From a bacterium (lineage in GTDB: Bacteria > Bacillota > Clostridia > UBA1381), in contig JAUNPN010000010.1 of NCBI GenBank assembly GCA_030536655.1, positions 1 through 42,276 on the forward strand: a stretch of DNA of 42,276 nucleotides. The letters are read 5' to 3'. The notes under the pieces are model-generated. The model searched no databases, was not told the DNA's origin, and saw only the letters and a program-made list of their open reading frames with translations. Shown here one piece after another: positions 1-42,276 of this stretch (positions within the stretch are counted from its first letter, which is position 1; each line of letters opens with the position of its first letter). A program made the translations under genes and the position numbers.

Positions 1-52
1 AAATATAAAAGATAAAATAGATTTAGAAGTATTAGAATATATAAAGAAAAAT

Positions 53-88
53 GGCTGTAGTAAAACTCAAATGAGTTTTACTACAGCC
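53..88 (-). terminator. intrinsic terminator of the phosphoglucomutase gene
   Basis: A perfect 16-base inverted repeat (GGCTGTAGTAAAACTC at 53-68 and its complement at 73-88) with a 4-base loop. Read on the minus strand it is followed by a T-rich stretch (ATTTTTCTTT), and it lies 18 bases past the stop codon of the gene ending at 106. On the plus strand no clear T-run follows. Confidence 0.85.
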
Positions 89-105
89 CCTTTAACGTTT
101 TCAGA

Positions 106-1821
106 TTATAATCCAAGTTGTTTTTCTACATCTGCAAGTACAGCATCAACTGTTGCCATTGCAGCGTCAAATGTTTCAGCGTTTGAACCGAGATAAATCT
201 TAATTTTTGGCTCTGTTCCGGATGGTCTCACAATGAAGTAAGTCTTACCGTCTGATAAGTCATAGCGGAGTACGTTTGCCTTCGGAAGCTCTGTGTTGTC
301 CGGAAGCATAATTGTCTGTTCCTTGTAGTCGGTATACTTAACAATATTCATTCCATTTGCGGTCTTAGGCGGATTAGCTCTTAAGCCTGTAAGAATGTTT
401 GCCATCTTCTCCATACCATCTTTACCCGGCATTGTAAAGGAAACTGTCTTTTCTGCATATACGCCGTATTTAGCGTAAATGTCCTGAAGTGCTTCATATA
501 ATGATTTGCCCTTTGTAGCATAGTATGCAGCCATTTCTGCGATAAGCATTGATGCAACAACACCATCTTTGTCGCGTGCGTGATTGCCTACGAGATAGCC
601 GTAGCTTTCCTCAAAGCCTATAAGATAAGTATAGTTCTTCTTGATACTGAAGTCTGTCATCTTCTCACCGATGTATTTGAAGCCTGTTAAGAGACTCATA
701 CATTCAGCGCCGTAGGACTTTGCGATAGCGGCCGCAAGCTCAGTCGTAACGATTGTCTTAATAACCATGCCGTTTTCCGGAAGGATACCCTTCTCCTGCT
801 TTGAGCGGAGAATATAATCAACAAGAAGTGCGCCGGTCTGGTTGCCTGTGAGCGTTCTATACTGCCCCTCAGCATCACGTACTACGATACCTACACGGTC
901 ACAGTCCGGATCTGTACCGATGATAACATCAACGTCATTCTGCTTTGCCATCTCAATAGCAATGGTGAAGCCTTCCTTGTTTTCCGGGTTCGGTGACTTA
1001 ACTGTCGGGAAGTCGCCGTCTTCTGTATCCTGCTCCTTAACAACAAGCACGTTTTTAAAGCCAATTCGCTTTAAGATTTCCTTAACCGGGCGTGAGCCTG
1101 TGCCGTGGAACGGTGTATAGATGAGCTTGAAGGTGTCAGCTACAGCTGTAACAGCCTCCGGATTCTGCTGCTGTGTCTGGACTGTCTGTAAGAATTTTTC
1201 GTTTAAATCAGGACCAACTACTTCAACGGCGCCTGACTTAACGGCCTCATCCAGATCGGCATATTTAACGTCAAAAATACCGATTGAATCCATAGCATCA
1301 ATAACTGTCTTAACAGCCTCCGGCGGAAGCTGACCACCGTCCGGTCCATATACCTTATAGCCGTTGTATTCCTTAGGATTGTGTGAAGCTGTAATCATGA
1401 CGCCTGCCGCACAGCCAAGTTCTCTGATTCCGAAAGAAACCTCAGGAACTGAGTGAACTGTGTCAAAGAGATAAACCTTGATACCCTCATGAGCGAGAAC
1501 CTTTGCTGTTTCTTCGGCAAATACTCTTGAGAAGTGACGGGTATCATAGCCGATTAAAACGCCCTTCTTTGCAGCTTCTTCGCCGTTGTTGTTTACATAA
1601 ACGGAAACACCATAGCTTGCCTGACGAACATTGAAAACGTTAATCTTGTTTGTACCGGCGCCGATAGTTCCCCTCATGCCTGCTGTACCGAATTCAAGAC
1701 CACGGTAGAAGCGTTCCTCGATTTCTTTTTCATCTCCGGCAATAGCTCTTAATTCATCCTTGGAAGCCTCGTCAACTGCCGGTGAAGCAAGCCATTCATT
1801 GTATGTGTCCTTATAACCCAT
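106..1821 (-). CDS. pgcA: phosphoglucomutase / phosphomannomutase (PgcA-like alpha-D-phosphohexomutase)
   Basis: Interconverts glucose-1-phosphate and glucose-6-phosphate (or the mannose equivalents) in the cytoplasm, feeding cell-envelope sugar nucleotides. The 571-residue length matches the Bacillus PgcA type. The phosphoserine loop TASHNPK is at 144-150 (Ser146), the metal-binding loop DPDCDR at 304-309, the sugar-binding GFEESYG at 402-408, and the phosphate-binding RPSGTEPK is near the C-terminus. All key residues are present. The ATG at 1821 is preceded by GGAGG and a consensus-like promoter. It appears to be monocistronic with its own terminator. Substrate preference between glucose and mannose cannot be read from sequence. 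Confidence 0.95.
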   Translation of the reverse strand: MGYKDTYNEWLASPAVDEASKDELRAIAGDEKEIEERFYRGLEFGTAGMRGTIGAGTNKINVFNVRQASYGVSVYVNNNGEEAAKKGVLIGYDTRHFSRVFAEETAKVLAHEGIKVYLFDTVHSVPEVSFGIRELGCAAGVMITASHNPKEYNGYKVYGPDGGQLPPEAVKTVIDAMDSIGIFDVKYADLDEAVKSGAVEVVGPDLNEKFLQTVQTQQQNPEAVTAVADTFKLIYTPFHGTGSRPVKEILKRIGFKNVLVVKEQDTEDGDFPTVKSPNPENKEGFTIAIEMAKQNDVDVIIGTDPDCDRVGIVVRDAEGQYRTLTGNQTGALLVDYILRSKQEKGILPENGMVIKTIVTTELAAAIAKSYGAECMSLLTGFKYIGEKMTDFSIKKNYTYLIGFEESYGYLVGNHARDKDGVVASMLIAEMAAYYATKGKSLYEALQDIYAKYGVYAEKTVSFTMPGKDGMEKMANILTGLRANPPKTANGMNIVKYTDYKEQTIMLPDNTELPKANVLRYDLSDGKTYFIVRPSGTEPKIKIYLGSNAETFDAAMATVDAVLADVEKQLGL

Positions 1822-1856
1822 TTGAATAATCCTCCATTCAAAAATAATATATTTAT

Positions 1857-1885
1857 ATTATATAACATTTTTGGTGAATTTTCAA
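1857..1885 (-). promoter_or_regulatory. sigma-A promoter of the phosphoglucomutase gene
   Basis: On the minus strand TTGAAA (1880-1885) and TATAAT (1857-1862) are separated by 17 bases, about 35 bases before the ATG at 1821. Confidence 0.75.
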
Positions 1886-1943
1886 TAATTAATTTGTAAA
1901 AATTTATTTTAAATATATGTGAAATATGACAAAAAACGACTTG

Positions 1944-2627
1944 TTAAATATCAATGTAACGTGTGTCGGGTCTCTTTCGAGGCGGCTGTGAGGTAAAGAC
2001 GATTGCCATAATCGTTTTTGCACCGGCATTGCGCAGGGTATGGGCAGCTTCATTTATAGTAGAACCGCTCGTGTATATGTCGTCAACTAATAAAATATTT
2101 TTATCCTTTGCCGCGCTTGATGCAGAATATGCGCCCCGGATATTTAAGATACGCTCATAGTGGTTGAGGGAGCTTTGGCGATTTGTATCCTTCACACGTG
2201 TTAAATATTCATTGTGCTGAGGTATGCCCAAAACCTTTTCGGCAGTATCTGCGATGAAGGCGGATTGATTGAAGCCTCGTTCATTCATACGCTGTTTCGA
2301 TAATGGCAGTGTCACTATTGCGTCGAATTGATACAATTCCCATATTTTATTAAGCCGTTCTTCAACAATAAAGGAAAAAGCCGAAGTATATGCGGGATTG
2401 TCGTTGAATTTTAGGTTATGAACGGCTTTGCGTACCACATCAGTATAGTAAAGACATGGGATAATGCGTGAAAGCGGAGGCTGTACTTCAATTATGTTGT
2501 GTACAGTCCTGTTATTGATTGTCTGCCAGCAATCACGGCAGATGCAAAGAAATCGGCTGTGCCATACACAGTCCTGTTTTTTGAAATAATCCTCACAAAA
2601 AACGCAGCGTTTGGCAAAAATATTCAT
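1944..2627 (-). CDS. comFC: ComF-family amidophosphoribosyltransferase-like protein
   Basis: ComF-family proteins have an N-terminal zinc-finger-like cysteine cluster and a phosphoribosyltransferase fold, and in competent bacteria they act in DNA uptake. Here cysteines lie at 8, 11, 28, 30 and 33. The PRPP-binding loop LLVDDIYTSGST is at 179-190, and KQRMNERGFNQS at about 111-122 is typical of the family. At 227 residues the length is normal, but only seven residues precede the first cysteine, which is short. No Shine-Dalgarno site precedes the ATG at 2627. A short in-frame reading frame with its own good site lies just upstream, so the N-terminus may be truncated or translation may be coupled. 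A competence role is inferred from the family only. Confidence 0.85.
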   Translation of the reverse strand: MNIFAKRCVFCEDYFKKQDCVWHSRFLCICRDCWQTINNRTVHNIIEVQPPLSRIIPCLYYTDVVRKAVHNLKFNDNPAYTSAFSFIVEERLNKIWELYQFDAIVTLPLSKQRMNERGFNQSAFIADTAEKVLGIPQHNEYLTRVKDTNRQSSLNHYERILNIRGAYSASSAAKDKNILLVDDIYTSGSTINEAAHTLRNAGAKTIMAIVFTSQPPRKRPDTRYIDI

Positions 2628-2636
2628 AGCGGTAAT

Positions 2637-2666
2637 TCATCGCATATACGGCAGCGGCAGGCACAT
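2637..2666 (-). other. short upstream reading frame before comFC
   Basis: Nine codons (MCLPLPYMR) ending in TGA, preceded by AAGGAG with a suitable spacing. It is in the same frame as comFC and separated from it by TGA plus three codons. It could be a leader peptide that couples translation to comFC, or the original start of comFC interrupted by a stop codon. Confidence 0.35.
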
Positions 2667-2680
2667 TATATGCATCTCCT

Positions 2681-2718
2681 TAAAAAGACTGCCGTAAAAC
2701 TTTGGTTTTGCAGCAGTC
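2681..2718 (-). terminator. intrinsic terminator after tRNA-Ala
   Basis: A 14-base stem (2687-2700 with 2705-2718, two mismatched or wobble positions) and a TTTG/CAAA loop. On the minus strand TTTTTA follows directly. It lies 13 bases past the tRNA 3' end. Confidence 0.75.
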
Positions 2719-2731
2719 ACTTTTCGATTAA

Positions 2732-2804
2732 TGGAGATAAGGGGGATCGAACCCCTGACCTCGTACATGCGAAGCACGCGCTCTCCCAGCTGAGCTATAT
2801 CCCC
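2732..2804 (-). tRNA. tRNA-Ala (anticodon CGC)
   Basis: A 73-base cloverleaf. The acceptor stem GGGGATA/TATCTCC contains the G3-U70 wobble that identifies tRNA-Ala. The D arm is GCTC...GAGC. The anticodon stem CGTGC/GTACG has loop TTCGCAT, giving anticodon CGC (reads GCG). The T arm is AGGGG-TTCGATC-CCCCT. The discriminator base is A and CCA is not encoded. GCG is common in the surrounding genes. Confidence 0.93.
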
Positions 2805-2825
2805 ATATATAATCTGTATACAATT

Positions 2826-2854
2826 ATTATAGCACCGCAGATATAGTTTGTCAA
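2826..2854 (-). promoter_or_regulatory. full-consensus sigma-A promoter of tRNA-Ala
   Basis: On the minus strand TTGACA (2849-2854), a 17-base spacer, then TATAAT (2826-2831). Both hexamers match consensus perfectly, about 22 bases before the tRNA. Confidence 0.92.
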
Positions 2855-3080
2855 GTAAAAATGCTGATATTTCCACGGAAATTTCATGTTTTTTTATAAA
2901 AATTTTTTATGCAGAATAATTTAATTCTTGCCGAAACGTCCATTACATAATATAGAGCCTGTTTCCAAAAATCCGAAAAGCACACGCTATTGTTTCGCGA
3001 GAGCATATCAAGGTAAGTTATTGATGCAACAGATTCAAGATTATCGAAGGTAAGGTAAAACGGCAGGGGCGGCAAATGCT

Positions 3081-3150
3081 TTTTAACAAATTCTTAATAC
3101 GATTACATCATTTCTTTTTCCCATTTTAATTTTTTTTGTGATAATATAAT
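3081..3150 (+). promoter_or_regulatory. putative KdpE operator and promoter of the kdp operon
   Basis: Three helically spaced TTA-type half sites start at about 3083 (TTAAC), 3094 (TTAATAC) and 3103 (TTAC). The 11-mer TCTTAATACGA (3092-3102) is identical to one in front of ktrB (8215-8225). A -10 box TATAAT is at 3145-3150, with no good -35 box, as expected for an activator-dependent promoter. Assignment to KdpE is inferred from the OmpR/PhoB-family preference for direct repeats at about 11-base spacing and from the neighbouring kdpE gene. The rest of 2855-3080 shows no recognisable riboswitch or gene. Confidence 0.5.
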
Positions 3151-3171
3151 TGCGCAAGGAGGGATGAGAAA

Positions 3172-3360
3172 ATGAAAAATATTTTACAAACAATCAATAA
3201 ATTTGAAAAGCATCTTGACGAAAGGGCTGAACGCTTTTTCTTCAGGCATCCGAATTTAGCTTTTTTATTTATGCTTGTTGTATTGCCGCTTCTCGTTCTT
3301 CTTGCAGTTACAGTCACAACGTTTATTATAGCAATACCTGTTTCAATTATTATGCTGTAA
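3172..3360 (+). CDS. small membrane protein ahead of kdpFABC, function unknown
   Basis: A 62-residue protein preceded by AAGGAGGG. The first 30 residues are charged and probably helical (KFEKHLDERAERFF). Residues 29-61 are strongly hydrophobic and can form one or two membrane segments. I do not recognise a family. It is the first gene after the proposed kdp promoter and lies 53 bases before kdpF, so it is probably co-transcribed with the potassium pump. A role as an accessory or assembly peptide is possible but is only an inference from position. Confidence 0.65.
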   Translation: MKNILQTINKFEKHLDERAERFFFRHPNLAFLFMLVVLPLLVLLAVTVTTFIIAIPVSIIML

Positions 3361-3412
3361 ATATTACGCTGTTTGTAAACTATGCAAAATAATCAAAAGG
3401 AGGAGTATCAAA

Positions 3413-3502
3413 ATGAGTATTATAATCGGAATTGCGGGGCTTTCGGCGGCGGCTCTGCTAATTTACTATGTGTATATTCTTATGAAGGGGGATGAACAGT
3501 AA
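3413..3502 (+). CDS. kdpF: KdpF, small membrane subunit of the potassium-transporting ATPase
   Basis: A 29-residue, almost entirely hydrophobic peptide (MSIIIGIAGLSAAALLIYYV, then a short charged tail). KdpF is a single-span peptide that stabilises the KdpABC complex in the membrane. The start is preceded by AAAGGAGGAG. Its stop overlaps the kdpA start by one base (TAATG), so translation is probably coupled. Size, hydrophobicity and position directly before kdpA match the family. Confidence 0.88.
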   Translation: MSIIIGIAGLSAAALLIYYVYILMKGDEQ

Positions 3503-5487
3503 TGAATACTGTTGTGCAGTACATACTTTACCTTGCGGTGCTGGTTGCTCTTGCCATACCGCTTGGAGGGTATATGAAAAAGGTTATGAACGGAGAAAAA
3601 ACGTTCTTATCAAAAGTGCTGACGCCGTGTGAAAATGCCGTATATAAGGTTTTGCGGATTAACAAAGACGAGCAGATGACTTGGAAAAAGTATGCTGTGA
3701 GCGTGCTTGTTTTCTCGGGTATAGGTCTTGTGTTCCTGTTCCTGCTCCTGCTTTTGCAGGGCGTTCTTCCCGGAAACCCGCAGGGATTATCGGGAGTTAA
3801 ATGGGATTTGGCATTTAATACCGCGGCAAGCTTTGTTACCAATACCAACTGGCAGGCATACAGCGGCGAATCAACATTAAGCTATCTATCACAGGCGCTC
3901 GGACTTACCGTACAAAACTTCGTATCGGCGGCAACGGGTATTGCGGTGCTGTTTGCTTTGATACGCGGCTTTACAAAGGTAAAGTCTGAGGGACTCGGAA
4001 GCTTTTGGGCAGATCTGACAAGAATCACTATCCATATTCTTATTCCGTTAAACCTTGTTCTTTCTCTTGCGCTTGTTGGCGGAGGCGTCATTCAGAATTT
4101 GAAAGGCGGTGAAACGGTATCGCTCCTTGAACCGATTGCGGTAAGCTCCGAAACCTTTGCCATAGACGCGGATAATAAGATTATAGATAACGCTGAAATC
4201 GACACGGAAAACAGCGTAGTAACGGCAGACGGCAAGGTTGTTGAAGATGCAGAAATAATCGCGGAGGGTGATATACTCGGAAGCTTTAAGAGGGGCAGCG
4301 ATACACTTAACAGTGATGTTCTTGCAGATTCAAAAATCAGCAATATATCCGAGGATGCAGGAAAAGCGGTTGTCACTTTCGGCGGACAGACTATCCCGGT
4401 AAATATTGCAACAGAGCAGTTTGTTCCTATGGGACCTGCGGCAAGCCAGATTGCAATTAAACAGTCAGGTACAAACGGCGGCGGATTCATGGGTGTAAAC
4501 TCAGCGCATCCGCTTGAAAACCCCAATCCGTTTACAAACATACTGGAAATGATTTCTCTGCTTCTGATACCTGCGGCGCTGTGCTTTACATTCGGGAAAA
4601 GCGTTAAAAACAAAAAACAAGGCGCGGCAATCTTTATGGCAATGTTCATCTGTCTTGTTATTGCGCTCGGTATTGTTGCCGTATGTGAACAGGGCGCAAC
4701 TCCTCAGCTTGCCCAAAACGGAATGGTTGACGTATCAAGCGTCGGTCAGGCAGGCGGAAACATGGAAGGCAAGGAAACACGCTTCGGAATCGCATCGTCC
4801 TCTACATGGGCAGCGTTTACAACAGCCGCATCCAACGGCTCGGTAAACTCCATGCACGACAGCTATACGCCTATCGGAGGTATGATCCCCATGCTTTTGA
4901 TGATGCTCGGCGAGGTTGTATTCGGCGGTACGGGCTGCGGGCTTTACGGAATGTTGGCATTTGCGATACTGACCGTATTTATAGCCGGTCTTATGGTCGG
5001 CAGAACGCCTGAGTTTTTGGGTAAGAAAATTGAACCCTATGAAATGAAATGGGCGGTGTTGGTGTGTCTTGCAACCCCGATGGTAATATTAATCGGCAGC
5101 GGTATTGCCGCCGTTGTTCCGTCTGTGGCAGACAGCCTTAACAACGGTGGCGCGCACGGCTTTTCGGAAATGCTGTATGCATATTCGTCAGGCGGCGGAA
5201 ACAATGGTTCAGCATTTGCAGGCTTTAACGCAAATACGCCGTTTCTTAATATAAGTATAGGACTTGTCATGCTTTTTGCAAGATTTATTCCGGTTATCGG
5301 AACGCTTGCTATTGCGGGAAGCCTTGTTAAGAAAAAGAAAATTGCCGTTACGGCAGGTACTCTGTCAACAACAAATGCAATGTTTGTATTTTTACTGATA
5401 CTGATAGTCCTTATTATCGGTGCTCTGAGTTTCTTCCCGGCACTGGCACTCGGACCTATCGCGGAATTTTTCCAATGCATTGTATGA
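3502..5487 (+). CDS. kdpA: KdpA, potassium-binding channel-like subunit
   Basis: KdpA is the membrane subunit that selects and binds potassium in the high-affinity KdpFABC P-type pump. Pore-loop regions are recognisable: FNTAASFVTNTNWQ (105-118), GTNGGGFMGVNSAHPLENP (323-341), and the later segments SNGSVNSMHDSYTPIGGM and GGTGCGLYGM. The protein has 661 residues, about 100 more than usual. The excess lies between the segment ending at about 207 and the conserved PMGPAASQ (309-316). That stretch is hydrophilic, rich in D, E, A, V and I, and predicted to be outside the membrane. The gene is followed closely by kdpB. Confidence 0.96.
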   Translation: MNTVVQYILYLAVLVALAIPLGGYMKKVMNGEKTFLSKVLTPCENAVYKVLRINKDEQMTWKKYAVSVLVFSGIGLVFLFLLLLLQGVLPGNPQGLSGVKWDLAFNTAASFVTNTNWQAYSGESTLSYLSQALGLTVQNFVSAATGIAVLFALIRGFTKVKSEGLGSFWADLTRITIHILIPLNLVLSLALVGGGVIQNLKGGETVSLLEPIAVSSETFAIDADNKIIDNAEIDTENSVVTADGKVVEDAEIIAEGDILGSFKRGSDTLNSDVLADSKISNISEDAGKAVVTFGGQTIPVNIATEQFVPMGPAASQIAIKQSGTNGGGFMGVNSAHPLENPNPFTNILEMISLLLIPAALCFTFGKSVKNKKQGAAIFMAMFICLVIALGIVAVCEQGATPQLAQNGMVDVSSVGQAGGNMEGKETRFGIASSSTWAAFTTAASNGSVNSMHDSYTPIGGMIPMLLMMLGEVVFGGTGCGLYGMLAFAILTVFIAGLMVGRTPEFLGKKIEPYEMKWAVLVCLATPMVILIGSGIAAVVPSVADSLNNGGAHGFSEMLYAYSSGGGNNGSAFAGFNANTPFLNISIGLVMLFARFIPVIGTLAIAGSLVKKKKIAVTAGTLSTTNAMFVFLLILIVLIIGALSFFPALALGPIAEFFQCIV

Positions 5488-5500
5488 GGAGGTATAAGAT

Positions 5501-7570
5501 ATGTCTAAAAAATCAAAAAATATTTTTGGCGACAAGAGTATAATACTAAGAGCAGTAAAAGATTCGTTTATCAAGATGAACCCTAAAACCCAGGTGCAAA
5601 ATCCGGTTATGCTGCTTGTATATATATCGGCTGTTCTTACAACCGGATTATGGCTTTTATCCATGTTCGGCATTAAGGATGCGTCAGCGGGCTACACATT
5701 GGCAATAGCGATTATACTGTGGTTTACCTGTCTGTTTGCAAACTTTGCAGAGGCAATCGCCGAAGGCAGAGGTAAGGCACAGGCGGACTCATTAAGAGCT
5801 TCACGAAAAGACGTCGAGGCGCACAGGATTCCGTCACCTGAGCAGAAGGATAAAATAACGGTTGTACCCTCAGCATCACTGAAAAAGGGTGATATTGTTA
5901 TCGTAAAAGCGAACGAGCAAATCCCTGCCGACGGTGAAATTATCGAAGGTGCAGCGTCGGTTGACGAAAGCGCTGTCACGGGTGAATCGGCTCCGGTCAT
6001 CCGCGAGGCGGGCGGCGACAGGAGCGCGGTAACGGGCGGCACAACTCTTTTGTCCGACCGGATTGTAATACGCGTTACAAGTGAAGCCGGAGAAAGCTTC
6101 ATGGATAAAATGATTGCCATGGTTGAAGGCGCGTCAAGGAAGAAAACGCCGAACGAAATTGCGCTTCAGATATTCCTTGTGGCTTTGTCGATCATATTTA
6201 TACTGGTGACGATGTCGCTGTATACTTATTCGGTTTTCTCTGCCAATCAGGCGGGTATTGAAAATCCAACGTCGATTACAACATTGATTGCCTTACTTGT
6301 GTGTCTTGCACCCACCACAATCGGAGCGCTGCTTTCGGCGATAGGTATTGCGGGCATGAGCCGTTTAAATCAGGCGAATGTCCTTGCCATGAGCGGACGC
6401 GCCATTGAGGCTGCGGGCGATGTGGATGTTCTGCTGCTGGATAAAACGGGTACAATCACTCTCGGAAACCGTCAGGCGTATGCCTTTATCCCGGTTGACG
6501 GCACAGACGCAAGGGAGCTTGCAAAGGCGGCGCAGCTTTCCTCTCTGGCAGACGAAACGCCCGAAGGCAGAAGCGTTGTTGTTCTGGCAAAGGAAGGGTT
6601 CGGTATCAGAGATGCAAGCGTTCAGAAAAATAATATGACATTTATTCCGTTCAGTGCGAACACGCGGATGAGCGGAGTATACTGCGGCGGCTCAAAAATC
6701 TACAAGGGCGCGGCTGACGCGATTTACGATTATGTGAGGAATCAAGGAGCGTCCGTTTCTGCTGAAGGTGAGGAAGTTGTAAAACAAATTGCATCTCAGG
6801 GCGGAACGCCGCTTGTTGTCGCAAAGGACGGTAAGATTCTCGGAGTTATTCACTTAAAGGATATTATAAAAAACGGCGTTAAGGAAAAATTTGCGGATTT
6901 AAGAAAAATGGGTATAAAAACCATTATGATAACAGGCGACAATCCAATGACCGCCGCCGCGATTGCGGCAGAAGCCGGCGTCGATGATTTCCTCGCCGAA
7001 GCTACGCCGGAGGGCAAGCTCAAGATGATACGCGATTTTCAGACTAAGGGACATCTTGTAGCCATGACCGGCGACGGAACAAACGACGCTCCCGCGCTTG
7101 CACAGGCAGACGTTGCGGTCGCTATGAACAGCGGTACGCAAGCGGCAAAGGAAGCCGGAAATATGGTTGACCTTGACTCCTCGCCCACAAAGCTTATTGA
7201 TATTGTCCGTATCGGCAAACAGCTTTTAATGACAAGAGGAAGTCTTACCACATTTTCTATTGCAAATGATGTTGCAAAGTATTTTGCAATCATTCCGGCA
7301 TTGTTTATGGGACTTTATCCCGGACTTGCGGCGCTTAATATAATGAGGCTTCACTCTCCGCAGAGTGCGGTGCTTTCAGCAATCATATACAACGCTCTTA
7401 TCATTATTGCGTTGATACCGCTTGCATTAAAGGGTGTAAAATATCGTGAGGTTCCGGCAGGAAAATTGTTATCACACAATCTCTTGATATACGGTCTGGG
7501 CGGACTTGCTGCTCCGTTCGTGTTTATCAAGCTGATCGATATAATTTTGGTTCTGTTCGGATTGGCTTAA
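5501..7570 (+). CDS. kdpB: KdpB, catalytic P-type ATPase subunit
   Basis: KdpB hydrolyses ATP to drive potassium uptake through KdpA. The 689-residue length is normal. Seen are the A-domain TGES (160-163), the membrane motif [15 protein letters not shown] (268-282), the phosphorylation motif DKTGT with Asp314, and the hinge motif [20 protein letters not shown]. The motif [20 protein letters not shown] is characteristic of KdpB. All catalytic residues are intact. The start is preceded by GAGGAGG, 13 bases after kdpA. The conserved membrane CxxP motif has Ala where the E. coli protein has Ile. Confidence 0.97.
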
Positions 7571-7584
7571 GGAGGGATGATGAA

Positions 7585-8202
7585 ATGAAAACAAAAACAC
7601 AGGCAGAACAATCTGTATTTTCAAAGGCTCTTGGAATATTTATCGTATTTACTCTGCTTTGCGGAGTGGTATATACAGGTGTTGTAACGGGCATTGCACA
7701 GCTGATGTTTCCGAAACAGGCAAACGGAAGTATCATAGAAATTGACGGCAAAAGGTACGGCAGCGAGCTGCTCGGTCAGCAGTATACCGATGACGCGCAT
7801 ATGTGGGGACGAATTATGAACATTGATGTTTCTGCATTTACCGATGAAAACGGCAAAATGCTGATGTATTCGGCTCCGTCCAACCTTTCCCCGGCAAGTG
7901 ATGAATATGCAGAACTTGTTGGGGAGCGTGTGGAAAAGCTCAGGGCGGCAAACCCCGATATGGACGAGGCGGCAGTCCCTGTTGACCTTGTTACCTGCTC
8001 CGGCAGCGGACTTGATCCGCATATCTCTCCCGCTGCCGCCGAATATCAAGCTGCACGAATTGCAAAAGCAAATGGTATAAGCGAGGACAGAGTAAGAGAA
8101 ATTATAGAAGAATGTACCGACGGGCGTTTTCTCGGAATTTTCGGTGAAAAAACAGTAAATGTTCTTGAGGTTAATTTAATGCTTGACGGTATCTTAGAAT
8201 AA
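7585..8202 (+). CDS. kdpC: KdpC, accessory subunit of the potassium-transporting ATPase
   Basis: KdpC is a single-span protein that assists the KdpFABC complex. This 205-residue protein has one N-terminal membrane segment (about 15-38). It ends with the characteristic block PVDLVTCSGSGLDPHISPAA, followed by a helical region and EKTVNVLEVNLMLD. The start at 7585 is preceded by AAGGAGGG and lies 14 bases after kdpB. It is the last gene of the kdpFABC block. The following 120 bases carry the ktrB control region. Confidence 0.95.
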   Translation: MKTKTQAEQSVFSKALGIFIVFTLLCGVVYTGVVTGIAQLMFPKQANGSIIEIDGKRYGSELLGQQYTDDAHMWGRIMNIDVSAFTDENGKMLMYSAPSNLSPASDEYAELVGERVEKLRAANPDMDEAAVPVDLVTCSGSGLDPHISPAAAEYQAARIAKANGISEDRVREIIEECTDGRFLGIFGEKTVNVLEVNLMLDGILE

Positions 8203-8204
8203 AT

Positions 8205-8269
8205 CTTTATACAATCTTAATACGAAATTAACACTCCTTATACAAATTTAATACAGATTATGTTACAAT
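8205..8269 (+). promoter_or_regulatory. phased TTA(A)NAC repeats and promoter ahead of ktrB (putative KdpE operator)
   Basis: Five direct half sites start at 8207 (TTATAC), 8217 (TTAATAC), 8228 (TTAACAC), 8238 (TTATAC) and 8248 (TTAATAC), at 10-11-base steps. As blocks, 8205-8226 and 8236-8257 are a near-perfect direct repeat offset by 31 bases. A -10-like TACAAT is at 8264-8269, so the last repeats cover the -35 position. This is the layout of an OmpR/PhoB-type activator site. KdpE is the obvious candidate because the same 11-mer lies before kdp. Confidence 0.6.
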
Positions 8270-8325
8270 TAAGTTAAGTTTTTACTGAAAATATCTTTAA
8301 ACATCATGTTAAGGAATGAACAGGA

Positions 8326-9660
8326 ATGAAAGTGATACATAAAACCAAACATCTATCATCATTTCGTATTATAATATCCGGCTTTGCACTGATGATTATA
8401 ACAGGCAGTATTCTTCTTATGCTGCCTGTTTCATCGCGTCCGGAGGGCGGTACGCCCTTTTTCGACGCTTTGTTTACGGCAACCTCGGCGGTATGCGTGA
8501 CGGGGCTTGTTATACATGATACGGCGGCTTATTGGTCAGAGTTTGGACAGCTTATAATAATGCTCCTTATTCAAGCCGGAGGTATGGGAATAGTTACTAC
8601 CGCCGTATCGCTTGCAATAATGTCAGGGCGAAAAATTAATCTTATGCAGCGCCGGACTTTGCAGGAGGCAATTTCTGCCCGGCATATAGGAGGTATTGTG
8701 CGTCTTACCGTGTTTATTATTAAAACCACAATAATCGTAGAATTTATCGGCGCGGCGGTTATGTCGCCCGTTTTTATAAAAAATTTTGGGATTTTAAAGG
8801 GGATATGGTATTCGCTGTTTCATTCGGTTTCCGCTTTCTGCAATGCGGGCTTTGACCTTATGGGAGCAAAAGAGCCATTTTCATCGCTTACCGCGTTTGC
8901 CGAAAATCCGCTTATAAATATTACGGTTATGCTGCTGATTATAACGGGAGGCATAGGCTTTTTGACCTGGGAGGATATTAGGATAAATAAATTCAGAATA
9001 AAAAAATATAGTATGCAAAGTAAAATGATTCTTACTGTTACGGCAATTCTGATTATCGTTCCGGCAATATATTTTTATTTTGGAGAATATACAGATATGC
9101 CGCAGGAAAAGCGCGTATTGGTCTCGCTTTTTCAATCGGTAACGCCGAGGACGGCGGGGTTTAATACGGTTGACTTATCTGAGATGAGGTCTGATTCTAA
9201 GGCGGTTATGACTGTGCTTATGCTTATAGGCGGCTCGCCCGGTTCAACTGCCGGCGGTATGAAAACAACTACTGCCGCTGTGTTGATATGCTGCGCCGTA
9301 TCGGTTTTCAGACGGCATGAAAGCGCGGGATGCTTCGGAAGGAGAATACCGGCGGATGCTATATACCGCGCGGCGACAATACTTGTAATGTATCTTGCGT
9401 TGTTTTTCGGCGGAGGTCTTATAATAAGCCGTTTGGAAGCGCTGCCGATAGGCGAATGTTTATTTGAAACAGCGTCCGCTATAGGAACTGTCGGACTTTC
9501 TCTCGGAATAACAACATCTCTCGGAACAGTGTCAAGGATAATTCTTATTTTACTTATGTTCTTTGGACGCGTCGGAGGTTTAACTTTAATATTTGCGGCG
9601 CTTTCAAATAAAACGAAAATAAATTCACAGCTGCCGCAGGAACAGGTAACAGTCGGATAA
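8326..9660 (+). CDS. ktrB: KtrB/TrkH-family potassium channel subunit
   Basis: The membrane subunit of a Ktr-type potassium uptake system. The 444 residues match the KtrB length and are shorter than proteobacterial TrkH. It shows the family's four pseudo-repeats with pore-loop glycines: TSAVCVTGLVIHD, SVSAFCNAGFDLMG, SVTPRTAGFNTVDLSEM and ETASAIGTVGLSLGITTSLG. The repeated segment IGGSPGSTAGGMKTTT is typical. It is preceded by AAGGAATG and followed after 17 bases by ktrA, so the two form one unit. Regulation by the repeats directly upstream is proposed. Confidence 0.93.
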   Translation: MKVIHKTKHLSSFRIIISGFALMIITGSILLMLPVSSRPEGGTPFFDALFTATSAVCVTGLVIHDTAAYWSEFGQLIIMLLIQAGGMGIVTTAVSLAIMSGRKINLMQRRTLQEAISARHIGGIVRLTVFIIKTTIIVEFIGAAVMSPVFIKNFGILKGIWYSLFHSVSAFCNAGFDLMGAKEPFSSLTAFAENPLINITVMLLIITGGIGFLTWEDIRINKFRIKKYSMQSKMILTVTAILIIVPAIYFYFGEYTDMPQEKRVLVSLFQSVTPRTAGFNTVDLSEMRSDSKAVMTVLMLIGGSPGSTAGGMKTTTAAVLICCAVSVFRRHESAGCFGRRIPADAIYRAATILVMYLALFFGGGLIISRLEALPIGECLFETASAIGTVGLSLGITTSLGTVSRIILILLMFFGRVGGLTLIFAALSNKTKINSQLPQEQVTVG

Positions 9661-9677
9661 TAAAGGAGTGGTATACA

Positions 9678-10325
9678 ATGAAATCAATACTGTTGATAGG
9701 AATGGGAAGGTTCGGAAGGCATGCGGCCGGAAAGCTGAACGAGCTTGGTCATCAGGTTATGGCTGTCGATAATTGCGAGGAAAGAATAAACACTGTTTTG
9801 CCTATAGTGACAAACGCGCAGATAGGCGACAGCACTAACGAGGATTTTATGTCGTCTTTGGGCGTAAGGAATTATGACGTATGTATCGTGGCGATAGGCG
9901 ATAATTTTCAAAGCTCTCTTGAAACAACTTCTCTTTTAAAGGAGCTTGGCGCACAGCTTGTGGTTGCAAGAGCGGCAAATGATGTTCAGGCAAAATTTCT
10001 TTTAAGAAACGGGGCGGACGATGTTGTTTATCCCGAAAAGCAGCTTGCCATATGGACGGCAATCCGCTATACATCGGAGCATATCCTCGATTATATAGAG
10101 CTTGACAACGATTATGCAATATTTGAAATCACCGTTCCCTCAAATTGGGTCGGAAAAACAATAAGTCAAATTGACATTCGCAAAAAGTATAAGATAAATA
10201 TAATAGCTCTGAAAAACAACAACAAAATAAATCTTAACGTACACCCCGATACTGTTCTTGAACAATCTGAAACGATGCTTGTTCTCGGAGATTATAAGGA
10301 TATTCAAAAATGCTTTCGTATTTGA
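9678..10325 (+). CDS. ktrA: KtrA/TrkA-family potassium uptake regulatory subunit (RCK_N + RCK_C)
   Basis: The cytoplasmic gating ring protein of the Ktr system; its family binds nucleotides in the N-domain. The 215 residues contain a Rossmann-type RCK_N domain (GMGRFGRHAAG at 8-18, acidic end of strand 2 at AVDNCEE) and a C-terminal RCK_C domain from about 135 (KINIIALKNNN ... VHPDTVLEQSE). In other Firmicutes the RCK_C domain of KtrA binds c-di-AMP. The paired isoleucines and the HP dipeptide seen here are compatible with that, but binding is not shown. It is adjacent to ktrB. Confidence 0.93.
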   Translation: MKSILLIGMGRFGRHAAGKLNELGHQVMAVDNCEERINTVLPIVTNAQIGDSTNEDFMSSLGVRNYDVCIVAIGDNFQSSLETTSLLKELGAQLVVARAANDVQAKFLLRNGADDVVYPEKQLAIWTAIRYTSEHILDYIELDNDYAIFEITVPSNWVGKTISQIDIRKKYKINIIALKNNNKINLNVHPDTVLEQSETMLVLGDYKDIQKCFRI

Positions 10326-10361
10326 TTTGAAAAGCGGGATTTTGAAGGGAGACATTCCGTT

Positions 10362-10526
10362 ATGGAGGATATTCTGTTAATCATAATGTTTGCAGTCGTT
10401 ATAATATACGGATATTTTGTTATAGGGGCAGTCGGCAAATTTTTAGCGGAAAATTATAAAGGATTCGAGCAGGACGAATACTGCGAAGAAGAAGAAAAAA
10501 ATGATGAAAACATTGATATAAAATAA
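10362..10526 (+). CDS. small single-span membrane protein between ktrA and kdpD, function unknown
   Basis: A 54-residue protein. The first 29 residues are hydrophobic (MEDILLIIMFAVVIIYGYF...), followed by a strongly acidic tail with five consecutive E/E/E/E/K-type residues and further D/E. It is preceded by GAAGGGAG. It begins 36 bases after ktrA and its end overlaps the kdpDE promoter. I do not recognise a family. The acidic cytoplasmic or external tail and the position suggest an accessory to the potassium systems, which is an inference only. Confidence 0.6.
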   Translation: MEDILLIIMFAVVIIYGYFVIGAVGKFLAENYKGFEQDEYCEEEEKNDENIDIK

Positions 10527-10541
10527 AAAAAGCTGTATAAT
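10513..10541 (+). promoter_or_regulatory. sigma-A promoter of kdpDE
   Basis: TTGATA (10513-10518), a 17-base spacer, then TATAAT (10536-10541). It overlaps the 3' end of the small gene before it and lies 22 bases ahead of the kdpD start. No TTA(A)NAC repeats are nearby, so basal expression independent of KdpE is likely. Confidence 0.7.
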
Positions 10542-10562
10542 ATCGATAGAGGTGAAGTTAGT

Positions 10563-13250
10563 ATGGAAAGACAAAATCCCGATGTGATTTTAAAGGCTAT
10601 AAATGAAGAAAATACATATATGACAAAGGGACAGCTTAAAATATTTTTCGGATATGCCGCCGGAGTGGGCAAAACATACGCCATGCTTCAAGCCGCACGC
10701 GCGGCAAAGGAAAAGGGTGTTGACGTTGTTGTGGGATATGTAGAATCACATGCCAGACCTCAGACAGCCGCGCTGTTGGAGGGACTTGAACAGATCCCGA
10801 CGCTTAATATAGAATATAACGGTATTTCGCTCAAAGAATTTGATTTAAACTCAGCGCTTAAAAGAAAGCCTAAACTTATTATAGTTGACGAGTTTGCGCA
10901 TACCAATGCCAAAGGATGCAGGCACACAAAAAGATATCAGGATATTGAGGAGCTTTTAAATGCCGGAATTGACGTATATACAACCGTTAATGTTCAGCAC
11001 ATAGAAAGTCTTAACGACGATGTTGCGGCAATTACGGGAGTAGTTGTGCGCGAGCGCATACCCGATTATGTCTTTGACAAGGCACAGCAGGTTGAAATGG
11101 TTGACATTGAGCCGCAGGATTTAATTGAAAGGCTTAACGAGGGCAGCGTCTACAAGCCGGCTCAGGCACAAAGGGCTGTTGAAAACTTTTTTACTGTAGA
11201 TAATCTGACAGCTCTGCGTGAAATTGCCCTGCGCCGCTGCGCCGACCGCATGAATTTACGCGCTGAGAACGCACGGTTAAGGAATAATCGTAACTATCAT
11301 ACAGACGAGCATATTCTCGTATGTCTTTCTGCCTCGCCGTCAAATGCAAAGATTATAAGAACGGCGGCAAAAATGGCAAATGCGTTTCGCGGAATGTTTA
11401 CCGCGTTATTCGTGGAAACACCGTCCTTTTCATTGATGGATGATGATAACAAAAACAGGCTGAGAGCCAATATCCGCCTTGCGCAGCAGCTTGGAGCAAG
11501 AATAGAAACGGTATACGGCGAGGACATAGCATATCAGATTTCCGAGTTTGCAAGGCTGTCGGGAGTTTCAAAAATCGTTATGGGACGCAGCGACATTGTT
11601 TTTGGCAGAGTGTGGAGAAAGAAGCCGCTTACGGAGCGTCTTATAGAGTACGCACCAAATATAGATATTCATATAATCCCCGACGGTACATCTGCTATAT
11701 CCAGAATAAAAAAATGCGCAAATAACAATATTGTGTTTTCTATGCGTGATATACTAAAAAGTTCGGGACTTCTGATTGCCGCTACATGGCTTGGACTGCT
11801 GTTTAGCTGGCTTGGTTTCGGCGAAGCGAATATAATAATGGTTTATATTCTAAGCGTGCTTATTATATCTGTAGTAACGAAACATCAGATATACAGTCTT
11901 GTTTCGTCCATAGCGAGCGTTATAATATTTAACTTTTTGTTTACCGATCCTAAACTGACGCTTCTTGCGTATGATAAGGATTATATTATTACATTTCCCG
12001 TTATGTTTATGGCTGCGCTGATTACGGGAACGCTTGCGGCAAGGCTTAAAAATCACGCAAAACAATCTGCAAGGGCTGCCTACAGAACGCGTATTCTGCT
12101 CGATACAAACCAGCTCTTGAGTCAAGCGCTTAAACAGCAGGAGGTATTTGATACAACGGCGCGTCAGATTATAAAGCTGCTTGAGAGGAATATAATTATT
12201 TATCCCGCACAAAACAGAGCATTATCCGAACCGATCGGTTATCCTGTGTCAGAGGGCGGAAATATTGAATATTTGACGGAGAACCACGAAAAAGCGGTTG
12301 CCGAATGGGTTTTGAGAAACAATAAGCATGCCGGTGCCACAACCGACACCATTGGCAATGCACATTGCTTGTATCTGGCGATACGAAACGGAGAAAGAGT
12401 GTACGGAGTAATCGGAGTAGAAGCAAAGAATGCACCTATCGACAGCTTTGAAAACGGTATAATGCTTTCAATATTGGGCGAGTGTGCGCTTGCACTGGAA
12501 AATATACAAAATGCGGCTGAAAAAAACAATGCTGAAATTATGGCTAAAAATGAACAGCTCAGAGCAAACCTTCTGCGCGCCATATCTCATGACCTGCGGA
12601 CACCGCTTACATCTATTATGGGCAATGCCGACAATCTGATTTCAAACGGCAATTTCTTTGACGACAATACAAAAAAGCACATATACAAGGATATTTATGA
12701 CGACTCAATGTGGCTTATAAATCTTGTCGAAAACCTTTTGTCCGTTACGCGGATTGAAGACGGCAAAATGAAACTCAATTTGTCCTTTGAGCTTGTCGAT
12801 GAAATTATATCGGAGGCTCTCAGGCATATAAATAACAAGGATAATGCGCATAAAATTAAGGTCATAAGTTCCGATGATTTGTTTCTTGTAAACGTTGATG
12901 CAAAGTTGATTGCTCAGGTCGTAATGAATCTGGTTGATAACGCGATTAAATATACGCCCGGCGGATCCGAAATTGTAATTGAAACCAAAAAACGCGGCGA
13001 TAAAATCTATGTGTCGGTGGCGGATAACGGAGCGGGAATACCCGATGAAATGAAAGGCAAGGTTTTTGATATGTTTTTTAGCGGCGCAAACAGTATCGCA
13101 GACAGCAGAAGAAGCATAGGACTCGGATTGTCTTTGTGCAAAAGTATCGTATCGGTTCATGGCGGAGAGATATATGTGTCTGACAATTCGCCTAAGGGAA
13201 CTGTTTTCACATTTACGCTGCCGTTGGAGGAGGTAAAACTGCATGAATAA
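10563..13250 (+). CDS. kdpD: KdpD, potassium-limitation sensor histidine kinase
   Basis: A full-length 895-residue membrane sensor that phosphorylates KdpE. Domains in order: the KdpD domain with Walker A GYAAGVGKT (30-38) and DEFAHTN (109-115); a universal-stress-protein domain (about 248-372); four membrane helices (about 400-492); a GAF-like region; HisKA with ISHDLRTPLTS (His676); and HATPase (NLVDNAIKYTPGG, DNGAGIPDEM, GLGLSLCKS). In the USP domain SAS at 256-258 is followed after exactly 20 residues by FTALF. This matches the SxS-x20-FTAxY c-di-AMP motif described for Staphylococcus KdpD, except for the last residue. The stop overlaps kdpE by eight bases. Confidence 0.97.
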   Translation: MERQNPDVILKAINEENTYMTKGQLKIFFGYAAGVGKTYAMLQAARAAKEKGVDVVVGYVESHARPQTAALLEGLEQIPTLNIEYNGISLKEFDLNSALKRKPKLIIVDEFAHTNAKGCRHTKRYQDIEELLNAGIDVYTTVNVQHIESLNDDVAAITGVVVRERIPDYVFDKAQQVEMVDIEPQDLIERLNEGSVYKPAQAQRAVENFFTVDNLTALREIALRRCADRMNLRAENARLRNNRNYHTDEHILVCLSASPSNAKIIRTAAKMANAFRGMFTALFVETPSFSLMDDDNKNRLRANIRLAQQLGARIETVYGEDIAYQISEFARLSGVSKIVMGRSDIVFGRVWRKKPLTERLIEYAPNIDIHIIPDGTSAISRIKKCANNNIVFSMRDILKSSGLLIAATWLGLLFSWLGFGEANIIMVYILSVLIISVVTKHQIYSLVSSIASVIIFNFLFTDPKLTLLAYDKDYIITFPVMFMAALITGTLAARLKNHAKQSARAAYRTRILLDTNQLLSQALKQQEVFDTTARQIIKLLERNIIIYPAQNRALSEPIGYPVSEGGNIEYLTENHEKAVAEWVLRNNKHAGATTDTIGNAHCLYLAIRNGERVYGVIGVEAKNAPIDSFENGIMLSILGECALALENIQNAAEKNNAEIMAKNEQLRANLLRAISHDLRTPLTSIMGNADNLISNGNFFDDNTKKHIYKDIYDDSMWLINLVENLLSVTRIEDGKMKLNLSFELVDEIISEALRHINNKDNAHKIKVISSDDLFLVNVDAKLIAQVVMNLVDNAIKYTPGGSEIVIETKKRGDKIYVSVADNGAGIPDEMKGKVFDMFFSGANSIADSRRSIGLGLSLCKSIVSVHGGEIYVSDNSPKGTVFTFTLPLEEVKLHE

Positions 13251-13941
13251 AATATTGATTTTGGTTGTCGAGGATGATAAGCCGGTGCGTAATCTTATCA
13301 CGACAACATTAGGAACACATAATTATAATTACTTAACGGCGGTAAACGGTAAGGAAGCTATTATGGAAGCGTCCTCGCACAATCCGGATATAATCCTGCT
13401 CGATTTGGGACTGCCGGATTTGGACGGCGTGGAAATCATACAGAAAATCAGAACATGGTCAAATGTTCCGATTATAGTAATAAGCGCAAGGAGTGAGGAT
13501 GCGGATAAAATCGAGGCTCTTGATGCGGGTGCGGACGATTATCTCACCAAGCCGTTTTCCGTAGGTGAGCTTTTGGCAAGAATACGTGTAGCACAAAGGC
13601 GTATTTCATTTACAAAGGGCGACAGAGATGCGGAATCTGTGTTTGTAAACGGAAGCTTGCGTATTGACTATGCTGCGGGCTGCGCATATTTAGACAAAGA
13701 CGAGCTGAAGCTAACGCCTATTGAATACAAGCTGCTGTGCCTTTTGTCAAAAAATATCGGTAAGGTTTTGACGCATACCTTTATCACTCAGAAAATCTGG
13801 GGAAGTAATTGGAGCAACAATGTCGCATCATTACGGGTGTTTATGGCGACACTTAGAAAAAAACTTGAAAGTGCGCCCGATTCACCTCAGTATATTCAAA
13901 CGCATATCGGTATTGGGTATCGTATGATAAGGGTAGAATAA
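13243..13941 (+). CDS. kdpE: KdpE, OmpR-family response regulator
   Basis: The DNA-binding partner of KdpD; it activates potassium uptake genes. The 232 residues contain a receiver domain with phosphoacceptor Asp54 (ILLDLGLPDLDG), the conserved acidic pair at 10-12, and the TKPF lysine near 106. A winged-helix Trans_reg_C domain (about 135-230) ends with IQTHIGIGYRM. The ATG lies inside the kdpD 3' end, so translation is coupled. Candidate binding sites lie before kdp (3083-3109) and ktrB (8207-8254). Confidence 0.96.
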   Translation: MNKILILVVEDDKPVRNLITTTLGTHNYNYLTAVNGKEAIMEASSHNPDIILLDLGLPDLDGVEIIQKIRTWSNVPIIVISARSEDADKIEALDAGADDYLTKPFSVGELLARIRVAQRRISFTKGDRDAESVFVNGSLRIDYAAGCAYLDKDELKLTPIEYKLLCLLSKNIGKVLTHTFITQKIWGSNWSNNVASLRVFMATLRKKLESAPDSPQYIQTHIGIGYRMIRVE

Positions 13942-13964
13942 TATACCGACTACGGTTTAACAGC

Positions 13965-14003
13965 GCGGCAAGATGCGCCGCTTATCTTTTTCCAAACTTA
14001 TAA
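13965..14003 (-). repeat. partial, inverted copy of the GTTTGG palindromic repeat; doubles as kdpE terminator
   Basis: On the minus strand this reads TTATAAGTTTGG and then AAAAAGATAAGCGGC, followed by GCATCTTGCCGC, the same as the left arm of the units at 18196 and 27359. The right arm is missing. On the plus strand the same bases form a GCGGC/GCCGC hairpin followed by TTATCTTTTT, 24 bases past the kdpE stop, a plausible intrinsic terminator. Confidence 0.75.
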
Positions 14004-14034
14004 GATTTATCCGTCTTGATTTTCTTTACCGATA

Positions 14035-14093
14035 TTGTTTTTCTGCTGTCATAGTGGTATAATATCAATATGTTCAAGTGTTTAAACATATTG
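14035..14093 (+). promoter_or_regulatory. promoter and ArsR-type operator
   Basis: TTGTTT (14035-14040), 17 bases, TATAAT (14058-14063). A perfect 9-base inverted repeat CAATATGTT (14066-14074) / AACATATTG (14085-14093) lies over the start of transcription and next to the ribosome binding site. An inverted repeat here suits autorepression by the ArsR protein encoded next. Confidence 0.7.
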
Positions 14094-14102
14094 GAGGTAA
14101 TA

Positions 14103-14462
14103 ATGAATAACACGGTTAAAGACATAGAAAGATTACAGTCAGAATTTGCAAAATGTCAAAAATTATTTACTGCTTTAGGCGATGAAACGCGCCTGCGGTT
14201 GATTTGCATTATGCTCGGCGGAGACTGTCACGGCAGCCGCGTTGTTGATATAGCGAAAAAAACACATTTATCAAGACCGGCTGTATCACATCATATGCAA
14301 ATATTAAAGGATATTGGATTTGTTAAAACAAGAAAAGAAGGCACATATATTTATTATTATCTGTCTCCGGAAAACAGTGATATAGAAAATATGATACGGT
14401 TGTTTTCCGATATTAAACAAATCATGCATAATGCACCGGACAGAAGCGGTGAAGAATATTAA
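14103..14462 (+). CDS. ArsR-family winged-helix transcriptional regulator
   Basis: A 119-residue repressor-type protein. The ATG at 14103 is chosen because GGAGG stands five bases upstream; an earlier ATG at 14070 lies in the operator. The fold is recognisable: FTALGDETRLRLICIMLGG, then VVDIAKKTHLSRPAVSHHMQ (recognition helix), then a wing VKTRKEGTYIYYYLS. The protein has few cysteines (near the N-terminus and GDCHG), without a clear CxC metal-binding motif, so the ligand may not be a metal. The following nitroreductase and pyridoxamine-oxidase-like genes are the likely targets. Confidence 0.9.
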   Translation: MNNTVKDIERLQSEFAKCQKLFTALGDETRLRLICIMLGGDCHGSRVVDIAKKTHLSRPAVSHHMQILKDIGFVKTRKEGTYIYYYLSPENSDIENMIRLFSDIKQIMHNAPDRSGEEY

Positions 14463-14474
14463 GGAGGAATCAGC

Positions 14475-15140
14475 ATGGAACTTATGGAAGCAATGAAAAA
14501 TCGTCATTCGGTGCGTTCTTATAATGACCGAAAAATTGACGGAACGGTAAAAAAAGAATTACTTGCCTTTATTGAAGAATGCAATAAAGAGAGCGGACTT
14601 CATATGCAGCTTGTTCTCAACGAACCGAAAGCATTTGACGGATTTATGGCACATTACGGTAAATTTTCCGGCGTCAAAAACTATATTGCGATGATTGGGA
14701 AAAAGGACGCCGGATTAGAGGAAAAATGTGGGTATTACGGTGAAAAAGTTGTATTAAAAGCGCAGCAGCTTGGGCTTAATACTTGTTGGGTGGCAATGAC
14801 ATACAGCAAAATAAAAACAGCTTTTCAGATTGATAAAGGTGAAAAACTCTGTGTAGTCATTGCGATCGGCTATGGTACAACACAGGGCGCAGCACATCAA
14901 TCAAAAGCAAGGGAAGCGGTAATGAATGTGAACGGCGCCGTTCCGGCATGGTTTCAAAAAGGCATTGACGCCGCGCTTTTAGCGCCTACAGCCATGAACC
15001 AACAAAAGTTTTTAATTTCACTTGACGGAAATAATGTATCGATAAAAGCAGGGATGGGGTTTTATACAAAACTTGACCTGGGTATTGTAAAATGCCATTT
15101 TGAAATCGGAGCCGGTGCAGATAATTTTCAATGGAAATAA
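14475..15140 (+). CDS. nitroreductase-family protein
   Basis: An FMN-dependent oxidoreductase fold, 221 residues. The N-terminal RHSVRSYNDRKI (11-22) is the usual flavin-phosphate contact. The centre has YYGEKVVLKAQQLGLNTCWV, and a further block AALLAPTAMNQQKF (about 168-181) is typical of the putative TM1586-type nitroreductases. It begins 12 bases after the ArsR gene with AAGGAGG, so the two form an operon. The substrate is unknown. Grouping with a pyridoxamine-oxidase-fold protein suggests reductive detoxification, which is an inference. Confidence 0.88.
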   Translation: MELMEAMKNRHSVRSYNDRKIDGTVKKELLAFIEECNKESGLHMQLVLNEPKAFDGFMAHYGKFSGVKNYIAMIGKKDAGLEEKCGYYGEKVVLKAQQLGLNTCWVAMTYSKIKTAFQIDKGEKLCVVIAIGYGTTQGAAHQSKAREAVMNVNGAVPAWFQKGIDAALLAPTAMNQQKFLISLDGNNVSIKAGMGFYTKLDLGIVKCHFEIGAGADNFQWK

Positions 15141-15150
15141 ATATGCAAAA

Positions 15151-15276
15151 ACAGATTTTTATGTGTTTAGAACAGTGGAAAGTGTTTCCGAAGAAATGCG
15201 GCGCGGGCAGCGGTGCGGACGGCTGTTTCAGAGAATGGAGCACAGCAGTCTTGAAGAAGGGTGTGATGTGTTATGA
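15151..15276 (+). pseudogene. possible remnant of a small gene upstream of the pyridoxamine-oxidase-like gene
   Basis: This frame reads TDFYVFRTVESVSEEM, then RRGQRCGRLFQRMEHSS, then LEEGCDVL and a stop. It has protein-like composition, but no ATG with a ribosome binding site begins it; in-frame ATG codons appear only at 15196 and 15235. Its TGA overlaps the next ATG (ATGA at 15273-15276), which is typical of translational coupling. It may be the 3' end of a gene that lost its start. A competing 61-codon frame from 15131 looks less protein-like. Confidence 0.3.
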
Positions 15277-15743
15277 GAAGAAAAGACAGAGAAGTAACGG
15301 ATTTCGTGAAAATTGAAAATATCATAAGCCGATGCGGCTGTTGCAGGATCGGTTTTTATGACGACGGGGAAGTATACATTGTTCCTCTGAGTTTTGGATA
15401 TGAAGCAAAGGATGATACCTATGTTTTGTATTTTCATGGAGCAAAAGAGGGGCGAAAGATTGATTTGATTCGGAAAAATCCTTATGCAGGCTTTGAAATG
15501 GATACAGATTATGCTGTTAATGAGGCAGATACTGCCTGCGGTTATTCGGCGCGTTTTCAGAGCGTAATCGGAAGCGGTATTGTCAGTATAGTATCAGATC
15601 CTGAGGAAAAAAAGCGGGGACTTATCCTTCTCATGGAGCATAATACAGGTAAACAGGGCTGGGATTTTGATGAGAAAATGATTAATGCGGTTACGGTGTT
15701 TAAGTTAGAAGTAACAAAAATAAGCTGTAAAGAACATCAGTAA
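15273..15743 (+). CDS. pyridoxamine 5'-phosphate oxidase-family (NimA-like) protein
   Basis: A flavin-binding split-barrel protein of 156 residues. The N-terminus MRRKDREVTD followed by a helix, then CGCCRIGFYDDGEVYIVPLS and the later YFHGAKEGRKIDLIRKNP, are hallmarks of the pyridoxamine-oxidase/NimA-type family, some members of which are linked to nitroimidazole resistance. It probably belongs to the ArsR-nitroreductase operon, which ends in the terminator at 15771. Cofactor use and substrate are not determinable here. Confidence 0.87.
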   Translation: MRRKDREVTDFVKIENIISRCGCCRIGFYDDGEVYIVPLSFGYEAKDDTYVLYFHGAKEGRKIDLIRKNPYAGFEMDTDYAVNEADTACGYSARFQSVIGSGIVSIVSDPEEKKRGLILLMEHNTGKQGWDFDEKMINAVTVFKLEVTKISCKEHQ

Positions 15744-15770
15744 TACAAATTTCGATTTGCCGGTAAGGCG

Positions 15771-15802
15771 ACGGTTGTTTAGAAATAAGCAGCCGTTTTT
15801 TT
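15771..15802 (+). terminator. intrinsic terminator of the ArsR-nitroreductase operon
   Basis: An 11-base stem ACGGTTGTTTA (15771-15781) / TAAGCAGCCGT (15786-15796) with two G-U wobbles, loop GAAA, followed by seven T. Confidence 0.85.
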
Positions 15803-15820
15803 ATTTGATTTATAAACGGT

Positions 15821-15890
15821 GTCATTTCATGTCAACTTGTTGGCATTTCGTGCAATGAAGCTTGCGCAGTGTAAACTTTTTTGTTACAAT
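15821..15890 (+). promoter_or_regulatory. putative LytTR operator and promoter of the two-component operon
   Basis: Direct repeats GTCATTTCAT (15821-15830) and GGCATTTCGT (15842-15851) are separated by 11 bases. This closely resembles the GGCATTTCAT-N11-GGCATTTCAT site known for the LytTR regulator YpdB. TTGCGC (15862-15867), a 17-base spacer and TACAAT (15885-15890) follow. The -35 box is weak, as expected for activated promoters. Its position ahead of a LytTR gene suggests autoregulation. A second weaker promoter (TTGCGA-N17-TATCAT) may follow at about 15895. Confidence 0.65.
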
Positions 15891-15960
15891 ATACTTGCGA
15901 AACGGCAAAGTTTATGGTATCATTAAGGGGTAGAGATTTTTATATTATAGGAGTGATACC

Positions 15961-16680
15961 ATGAATATAGTAATCTGTGAGGATGATAATTCCTTCAGAC
16001 ATAAAATAGAGGAAATGACAGCTATGTATGCGGCGAAAAACCAATCTAATTCTGTATGCGTTCTTTCAACGGATGATGCGGAAAAGGTTATTGAGTACGC
16101 GGCGAAAAACAGCGAGCTTACGATCTACTTCCTTGACATTCAGCTTCAGGGCAGCCTTACCGGCTTTGATATTGCCTCGGAGATAAGGAAAAGGGACTGG
16201 AACAGCTCTATTGTATTTATCACAAGCTATAAGGAGAAGATTACTCTGACCTATGACTACAAGCTTGAGCTGCTTGATTACATAATAAAAACCGAGCCGG
16301 AAAAGCTTGAGCCGAAGGTATATGAATGCCTGCGCATTGCGGAGAGCCGTCAAAACAGCGGATATGACGGCGCACTGACTGTGCTTTCAAAGCGCTTCAA
16401 TACTACAATTCCGTTTAAGGATATATATATGATTGAAGCCTTAAAGGGCTCACATAAGCTTCTCCTTCATCACTCCAATGGTCTGTTTGAATTTTATTCC
16501 TCGATAAACGAGGTGCTGACCCGCCTTGATGATAGGTTTCTGCGCTGTCATAAGGCGGTTATCGTCAACACCGACCGAATCAGGACGGTAGATAAAAAGG
16601 AACATATTATCTACCTTGATAATGGGTGCAGCTGCGAGTATGCGCCCAAAAGCAGGGAGTGCAAGGCTTATGGAATTTGA
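15961..16680 (+). CDS. LytTR-family (AgrA-like) response regulator
   Basis: A 239-residue regulator: receiver domain (1-125) with acidic residues at 7-9, phosphoacceptor Asp59 in YFLDIQLQG and the TSYKEK segment, followed by a LytTR DNA-binding domain (about 140-238; KDIYMIEALKGSHKLLLHHS, FLRCHKAVIVNTDRI). LytTR proteins bind pairs of direct repeats about 21-22 bases apart. Three such pairs with the same promoter geometry lie in this window (15821, 21498, 30133). It overlaps the kinase gene that follows. No agrB or agrD gene is nearby. Confidence 0.95.
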   Translation: MNIVICEDDNSFRHKIEEMTAMYAAKNQSNSVCVLSTDDAEKVIEYAAKNSELTIYFLDIQLQGSLTGFDIASEIRKRDWNSSIVFITSYKEKITLTYDYKLELLDYIIKTEPEKLEPKVYECLRIAESRQNSGYDGALTVLSKRFNTTIPFKDIYMIEALKGSHKLLLHHSNGLFEFYSSINEVLTRLDDRFLRCHKAVIVNTDRIRTVDKKEHIIYLDNGCSCEYAPKSRECKAYGI

Positions 16681-18211
16681 TGCGATTCTTTCCTCGGCAG
16701 TATCGGCTTTAAGCGCGGGCGCGGTCTGCGCGGCAATGACAGCAGGACGGATGAGGAGAAATGTATTTTTACTTATGCTGCTGACGCTGCTTGTTTCGGC
16801 TGTGGGGGTATGGAATAAGACCGCGGTTTATCCGGCGGCTGCTGTTGTTATGGCGCTTGTTCTTTATGCGTCGGAGGCAAAGCCTGCTGATGCGGCTTCG
16901 GCGGCATTCGCGGCGGCAGGAACGGCATTTTTGATTTTATTTTTTGTAAACGGCATGGTGGCGCCGACTTTGGAGGCATATTCGTACACGCTTCGCTATG
17001 ACTTCTATTATGCGGGAGTGCACAGCCCCGTCGTGATGGCGTCAGCTGCCGTGATAATGGCGGCAATGATTATTATGATAAAGCTGCTGCCCTCGGACAG
17101 CAGGATGAGCGGCGCAGTTCCGATTTGCGTGATTTCTCTGTCGCTTGCGGCGGCAGCGGTTATGATTCTGCATATGCTGTTCGGAAGGCTGATTGAGTTT
17201 AACGCAAAGTATTTCAGGATTCCGCTTCCGTATTCGATGCTGACCGGTGCAATCGCTCTTTTGTGCTGTGCCTTTACCTGCATATTCATACGTGTGCTTT
17301 CATCAAAGCTTGTACTTTCGGAAAAGCTCAGCCAAACGAAGGAATTTTATCTTATACTTACGGCGATTATTCTTATGATAGTTTTCTACTGCTGTGAGAA
17401 TATAATTCTGAATAACTACACAAGCTTTGATGAACCGGAATATAAGTACATCACAACAATGCTGATTGTACTGATGCTCATAACCATTCTCACAGCGTTG
17501 ATTGCCGTATGCTCGTACATTCTCAGAACAAGAGCGTATCAGTCAAAGCTGGAACGCGATATGGAGATAACGGAAATGTATCGCAACGAAATTAAGGATA
17601 TTCAGCAGAATATATTTGATTTCAAGCACGATTATATGAAACTGTATTCATCAATGAGTTATTATCTGATCAATAAGGAGTATGACAGGCTGGAGGAGTT
17701 TTTCAACAGCAATATCACTCCCTTGCAGGAGGATTTGTTCAGCCTTGACGAGGAGGCGGCGGCAATTCGTATGCTTGAGGATAACGCGGTACAAGGACTT
17801 ATATATTCGTATATAATCAAGGCGAAGAAAGCCGGAGTATCGCTTTTGGTTGATATACGTGAAAATGTGCCGGTTCTGAGTGTGCCGGTAATGGATCTTA
17901 ACAGAATGCTGGGAATATTTCTTGACAATGCGATAGAGCAGGCGCAGACTCAGGACAAAAAAGTAGGCTTTGCCGCAATTACCGAGGAGGATTCTGTGAT
18001 TTTTATAATATCCAACGCGGCGGATAAGGTGGATATTGAAAAAATGTTTAAAAGGGGCGCAAGCTCTAAGGGTACAGACAGGGGCAGAGGTCTTGCGATT
18101 GCAAGAAAGCTGTGTGCGTCGCATGATGAAATGAGTATGCATACCTACATGAAAAACGGCTCGTTTGTATGTGAGCTGTATGTGAGCGAGGAGAAGTTTG
18201 GAAAAAGATAA
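16670..18211 (+). CDS. GHKL sensor histidine kinase (AgrC-like)
   Basis: A 513-residue membrane kinase. The start at 16670 is chosen because it overlaps the regulator stop by 11 bases and has GGGAG upstream. The N-terminal half holds about seven or eight hydrophobic segments, then a coiled-coil linker. The phosphoacceptor block is FDFKHDYMKLYSS, in place of the usual RHDYKNHL-type box. The ATP-binding part has GIFLDNAIEQA (N box) and GRGLAIARKLC (G box). The last six residues (EKFGKR) are encoded within the start of a palindromic repeat. The signal is unknown; small extracellular peptides are typical for AgrC but no peptide gene was found. Confidence 0.93.
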   Translation: MEFDAILSSAVSALSAGAVCAAMTAGRMRRNVFLLMLLTLLVSAVGVWNKTAVYPAAAVVMALVLYASEAKPADAASAAFAAAGTAFLILFFVNGMVAPTLEAYSYTLRYDFYYAGVHSPVVMASAAVIMAAMIIMIKLLPSDSRMSGAVPICVISLSLAAAAVMILHMLFGRLIEFNAKYFRIPLPYSMLTGAIALLCCAFTCIFIRVLSSKLVLSEKLSQTKEFYLILTAIILMIVFYCCENIILNNYTSFDEPEYKYITTMLIVLMLITILTALIAVCSYILRTRAYQSKLERDMEITEMYRNEIKDIQQNIFDFKHDYMKLYSSMSYYLINKEYDRLEEFFNSNITPLQEDLFSLDEEAAAIRMLEDNAVQGLIYSYIIKAKKAGVSLLVDIRENVPVLSVPVMDLNRMLGIFLDNAIEQAQTQDKKVGFAAITEEDSVIFIISNAADKVDIEKMFKRGASSKGTDRGRGLAIARKLCASHDEMSMHTYMKNGSFVCELYVSEEKFGKR

Positions 18212-18303
18212 GCGGCACATCTTGCCGCCCTCAGCGACTTGAAGTATAAACATACGTCGGCGTTGCTTCTGACGGCAATCTGCTTGCTTCTCTTTTCCCA
18301 AAC
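18196..18303 (+). repeat. GTTTGG palindromic repeat, full copy
   Basis: A 108-base imperfect palindrome with outer arms GTTTGG...AAGC and GCTTCTCTTTTCCCAAAC (16 of 18 paired). Inside are a TTGCCG/CGGCAA stem, a GCGAC/GTTGC stem and a GTAT-AAAC-ATAC tip. Its 5' end overlaps the kinase stop codon. The following bases GGGAGAGGAG (18304-18313) can pair with CTCTTTTCCC of the 3' arm. Confidence 0.9.
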
Positions 18304-18313
18304 GGGAGAGGAG

Positions 18314-18443
18314 TAAAGATAAGCTGCACATCTTGCCGCCATTCGGGGCTTGAAGTACATTGAGTACGACTGAGCCCCTCAAAGCGGCAATCTGCATGCT
18401 TCTCTTTTCCCAAACGCATTGGTGAAAGGAGTTCGAATTATAA
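18314..18443 (+). repeat. GTTTGG palindromic repeat, variant copy with compensatory stem changes, plus tail
   Basis: The left end is truncated (starts at AAAGATAAGC). The middle stem is GGGGC/GCCCC instead of GCGAC/GTCGC and the tip stem is GTAC/GTAC instead of GTAT/ATAC, so pairing is kept while sequence changes. It ends CCCAAAC at 18415, then carries the tail GCATTGGTGAAAGGAGTTCG ending ATTATAA at 18443. Confidence 0.88.
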
Positions 18444-18506
18444 GTTTGGGAAAAGATAAGCACCGCTTCTCTTTTCCCAAACGGGAAAGGAGTTCGGATT
18501 ATAAAT
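18444..18506 (+). repeat. GTTTGG palindromic repeat, short copy, with tail carrying the ribosome binding site of the GH26 gene
   Basis: The minimal hairpin GTTTGGGAAAAGATAAGC / GCTTCTCTTTTCCCAAAC with loop ACC (18444-18482; 17 of 18 paired). A shortened tail has AAAGGAG at 18486-18492 and the ATG at 18507. CTTTTCCC (18471-18478) can instead pair with GGGAAAGG (18483-18490) around an AAAC loop, which would hide the ribosome binding site. Confidence 0.88.
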
Positions 18507-20285
18507 ATGAAAAAAATACCGGTTATAATTGCCTCGGCAATTGCAGCGGCAGCAGTGGTTCTGTCGCTTGTATCCTGCGGCGGCAGCAAGCTTATTCTTT
18601 CCACGGATTCGGAGGAAATTATATTTGACGGAGTGCCTATGCAGGGATATACCATAAACGGAACAAGGGTAATTTCCGTTGAGGATTTGGAGCGGTATGG
18701 CTTTGAAATCCGTGACAGTGAGAAGGAAATAAACGCAGTAGGCGGCGAAAGTATAACCGAAATTCCGGATACGTCGGGAATATCGCGGACTATTGCGGAG
18801 CTTTCGAAGGCAAAGCCTTCAAAAAAGACAATCAAAATCAATTCGCTGCGCATCGACGGCTATGAGGCGGAGGGCAGGCATTATGTCGCGCTTGACAAGC
18901 TTTGTGCGTTCCGCACCGAATACAATTCCCTGTGGGGATATTCCGATTATAATTTTGTATCGCATAATGAAAACGGCAAAATAATAGTTGACGTATTCCG
19001 TATAAGAATAATTGATATAGGAGCCCAGTGGGACAGGTTAAACGCAATGGTTTCAGTTCCGGAGATGGAATTGTATACGGAGGATTATTCGCGTTCAAGC
19101 GTGCCGTATTACGGCGCAAGGCTGGAACCGCCGGCGGGAATTTATGCGGGGGTAAACGGTGATGATGTGTTTGAAAGCGACTGCCTTGGTTCATCGCTCA
19201 ACTATATTGAGTTCAGCGACTATCAGAAGGATATATTAAAGCCTAATAAGGATTATGTAAAGGCTCACAGCTGCATTATAACGGCTGCATGGAATATAGA
19301 TGATCTTGCCGATGTGTTTGACCGGGAGGAATATATACGGGAAACGCTTGATAATCTTGCAAAGTATCATAAGCCGGTAATTGTCCGTATAGGAGCGGAG
19401 ATGAATGTATCGGAGCTGGGCGATGCTCCGGCGGCATACGTGAATGCGTTCCGTATGATTTCGTCCATAGTGCATGAGTATCCGGATTTTGCGGTAATGT
19501 GGTCGCCGAATGATATGTGTGCGCTGAATAAGCCGTTTGAATATTATTGGCCGGGCGATGAGTATGTTGACTGGATTGGAGTTTCGGCATTTATGAAAAA
19601 GCATTTCAGCGGCGACACGACTTTGCCGCGTGACGGAAATGTGTATTTTATGACGGGAGATTTTGCCTATACCACAAATACCCTGAAGAATATCACTGAT
19701 TTTATGGAACGTCATGGTATAGAAAAGCCGATCGCGGTGAGCGAGGGCGGAACGGTTACTCAGCTTAACTATCCGAACGGCGGAGAGATTGAGGAATGGT
19801 CAAAAACAAGGCTGGGCTATATGTACTGGTATGCGCCTATGCGCTTCCCGCAGCTTAAGCTGATAAATTACTTTAATCATAATATGCCGGAGGAGATGCA
19901 GTTCTTTAATATGCACGACAGACCGGAGTTTGTCGCACTGATAAACGAGGCTCTTTCAAACGGTCAGTACAGGCGCACTGCAAATGACACACCGTCCTTT
20001 ACTTTTGCGAAGGCGGCGGACAGGACGTATGAGCAGACTGCAATTCCTCTGTATACCTACGCATATCTGCCGGAGGAAACGATACAGAAGGTTGAATACC
20101 TGCTTGACGGCGGACTGCTGTTTGAAAGCACGAAAATTCCGTACAAGTATACGCCGACAACCGAGTTTTTGCCGGAGGGAAAGCACGAGCTGGTTGTAAG
20201 AATTACCGGCAGCAGCAGTGTAAAGGAAATGGAATTCAGCTTGACAAGACAGGGAAAGAGTGTTACAATAAGCAATAAAAAATAA
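18507..20285 (+). CDS. lipoprotein with stalk domain and GH26-like glycoside hydrolase domain
   Basis: A 592-residue exported lipoprotein: signal peptide with lipobox LVSC (Cys24). Residues 35-135 resemble a copper-amine-oxidase N-terminal 'stalk' domain (FDGVPMQGYTINGTRVISVE). The catalytic domain (about 165-470) resembles GH26, with probable acid/base Glu298 in RIGAEMN, probable nucleophile Glu413 in AVSEGG, and WSPND and WIGVSAF segments. A C-terminal Ig-like part follows. GH26 enzymes cut beta-mannans and related beta-glycans; the substrate here is not known. It follows the LytTR two-component genes and precedes an acyltransferase, which suggests surface or exopolysaccharide processing. 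Confidence 0.82.
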   Translation: MKKIPVIIASAIAAAAVVLSLVSCGGSKLILSTDSEEIIFDGVPMQGYTINGTRVISVEDLERYGFEIRDSEKEINAVGGESITEIPDTSGISRTIAELSKAKPSKKTIKINSLRIDGYEAEGRHYVALDKLCAFRTEYNSLWGYSDYNFVSHNENGKIIVDVFRIRIIDIGAQWDRLNAMVSVPEMELYTEDYSRSSVPYYGARLEPPAGIYAGVNGDDVFESDCLGSSLNYIEFSDYQKDILKPNKDYVKAHSCIITAAWNIDDLADVFDREEYIRETLDNLAKYHKPVIVRIGAEMNVSELGDAPAAYVNAFRMISSIVHEYPDFAVMWSPNDMCALNKPFEYYWPGDEYVDWIGVSAFMKKHFSGDTTLPRDGNVYFMTGDFAYTTNTLKNITDFMERHGIEKPIAVSEGGTVTQLNYPNGGEIEEWSKTRLGYMYWYAPMRFPQLKLINYFNHNMPEEMQFFNMHDRPEFVALINEALSNGQYRRTANDTPSFTFAKAADRTYEQTAIPLYTYAYLPEETIQKVEYLLDGGLLFESTKIPYKYTPTTEFLPEGKHELVVRITGSSSVKEMEFSLTRQGKSVTISNKK

Positions 20286-20304
20286 TTTTTAAGGAAGATA
20301 AAGA

Positions 20305-21345
20305 ATGAAGAAACGTAAATCGGAAATTTCATATATGAACGTCTTTTTCTGCATGGGGGTTATATTAATTCATGTGCTGTCGGATGCGGTGACTGATTTG
20401 CCGCATGACGCTGCGGCATATACGGTTATATATAATGTATGGCGTATGCTGACCTGTGCGGTGCCGGGATTCATATTTTTAAGCGGCTTAAAGCTTTCAC
20501 TCAAGCCGATAACCGATTATAAAAGGTTTTATCTTAGGAGAGTGACTTCGGTTTTGATACCTTATCTGATATGGATGCCGATATATTACTATTTTTCGTG
20601 GAAGTGGCACTACTATCCGGAGATAGGAGTGAAGGACTTTTTCATCAAGCTTGCAGACGGAACGTCAACGGCGCATTTCTATTTTATAATAGTGATTTTG
20701 CAGTTTTATATAATGATGCCGCTTTGGCAGCTTATTACAAAAAAACTTCCGGCACTGCCGGTGTTAATTGTCTGCGCCGTCATAACATGCTGGTCGCAGG
20801 CATGGCTGCCGGTAATAGCTGAAAATAACGGAATTACACTGCCGGTTACAAACGATAGGCTGTTTATAAATTATCTGCTTGCGTGGGCGTGCGGCTGTTA
20901 CTGCGGAGCGTATTATGACAAGGCGGCGGCAATGGTGAAGAAGCTGAGGTATCTGATATATGCTGTGTTTTTAATACTTGCCGCCGCAGATTTAAGCTTT
21001 GTTCATTATGTGAATAAAACAGGCGAAATTTATTTGCAGCTGTATTATGTAAACTCGGCGTATGCGATTGCCGCAATATTTGCGGTTATGGCGGTTATGA
21101 TAAGACTTTCGGAAAGGATAGGCATGGGAAGCTGTGCCGCGCTGCTTGACCGGTCAAGCTATTATATTTATTTGGTGCATTTGCTTGTGCTGATGGCGGC
21201 GCGCGAGGTTGTGAACAATAATTTCGCGGAAATGGGCGTGCTTAACAGGACTGCGGTATATTTTGTTTCAGTATACGGTGTTTCGATTTTTGCATCGGTT
21301 ATTTATACCGCTGCAAAGGATAAAGTAAAAATAAATTATAGATAA
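20305..21345 (+). CDS. acyltransferase-3-family membrane O-acyltransferase
   Basis: A 346-residue polytopic membrane protein with about ten hydrophobic segments. The N-terminal pattern is SYMNVFFCMGVILIHVLSD, with the conserved His in the first membrane helix, followed by an arginine-rich loop (FYLRRVTSVLIPYLIW). These are features of the acyltransferase 3 (OafA/WecH-type) family, which acetylates surface polysaccharides from cytoplasmic acetyl-CoA. It begins 19 bases after the GH26-like gene, with AAGGAAG upstream, so the two are probably co-transcribed. Transcription likely ends at the hairpin at 21391. Confidence 0.88.
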   Translation: MKKRKSEISYMNVFFCMGVILIHVLSDAVTDLPHDAAAYTVIYNVWRMLTCAVPGFIFLSGLKLSLKPITDYKRFYLRRVTSVLIPYLIWMPIYYYFSWKWHYYPEIGVKDFFIKLADGTSTAHFYFIIVILQFYIMMPLWQLITKKLPALPVLIVCAVITCWSQAWLPVIAENNGITLPVTNDRLFINYLLAWACGCYCGAYYDKAAAMVKKLRYLIYAVFLILAAADLSFVHYVNKTGEIYLQLYYVNSAYAIAAIFAVMAVMIRLSERIGMGSCAALLDRSSYYIYLVHLLVLMAAREVVNNNFAEMGVLNRTAVYFVSVYGVSIFASVIYTAAKDKVKINYR

Positions 21346-21390
21346 TAGCACGAACGGGCAGCTTTCGGCTGAAAAACAGATTGTGTTATT

Positions 21391-21436
21391 CAATATTTTT
21401 ATCGGACAAAAGCTTTTTTGTCCGATAAAAATATTG
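21391..21436 (+). terminator. long perfect hairpin, probable terminator
   Basis: Perfect 21-base arms (21391-21411 and 21416-21436) with a GCTT loop. A T-run lies inside the loop/right arm and A-runs in the left arm, but no T-run follows the stem. It closes the GH26-acyltransferase unit. Confidence 0.65.
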
Positions 21437-21497
21437 TAAGAAAAGATTCCGGCGGTCCTTTTCGGTATGAAAGCGAAGCTTTGAATTTTTTTAATAA

Positions 21498-21567
21498 AGC
21501 GTTTAGACAATGTTATAACAGCGTTTAGACAAGAAGTATTGACAACCGAAATTTTCTGTATTATAAT
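21498..21567 (+). promoter_or_regulatory. putative LytTR operator and full-consensus promoter
   Basis: Direct repeats AGCGTTTAGACAA at 21498-21510 and 21520-21532 (identical, offset 22). TTGACA (21539-21544), 17 bases, TATAAT (21562-21567). The first repeat starts 41 bases before the -35 box, the same distance as at 15821 and 30133. GCGTTTAGA also fits the general LytTR half-site pattern. Confidence 0.65.
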
Positions 21568-21573
21568 GCGGAT

Positions 21574-21980
21574 ATGAGGATGTACTAATAGGGGAAAATA
21601 ATTGAAAGTATTGAAACCTGTTTGACATATAACCCAACGATGTAAAATATCATCAAATTGTGTGTTGGATGTATCAAGATTCTGTTTAAACATTAATCCG
21701 GTGAGATTATCACATGAATAAAAAGAAATACTGAATGCTTTTAAAAGGAATTACAAATGTCATTATGCATAATTTGAATATTTTTATTAAAAAAATATAT
21801 ATACTGAATTATTACAGCAAAAAAGAAAAATTATAATTAGTGATAAAAGCGGAATAATTCAGGAGGACTGTACCAATAGTATCTTTCCAATATCAAGTAT
21901 ATCTTGAGTTTGGCTTGTTAAGCACTTAATATGATAGTTTTGCTAGAATCAGTATTACAAAGAGGAAAGGACGATTTATT
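21574..21980 (+). other. long AT-rich 5' leader without a convincing gene
   Basis: About 400 bases from the promoter at 21539 to the ATG at 21981. Only very short frames with ribosome sites are present, for example six codons after AAAAGGAA at about 21750. A CCAAC...GTTGG pairing is visible near 21635-21665. AGGAGG stands at about 21861 without a start codon at a suitable distance. Its function is unknown. Confidence 0.4.
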
Positions 21981-22484
21981 ATGAGAAAATTAAAAAAAAT
22001 TATTGCGTTATGCTTGACTTCAATGGCGGCGATATCTGCTACATGTGTAAATAGTGTATTTGCAGAAAAGGTAATGCCTTTGCCGGGAGGCGGAGAATTT
22101 GTTATTTACGAAGAAGGTGATAAATTGCCAATGGTTGCATATGCAAGAACGGCAGACTTTGATTTTAATCAGACATTCCCTATTTATCCTAGATCCTCGT
22201 TTCTGTTAACACCTTATACTGAAAATTCTGTAAAGAATGTTATTCCTTTAGGAGAAGGAGAAAGAAATATCCATTTTACGTTTGACAGTGCGCCGAGAGG
22301 TTGTTATGTATGGTTGTATAATGTAACTACAGGCAAATATGAATTGGATGGTGAAGCTATGGGTGGTCTTGTTGATAAAAACTATGGTTTTAGAAATCTG
22401 CCGGCAGGTAATACATATAGGATTAGATTTTCGGGAACGGACTACAATGCTGTAACGTTATCGGGCAATTGTGCAACATATTGA
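21981..22484 (+). CDS. small secreted protein, Fn3-like, function unknown
   Basis: A 167-residue protein with a signal peptide (likely cleavage after VFA, about residue 29). The mature part ends in a beta-rich block: KNVIPLGEGERNIHFTF, a Trp/Tyr-rich centre, then FRNLPAGNTYRIRFSG, resembling the last strands of a fibronectin-III fold. The block aligns with the protein at 23028 (NNIVPLSEGENCISLSF ... IKGLTEGHNYHVRVSA), so the two are paralogues. The start has AGAGGAAAGGA upstream. It is expressed from the LytTR-type promoter at 21498 after a long leader. No enzymatic motif is seen. Confidence 0.75.
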   Translation: MRKLKKIIALCLTSMAAISATCVNSVFAEKVMPLPGGGEFVIYEEGDKLPMVAYARTADFDFNQTFPIYPRSSFLLTPYTENSVKNVIPLGEGERNIHFTFDSAPRGCYVWLYNVTTGKYELDGEAMGGLVDKNYGFRNLPAGNTYRIRFSGTDYNAVTLSGNCATY

Positions 22485-22563
22485 TTTGCTTTTATAACAT
22501 AATGTGTTGAATGGATTTCCATAGGAGCTTTCGCCTTAGGTAATATTAAATTGGTTGATTACA

Positions 22564-22714
22564 AGCCTGTTTAGTACTTTTATGCGTTCTTAAATAGATT
22601 TTGCCGTTTTATGCATTAGAAATTATAGGTGTATGATGATATACCTGCGAAATTTGACTTAAAAGTGGTGAAAATTTTTTGAAAATCTGCACAAGACCAG
22701 ATACTAAACAGGCT
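22564..22714. mobile_element. possible MITE-like element with terminal inverted repeats
   Basis: AGCCTGTTTAGTA (22564-22576) and its exact complement (22702-22714) bound a 151-base non-coding segment. An internal hairpin AGGTGTAT/ATATACCT sits near the centre. No clear target duplication was found. A single copy is seen in the window. The surrounding 22485-22889 holds no gene; an 8-base inverted repeat CAATTCCT/AGGAATTG is at 22749-22804. Confidence 0.4.
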
Positions 22715-22889
22715 ATAAAAAACAGAAATAAATAATTTAATAAGGGTACAATTCCTTTACTCAATGAACGGCAGAACTGTCAGTGCAAATTCATAGAGGA
22801 ATTGGACTGTCGATAGATTAATGCGAACTCTCTGTTTAAGAGGGGCATATATTATTTGGTTACACTAATTTATACAGAAAAGAGTGTAA

Positions 22890-23027
22890 GTTTGGAAAAA
22901 GATAAGCTGCGAATCTTGCCGTCCTCAGCGACTTGAAGTATAAACATACGTCGGCGTCACTTCTGACGGCAATCTGCTTGCTTCTCTTTTCCCAAAAGCA
23001 TTGGTGAAAGGAGTTCGGATTATAATA
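22890..23027 (+). repeat. GTTTGG palindromic repeat, full copy, with tail carrying a ribosome binding site
   Basis: A full unit (22890-22997), close to those at 18196 and 27359, ending CCCAAAAG. The tail GCATTGGTGAAAGGAGTTCG ends with ATTATAATA before the ATG at 23028. CTTTTC/CCAA of the 3' arm (22986-22995) can pair with TTGG/GAAAG of the tail (23001-23010) around a five-base loop, hiding GAAAGG. Confidence 0.88.
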
Positions 23028-23444
23028 ATGAAAAAAAGAATATTGGGCTTATGCTTATGTATGATTTTAGCGGCAGCGGGTACCTGCCATGCCGCCAATG
23101 AACCTATATACTTTGACGATATGACTGTGCATATGTGTCCGGTTATGAATAATTTGCCAACCGGCATTACTTCGGAGACAAAGGTAAATAATATAGTCCC
23201 TTTGTCTGAGGGCGAAAACTGTATATCGTTATCATTTTCAGCTGTTGATGATAATGATATATATTTTGTGTCAGTTTTTGATATAGACGAGGGTTATATA
23301 ACACCGGTGAGCGGAGTTCCGGTCACGCAGGATAAGTTCGTTATAAAAGGGCTGACGGAAGGACATAACTATCATGTCAGGGTATCGGCTTTATTGAACG
23401 AGCATACTGTAAGCGGAACTATTCAAACTGGGTTTAAAGAATGA
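23028..23444 (+). CDS. small secreted protein, Fn3-like paralogue, function unknown
   Basis: 138 residues with a signal peptide (MKKRILGLCLCMILAAAG, cleavage likely after CHA). The ATG at 23028 is preferred: the open frame runs back to a TTG at 23001, but that stretch is repeat tail shared with unrelated genes. The beta-rich mature domain aligns with the product of 21981 (IVPLSEGEN, IKGLTEGHNYHVRVSA). The ribosome site AAAGGAG lies 14 bases upstream, unusually far. The next gene begins within 12 bases, so it probably shares the transcript. Confidence 0.75.
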   Translation: MKKRILGLCLCMILAAAGTCHAANEPIYFDDMTVHMCPVMNNLPTGITSETKVNNIVPLSEGENCISLSFSAVDDNDIYFVSVFDIDEGYITPVSGVPVTQDKFVIKGLTEGHNYHVRVSALLNEHTVSGTIQTGFKE

Positions 23445-23455
23445 GGGCATTTATT

Positions 23456-24136
23456 ATGAAGAAAAAAAATCTTAAAACAATATTCGCATTGGCCTCAGGG
23501 GCTGTGCTTCTGACAGCTTTAAGTGCGTTTGCGGAAGGATACAGCGATACAGAGAATGATAATTCTTTAACTGTATCCGTAAATGCATTGTCACGTTTAG
23601 GAATAATAAATGGATATGAAGACGGAAGCTTCAGACCTCAAAACCAATTAACACGAGAAGAAGTATGCGCTATGTTAAGCAGAATGATTCCGCAGGGGCA
23701 GAGCAGTGTGATTACGATAGATTTCGGAGATGTTGACAAAAAATCGTGGTCTTACGGCGCCATAACAAAAGCGGCGGCATTGTCGATTATAGACGGTTAT
23801 GAAGATAATACCTTTAAACCGTATAATAATATAAGTTATCAGGAATACATAAAAATGATTATGTCAATGGCAGGTTATAGGGCATATGCAGAGGATAACG
23901 GAGGTTATCCCGATGGTTATATTAAGGCGGCGGCGGAAAACAAAGTAACGGACGGAATAGAGTTTGATTTTGAGGACGATATAACAAGACGTGATGCGGC
24001 AGTTATGCTTGACAGAATTTTGGATGTTCCATTCCTTCTTGTAAGCACATATAATGTACAGGGAATATCTGAATTTAAGGTAGCAGATGGGTTAACATAT
24101 AGAAGGTTATTAGAGTCTATCCGTAATTTAAATTAA
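23456..24136 (+). CDS. secreted S-layer-homology (SLH) domain protein
   Basis: 226 residues: signal peptide (to about residue 26, SAFA), then three SLH-type repeats. LSRLGIINGYEDGSFRPQNQ is at about 46-65, ITKAAALSIIDGYEDNTFKP at about 103-122, and a weaker third unit IKAAAENKVTDG...DITRRDAAVMLDRIL at about 156-189. SLH domains bind pyruvylated secondary cell-wall polymers. The start at 23456 has GAGGG eight bases upstream; an ATG at 23441 overlaps the previous stop and would add five residues. There is little beyond the SLH repeats, so it may serve as an anchor or structural protein. Confidence 0.88.
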   Translation: MKKKNLKTIFALASGAVLLTALSAFAEGYSDTENDNSLTVSVNALSRLGIINGYEDGSFRPQNQLTREEVCAMLSRMIPQGQSSVITIDFGDVDKKSWSYGAITKAAALSIIDGYEDNTFKPYNNISYQEYIKMIMSMAGYRAYAEDNGGYPDGYIKAAAENKVTDGIEFDFEDDITRRDAAVMLDRILDVPFLLVSTYNVQGISEFKVADGLTYRRLLESIRNLN

Positions 24137-24180
24137 GTGCTTTCTTTAATTATGGATAGGCTCTTAAATTAACGGCAGGG

Positions 24181-24336
24181 AAACACTGATTAAATCGAGT
24201 GTATGGATTGATGAGAGGATTTTGCCGAAGAACAAGACAAATAGACACAGAAAATCATGTGATTTTCAGATCTGTTTGGTGCAATTCGGGACAAAAACAG
24301 CCGTCAAGACAATGAGCGTCGGTTTAATCAGTGTTT
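24181..24336. mobile_element. MITE-like element 1 (shared terminal inverted repeat)
   Basis: AAACACTGATTAAA (24181-24194) and its complement TTTAATCAGTGTTT (24323-24336) bound a 156-base non-coding segment that folds inward through CCGAA/TTCGG and a GAAAATCA-TG-TGATTTTC core. CACTGATTAA and its complement also form the ends of the element at 30214. It may terminate transcription of the SLH gene, since the right end runs into TTTTTT. Confidence 0.6.
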
Positions 24337-24416
24337 TTTGCGGTTTTATAATCCTTGCTTTTTGACGGTGAATGTGGTAGAATAATTTATATACAAATTA
24401 AAAAAGGAAAATTGTT

Positions 24417-24677
24417 ATGGATTTTAAATTTTCAATAAAGCTTGGGAATAAGCTGCATAAGGGCTCGGTGCATTACCCCACGGCTCCGGCTGTTACACTT
24501 GCGGTGAAGAATATTTTATACCGCCATTATAAAACAGATAATATAAGCCTGCCGTATATAGGCGGAGAGCAGATCAGTGATCTTATGGATACCGGATATA
24601 TGGATCTGATAGGGGTTATAATCGACGGTGAGCTGATGGATTCGATAAGGATTAAAGCGGGGGAACCGAAAAAATGA
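24417..24677 (+). CDS. hypothetical protein upstream of rsmF
   Basis: 86 residues, soluble, with no family I recognise. It begins MDFKFSIKLGNKLHKGSVHY and contains a short helix (AVTLAVKNILYRHYK). Its stop overlaps the rsmF start (ATGA at 24674-24677), so the two genes are translationally coupled. The start has AAAAAGGAAAA upstream, which is a modest ribosome site. Coupling to an rRNA methyltransferase is the only functional hint. Confidence 0.7.
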   Translation: MDFKFSIKLGNKLHKGSVHYPTAPAVTLAVKNILYRHYKTDNISLPYIGGEQISDLMDTGYMDLIGVIIDGELMDSIRIKAGEPKK

Positions 24678-26068
24678 AACTGCCGTATAAATTTGAAGAA
24701 CGAATGAAAGCGATGCTCGGTGATGAGTACGGGGAGTTTTTGCGGGCGTTTGAAAATGAGCCGGTATATTCCGGGATACGGGTGAACACCCTACGCAGAA
24801 ACGCACACGAGACCGTAAAAAACGCTTTCGGAGCGCTTGAAAGTATCCCATGGTGCGCTGACGGCTTCTATGCGGATAAGTCAAAGATTTCCGGCAATCA
24901 TCCGCTTCACCTTGCGGGACTGATATATTTTCAGGAGCCGTCGGCGATGTGTGCGGCTTCGGCTCTGCCGATTGACGAGGGAGATTTTGTGCTTGACCTC
25001 TGCGCGGCGCCCGGCGGAAAATCCACGCACGTCGGAGCGAAGCTGAAAAATACGGGCTTACTTGTCGCAAACGAAATCGTAAGGAGCAGGGCGGAAATAC
25101 TTTCATCAAACATAGAGCGCATGGGCCTGACTAATACGGTGGTAACAAATGAATCGCCGGACAGGCTTGCGGAGAAATATCCCGGATTTTTCGATAAAAT
25201 TATTGTTGACGCACCGTGCAGCGGTGAGGGAATGTTCCGCAAGGAGCCGCAGGCGGTTACGGAATGGAGCCTTGAGCATACGCTTTCATGCGGCGAACGT
25301 CAGAAAAATATACTTTCATCAGCGCTGCAAATGCTCAAGCCGGGTGGCATGCTCATGTATTCCACTTGTACCTTTGCACCGGCGGAAAATGAAAAAATAG
25401 CTGCATGGCTTGCGGAAAAAGGCATGCAGCTTATAGAAATGCCGGAGCTTTCTATGCTGACGCCGGGCAGGACGGAATGGAGCGGAACGGATACAGACAT
25501 GAGCCGCACCCGCAGAATATTTCCTCATAAAAACAAGGGAGAAGGGCATTTTGCCGCGCTGTTTAAAAAGCCGGAAACAACATTCATAAGCGTGGAAAAG
25601 TGCAAAAAAAAGAGGAAAAGCAAAGGTAAAAATAAAAAATCCGTGAATAACTCTGCGCTTGAAGCCGCGGCGGGGCTTTACCGTGAGTTTGAAAGCCGGG
25701 TTATGAACGTGAAGCTTGACGGTGAACCGGTTCTTTTCGGCGACAGGCTTTATCTGAAGCCGAAGGAGATCGATATTGATAATGTTAAGGTACTGCGCTG
25801 CGGTCTGGAGCTTGGAATAATCAAAAAGAATCGTTTCGAGCCGTCCCACGCGCTTGCTCTTGCGCTTGATAAAACCAAGCTTAAAAGCTGTATTAATTTT
25901 GCCGCCGATGATGAACGGCTTATGAAATATCTGTCCGGGGAGGTTATTCCGTGCGCATTGAACGGCTGGTGCGCAGTATGCGCTGAAGGCTATGGGATCG
26001 GCTGGGGCAAGTGCAGCGGAGGGCAGATGAAGAATCATTATCCGAAAGGGTTGAGATTGACGTTATGA
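24674..26068 (+). CDS. rsmF: RsmF-like 16S rRNA cytosine-C5 methyltransferase (RsmB/NSUN family)
   Basis: Methylates cytosine C5 in rRNA using S-adenosylmethionine. The 464 residues contain the SAM site LDLCAAPGGKSTHVGAKL (107-124), motif IV IIVDAPCSGEGMFRK (176-190) with Cys182, and the catalytic YSTCTF (229-234) with Cys232. The long C-terminal extension (about 300-464) with GWCAVCAEGYGIGWGK is typical of the RsmF/YebU branch. A lysine-rich linker lies at about 306-322. It overlaps the preceding small gene by four bases. The exact rRNA position is not predictable here. Confidence 0.92.
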   Translation: MKLPYKFEERMKAMLGDEYGEFLRAFENEPVYSGIRVNTLRRNAHETVKNAFGALESIPWCADGFYADKSKISGNHPLHLAGLIYFQEPSAMCAASALPIDEGDFVLDLCAAPGGKSTHVGAKLKNTGLLVANEIVRSRAEILSSNIERMGLTNTVVTNESPDRLAEKYPGFFDKIIVDAPCSGEGMFRKEPQAVTEWSLEHTLSCGERQKNILSSALQMLKPGGMLMYSTCTFAPAENEKIAAWLAEKGMQLIEMPELSMLTPGRTEWSGTDTDMSRTRRIFPHKNKGEGHFAALFKKPETTFISVEKCKKKRKSKGKNKKSVNNSALEAAAGLYREFESRVMNVKLDGEPVLFGDRLYLKPKEIDIDNVKVLRCGLELGIIKKNRFEPSHALALALDKTKLKSCINFAADDERLMKYLSGEVIPCALNGWCAVCAEGYGIGWGKCSGGQMKNHYPKGLRLTL

Positions 26069-26168
26069 AAAATTCGGTAAAATAGCAGGATTTACTATAA
26101 ATATTGTTAAAAAAATTGCATTCTTTTTGTGCAAAAAGGGGAAAAGTGTATGAAATTTATAAATACTC

Positions 26169-26233
26169 TTGTATAATGGCAAATTTTGATGTAAAATATA
26201 TATAAGAGGTATGCGCATAATCAGCGCACTACC
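26169..26233 (+). promoter_or_regulatory. gapA promoter and 5' leader hairpin
   Basis: TTGTAT (26169-26174), 17 bases, TAAAAT (26192-26197). The transcript would begin with a hairpin GGTATGCGC (26208-26216) / GCGCA-C-TACC (26224-26233; one bulged C), of the kind that stabilises mRNA 5' ends. A strong TTAGGAGGTAA ribosome site follows before 26272. Confidence 0.65.
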
Positions 26234-26271
26234 GAAAAAAATTAATTAATTTTTTTTAGGAGGTAATTCCA

Positions 26272-27288
26272 ATGGCAGTAAAAGTAGCTATTAACGGTTT
26301 CGGCCGTATCGGTCGTCTTGCATTCAGACAGATGTTCGGTGCAGAGGGTTATGAGGTTGTTGCTATTAACGATTTAACAAGCCCGAAGATGCTTGCTCAC
26401 TTATTAAAGTATGATTCATCACAGGGTAAGTATGCTTTGGCAGATAAGGTTACAGCAGGTGAGGATTCAATCACAGTTGACGGTCAGGAAATCAAGATTT
26501 ACGCATTCCCGGATGCTAACAATTGTCCGTGGGGCGAATTAGATGTTGACGTTGTATTAGAGTGCTCAGGCTTCTATACATCAAAGGCAAAGGCTCAGGC
26601 TCACATCAATGCAGGTGCAAAGAAGGTTGTTATCTCAGCTCCGGCAGGCAACGATTTACCGACAATCGTTTACAATGTAAACCATGACACATTAAAGGCT
26701 GATGATACAATTATTTCAGCTGCATCATGCACAACAAACTGCTTAGCTCCGATGGCTGACGCTCTTAATAAGTATGCTCCGATTCAGTCAGGTATCATGT
26801 GCACAATTCACGCTTACACAGGCGACCAGATGACACTTGACGGTCCGCAGAGAAAGGGTGACTTAAGAAGATCAAGAGCTGCTGCTGTTAATATCGTTCC
26901 GAACTCAACAGGCGCTGCAAAGGCAATCGGCTTAGTTATTCCGGAATTAAACGGCAAGCTCATCGGTTCGGCACAGAGAGTTCCGACTCCGACAGGCTCA
27001 ACAACAATTCTTACAGCAGTTGTTAAGAAGGACGATGTAACAAAGGAAGGCATCAATGCTGCAATGAAGGCTGCTGCAAACGAGTCATTCGGTTACAACG
27101 AGGACGAAATCGTTTCATCGGATATCGTTGGTATGAGATACGGTTCATTATTCGATGCAACTCAGACAATGGTTGCTGAGATTGGCGATGGATTATACGA
27201 GGTTCAGGTTGTTTCATGGTATGACAACGAGAACTCATACACATCACAGATGGTAAGAACAATTAAGTACTTCTCAGAGTTAGCATAA
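26272..27288 (+). CDS. gapA: glyceraldehyde-3-phosphate dehydrogenase, type I
   Basis: The glycolytic enzyme that oxidises glyceraldehyde-3-phosphate to 1,3-bisphosphoglycerate with NAD. The 338 residues contain the nucleotide-binding [14 protein letters not shown] (7-20), the catalytic [12 protein letters not shown] (149-160) with Cys153, and the C-terminal [14 protein letters not shown]. Codon use is strongly biased (TCA, ACA, GCT, AAG), unlike the neighbouring genes, which fits high expression. It appears to be monocistronic. Confidence 0.98.
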
Positions 27289-27310
27289 GCTTTGTTTTGA
27301 AGGAAAAATG

Positions 27311-27340
27311 AGAGGGCTGTTGCTTATGCAACAGTCCTCT
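27311..27340 (+). terminator. hairpin after gapA, probable terminator
   Basis: A 13-base stem AGAGGGCTGTTGC / GCAACAGTCCTCT (one G-U pair) with a TTAT loop. No T-run follows, so termination may be inefficient and transcripts may enter the repeats at 27359. Confidence 0.55.
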
Positions 27341-27358
27341 GTCAGTAAATGCGAAAAA

Positions 27359-27491
27359 GTTTGGAAAAAGATAAGCTGCGCATCTCGCCGCCCTTAGCGA
27401 CTTGAAGTATAAACATACGTCGGCGTCGCTTCTGACGGCAATCTGCTTGCTTCTCTTTTCCCAAACGCATTGGTGGGAATTCGGATTGTAA
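27359..27491 (+). repeat. GTTTGG palindromic repeat, full copy, with degenerate tail
   Basis: A full 108-base unit (27359-27466). The middle stem GCGAC/GTCGC is fully paired here (a wobble in the copy at 18196). The tail reads GCATTGGTGGGAATTCGGAT and lacks the AAAGGAG found elsewhere. Confidence 0.9.
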
Positions 27492-27558
27492 GTTTGGAAA
27501 AAGATAAGCACCGCTTCTCTTTTCCCAAACACATTGGTGAAAGGAATTCGGATTGTAA
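27492..27558 (+). repeat. GTTTGG palindromic repeat, short copy with tail
   Basis: A minimal hairpin (27492-27530) with the same ACC loop as the copy at 18444. The tail ACATTGGTGAAAGGAATTCG ends GATTGTAA at about 27558. It stands in tandem with the full copy before it, as in the arrangement before the gene at 18507. Confidence 0.88.
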
Positions 27559-27624
27559 GTTTTAAAGAAATGCAGCGAGCATTTCTATCAAACGGCATTG
27601 GTAAAAGGAGTTCGGATTATAGAT
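27559..27624 (+). repeat. third leader hairpin with repeat tail and ribosome binding site of the HAD gene
   Basis: A different hairpin, AGAAATGC/GCATTTCT (27566-27586), replaces the GTTTGG arms, but the tail ACGGCATTGGTAAAAGGAGT followed by TCGGATTATA is the same family. TATCAA and TTGGTA can pair around ACGGCA. AAAGGAG is 14 bases before the ATG at 27625. Confidence 0.75.
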
Positions 27625-28422
27625 ATGATAAAATTTATTGCCTGCGATATGGACGGCACTCTGCTTAACTCAAAGAAGGAGATGCCGGAAAATTTTGAAT
27701 ACGTGCTTGATGAGCTGAGAAAGCGCGGCGTGATTTTTGCCGTTTCAAGCGGCAGACAGTATGACAGTTTGAATAAGCAGTTTGAACATATACGCGACAA
27801 GATATATATTATTGCCGAGAACGGAGCCTGCGTTTATGATGATAAGGGCAGACGGCTGCTGAGTGATCCTCTGGATAAGGAGTCGTGCGCGGAAATTATT
27901 GAAAAGCTCATTGATGAGAAGGATTTGTATATTGTAGTCTGCGGCGCGGAAAGCGCTTACGGAGAGGCACGCAATGAACCGATTTTGCAGCACGTTCTTC
28001 CTTATTATATAAAGTACAAAACGGTGGAAAGCTCGGTAAAGGCGTCGAAGCAGGATGATGTATATAAAATTGCCGTATTTGACGGTCAAGGCTCTGAAAA
28101 GCATTGTTACCCGATGCTTCGGGACTATTACGAAAGTCACAACGTGCTTGTATCGGGTGACGACTGGCTTGATGTTATGAAAAAGGGCGTTACTAAGGGT
28201 ACGGCAATAAAGCAGCTGCAATTAAAGCTCAATATTGCAAAAGAGGAATGTATGGCATTCGGTGACTTCATGAATGATTATGATATGATGATGGAATGCG
28301 GAGAGAGCTATGCTATGGAAAACGCACACCCGGATTTGAAGGCGGTATGCAGGCATATTGCACCGTCAAATGATGATAACGGCGTTATGAAAACTATTTG
28401 CAGCGTTTTTCAAATATCCTGA
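27625..28422 (+). CDS. HAD-superfamily (Cof-type) sugar phosphatase
   Basis: A 265-residue cytoplasmic hydrolase. Motif I is ACDMDGTLL with Asp8 and Asp10, motif II is AVSSGR, motif III is a lysine in MKKGVTKGTAIKQL, and motif IV is FGDFMNDYDMM. The cap region between motifs II and III is the C2 type seen in Cof/YidA phosphatases, which act on sugar phosphates and related metabolites. The ATG at 27625 is chosen; the open frame continues back to 27598 only through repeat tail. Translation starts from the repeat-supplied ribosome site. Confidence 0.92.
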   Translation: MIKFIACDMDGTLLNSKKEMPENFEYVLDELRKRGVIFAVSSGRQYDSLNKQFEHIRDKIYIIAENGACVYDDKGRRLLSDPLDKESCAEIIEKLIDEKDLYIVVCGAESAYGEARNEPILQHVLPYYIKYKTVESSVKASKQDDVYKIAVFDGQGSEKHCYPMLRDYYESHNVLVSGDDWLDVMKKGVTKGTAIKQLQLKLNIAKEECMAFGDFMNDYDMMMECGESYAMENAHPDLKAVCRHIAPSNDDNGVMKTICSVFQIS

Positions 28423-28451
28423 TTATTGAGAACGTAATGGCGGAGGTATTC

Positions 28452-29423
28452 ATGAACTGCTGTAAAAAGAACCGGGAGGGAAGCGGAGGCGGAAATCCGT
28501 TCCCTTATTCCGATGATAATAAAAGGTATCATACGTGGAACTATCACCTGCGGCACACCTTCGGCGGCAAGGTTATGAAAATTTCGCTGAACGCCGGCTT
28601 TACCTGTCCGAATATTGACGGAACAAAGGGCTTCGGCGGATGCAGCTATTGTTCCGGGTCAGGAAGCGGTGATTTTGCCGGGAATCCGGAGGATAAGCTG
28701 TTGATGCAGTTCGAGGAAGTTAAGGCAAGAATGCACAGGAAGTGGAGCGAGGGCAGGTATATGCCGTATTTTCAGGCTCATACGAATACATACGCGCCTG
28801 TGGAGAGGCTGCGGCGATGCTTTGAGCCGCTGCTCCGGCAGCCGGATGTGGTGGGGCTGAGTATAGCGACAAGGGCGGACTGTCTGCCGGAGGATGTGCT
28901 TGACTATCTTTCAGAGCTTAATGAGCGGACATATTTGATGGTAGAGCTGGGCTTGCAGAGTATATCTGACAGAACCGGCGAACGTATAAACCGCTGTCAC
29001 ACCTATGCGGAGTTTTTGGAGGGATATAATAAGCTCAAAGAGCGCGGAATTAAGACGTGCGTTCATTTGATAAACGGTTTGCCGGGCGAGGATAAGGCAA
29101 TGATGCTTGAGAGCGCGGCGGCGGTTGCTGCGTTAAATCCGTATTGTGTGAAGCTGCATCTCCTGCATGTTCTGAAAAATACAAGAATTGCCGAAGAGCT
29201 TGAAGCAGGGGCATTCAGACTGCTGACAAGGGAAGAGTATGTGGATATTATAGTAAGTCAGCTTGAGCTGTTCCCGAAGGAAACGGTGATACAGCGGCTG
29301 ACCGGAGACGGCGGCAGGGAGTCGCTGGTAGGACCGGAATGGAGCCTGAAAAAATTTGTCGTGCTTAATGAGATAGATAAGGAAATGCTGCGGAGAAATA
29401 CGTGGCAGGGGAGATTACGATGA
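28452..29423 (+). CDS. TIGR01212-family radical SAM protein (YhcC/YtqA-like)
   Basis: A 323-residue radical S-adenosylmethionine protein. The cluster-binding cysteines are Cys52, Cys64 and Cys67 (TCPNIDGTKGFGGCSYC), the spacing typical of this family rather than the common CX3CX2C. Further family segments are YFQAHTNTYAP, LSIATRADCLP, MVELGLQS and the final TGDGGRESLVGPEWS. Family members are thought to act in RNA modification, but the precise role is not established. The ATG at 28452 has GGAGG six bases upstream; an upstream in-frame ATG at 28398 overlaps the previous gene. Confidence 0.92.
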   Translation: MNCCKKNREGSGGGNPFPYSDDNKRYHTWNYHLRHTFGGKVMKISLNAGFTCPNIDGTKGFGGCSYCSGSGSGDFAGNPEDKLLMQFEEVKARMHRKWSEGRYMPYFQAHTNTYAPVERLRRCFEPLLRQPDVVGLSIATRADCLPEDVLDYLSELNERTYLMVELGLQSISDRTGERINRCHTYAEFLEGYNKLKERGIKTCVHLINGLPGEDKAMMLESAAAVAALNPYCVKLHLLHVLKNTRIAEELEAGAFRLLTREEYVDIIVSQLELFPKETVIQRLTGDGGRESLVGPEWSLKKFVVLNEIDKEMLRRNTWQGRLR

Positions 29424-29479
29424 AAGATACCTATTTGCTCAATGACGATGGATTGTTTAATGTAATGAGAGTGTCGTAA
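29420..29479 (+). other. possible 19-codon reading frame coupled to the radical SAM gene
   Basis: The ATG overlaps the radical SAM stop (ATGA) and the frame reads MKDTYLLNDDGLFNVMRVS and then a stop. It may be a short peptide or chance. The remaining bases up to 29515 show nothing further. Confidence 0.2.
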
Positions 29480-29515
29480 ACCATGAAATTTCTGTGAACA
29501 TTCTTTAAAAAGGTA

Positions 29516-29544
29516 TTGACTATTCTGCAAAAAACATATATAAT
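29516..29544 (+). promoter_or_regulatory. sigma-A promoter of the COG2426 gene
   Basis: TTGACT (29516-29521), 17 bases, TATAAT (29539-29544), 39 bases before the ATG at 29584. Confidence 0.85.
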
Positions 29545-29583
29545 AAATAATTGTAAAATTGAACAAGGAAAGGAAATACTTAC

Positions 29584-30087
29584 ATGGAAGCTATTACAGA
29601 ATCAATAGTAACTGCGCTCAGTGCCCGCGGTGTTTCGCCGCAGATTATAACATTTCTTATATCGATGATTCCGCTGCTGGAACTGAGAGGCTCTATAATT
29701 GTTGCGGGAGGGCTGCTTAAGCTGCCGTTTATTCAGACCTTTGTCGCCGCAGTCATAGGAAATATGGTTCCTATTCCGTTTATACTGCTTTTTATCAAGA
29801 AAATTTTTGCATGGATGAGGAAAAGCGAGAAACTCAGGAAATTTCCGGAATGGTGCGAAAAGCGCGCCATGAACCACTCGGAGCAGATTGAAAAATACGG
29901 CTATTTCGGTTTATTCCTTTTTGTAGCAATTCCCCTGCCGGGAACCGGCGCGTGGACGGGAAGTCTTATTGCATCGTTGCTCAATATGAAAACAGGAAAA
30001 AGCCTGTTTGCGGTTTTGCTCGGAGTAATGACAGCCGGACTGATTATGTCGCTGCTTTCATTTGGACTTATACAAAAATTGGTATAA
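29584..30087 (+). CDS. COG2426-family small membrane protein (putative small multidrug export protein)
   Basis: 167 residues with about four membrane segments. Family blocks are SMIPLLELRGSIIVAGGLLK (about 27-46), the basic loop KSEKLRKFPEWCEKRA, and YGYFGLFLFVAIPLPGTGAW (about 106-125) with the conserved IPLPGTGAWTGSL. The family is annotated as small multidrug export protein, but transport has little direct support. It is monocistronic between its own promoter and a terminator-like hairpin. Confidence 0.88.
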   Translation: MEAITESIVTALSARGVSPQIITFLISMIPLLELRGSIIVAGGLLKLPFIQTFVAAVIGNMVPIPFILLFIKKIFAWMRKSEKLRKFPEWCEKRAMNHSEQIEKYGYFGLFLFVAIPLPGTGAWTGSLIASLLNMKTGKSLFAVLLGVMTAGLIMSLLSFGLIQKLV

Positions 30088-30097
30088 CATCGGAAAG

Positions 30098-30132
30098 TTC
30101 CCCTTCCATTTAAGCGGCGGGGGATTTTTTTC
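30098..30132 (+). terminator. intrinsic terminator after the COG2426 gene
   Basis: CCCCTTCC (30100-30107) pairs with GGCGGGGG (30116-30123), with one mismatch and one wobble, followed by a run of seven or more T. The LytTR-type repeats start right after the T-run. Confidence 0.6.
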
Positions 30133-30202
30133 GGCATTTTATGTCATTTTGACGGCACTTCAGGAAATTTATATTTACATCGGGCTTATTTAATGATATT
30201 AT
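30133..30202 (+). promoter_or_regulatory. putative LytTR operator and promoter
   Basis: GGCATTTTAT (30133-30142) and GGCACTTCAG (30154-30163) are direct repeats offset by 21, with a further GTCATTTTGA between them (30143). TTTACA (30174-30179), 17 bases, TATTAT (30197-30202). The distance from first repeat to -35 is 41, identical to the sites at 15821 and 21498. Confidence 0.6.
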
Positions 30203-30213
30203 TTTATAAAAAG

Positions 30214-30393
30214 TTAAGGAAGCACTGATTAAATATAGTACGCAGTGAACACAGTCAGATTTTTCATCAGATTATATAAAAAGCTCGAAGGCATACTCGC
30301 GTATGTCGAGAGATTTTTGTATGATATGACGGAAAATATGCAAGTTTAATGCGTGCTAAACCGTTAGGCGTTAATTAATCAGTGGTTCCTTAA
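30214..30393. mobile_element. MITE-like element 2 (shared terminal inverted repeat)
   Basis: A 180-base non-coding segment bounded by TTAAGGAAGCACTGATTAA (30214-30232) and its complement (30375-30393; one mismatch). An internal hairpin is built from CTCGA/TCGAG and CATAC-TCGC-GTATG. Its end merges with the AAAGGAG ribosome site of the gene at 30408. The terminal CACTGATTAA is shared with the element at 24181, but the interiors differ. Confidence 0.65.
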
Positions 30394-30407
30394 AGGAGCT
30401 GATTATA

Positions 30408-32045
30408 ATGAAATTACGCATTGTTTCAATATTGGCGGCGCTGATTGCCGCATCCTCTCTTAATGTTTCGGCGGCGAATGAGCGCGGCGGCAGAGTTATA
30501 CCGCTTGCAAAGCCTGCTTGCTTCGGGTATACCCAGATTATCGGCGACAGGCTTTGCCTGTTTGATACGGACTGCCGGCCGATTGCGGATTACAGCGCTT
30601 ACAGCGAGGTTGATTCCGGCGATAACATTTACAGCATAAATGACGGCGCAAGTATCTGTTTTTACAATTCGGAAGGTATGCTTTTTCTCACGCTTCCGTC
30701 AGGTACGGAATATTCCCAATCCAAAGAAGAAATTACCTTTAAAACCTCGATTGGCTACAGCGGGTGCGCGACGGACGGAAAAACGTATCATTTATCCTAT
30801 GAAAGGGCGCAAAGCGCGGCTGAGGCTGCCGGATACAGCGATGGGTACTTAATACGTTTTTACGGAAACAGGTTTTGCATTTCCAAGACCGGAGGATACA
30901 GCTATATCTCCGTTGACAGTCTGCTTGAAGGATCGGACGAAGCATTGGAGAAAAAACCAAATGTATTGGGTAATTATCAGATTTCCGAAAAGCTGAGCGA
31001 CGGAAATTACATTATATCCAATAGGGTGCGCGGAGGAGCGTATGAGTACGGATTGAGTGACAGTGACGGAAATATAATAATAAGTCCGCGGTTTTCCGTT
31101 TTGTCACAGCTTTCAAACGGTATGTGGGATATATGCTCGACACATTCAAGAGATTCGTATAAATATGCGATAGAGAAAGAAATTACTTCAACTCCCAATT
31201 TTATATATGATGAGGTAAGCACCGATTTCGGAGACGGGCTTATAGGCGTTGTATTAACCGATGAAGGCGGAACAAGAAAGCTGTATTTAAATGAGGATTT
31301 GGAGCCGGTCATTGATATGAGCAATACGGATTACAGACTGGGTACGTTTAAAGACGGCAGGGCGTCGGCGTACAGCTATAAATACGGTGACTGCATTATA
31401 GATTTGAACGGCGGCACCCTGTTAAGAGGGTATGATTTCGGCGTAAGCGTTTTCAGCCGGAACAAAAATCTTGTGTATTTAGGAAATCGTTCCTTTAAAA
31501 GGTGCGGCTCTGTAGTGTACCTGCCGCCGGATACTCCGCCCGTGAAGGAGCATACGGTTCCTTCGGATAACGGAGAGCCAAAACAGCCGTATTATTCAAC
31601 CGACATAAGGGTTACGATAGACGGAGAACCGATACAGAGCTATGCTGTGGACGGAAGGATGATGATTTCCGCAGACGCTCTTGCAGAGCATGGTTTTTTC
31701 ACATACTATCATAACGATACGCGCACTTTTGCGGCTGACAGGAGTTTGAAGTGTGAAAATAAAGCCTCGGAGGTAACGTTAGAGGAGAACCCGGTCGGAG
31801 TTATGCTCGGATATACTGTAAAAAGCGACATAAGCGCGTACATAAACGGAAAATATATTGAAACCGAAACAATAGACGGACAGCTTCTTATAGAAGCGGA
31901 AGCGCTGTGCGCGCCGCCCGGCGGGGAGGATCCCGATTATTGGATGCTGAATTATCTCGGAATTTCGCCGTATCTGATGAGCGGAGAATACGATGACAGT
32001 ACACGAACTCTGTCGCTTTATACATATACGGAACAGGAGGAATAA
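30408..32045 (+). CDS. secreted protein with C-terminal stalk (copper-amine-oxidase-like) domain, function unknown
   Basis: 545 residues: signal peptide (cleavage likely after VSA, about residue 22). A long beta-rich middle part has WG-repeat-like turns (EYGLSDSDGNIIISPRFS; GLIGVVLTDEGG). The C-terminal region contains IDGEPIQSYAVDGRMMISAD and a second half YINGKYIETETIDGQLLIEA, which resemble copper-amine-oxidase N-terminal 'stalk' domains. The lipoprotein at 18507 has the same kind of domain. No enzyme motif is visible. It is probably expressed from the LytTR-type promoter at 30133, with the palindromic element as leader. Confidence 0.78.
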   Translation: MKLRIVSILAALIAASSLNVSAANERGGRVIPLAKPACFGYTQIIGDRLCLFDTDCRPIADYSAYSEVDSGDNIYSINDGASICFYNSEGMLFLTLPSGTEYSQSKEEITFKTSIGYSGCATDGKTYHLSYERAQSAAEAAGYSDGYLIRFYGNRFCISKTGGYSYISVDSLLEGSDEALEKKPNVLGNYQISEKLSDGNYIISNRVRGGAYEYGLSDSDGNIIISPRFSVLSQLSNGMWDICSTHSRDSYKYAIEKEITSTPNFIYDEVSTDFGDGLIGVVLTDEGGTRKLYLNEDLEPVIDMSNTDYRLGTFKDGRASAYSYKYGDCIIDLNGGTLLRGYDFGVSVFSRNKNLVYLGNRSFKRCGSVVYLPPDTPPVKEHTVPSDNGEPKQPYYSTDIRVTIDGEPIQSYAVDGRMMISADALAEHGFFTYYHNDTRTFAADRSLKCENKASEVTLEENPVGVMLGYTVKSDISAYINGKYIETETIDGQLLIEAEALCAPPGGEDPDYWMLNYLGISPYLMSGEYDDSTRTLSLYTYTEQEE

Positions 32046-32062
32046 AGCGTTTTTTTGAAAAA

Positions 32063-32140
32063 AATGTAATCCTATTGTTACAAATACACGAATAATTTTA
32101 CATTCCGTAACATTGTGCCTAATGCTGTAATATTTGTAAC
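32063..32140. promoter_or_regulatory. cluster of GTAAC/GTTAC palindromic half sites
   Basis: TGTAAT (about 32065), TTGTTAC (32075-32081), CGTAACA (about 32106-32112) and TTTGTAAC (32133-32140). GTTACAAATA (32077-32086) and TATTTGTAAC (32131-32140) are an exact inverted repeat. A regulator site is possible; no regulator can be assigned. Confidence 0.3.
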
Positions 32141-32161
32141 GAAAGCTTAAATATGCGAATA

Positions 32162-32190
32162 TTGAAAAGTAATTTGTTGTAGGATATAAT
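32162..32190 (+). promoter_or_regulatory. sigma-A promoter of the gene at 32245
   Basis: TTGAAA (32162-32167), 17 bases, TATAAT (32185-32190), 55 bases before the start codon. Confidence 0.75.
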
Positions 32191-32244
32191 ATATTAGGAC
32201 TTGTTTCATACTTTTATTGCAAGTCACAATTACAGAGAGGATGA

Positions 32245-33507
32245 ATGTTCTTGAAAAAGGTATACAGACGACTTATATGCCTTCTCTGTTCGCTGATGTT
32301 AGCCGCGATAAATATAACTGTATTCGCGTTGAAATCCGTTGAGGAAGCTCCCGCTGACGCGCCGAATGAAAGTATTTCGGCAGTTTACGGAGGTGTTCTT
32401 AATGATTATATTAATCTCTACGGTGTTGTAAGTGATGAGCATCCGTCCGGCTTTATGACGGATGACGCCGATACGCCGAACGGACTTGTATATGCAGATA
32501 TTATGAATTTCGATAACAATGACCGTCCGTATCTCGTGCTTTTTCTTGCGGACGCATCGAAGCGCTGCGCCGCCTGTCATATATGGACATACGATGAGGC
32601 GCTCAGCCGTCCGAAAAAGGTTGCGGAAATTACCAAGCCGTATATGCAGCTTGCCAAAATGCGCGGTGCGTTCTCGCTTGGCTGGAATAATGAAAAGCGT
32701 TATATCGTGTATAAAGAATTTGACGGGAACGAAGCGGCTGTAAGGCAGTACTTCACTGTTATAAACGGAGAGGCGTTCAGCTATGTCGAGGAACCGGAAG
32801 CGGTAAGCGAGGCTGCCGTAATTAATTTTTCAAGCCGCAGCTTTGTTTCCGATGTCGATATTTCCGATTACAACAATGCTTTGTCGGTGTTTTTTGACAA
32901 GCTTAAAAACGCTGCCGCAGACAGCGTCACCTATAAGGATATAGCGGACGAGCTTGACAAGGAGGATATGGAGGCTCTGGAGCTTGCGGCGTCATCTGCC
33001 GCGGAAACGGGCAATTTCGATATTCTTGATTACCGGACAATGGAGGAATATGAGGAGGCTCTCGCGGTGCGGCGCAGAGGAAGCCAATTCTATCTTATCT
33101 CCAATGTGTACGGGCTTGGAAATGAGATTTATTATGTGCGCTTTTCTACGGACCGGTCATTCTATAATTATGCCGTATTCAGGCATACGGAACGCAGTGA
33201 GAAATATCAGACCCTGAGGATACGTCTTGATTGTATCCCATTATCGGACAGAGAGCTGAAACAAATGGAGGAGGACTATTCAAAGAGTCCGCTGCTTTAC
33301 AAAAAGGCGAAAAGCGCCGCGCAGGGTTACGCTGCTCCGACACAGAATCCGGCAAGCGGGCTTATAAAGCTGCCGAAGGTATTCTCTGTGCCAAGCTTGA
33401 TTGACCGGAGAGTGAGAAAACCCGCCGTATATGCGAGCGCCGCTTTAACAATTTTGCTGGTGACCGGCTTATGGGTATATATGTACGGCAATGATGAGGA
33501 AATATAA
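32245..33507 (+). CDS. exported protein with C-terminal membrane anchor, function unknown
   Basis: 420 residues. The N-terminus is basic then hydrophobic (KKVYRRLICLLCSLMLAAIN), typical of a signal sequence. The body is hydrophilic and acidic, with an alternating YD/IWTY pattern (SKRCAACHIWTYDEALSRPK, about 109-128). Near the C-terminus a basic stretch (RRVRKP) precedes a hydrophobic helix (VYASAALTILLVTGLWVYMY) and a short acidic tail, giving a type I membrane topology. I do not recognise a family. It has its own promoter, a GAGAGGATGA ribosome site and a strong terminator. Confidence 0.72.
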   Translation: MFLKKVYRRLICLLCSLMLAAINITVFALKSVEEAPADAPNESISAVYGGVLNDYINLYGVVSDEHPSGFMTDDADTPNGLVYADIMNFDNNDRPYLVLFLADASKRCAACHIWTYDEALSRPKKVAEITKPYMQLAKMRGAFSLGWNNEKRYIVYKEFDGNEAAVRQYFTVINGEAFSYVEEPEAVSEAAVINFSSRSFVSDVDISDYNNALSVFFDKLKNAAADSVTYKDIADELDKEDMEALELAASSAAETGNFDILDYRTMEEYEEALAVRRRGSQFYLISNVYGLGNEIYYVRFSTDRSFYNYAVFRHTERSEKYQTLRIRLDCIPLSDRELKQMEEDYSKSPLLYKKAKSAAQGYAAPTQNPASGLIKLPKVFSVPSLIDRRVRKPAVYASAALTILLVTGLWVYMYGNDEEI

Positions 33508-33548
33508 AAAACAGCGTCAGCGAAATTTTACGCCGACGCTGTTTTTTA
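33505..33548. terminator. intrinsic terminator after the gene at 32245
   Basis: ACAGCGTC (33511-33518) / GACGCTGT (33535-33542) plus an inner AGCG/CGCC pairing, flanked by AAAAAA and TTTTTT. It could work in both directions. Confidence 0.85.
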
Positions 33549-33913
33549 TTGGGCAGATTTGTTTTTGTCAAAATAATTCCGCACTTATGATAAAATGAAA
33601 AAATGCAGAAAAGCATTTTATGTCACTTTATAATGATGAAATATCAGAGTTTGAAGATTCGTCTTGCGTATATCCCATAATAGGACGGGAGCTTGCCCGT
33701 AAACAACCGAAGCGGTAATTTTAAAATATTCAAAAAAAACCATAAATTTCATGCTATAAAAAATTCTTTCTCTGCACACATTATAATTGAACCTCAGCTC
33801 AACGGAGCGAGAGCCCGAAGCGCCGAGGTGAAAAACACAAGTATGGAAGCGGTATGTAAACAGGAAGAGCTTGTTTAAATATTGCTTCACGTAAGAGAAG
33901 GGAGATAAAAGCT
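33549..33913 (+). other. upstream region of the spore protein gene, no gene seen
   Basis: 365 AT-rich bases. It contains CATAATA (33676-33682) and CATTATA (33779-33785), which resemble the -10 element of forespore sigma-G promoters, but a matching -35 could not be fixed with confidence. A small hairpin ACGGG/CCCGT lies near 33688-33703 and a GC-rich foldable stretch at about 33790-33830. Confidence 0.35.
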
Positions 33914-34105
33914 ATGTCAAACAAGAGCAAGTCAAAGAAGTCACAGGCATTATCACAGTTCAAGATGGAGGCTGCAAGAGAGGTAGGCGTTGATTTAAAG
34001 AACGACGGCTACAACGGCGATATTACTTCAAAGCAGGCCGGCAGCGTGGGTGGTCAGATGGTTAAGAAGATGGTAGAAGCTTACGAGCAGTCACTTAAGG
34101 ACTGA
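33914..34105 (+). CDS. ssp: alpha/beta-type small acid-soluble spore protein
   Basis: 63 residues that coat and protect spore DNA in the forespore. The family core is clear: LSQFKMEAAREVGVDL (14-29), where the GPR protease would cut in the EAAREVGV segment, and then DGYNGDITSKQAGSVGGQMV (31-50). The start has GAAGGGAG upstream. Codon use is strongly biased, as in gapA, which fits high expression. This is the clearest evidence that the organism forms endospores. Transcription probably ends at the hairpin at 34194. Confidence 0.96.
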   Translation: MSNKSKSKKSQALSQFKMEAAREVGVDLKNDGYNGDITSKQAGSVGGQMVKKMVEAYEQSLKD

Positions 34106-34193
34106 TTATCCTGAATGACAAAGGAAACTCTTAAATCGGTGCTTTCCTGAATATCCCAATGCACAAAGGATAAAGCTATAAAACACAAAAGCA

Positions 34194-34232
34194 GCCGAAG
34201 CCTCGTAATATAAAAAGAGGCTTCGGCTTTTT
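34194..34232. terminator. bidirectional intrinsic terminator
   Basis: GCCGAAGCCTC (34194-34204) / GAGGCTTCGGC (34217-34227), followed on the plus strand by TTTTTA and on the minus strand by a T-rich run. It serves the spore protein gene and the convergent oxidoreductase gene. Confidence 0.88.
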
Positions 34233-34237
34233 ATATA

Positions 34238-35818
34238 TTATTCTGCAAGCAATTTGCGTACGGCACCCGGCCCTTCAAGCATTTTTTTGAAATATTCCTC
34301 AATCATACCGGCAATTCCCGCCTCATAAAGATTGATTCCGAATATTGCCGTATCGGATAAAATGTCATGAAGTCTGCCGTCAGCTGTTTCCGGCTTTCCG
34401 AATTTAATTCCCTCAAGTTTTTTGTCGAGCTCATTAAGCAAGGGATCGGCGCTTCGCTCAAAAGAGTTTCCACTGTCATCAACCGCAAGCAGATACCTTA
34501 ACCAGCCGGCAATGGCTTTTGAAACGGATTTAAGATTTCTTGTGTCGAGCGTGTCGGATTCCATATATGCTTTGATTGTTTCGCCGTAACGTATACCTAC
34601 CTTCTGAGATGTGTCTGTAGCAATTCTTTGCGGCATATCGGGGATATTGGGGTTCGGCAGTCTGTCCTCGATTACTTCGCGGACGAATTCCTTTGGATTT
34701 ATAATTCCGGGATCGACAACTACCTTGATTCCTTCCGCGGCAATTCCGTGTATGAGCCTGTTCAAATCCTTATCCGCTGTTTCTTCCCATATTGAGGTGA
34801 AGCCGAGCATACAGCCGTATACTGCCAGCGCGGTATGAAGCGGATTCAGGCAGGTTGTAACCTTCATTGTTTCCGACTTGTTTACGGTTTCGCGGTCGGT
34901 CATGAATACGCCCGCTTTTTCAAGCGTGGGTCTGCCGTTCGGGAAGCTGTCCTCAATAACAAGGTACTGAGCGGCTTCTGCATTAACAAACGGTGCAATA
35001 TATGTTCCTTTTGATGTGATTATCGGCTCCATACCCTCTATGCCCATAGCGTCAAGCTGTGACTTTACTTTGTCTGACGGTCTCGGAGTGATTTTATCAA
35101 TCATACTCCAAGGGAAGGATACTTTTGAATTGAGGTAGTCAATAAAGCCCTGCTCCGCCAATCCGTTTTCTACCCATCCCTCTGCAATTGTCATAACGGC
35201 TGAGCGAAGCTTCTCGCCGTTGTGAGAACAGTTATCCATACTGACTGCTGCGATAGGATATGAGCCGTTTTGATAACGGTGGTAAAGCAGCGACGCTGTA
35301 ATGCTCATCGCATGGCGCGGCAATGAAGGTCCGTTTGCAATGTCCGCCGCCGCAAGGCTTGTAAGCTTTCCGTCTGTACCTGTGACGGCATAGCCCTTTT
35401 CGGTAATTGTATAGCTGAACATTTTTAACGACGGTTTGGCGGATATTGACCTCAGATAATCAATGTCCGAGGCCTTTACGCCCTCTGCAATTCCGGCAAG
35501 CACCTCCGCAGTCAGATTTGATTTGGCGTCCATAATAACAGACAATGTAAGATTATCATATTCAGAGTATATTTTGTCGATTACATCAAAATCAAAGGTT
35601 TCAGCCGCAATTATGCCGGTTTTCGCGAGCCTCTTATTCAGCAGCTCCTGATTAAGCGAGCCGATAAAGCCGCGGAAGATATTTCCCGCGCCAAAGTGCA
35701 CCCATTCCGGATTTTTCTTTGTTTCGGACTTCATATCGTCAATGTCGTACTGAGGAAGCTTTATTCCAAGCTGTTCCCATGCAGCCTTGTCTTTTATTGA
35801 GTCTAATTTGAGTTTCAT
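34238..35818 (-). CDS. mannitol-dehydrogenase-family oxidoreductase (fructuronate reductase / D-mannonate oxidoreductase-like)
   Basis: 526 residues of the long-chain polyol dehydrogenase family, NAD-dependent. The N-terminal HFGAGNIFRGF (41-51) binds the nucleotide; VSMDNCSHNGEKL (192-204) and DKITPRP (241-247, with the probable catalytic Lys242) mark the active site. The start at 35818 is chosen because AAAGGAG lies seven bases upstream; an in-frame ATG at 35854 lacks a site. UxuB-type fructuronate reductase is the best guess from the overall sequence, but mannitol or arabinitol oxidation is possible. It is divergent from an AraC regulator, which may control it. Confidence 0.88.
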   Translation of the reverse strand: MKLKLDSIKDKAAWEQLGIKLPQYDIDDMKSETKKNPEWVHFGAGNIFRGFIGSLNQELLNKRLAKTGIIAAETFDFDVIDKIYSEYDNLTLSVIMDAKSNLTAEVLAGIAEGVKASDIDYLRSISAKPSLKMFSYTITEKGYAVTGTDGKLTSLAAADIANGPSLPRHAMSITASLLYHRYQNGSYPIAAVSMDNCSHNGEKLRSAVMTIAEGWVENGLAEQGFIDYLNSKVSFPWSMIDKITPRPSDKVKSQLDAMGIEGMEPIITSKGTYIAPFVNAEAAQYLVIEDSFPNGRPTLEKAGVFMTDRETVNKSETMKVTTCLNPLHTALAVYGCMLGFTSIWEETADKDLNRLIHGIAAEGIKVVVDPGIINPKEFVREVIEDRLPNPNIPDMPQRIATDTSQKVGIRYGETIKAYMESDTLDTRNLKSVSKAIAGWLRYLLAVDDSGNSFERSADPLLNELDKKLEGIKFGKPETADGRLHDILSDTAIFGINLYEAGIAGMIEEYFKKMLEGPGAVRKLLAE

Positions 35819-35893
35819 GCCTTTGCTCCTTTTGTTTTTTCTATAATATACCACAATTTTATCAAATTTTCATTCTATATATTGATATAATGA

Positions 35894-35922
35894 TTGACTT
35901 TCTTGCGTAAATGGAGTACAAT
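35894..35922 (+). promoter_or_regulatory. promoter of the AraC-family gene
   Basis: TTGACT (35894-35899), 17 bases, TACAAT (35917-35922). The divergent oxidoreductase gene starts about 75 bases to the left, so an operator between them could serve both. Confidence 0.8.
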
Positions 35923-35990
35923 AGAAGTGTAGATTAATATTTCCTCAGACGGTGCATTTTGCGGTTTGAGCAGAAAAGGGGGGAGCGGTT

Positions 35991-36806
35991 ATGCCGCCGA
36001 TTAATTTGAGTCTTATTCCGGGTTACGGCTTCGGAGTGTCATATTCCCGTGATATAAAGCCGGACAGCTCTCAGTTCAAGCTGCACAATCATGACGATGT
36101 GTATGAGCTTGTGCTGTTCGTGAACGGAGATGCGGAATTTCATGCCGAGGGCAGTATATATAAGCTTAAGCCGTATGATATGCTTATCACGCGTCCGGGC
36201 GAACTGCATCATATTATCTGTGTATCGAAAAAGCCTTATGAGCGTTATGTGCTTTATATTTCACGGGATTATTTAAAAAACAGCAGCTGCGCGGAATTTG
36301 CGAGAATATTTGAGGACAGAGCCTTGGGAGAGGACAACCTTATTCCGGCGGAGATTGTAAGAGATTCGCTGCTTGAAACCTTTAATCGTTTGTATAAGTA
36401 TGCGGCTGATAAGAATTATATTGTGGCGAACGCTGTGCTTGTTGAGTTCCTTTATCTGCTGAATAATGCGAAAAAGCCGCCGTCAAGGGCGACTGCGCGG
36501 GACAAGAGGGTTGTTGAGATTATTAAGTATATTAACGAGCATTTGAGCGAGCCGTTAAAGCTTGACGCACTTGCAGAACGGTTTTATATTGACAAGTATC
36601 ACTTATGCCGCATATTCAAGCATAGTACAGGATATACGCTGAACCGCTACATAAATTACAAACGGCTGCTTCTCGTTCGGGAGCTTCACTTGCAGGGACA
36701 GTCGCTGCTTGAGGCGAGTACGAACGCCGGATTTAATAATTATTCGCATTTTTACAGAATGTATCTGAAGCAGAACGGCGAGCCACCCGGCAAAATGAAA
36801 CAGTAA
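35991..36806 (+). CDS. AraC-family transcriptional regulator with cupin sensor domain
   Basis: 271 residues. The N-terminal cupin-like domain (about 15-110) carries KLHNHDDVYELVLFVNG and LITRPGELHHI, the usual sugar-sensing fold. The C-terminal AraC double helix-turn-helix (about 168-268) has LDALAERFYIDKYHLCRIFK and ASTNAGFNNYSHFYRMYLK. A strong GGGGGAG ribosome site precedes the ATG. The gene is divergent from the mannitol-dehydrogenase-family gene, the probable target; the inducer may be a sugar acid or polyol. It is closed by the terminator at 36818. Confidence 0.92.
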   Translation: MPPINLSLIPGYGFGVSYSRDIKPDSSQFKLHNHDDVYELVLFVNGDAEFHAEGSIYKLKPYDMLITRPGELHHIICVSKKPYERYVLYISRDYLKNSSCAEFARIFEDRALGEDNLIPAEIVRDSLLETFNRLYKYAADKNYIVANAVLVEFLYLLNNAKKPPSRATARDKRVVEIIKYINEHLSEPLKLDALAERFYIDKYHLCRIFKHSTGYTLNRYINYKRLLLVRELHLQGQSLLEASTNAGFNNYSHFYRMYLKQNGEPPGKMKQ

Positions 36807-36817
36807 AGCAGAAAAAA

Positions 36818-36856
36818 ACAGTCTATGTTCTGCAAAACGATAGACTGTTTTTTTTG
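36818..36856 (+). terminator. intrinsic terminator of the AraC-family gene
   Basis: ACAGTCTAT (36818-36826) / ATAGACTGT (36840-36848), followed by eight T. Confidence 0.9.
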
Positions 36857-36940
36857 CGGCTGCCTTGTTATTTTTGCGTTTAGGACAAAATAAAGGAAAA
36901 TTCTTCGAATTTTTTTCTTTAAAAAAATTTTGATTTTCCC

Positions 36941-36969
36941 TTGACAATTCGGGGAAAATGTGTTAATAT
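36941..36969 (+). promoter_or_regulatory. promoter of tRNA-Leu
   Basis: TTGACA (36941-36946), 17 bases, TAATAT (36964-36969), 13 bases before the tRNA. Confidence 0.85.
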
Positions 36970-36982
36970 ATTATTTGTTAAT

Positions 36983-37066
36983 GCCGCTGTGGTGGAATTG
37001 GCAGACGCAACGGACTCAAAATCCGTCGGAGTAAAATCCGTACCGGTTCGACCCCGGTCAGCGGCA
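36983..37066 (+). tRNA. tRNA-Leu (anticodon CAA)
   Basis: 84 bases with the long variable arm of class II tRNAs. The acceptor is GCCGCTG/CAGCGGC with discriminator A. The anticodon stem ACGGA/TCCGT has loop CTCAAAA, giving CAA (reads TTG). The T arm contains CCGG-TTCGACC-CCGG. CCA is not encoded. Confidence 0.95.
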
Positions 37067-37070
37067 GTAG

Positions 37071-37116
37071 AAAGACTATGAGAAATGCTTAGTTGTTTTT
37101 CATAGTCTTTTTTGTT
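37071..37116 (+). terminator. intrinsic terminator after tRNA-Leu
   Basis: AAAGACTATGA (37071-37081) / TCATAGTCTTT (37100-37110) followed by a T-run. Confidence 0.88.
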
Positions 37117-37153
37117 TTAATTGTAAATAATTTGTTGCATTTTATTTATATTG

Positions 37154-37231
37154 TTGACTTGCTTTGTGTAAAGTGATATAATGATTGTAGAATTTGCTGC
37201 GGGACATAAAACAGCTTGAGCCGCGGCAAAT
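37154..37231 (+). promoter_or_regulatory. promoter and leader hairpin of the HAD-alarmone synthetase operon
   Basis: TTGACT (37154-37159), 17 bases, TATAAT (37177-37182). Right at the transcript start ATTTGCTGCGG (37192-37202) pairs with CCGCGGCAAAT (37221-37231), one wobble, leaving 29 bases to the start codon. A 5' stabilising hairpin is likely. Confidence 0.75.
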
Positions 37232-37260
37232 ATATATAATGTTGATAACGGAGATTTTAA

Positions 37261-37911
37261 ATGAGATTACAAAAGGCTATATTTGATATGGACGGTCTGA
37301 TTTTTGATTCGGAGCGGCTGTTTATGGAATATCTCGGTAAGGCTATGGCGGAGAAGGGTTACAAGCTTACACGGGAAATATACGTAAATTCGCTCGGTCT
37401 TGACAAAAATGCAGTTGCTTCATATATGAAAAGCGTGTACGGTGGGGAGTATCCCTTTGCCGAAATGAGCGGGAAAGCAAGGGAAGGGATGAAAGCGGCA
37501 GCTTTTAAAGGACTTCCTGTCAAAAAGGGAATAAGAAGGCTGCTTGATTATCTGAAAGATAACGGTATAGAATGCGTTGTCGCATCCTCATCGGAAACCT
37601 GTTTTGTAAGGATGTATCTGGAATACGCGGGGCTTCTGGAATATTTTACGGAATTAACGGGCGGAGAAACGGTTAAGAAATCAAAGCCTGAGCCGGAAAT
37701 TTTTCTTAAATCACTCGGCGGAACGGAAAAGAGCAGGGCGGTAATCCTTGAGGACAGTGAGAACGGAGTCAAGGCGGCGGTCAATGCCGGAATAGCGGTG
37801 ATTTGCATTCCGGATATGAAGCGTCCGTCGGAGGACGTGCTTAAGTATGCGCTTGCATGCGTTGATGACGCTGAGGAAGCGATAGAAATAATAAAAGCTA
37901 TGGAGGAATAA
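37261..37911 (+). CDS. HAD-superfamily phosphatase (beta-phosphoglucomutase-like)
   Basis: 216 residues, cytoplasmic. Motif I is FDMDGLIFDSE (Asp9, Asp11), a helical cap domain follows (about 17-85), motif II is VVASSS, motif III is the lysine in KKSKPEPEIF, and motif IV is ILEDSENGVKAA. This pattern is typical of subfamily IA, class beta-phosphoglucomutase-like enzymes. The substrate is unknown. Two bases separate its stop from the GTG start of the alarmone synthetase gene, so the two are translated together. Confidence 0.92.
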   Translation: MRLQKAIFDMDGLIFDSERLFMEYLGKAMAEKGYKLTREIYVNSLGLDKNAVASYMKSVYGGEYPFAEMSGKAREGMKAAAFKGLPVKKGIRRLLDYLKDNGIECVVASSSETCFVRMYLEYAGLLEYFTELTGGETVKKSKPEPEIFLKSLGGTEKSRAVILEDSENGVKAAVNAGIAVICIPDMKRPSEDVLKYALACVDDAEEAIEIIKAMEE

Positions 37912-37913
37912 AA

Positions 37914-38543
37914 GTGAGTACGGAAATGTCGCCGCAGGAGTTTTACGGCGAGAAGCTTATTTATCTTGAGGGTGCGATAATCGAGCTGACCTCAAGACTT
38001 GATATAATCAGAAAATTTAAAATAGCAAACAGCGACCGTGACCCGATAGAGCATTACACGACAAGAATCAAATCGGTGGAAAGCATGAAGGAAAAGCTGA
38101 GAAAGCACGGTATGCCGGAAACTGTTGACGCGGTTATCGGAAATATATATGACGCGGCGGGAATACGCGTCATATGCACATATATTGATGATGTGTATAC
38201 TGTTGCAAATATGCTCATGAGCCAGTCGGATATAACGGTTATACGGGTTAAGGACTATATCAAAAACCCTAAGGAAAGCGGGTACAGAAGCTTTCACATA
38301 ATAGTGCAGATTCCGCTGCACGTAGGTGAAAATACAGTTGACGTTTATGCAGAGATACAGCTGCGTACGATGTCGATGGATTTCTGGGCGAGCCTTGACC
38401 ATAAGCTTAAGTATAAGCAGGATGTTCCGAATGCAAAGCTTATCGCGCGTGAGCTGCGCAGGTTTGCTGATGAGCTTGCCTCGACTGAAATGAATTTCCA
38501 GGCTATACGGGATATGATTGATGAGAATACCGTTGAAAGTTAA
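37914..38543 (+). CDS. relQ: small alarmone synthetase (RelQ/YjbM-like (p)ppGpp synthetase)
   Basis: 209 residues with only the RelA/SpoT synthetase domain and no hydrolase or regulatory domains. Conserved parts are KSVESMKEKL (53-62), IYDAAGIRVIC (78-88), PKESGYRSFHIIV (119-131, with the substrate-stacking Tyr124), and the catalytic EIQLRTMSMDFWASLDHKLKYK region with Glu147. The product transfers pyrophosphate from ATP to GDP or GTP to make the stress alarmone. It starts with GTG after GGAGG, directly behind a HAD phosphatase. The sub-type (RelP or RelQ) is not certain. Confidence 0.9.
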   Translation: MSTEMSPQEFYGEKLIYLEGAIIELTSRLDIIRKFKIANSDRDPIEHYTTRIKSVESMKEKLRKHGMPETVDAVIGNIYDAAGIRVICTYIDDVYTVANMLMSQSDITVIRVKDYIKNPKESGYRSFHIIVQIPLHVGENTVDVYAEIQLRTMSMDFWASLDHKLKYKQDVPNAKLIARELRRFADELASTEMNFQAIRDMIDENTVES

Positions 38544-38608
38544 AACCGAGGAGAAATATAATTTGATTATTGATTCGTGGAGTAATTATATATGGGTAAG
38601 GTGAAATT

Positions 38609-38932
38609 ATGGCGTCAAGCAAAGAATATTTACAATTTATTTTAGGACAGCTGTCGGGGTTGGACGAGATTTCATACCGAGCTATGATGGGAGAATTTAT
38701 TATTTACTATCGAGGTAAGATTGCAGGCGGTATTTATGACGATAGATTGCTTGTAAAACCGGTAAAATCAGCAATTGCCTATATGCCGGCGGTTTCTTAT
38801 GAAGTCCCGTACGAGGGAGCGAAAGAGATGCTGTTGATTGATGAAGTTGATAATAAAGATTTTTTGACAGGGTTATTTGATGCAATGTATGACGAATTAC
38901 CGATGCCAAAATCTAAGGAAGTAAAAGAATAA
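38609..38932 (+). CDS. TfoX N-terminal-domain protein
   Basis: 107 residues. The fold marks are YLQFILGQLSGLDEISYRAM, then MGEFIIYYRGKIAGGIYDDR and LLVKP, followed by a C-terminal helix (DFLTGLFDAMYDELP). Stand-alone TfoX_N proteins are common in Clostridia; the name comes from competence regulators of proteobacteria, but the function of short versions is not known. A weak AAGGTG site precedes the ATG. It lies 16 bases before a response regulator gene and may share its transcript. Confidence 0.9.
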   Translation: MASSKEYLQFILGQLSGLDEISYRAMMGEFIIYYRGKIAGGIYDDRLLVKPVKSAIAYMPAVSYEVPYEGAKEMLLIDEVDNKDFLTGLFDAMYDELPMPKSKEVKE

Positions 38933-38948
38933 GAGAGGAGCCGCAAAA

Positions 38949-39614
38949 TTGAAAATACTAATTGCAGATGATGAGCGGGAGCTTGCACGAGCTGTGTCGG
39001 TAGTATTAAAGCACAGCGGATATGACGTTGAATGTGCGTATGACGGAGCGCAGGCGATAGAAATGTTTGAAAATAATGATTTTGATGCATACATCCTTGA
39101 CATAATGATGCCGAAGAAAAACGGTATTGAGGTTCTTAAGTACATCCGTGCTCACGGTGTTGATTCGCCGGTTATTATGCTGAGCGCTAAGTCGGAAATT
39201 GACGACAGAATAAAGGGACTTGATTCGGGAGCGGATGATTATATGACAAAGCCGTTCTCAATGGGTGAGCTTCTTGCGAGGATAAGAGCCGCAACGCGCA
39301 AGCTTGAGGCAAAGACCTTTATCCAATTCGGAAACCTAAGCCTTAATCAGGAAACCCGTGAGATGAAGGGCGAAAGCTCCTCGTTCCGTTTGGGAAATCT
39401 TGAGTTTGAAATGCTTATGATGCTGATTAAAGCTGCGGGCAGAGAAATTGAAGCGGAGCGTTTTATTGAAAAGGTGTGGGACGGTGACGGAGATTTGAGC
39501 GAAGTCAAGCTCTATATCTCATACCTCAGAAAGAAGATGGAGGCGCTTGACTCGGATATGATGATAGCGAAATCAGTGTATGACAGCTACAGACTTGAGA
39601 GGAAAACGGAATGA
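38949..39614 (+). CDS. OmpR-family response regulator
   Basis: 221 residues starting from TTG (38949), chosen because GAGAGGAG lies just upstream and the receiver domain begins immediately. Receiver: acidic pair in IADDE (5-9), phosphoacceptor Asp51 in YILDIMMPKKNG, and TKPF. The C-terminal winged helix (about 125-218) ends SVYDSYRL, diverging from the usual GxGYR end. The stop overlaps the kinase start by four bases (ATGA). Targets are unknown. Confidence 0.93.
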   Translation: MKILIADDERELARAVSVVLKHSGYDVECAYDGAQAIEMFENNDFDAYILDIMMPKKNGIEVLKYIRAHGVDSPVIMLSAKSEIDDRIKGLDSGADDYMTKPFSMGELLARIRAATRKLEAKTFIQFGNLSLNQETREMKGESSSFRLGNLEFEMLMMLIKAAGREIEAERFIEKVWDGDGDLSEVKLYISYLRKKMEALDSDMMIAKSVYDSYRLERKTE

Positions 39615-40909
39615 TTGGCAAAATTAGGAGAAAACTGGTTATAGTAATCATGATTTCCGTTGCTATTGTTATGGGGGTAATTTTTGTGGCAATGAACGCC
39701 ATGAATTATTTCCATATGACAAAAAGCGCCGATGAAATGATAGCTCTGATTGCGGAGAATAACGGAATAATTCCGGAATATCCGCAGATGGAGCTGCCTA
39801 TGGAGCGCATACCGGAGCAGCTGAACCGCGAGAGTGCATACCAGACGAGATTTTTTATAGTGCAGTATGATAAAAGAGAAGAAATTATTGACATTAACCT
39901 TTCGCATATTGCTGCCGTAAGCTATGAGGACGCGGGAAGGTATGCGCGCACGGTGCTTGATTCGGACAGCAAAATCGGATATATGGATATTTATCGTTAC
40001 AAGGTTCAGCCGACGGATTTCGGAAAGATTGTGATTTTCCTCGATTGCAGTATTTCTATGCAGTCAACCACATCGATGATAATTACCTCGTGCTGCATAG
40101 CCTTGATTTCTCTGTGTGCAATTTTCCTTGTCATATGTATATTCTCATCAAGGTTCATACGCCCGATGATAGAAAGCATGGAAAAGCAGAAGCGTTTTGT
40201 AACCGACGCCGGACATGAGCTGAAAACGCCGCTTGCGATTATAAACGCAAATGTGGAGGTAATGGAGCTTACGGAGGGTTCCAATGAGTGGCTTGAAAGC
40301 ATAAAAAATCAAGTGAAACGAATGGATCAGCTTGTAAAAAGCATGCTGCAGCTTGCAAGGATGGAGGAGGGTACTCTGAACGCTCCGGAAAGTATTTTTG
40401 ATATTTCAAATGCGTTTAATGAAATAACAGAGTCGTTTAAGGTTGTGGCACAGCAGAAGGGGAAAAGCCTTAAAATTAATTCGCAGTACAATGTGAAGAT
40501 GTCGGGAGATGAAGCGTCTATACGCAATCTGATCTCTATATTGATGGATAATGCAATAAAATACTGTAATGATGAGGGAAGGATAGAAGCCAGGTTAAGT
40601 CTTGAAGGCAAGAATATAAAAATCCGTGTGAAAAACAGCAGTGATATTGATTCCGGAGAAAATCTGCAAAGGCTGTTTGACCGCTTTTACCGTCCCGATG
40701 ATTCGCGAGCGCGTACATCGGGCGGCTTTGGAATAGGTCTGTCTATGGCGAAAAATATTGTCGATGCTCATCACGGCAGGATAACCGCGCAGCGTGACGG
40801 CGGCTTTGTCTGCTTTCAGGTGACTTTAAAGGCGGCAACTCAGTCGCAGATTAATAAGGCGGCTAAGATTTCCAATGTAAAAGAGCCGGAAAAGCGGGAT
40901 AAAAAATAA
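39611..40909 (+). CDS. sensor histidine kinase (HisKA/HATPase_c)
   Basis: 432 residues: a first membrane helix (about 8-31), an extracytoplasmic sensor region (about 32-155), a second helix (157-180), a HisKA domain with DAGHELKTPLAI (His202), then an HATPase domain (LMDNAIKYCNDEG, RLFDRFYRPDDSRA, GGFGIGLSMAKNIVDAHHG). It is translationally coupled to the response regulator before it. The sensor region contains no recognisable named domain. The last 25 residues are basic and polar. Confidence 0.94.
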   Translation: MIGKIRRKLVIVIMISVAIVMGVIFVAMNAMNYFHMTKSADEMIALIAENNGIIPEYPQMELPMERIPEQLNRESAYQTRFFIVQYDKREEIIDINLSHIAAVSYEDAGRYARTVLDSDSKIGYMDIYRYKVQPTDFGKIVIFLDCSISMQSTTSMIITSCCIALISLCAIFLVICIFSSRFIRPMIESMEKQKRFVTDAGHELKTPLAIINANVEVMELTEGSNEWLESIKNQVKRMDQLVKSMLQLARMEEGTLNAPESIFDISNAFNEITESFKVVAQQKGKSLKINSQYNVKMSGDEASIRNLISILMDNAIKYCNDEGRIEARLSLEGKNIKIRVKNSSDIDSGENLQRLFDRFYRPDDSRARTSGGFGIGLSMAKNIVDAHHGRITAQRDGGFVCFQVTLKAATQSQINKAAKISNVKEPEKRDKK

Positions 40910-40924
40910 AAAACTTGTATACTA

Positions 40925-40953
40925 TTGACTTTAAAGTTATTATGTGCTATAAT
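40925..40953 (+). promoter_or_regulatory. sigma-A promoter of a candidate small RNA
   Basis: TTGACT (40925-40930), 17 bases, TATAAT (40948-40953), beginning 16 bases after the kinase stop. No gene in this direction follows within the window. Confidence 0.85.
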
Positions 40954-40959
40954 TATTAT

Positions 40960-41068
40960 ACTCGAAGAAATTCGGGATAATCATATCCTGCCTGTCCGGA
41001 GTTTGAGCATCCCTATCAGTTCAGATGAACCGGCGTCCCCCAAACATTAAGGCAGGATATGATTTTTT
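40960..41068 (+). ncRNA. candidate structured small RNA, family not recognised
   Basis: Predicted transcript of about 110 bases. A perfect 14-base closing helix AATCATATCCTGCC (40979-40992) / GGCAGGATATGATT (41051-41064) is followed by TTTT, so it also acts as terminator. Inside are GTTTG/CAAAC (41001-41005 with 41041-41045) and GTTC-AGAT-GAAC (41019-41030). It has no ribosome site or convincing reading frame. It lacks the conserved core of SRP RNA and the size and bulge of 6S RNA. Confidence 0.6.
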
Positions 41069-41073
41069 CAGTT

Positions 41074-41117
41074 AAAAAGGACTGCTGCAAAGCATTGTTT
41101 TGCAGCAGTCCCTTTTT
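41074..41117. terminator. bidirectional intrinsic terminator
   Basis: GGACTGCTGCAAA (41079-41091) / TTTGCAGCAGTCC (41099-41111), flanked by AAAAA and TTTTT. It terminates the minus-strand deacetylase gene (stop at 41119) and backs up the small RNA. Confidence 0.9.
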
Positions 41118-41118
41118 A

Positions 41119-42120
41119 TTAATCATCATTATTTTCATTATCCGCCGGCGTTTTACTTTCGGAAATGATGCTTGACGAGGAATCATAAGGAATATCGTCA
41201 AGCCTGTGGAAGCTGTAGCCTTCAGAACTGAGATATTCAATAATCTTTGGAAGCGCATCTGCGGTAGCCTGCTTTGTTGAAGCATCATGCATGAGTACTA
41301 CGATATTTTTGCCGCCTGACGGCATATTATCCTTAAGGTATTCAAGCAGTCCGTCCGCATCCTTCGTGCGCCCTTCGGCGTCGCCGTTGAGAGCGTTCCA
41401 GTCGATATAATAGAATCCCATGTCGGCAAGAGTCTTTTTATACTCCTGCTTTTCTTCTGCATGGTCGCCCGCGTTATAGCTGCCTCCGGGGAATCGCATA
41501 AGCTTGAACGGTTCATCGTCCGAAACATCTCTGATTGATTCGTATGACGCTTCGATTTCGCTCTTAAACGCGGATTCGGTTGCATAAAGCTTGTCATAAT
41601 CATGGCTGTCGGAGTGAGATGCAATTAGATGTCCCTCCTCATATACGCGGCGTGCAATATCCGTATTCTGCCTTATGTACGCGCCTACCTCAAAAAAGGT
41701 TGCCTTAACATCATAACGGCGGAGAGTGTCAAGTATCTGGGGTGTGATTTTCTTTGTCGGTCCATCGTCAAAGGTCAGGTAAGCGTAATATTCCGCGCTT
41801 GAATTTTCGACAATTTTAAGCAAATCGTTTTCTTCATCAGCGGAAGGAATATTTGCGATACCGGAGATATTCTGTGTTTTAGGAGCTTCCGTTGGCGATG
41901 AGGTCGAGCTTGCTGTGATTTCATTGTTCGCGTTTTCGGGAACATAGCCTTGATTATCCTGCTTGTTTTTGCCGGAGCATGAAGCGATTGACGCTATTAT
42001 AATTATAATGACAGCTGCAATACACGCAGTGACGGCGATTTTCTTATTTCTCTGCGCGCGGATTTTCCGCCGGCGCTCACGCTCGCGCTGCCTTTGCTTG
42101 AAATCATTTATTGTAGCCAT
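41119..42120 (-). CDS. membrane-anchored polysaccharide deacetylase (NodB domain)
   Basis: 333 residues. A basic N-terminus (about 1-27) precedes one membrane helix (28-47), then a Ser/Thr/Pro-rich linker and the catalytic NodB domain. Seen are TFDDGP (116-121) with Asp118/Asp119, the metal-binding SHSDSH (168-173; His169 and His173), RFPGGSYN (209-216) and the final VLMHD. These enzymes remove acetyl groups from peptidoglycan or other N-acetylated glycans outside the cell. The helix ends in IASC, so lipoprotein processing is conceivable, though the long basic leader argues for a simple anchor. Confidence 0.93.
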   Translation of the reverse strand: MATINDFKQRQRERERRRKIRAQRNKKIAVTACIAAVIIIIIASIASCSGKNKQDNQGYVPENANNEITASSTSSPTEAPKTQNISGIANIPSADEENDLLKIVENSSAEYYAYLTFDDGPTKKITPQILDTLRRYDVKATFFEVGAYIRQNTDIARRVYEEGHLIASHSDSHDYDKLYATESAFKSEIEASYESIRDVSDDEPFKLMRFPGGSYNAGDHAEEKQEYKKTLADMGFYYIDWNALNGDAEGRTKDADGLLEYLKDNMPSGGKNIVVLMHDASTKQATADALPKIIEYLSSEGYSFHRLDDIPYDSSSSIISESKTPADNENNDD

Positions 42121-42156
42121 AGTAAATTCCTTTCACAATGAAGTTATTATATTTCT

Positions 42157-42185
42157 ATTATATACTCTTTTTGCAGAAATTTCAA
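42157..42185 (-). promoter_or_regulatory. promoter of the polysaccharide deacetylase gene
   Basis: On the minus strand TTGAAA (42180-42185), 17 bases, TATAAT (42157-42162), with AAAGGA ahead of the ATG at 42120. The remaining bases to 42276 are AT-rich and show nothing else. Confidence 0.75.
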
Positions 42186-42276
42186 CAGGTTTTTGCAAAT
42201 TTTTTAAGGAAAATATTTTTAGTTACTATTCACCCATTAAAAAACCAGCAAAAAAGCCATTGTGCAAAACGTAGAA

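Follow-up and report, generated by a model that had tools for sequence, protein, structure and literature searches.

Short hairpin repeats with a Shine-Dalgarno tail lie two nucleotides upstream of start codons in unrelated genes of gut Clostridia

Introduction

Mobile DNA usually limits harm by landing between or behind genes. Elements of the IS200/IS605 type, which use a Y1 HUH transposase, combine subterminal hairpins, strand asymmetry and a short target motif, and they transpose as single strands without target duplication. The attC sites of integrons are imperfect hairpins whose bottom strand is active and which join in tandem. To our knowledge, no described mobile element inserts 2 nt before start codons and brings its own ribosome-binding sequence.

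According to the available text of two reports, a GTAG or CGTC tag marks REPs, which are tied to RAYTs and, in the cases studied, are recognised as folded single-stranded DNA (PMC3733652, PMC8266576). BOX and RUP are described, in the available text of a third, as having terminal inverted repeats and target duplications (PMC3049150). The same texts report no start-codon placement rule for REPs (PMC3733652, PMC8266576) or for BOX and RUP (PMC3049150).

Here, we analysed a repeat family in a 42,276-nt stretch of clostridial DNA (the window, meaning this whole stretch), which belongs to a genome of 266 contigs and 3.49 Mb (G000). A first-pass annotation had described the family as palindromes bounded by GTTTGG and CCAAAC, placed before genes, and had read them as structured RNA under selection for pairing.

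Results

Repeat units in the window

Each unit consists of a hairpin of 39-110 nt (GTTTGG...CCAAAC, 39 or about 108 nt in the window) and a tail of 25-28 nt that ends ..TTGGTGAAAGGAGTTCGGATTATAA (in full GCATTGGTGAAAGGAGTTCGGATTATAA) and contains a Shine-Dalgarno (SD) sequence. This common tail, which stops 2 nt before ATG, was absent from the first-pass annotation. A search of the window for GTTTGG-N20..40-CCAAAC found 2 occurrences against 0.01 expected. Tandem units abut head to tail (TTATAA|GTTTGG), with part of the joints shortened.

The first array lies on the plus strand between the native SD of its downstream gene, GAGGAG (18188-18193), and the ATG of that gene (592 aa, 18507-20285, +). 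The SD is followed by AA and then by the GTTTGG of unit 1, a 108-nt hairpin at 18196-18303 (BLAST and sequence reading) with the inner class GCGAC/GTTGC. A shortened tail, GGGAGAGGAGT (18304-18314), fuses it to unit 2, the hairpin of which (18315-18415, inner class GGGGC/GCCCC) is without the first GTTTGG bases and is followed by a tail at 18417-18443 with the SD AAAGGAG and the 3' end ATTATAA (tail pattern search). Unit 3 is a minimal 39-nt hairpin at 18444-18482 (pattern search), and its tail, GGGAAAGGAGTTCGGATTATAA (18483-18504), stops 2 nt before the ATG at 18507. In-silico excision of 18196-18504 yields GAGGAG-AA-AT-ATG. A histidine-kinase-like gene (16616-18211) ends inside this array and takes its last codons and stop (KFGKR*) from AAGTTTGGAAAAAGATAA.

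A single full hairpin of 108 nt with the 3' end CCAAAA occupies 22890-22997 (+; BLAST and sequence reading); its tail, an exact consensus at 22999-23025, precedes the ATG of a 138-aa gene at 23028. The second array (+) comprises a 108-nt hairpin at 27359-27466 (BLAST and sequence reading) with a tail at 27467-27491 that abuts the next unit directly, a minimal 39-nt hairpin at 27492-27530 (pattern search) with a tail at 27531-27558, and a second kind of minimal hairpin, GTTTTAAAGAAATGC..GCATTTCTATCAAAC, at 27559-27594, which shares the tail of the other units (27595-27622) and had been overlooked. The ATG of a HAD-like hydrolase gene follows 2 nt on, at 27625.

Direct reading of the sequence confirmed the three 108-nt copies and the two 39-nt hairpins that had been annotated. 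Of the proposed boundaries, GTTTGG does not open the copy placed at 18314, which starts AAAGATAAGC, and the one at 22890 ends CCAAAA. A half copy reported at 13965 exists (about 13965-13997); it is the 3'-truncated head of a copy on the minus strand. Elsewhere in the window, a perfect 21-bp inverted repeat (CAATATTTTTATCGGACAAAA, 21391-21436) with a 4-nt loop lies just 3' of an acyltransferase-like gene and is probably a terminator.

Copy number, distribution and variants

The whole G000 genome holds about 100 copies: 58 BLAST matches to one hairpin, 85 tails at no more than 3 mismatches (0 with a reversed-pattern control) and about 105 hairpins (107 forward and 103 reverse matches, since a palindrome matches both strands). 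The covariance-model search that had been suggested, with unit plus tail as the model, recovered copies in 50 of the 95 genomes of the order, in 13 genera, all from the window's own family; 25 genomes from other families of the order gave no match. Copy numbers rise to 72 (G067) and 48 (G028). Two exact patterns had no match in viral contigs. Of two exact tail patterns searched in a genome contig collection, one gave no match and the second matched only G006, the MAG Clostridia bacterium RGIG9115 from water deer rectum, whose genus differs from that of G000.

Several variants share this architecture. A second tail type, GTTTTGTGAAAGGAGTTAATGGTYATAA / GTTTTGTGAAAGGAGTTAATGGTCATAA, was found in G010 (another genus), G009, G023, G030, G068 and G080. 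The second hairpin type, GTTTGAAAGAAAYGCTYGYTGCATC...GAGCATTTCTCTCAAAC, occurs at 27559-27594 of the window and at loci L120 (-), L132 (+), L085 (+) and L186 (-) with tail and position rule unchanged; one tail thus serves differing hairpins in G000. Several further cross-genus matches represent a third type (AC-GTGAAAAATAAGC...CACGTTA, 3' end of the tail GGAATGGAGGATTA), which likewise stops near a start codon, its boundary being uncertain by about 1 base. The remaining cross-genus matches displayed were tandem, degraded or with an unclear start codon.

Other repeats were seen within or around some units. The hairpins at L230 and L224 (G010), L294 (G023) and L311 contain an extra insert of about 50-90 nt with inverted arms, e.g. 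ACTCACCGCCAAGAAGGGCGGACGC...GCGGAGCAAAAGTGATGA, which is a nested second small element. A separate repeat, TTAATGCAGCRGGATAATTGAATAAG...CTTATTC, is present at two loci of the same genome, L129 and L136; a hairpin unit lies within the L129 repeat, a possible within-genome empty site.

Copies stand between the native SD and the start codon

Tails were read individually in G000 (99) and G006 (33). An ATG or GTG stands exactly at +2 after the tail in 29 of the 33 in G006 and 47 of the 99 in G000, where 44 ATGs fall at +2 and no more than 4 at any other offset. The annotated placement before genes was therefore borne out and is far more exact than claimed. Most G000 tails that lack a start at +2 run into another unit or into intergenic sequence resembling GTTTG, and roughly one third of the G000 copies lie away from gene starts. 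The +2 rule also holds for the second hairpin type in G000 and for all ten inspected copies with the second tail and GTTTG or GTCTG (six in G009, one each in G080, G068, G023 and G030), while G010 copies with the tail GTTTTGTGAAAGGAGTTAATGGTCATAA occupy the same position before the start. Orientation is always sense relative to the gene.

In G006, an SD-like motif lies within 9 nt upstream of the insertion in 24 of 27 cases; control windows shifted 12-108 nt farther upstream gave 2-7 of 27. The two bases that flank the element on its 5' side are A in 25 and 24 of these cases. With the element excised, SD-ATG spacing is mostly 6-10 nt, matching other genes of G006. Because the old SD would thus stand at a normal distance, the element appears to insert between SD and start and to supply a new SD. 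The excess in G000 is smaller (31 of 89 against 6-16 in controls), a difference that older insertions with a decayed, no longer used SD could account for. In a comparison between genera, G006 has the element at the ribE-ribBA junction, whereas the junctions of G000, G010 and G022 are short and intact, which marks, as judged from these junctions, a lineage-specific gain at ribBA. Taken together, the copies are very probably insertions that replace the SD of the gene.

The tail SD lies 14-15 nt from the ATG, farther than usual, and its use in translation is therefore not self-evident. In tail-only relics, hairpin and old SD have been lost and the tail still stands at +2, a pattern that use of the tail SD would predict.

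Genes 3' of copies, named from their translations, include ribBA, leuB, glyA, nusB, folD, a Sua5-like gene, dprA, ABC permeases, lipases and unknown secreted proteins. Since these genes are unrelated, the copies form no regulon. Only dprA was noticed with a copy in two genera: dprA-like genes have one 5' of the start codon at L105 (G000) and L151 (G006), which may reflect either independent insertion or inheritance.

Target form and the choice of start codons

These observations are best explained by a non-autonomous mobile element, composed of hairpin and SD-bearing tail, which is probably either targeted to translation starts or retained there. Its left flank is AA, followed by an element start of GT-TTG, GT-CTG or (TA) AC-GTG depending on the lineage, and its right end ..AA is followed by NN-ATG. 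The 5' end of the element (AA|GT-TTG, AA|GT-CTG, TA|AC-GTG) itself has the target form, so that copies can insert before each other and build tandem arrays. Among 27 G006 flanks, read as AA on the left and NN-ATG on the right, no common direct repeat extends past AA, and target duplication is not the rule. The sole case resembling one is L267 (G006), with GGAGGAATAA on both sides (5' GGGAGGAATAA|GTTTGG, 3' TTCGGAGGAATAA|aaATG).

In a rough count over the G006 loci, 13 of 388 non-coding AA-NNN-TG sites (about 3%) are starts, and the motif alone is thus insufficient to explain the placement. Copies at starts may reflect a choice of starts or mere survival: the young-looking G006 copies favour choice and the intergenic G000 copies favour survival. 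Under the latter explanation, an ordinary small interspersed repeat would land at many AA-NNN-TG sites, copies at starts would persist through dependence on the tail SD and the rest would be deleted, with recognition of starts unneeded. The non-start copies of G000, many of them before NN-NTG (mostly GTTTG), agree with it, and tail-only relics fit such entrapment; nevertheless, we consider it rather unlikely, given that the G006 copies are near-identical and essentially all at starts, although about 97% of non-coding motif sites lie elsewhere.

The stem covaries, with pairing kept on the antisense strand

An alignment of 44 sequences across genera, covering 38 stem pairs, bore out family-wide the annotated compensatory changes and selection on pairing. 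Pairing was kept in 89.1% of cells, compared with 74.7% after shuffling and 41-50% in slid controls; both sides had changed in 24 of the 38 pairs, with 261 double-changed cells against 88 shuffled. None of 500 shuffles attained any of five covariation measures, and the 12 top column pairs in a corrected G-test were all stem pairs. Entire stem bases have been exchanged between lineages with complementarity retained, and the internal loops are conserved. The hairpin is thus under selection for pairing, beyond shuffles and slid controls. Within three genera (G000 and its two nearest carriers), double changes mainly follow a single class split, so that the six window copies would have been insufficient proof by themselves.

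Strong covariation, conserved internal loops and the constant sense position directly 5' of a gene would also suit a cis-acting RNA regulator, that is, a 5' untranslated hairpin controlling translation of many genes. The mismatches argue against such a 5'UTR structure. On the sense strand, A-C outnumbers G-U by 98 to 30, not counting one pair that reads G-U in 32 sequences, and by 62 to 29 when three further doubtful stem-base pairs are excluded, even though prediction of the structure from the sense strand biases against this result; the mRNA strand accumulates A-C rather than G-U, which means that the antisense strand keeps its pairing. The antisense strand also folds more stably in 44 of 44 sequences with RNA parameters (mean 10.4 kcal/mol) and in 43 of 44 with DNA parameters (4.3 kcal/mol). 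As the sequences are related, these strand and mismatch counts do not represent independent events, and part of the A-C excess could be due to selection that weakens the mRNA hairpin. On the simplest interpretation, folding is required of the antisense strand, be it single-stranded DNA or antisense RNA, and not of the mRNA 5'UTR. Regulation by the hairpin is further disfavoured by the unrelated downstream genes with dprA as the one clear orthologue pair (two genera), by the loss of the hairpin in tail-only relics and by the tolerance of arrays and internal deletions. Rfam had no family above the gathering score, the weak matches being due to chance. The structured-RNA interpretation finds no support in these comparisons and seems improbable, the copies being better described as insertions that separate the native SD from its start codon.

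A mobile translational attenuator, in which the old SD drives a leader peptide from the TTG of the head (LEKDKRRILPPSAT*) and so controls the gene, was rejected as highly improbable: the TTG is suitably placed and a 14-codon frame is present in 58 of 108, 23 of 28 and 5 of 6 heads, but frame and stop are lost in two lineages (GTCTG type, second hairpin type) and codons 6-7 vary freely.

Search for a mobilising enzyme

No mobilising enzyme was found among the families checked (Y1/RAYT, IS110, reverse transcriptases). Y1/HUH genes are absent in the copy-rich G000, G023 and G080 and present in the copy-free G025, G064 and G073. PF01797 (Y1/RAYT) has no member in G000 and occurs in G006, G009 and G067 as well as in element-free genomes, and no copy flanks a Y1/RAYT gene in the loci checked. 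Neither PF02371 (IS110) nor reverse transcriptases track the element. The loci inspected held no autonomous long version with head and tail enclosing a gene.

Retrotransposition was also considered, because copies often lack their 5' end and seldom their 3' end, as in target-primed reverse transcription; yet loss of hairpin and old SD around a needed tail explains this bias, and the reverse transcriptases differ, being of the diversity-generating type in G000 and retron-like in G006. In the former (contig C122, L253:1296-3183), an accessory-variability-like ORF is followed by a 305-aa reverse transcriptase, a pair that looks like a diversity-generating retroelement. In the latter (contig C40, L252:1624-2544), the retron-like enzyme has 306 aa.

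Discussion

The mobile-element explanation implies the following course of events. A new copy would insert at (T)AA|NN-NTG in sense orientation, without detectable target duplication; in the young-looking set, the site would nearly always lie between SD and start, with exactly 2 nt left in front of the start codon. The original SD would stay upstream, useless for the gene, and the tail SD would take over, keeping the gene translated and thereafter dependent on the element. Movement would occur in trans, through a recombinase whose substrate would be the hairpin formed by the single antisense strand. A single-strand step in mobilisation is quite possible, though somewhat less likely than not. 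The same holds for the idea that the insertion machinery detects translation initiation regions themselves, i.e., an SD together with a start codon, where GTG starts and the TTG/CTG/GTG of the element also count. The element would then be one that homes to start codons, inserts 2 nt before them and repairs the damage with its built-in ribosome-binding site, with a recombinase acting on the antisense hairpin.

If this holds, the element strikes the few bases where a gene is most sensitive, and host genes would depend on it through a replacement ribosome-binding site. The copies would amount to hundreds of natural ribosome-binding site swaps at a fixed position, making the effects of SD distance and of a 5' hairpin comparable across genes, and they would point to a recombinase with a possible ability to locate start codons.

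We could find no earlier description of such an element in the literature searched, the coverage of which lacks many journals; a mobile hairpin inserting exactly 2 nt before the starts of unrelated genes, at dozens of sites in gut Clostridia, therefore appears undescribed. As far as the sequence comparisons made here can tell, it belongs to none of the REP, MITE or attC families. It resembles REPs and REPINs, as portrayed in the available text, in being a short, high-copy extragenic palindrome (PMC8266576, PMC3733652). In contrast to these, its foot (AAGTTTGG.. and ..CCAAACG) has no GTAG or CGTC tag; it is longer, has a tail of 25-28 nt outside the palindrome and stands in one orientation exactly before start codons, and no RAYT gene was found in G000 or beside copies. 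With the MITE-like BOX, RUP and SPRITE repeats of pneumococcus it shares, on the available account, modular hairpins before genes, families and tandem modules (PMC3049150), but, unlike BOX and RUP, it makes no target duplication as a rule. It also departs from MITEs in its termini, since the palindrome stops 25-28 nt short of the 3' boundary and leaves no terminal inverted repeats, and in the lack of target site duplication at the 27 G006 flanks.

The likeness to attC sites comprises the imperfect hairpin, the antisense strand and tandem joining. However, the element ends GTTTGG..CCAAAC are the reverse of AAC..GTT, without the R'' RYYYAAC and R' GTTRRRY boxes, and no cassettes were seen. IS200/IS605 elements differ in having a transposase gene, and their Y1 genes do not track the repeat; the target rule of the repeat also takes in NN-NTG beyond the insertion point. 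What the two have in common is a hairpin, strand asymmetry, the absence of target duplication and an adjoining short target motif, and the element may work like a single-strand element of the IS200/IS605 type.
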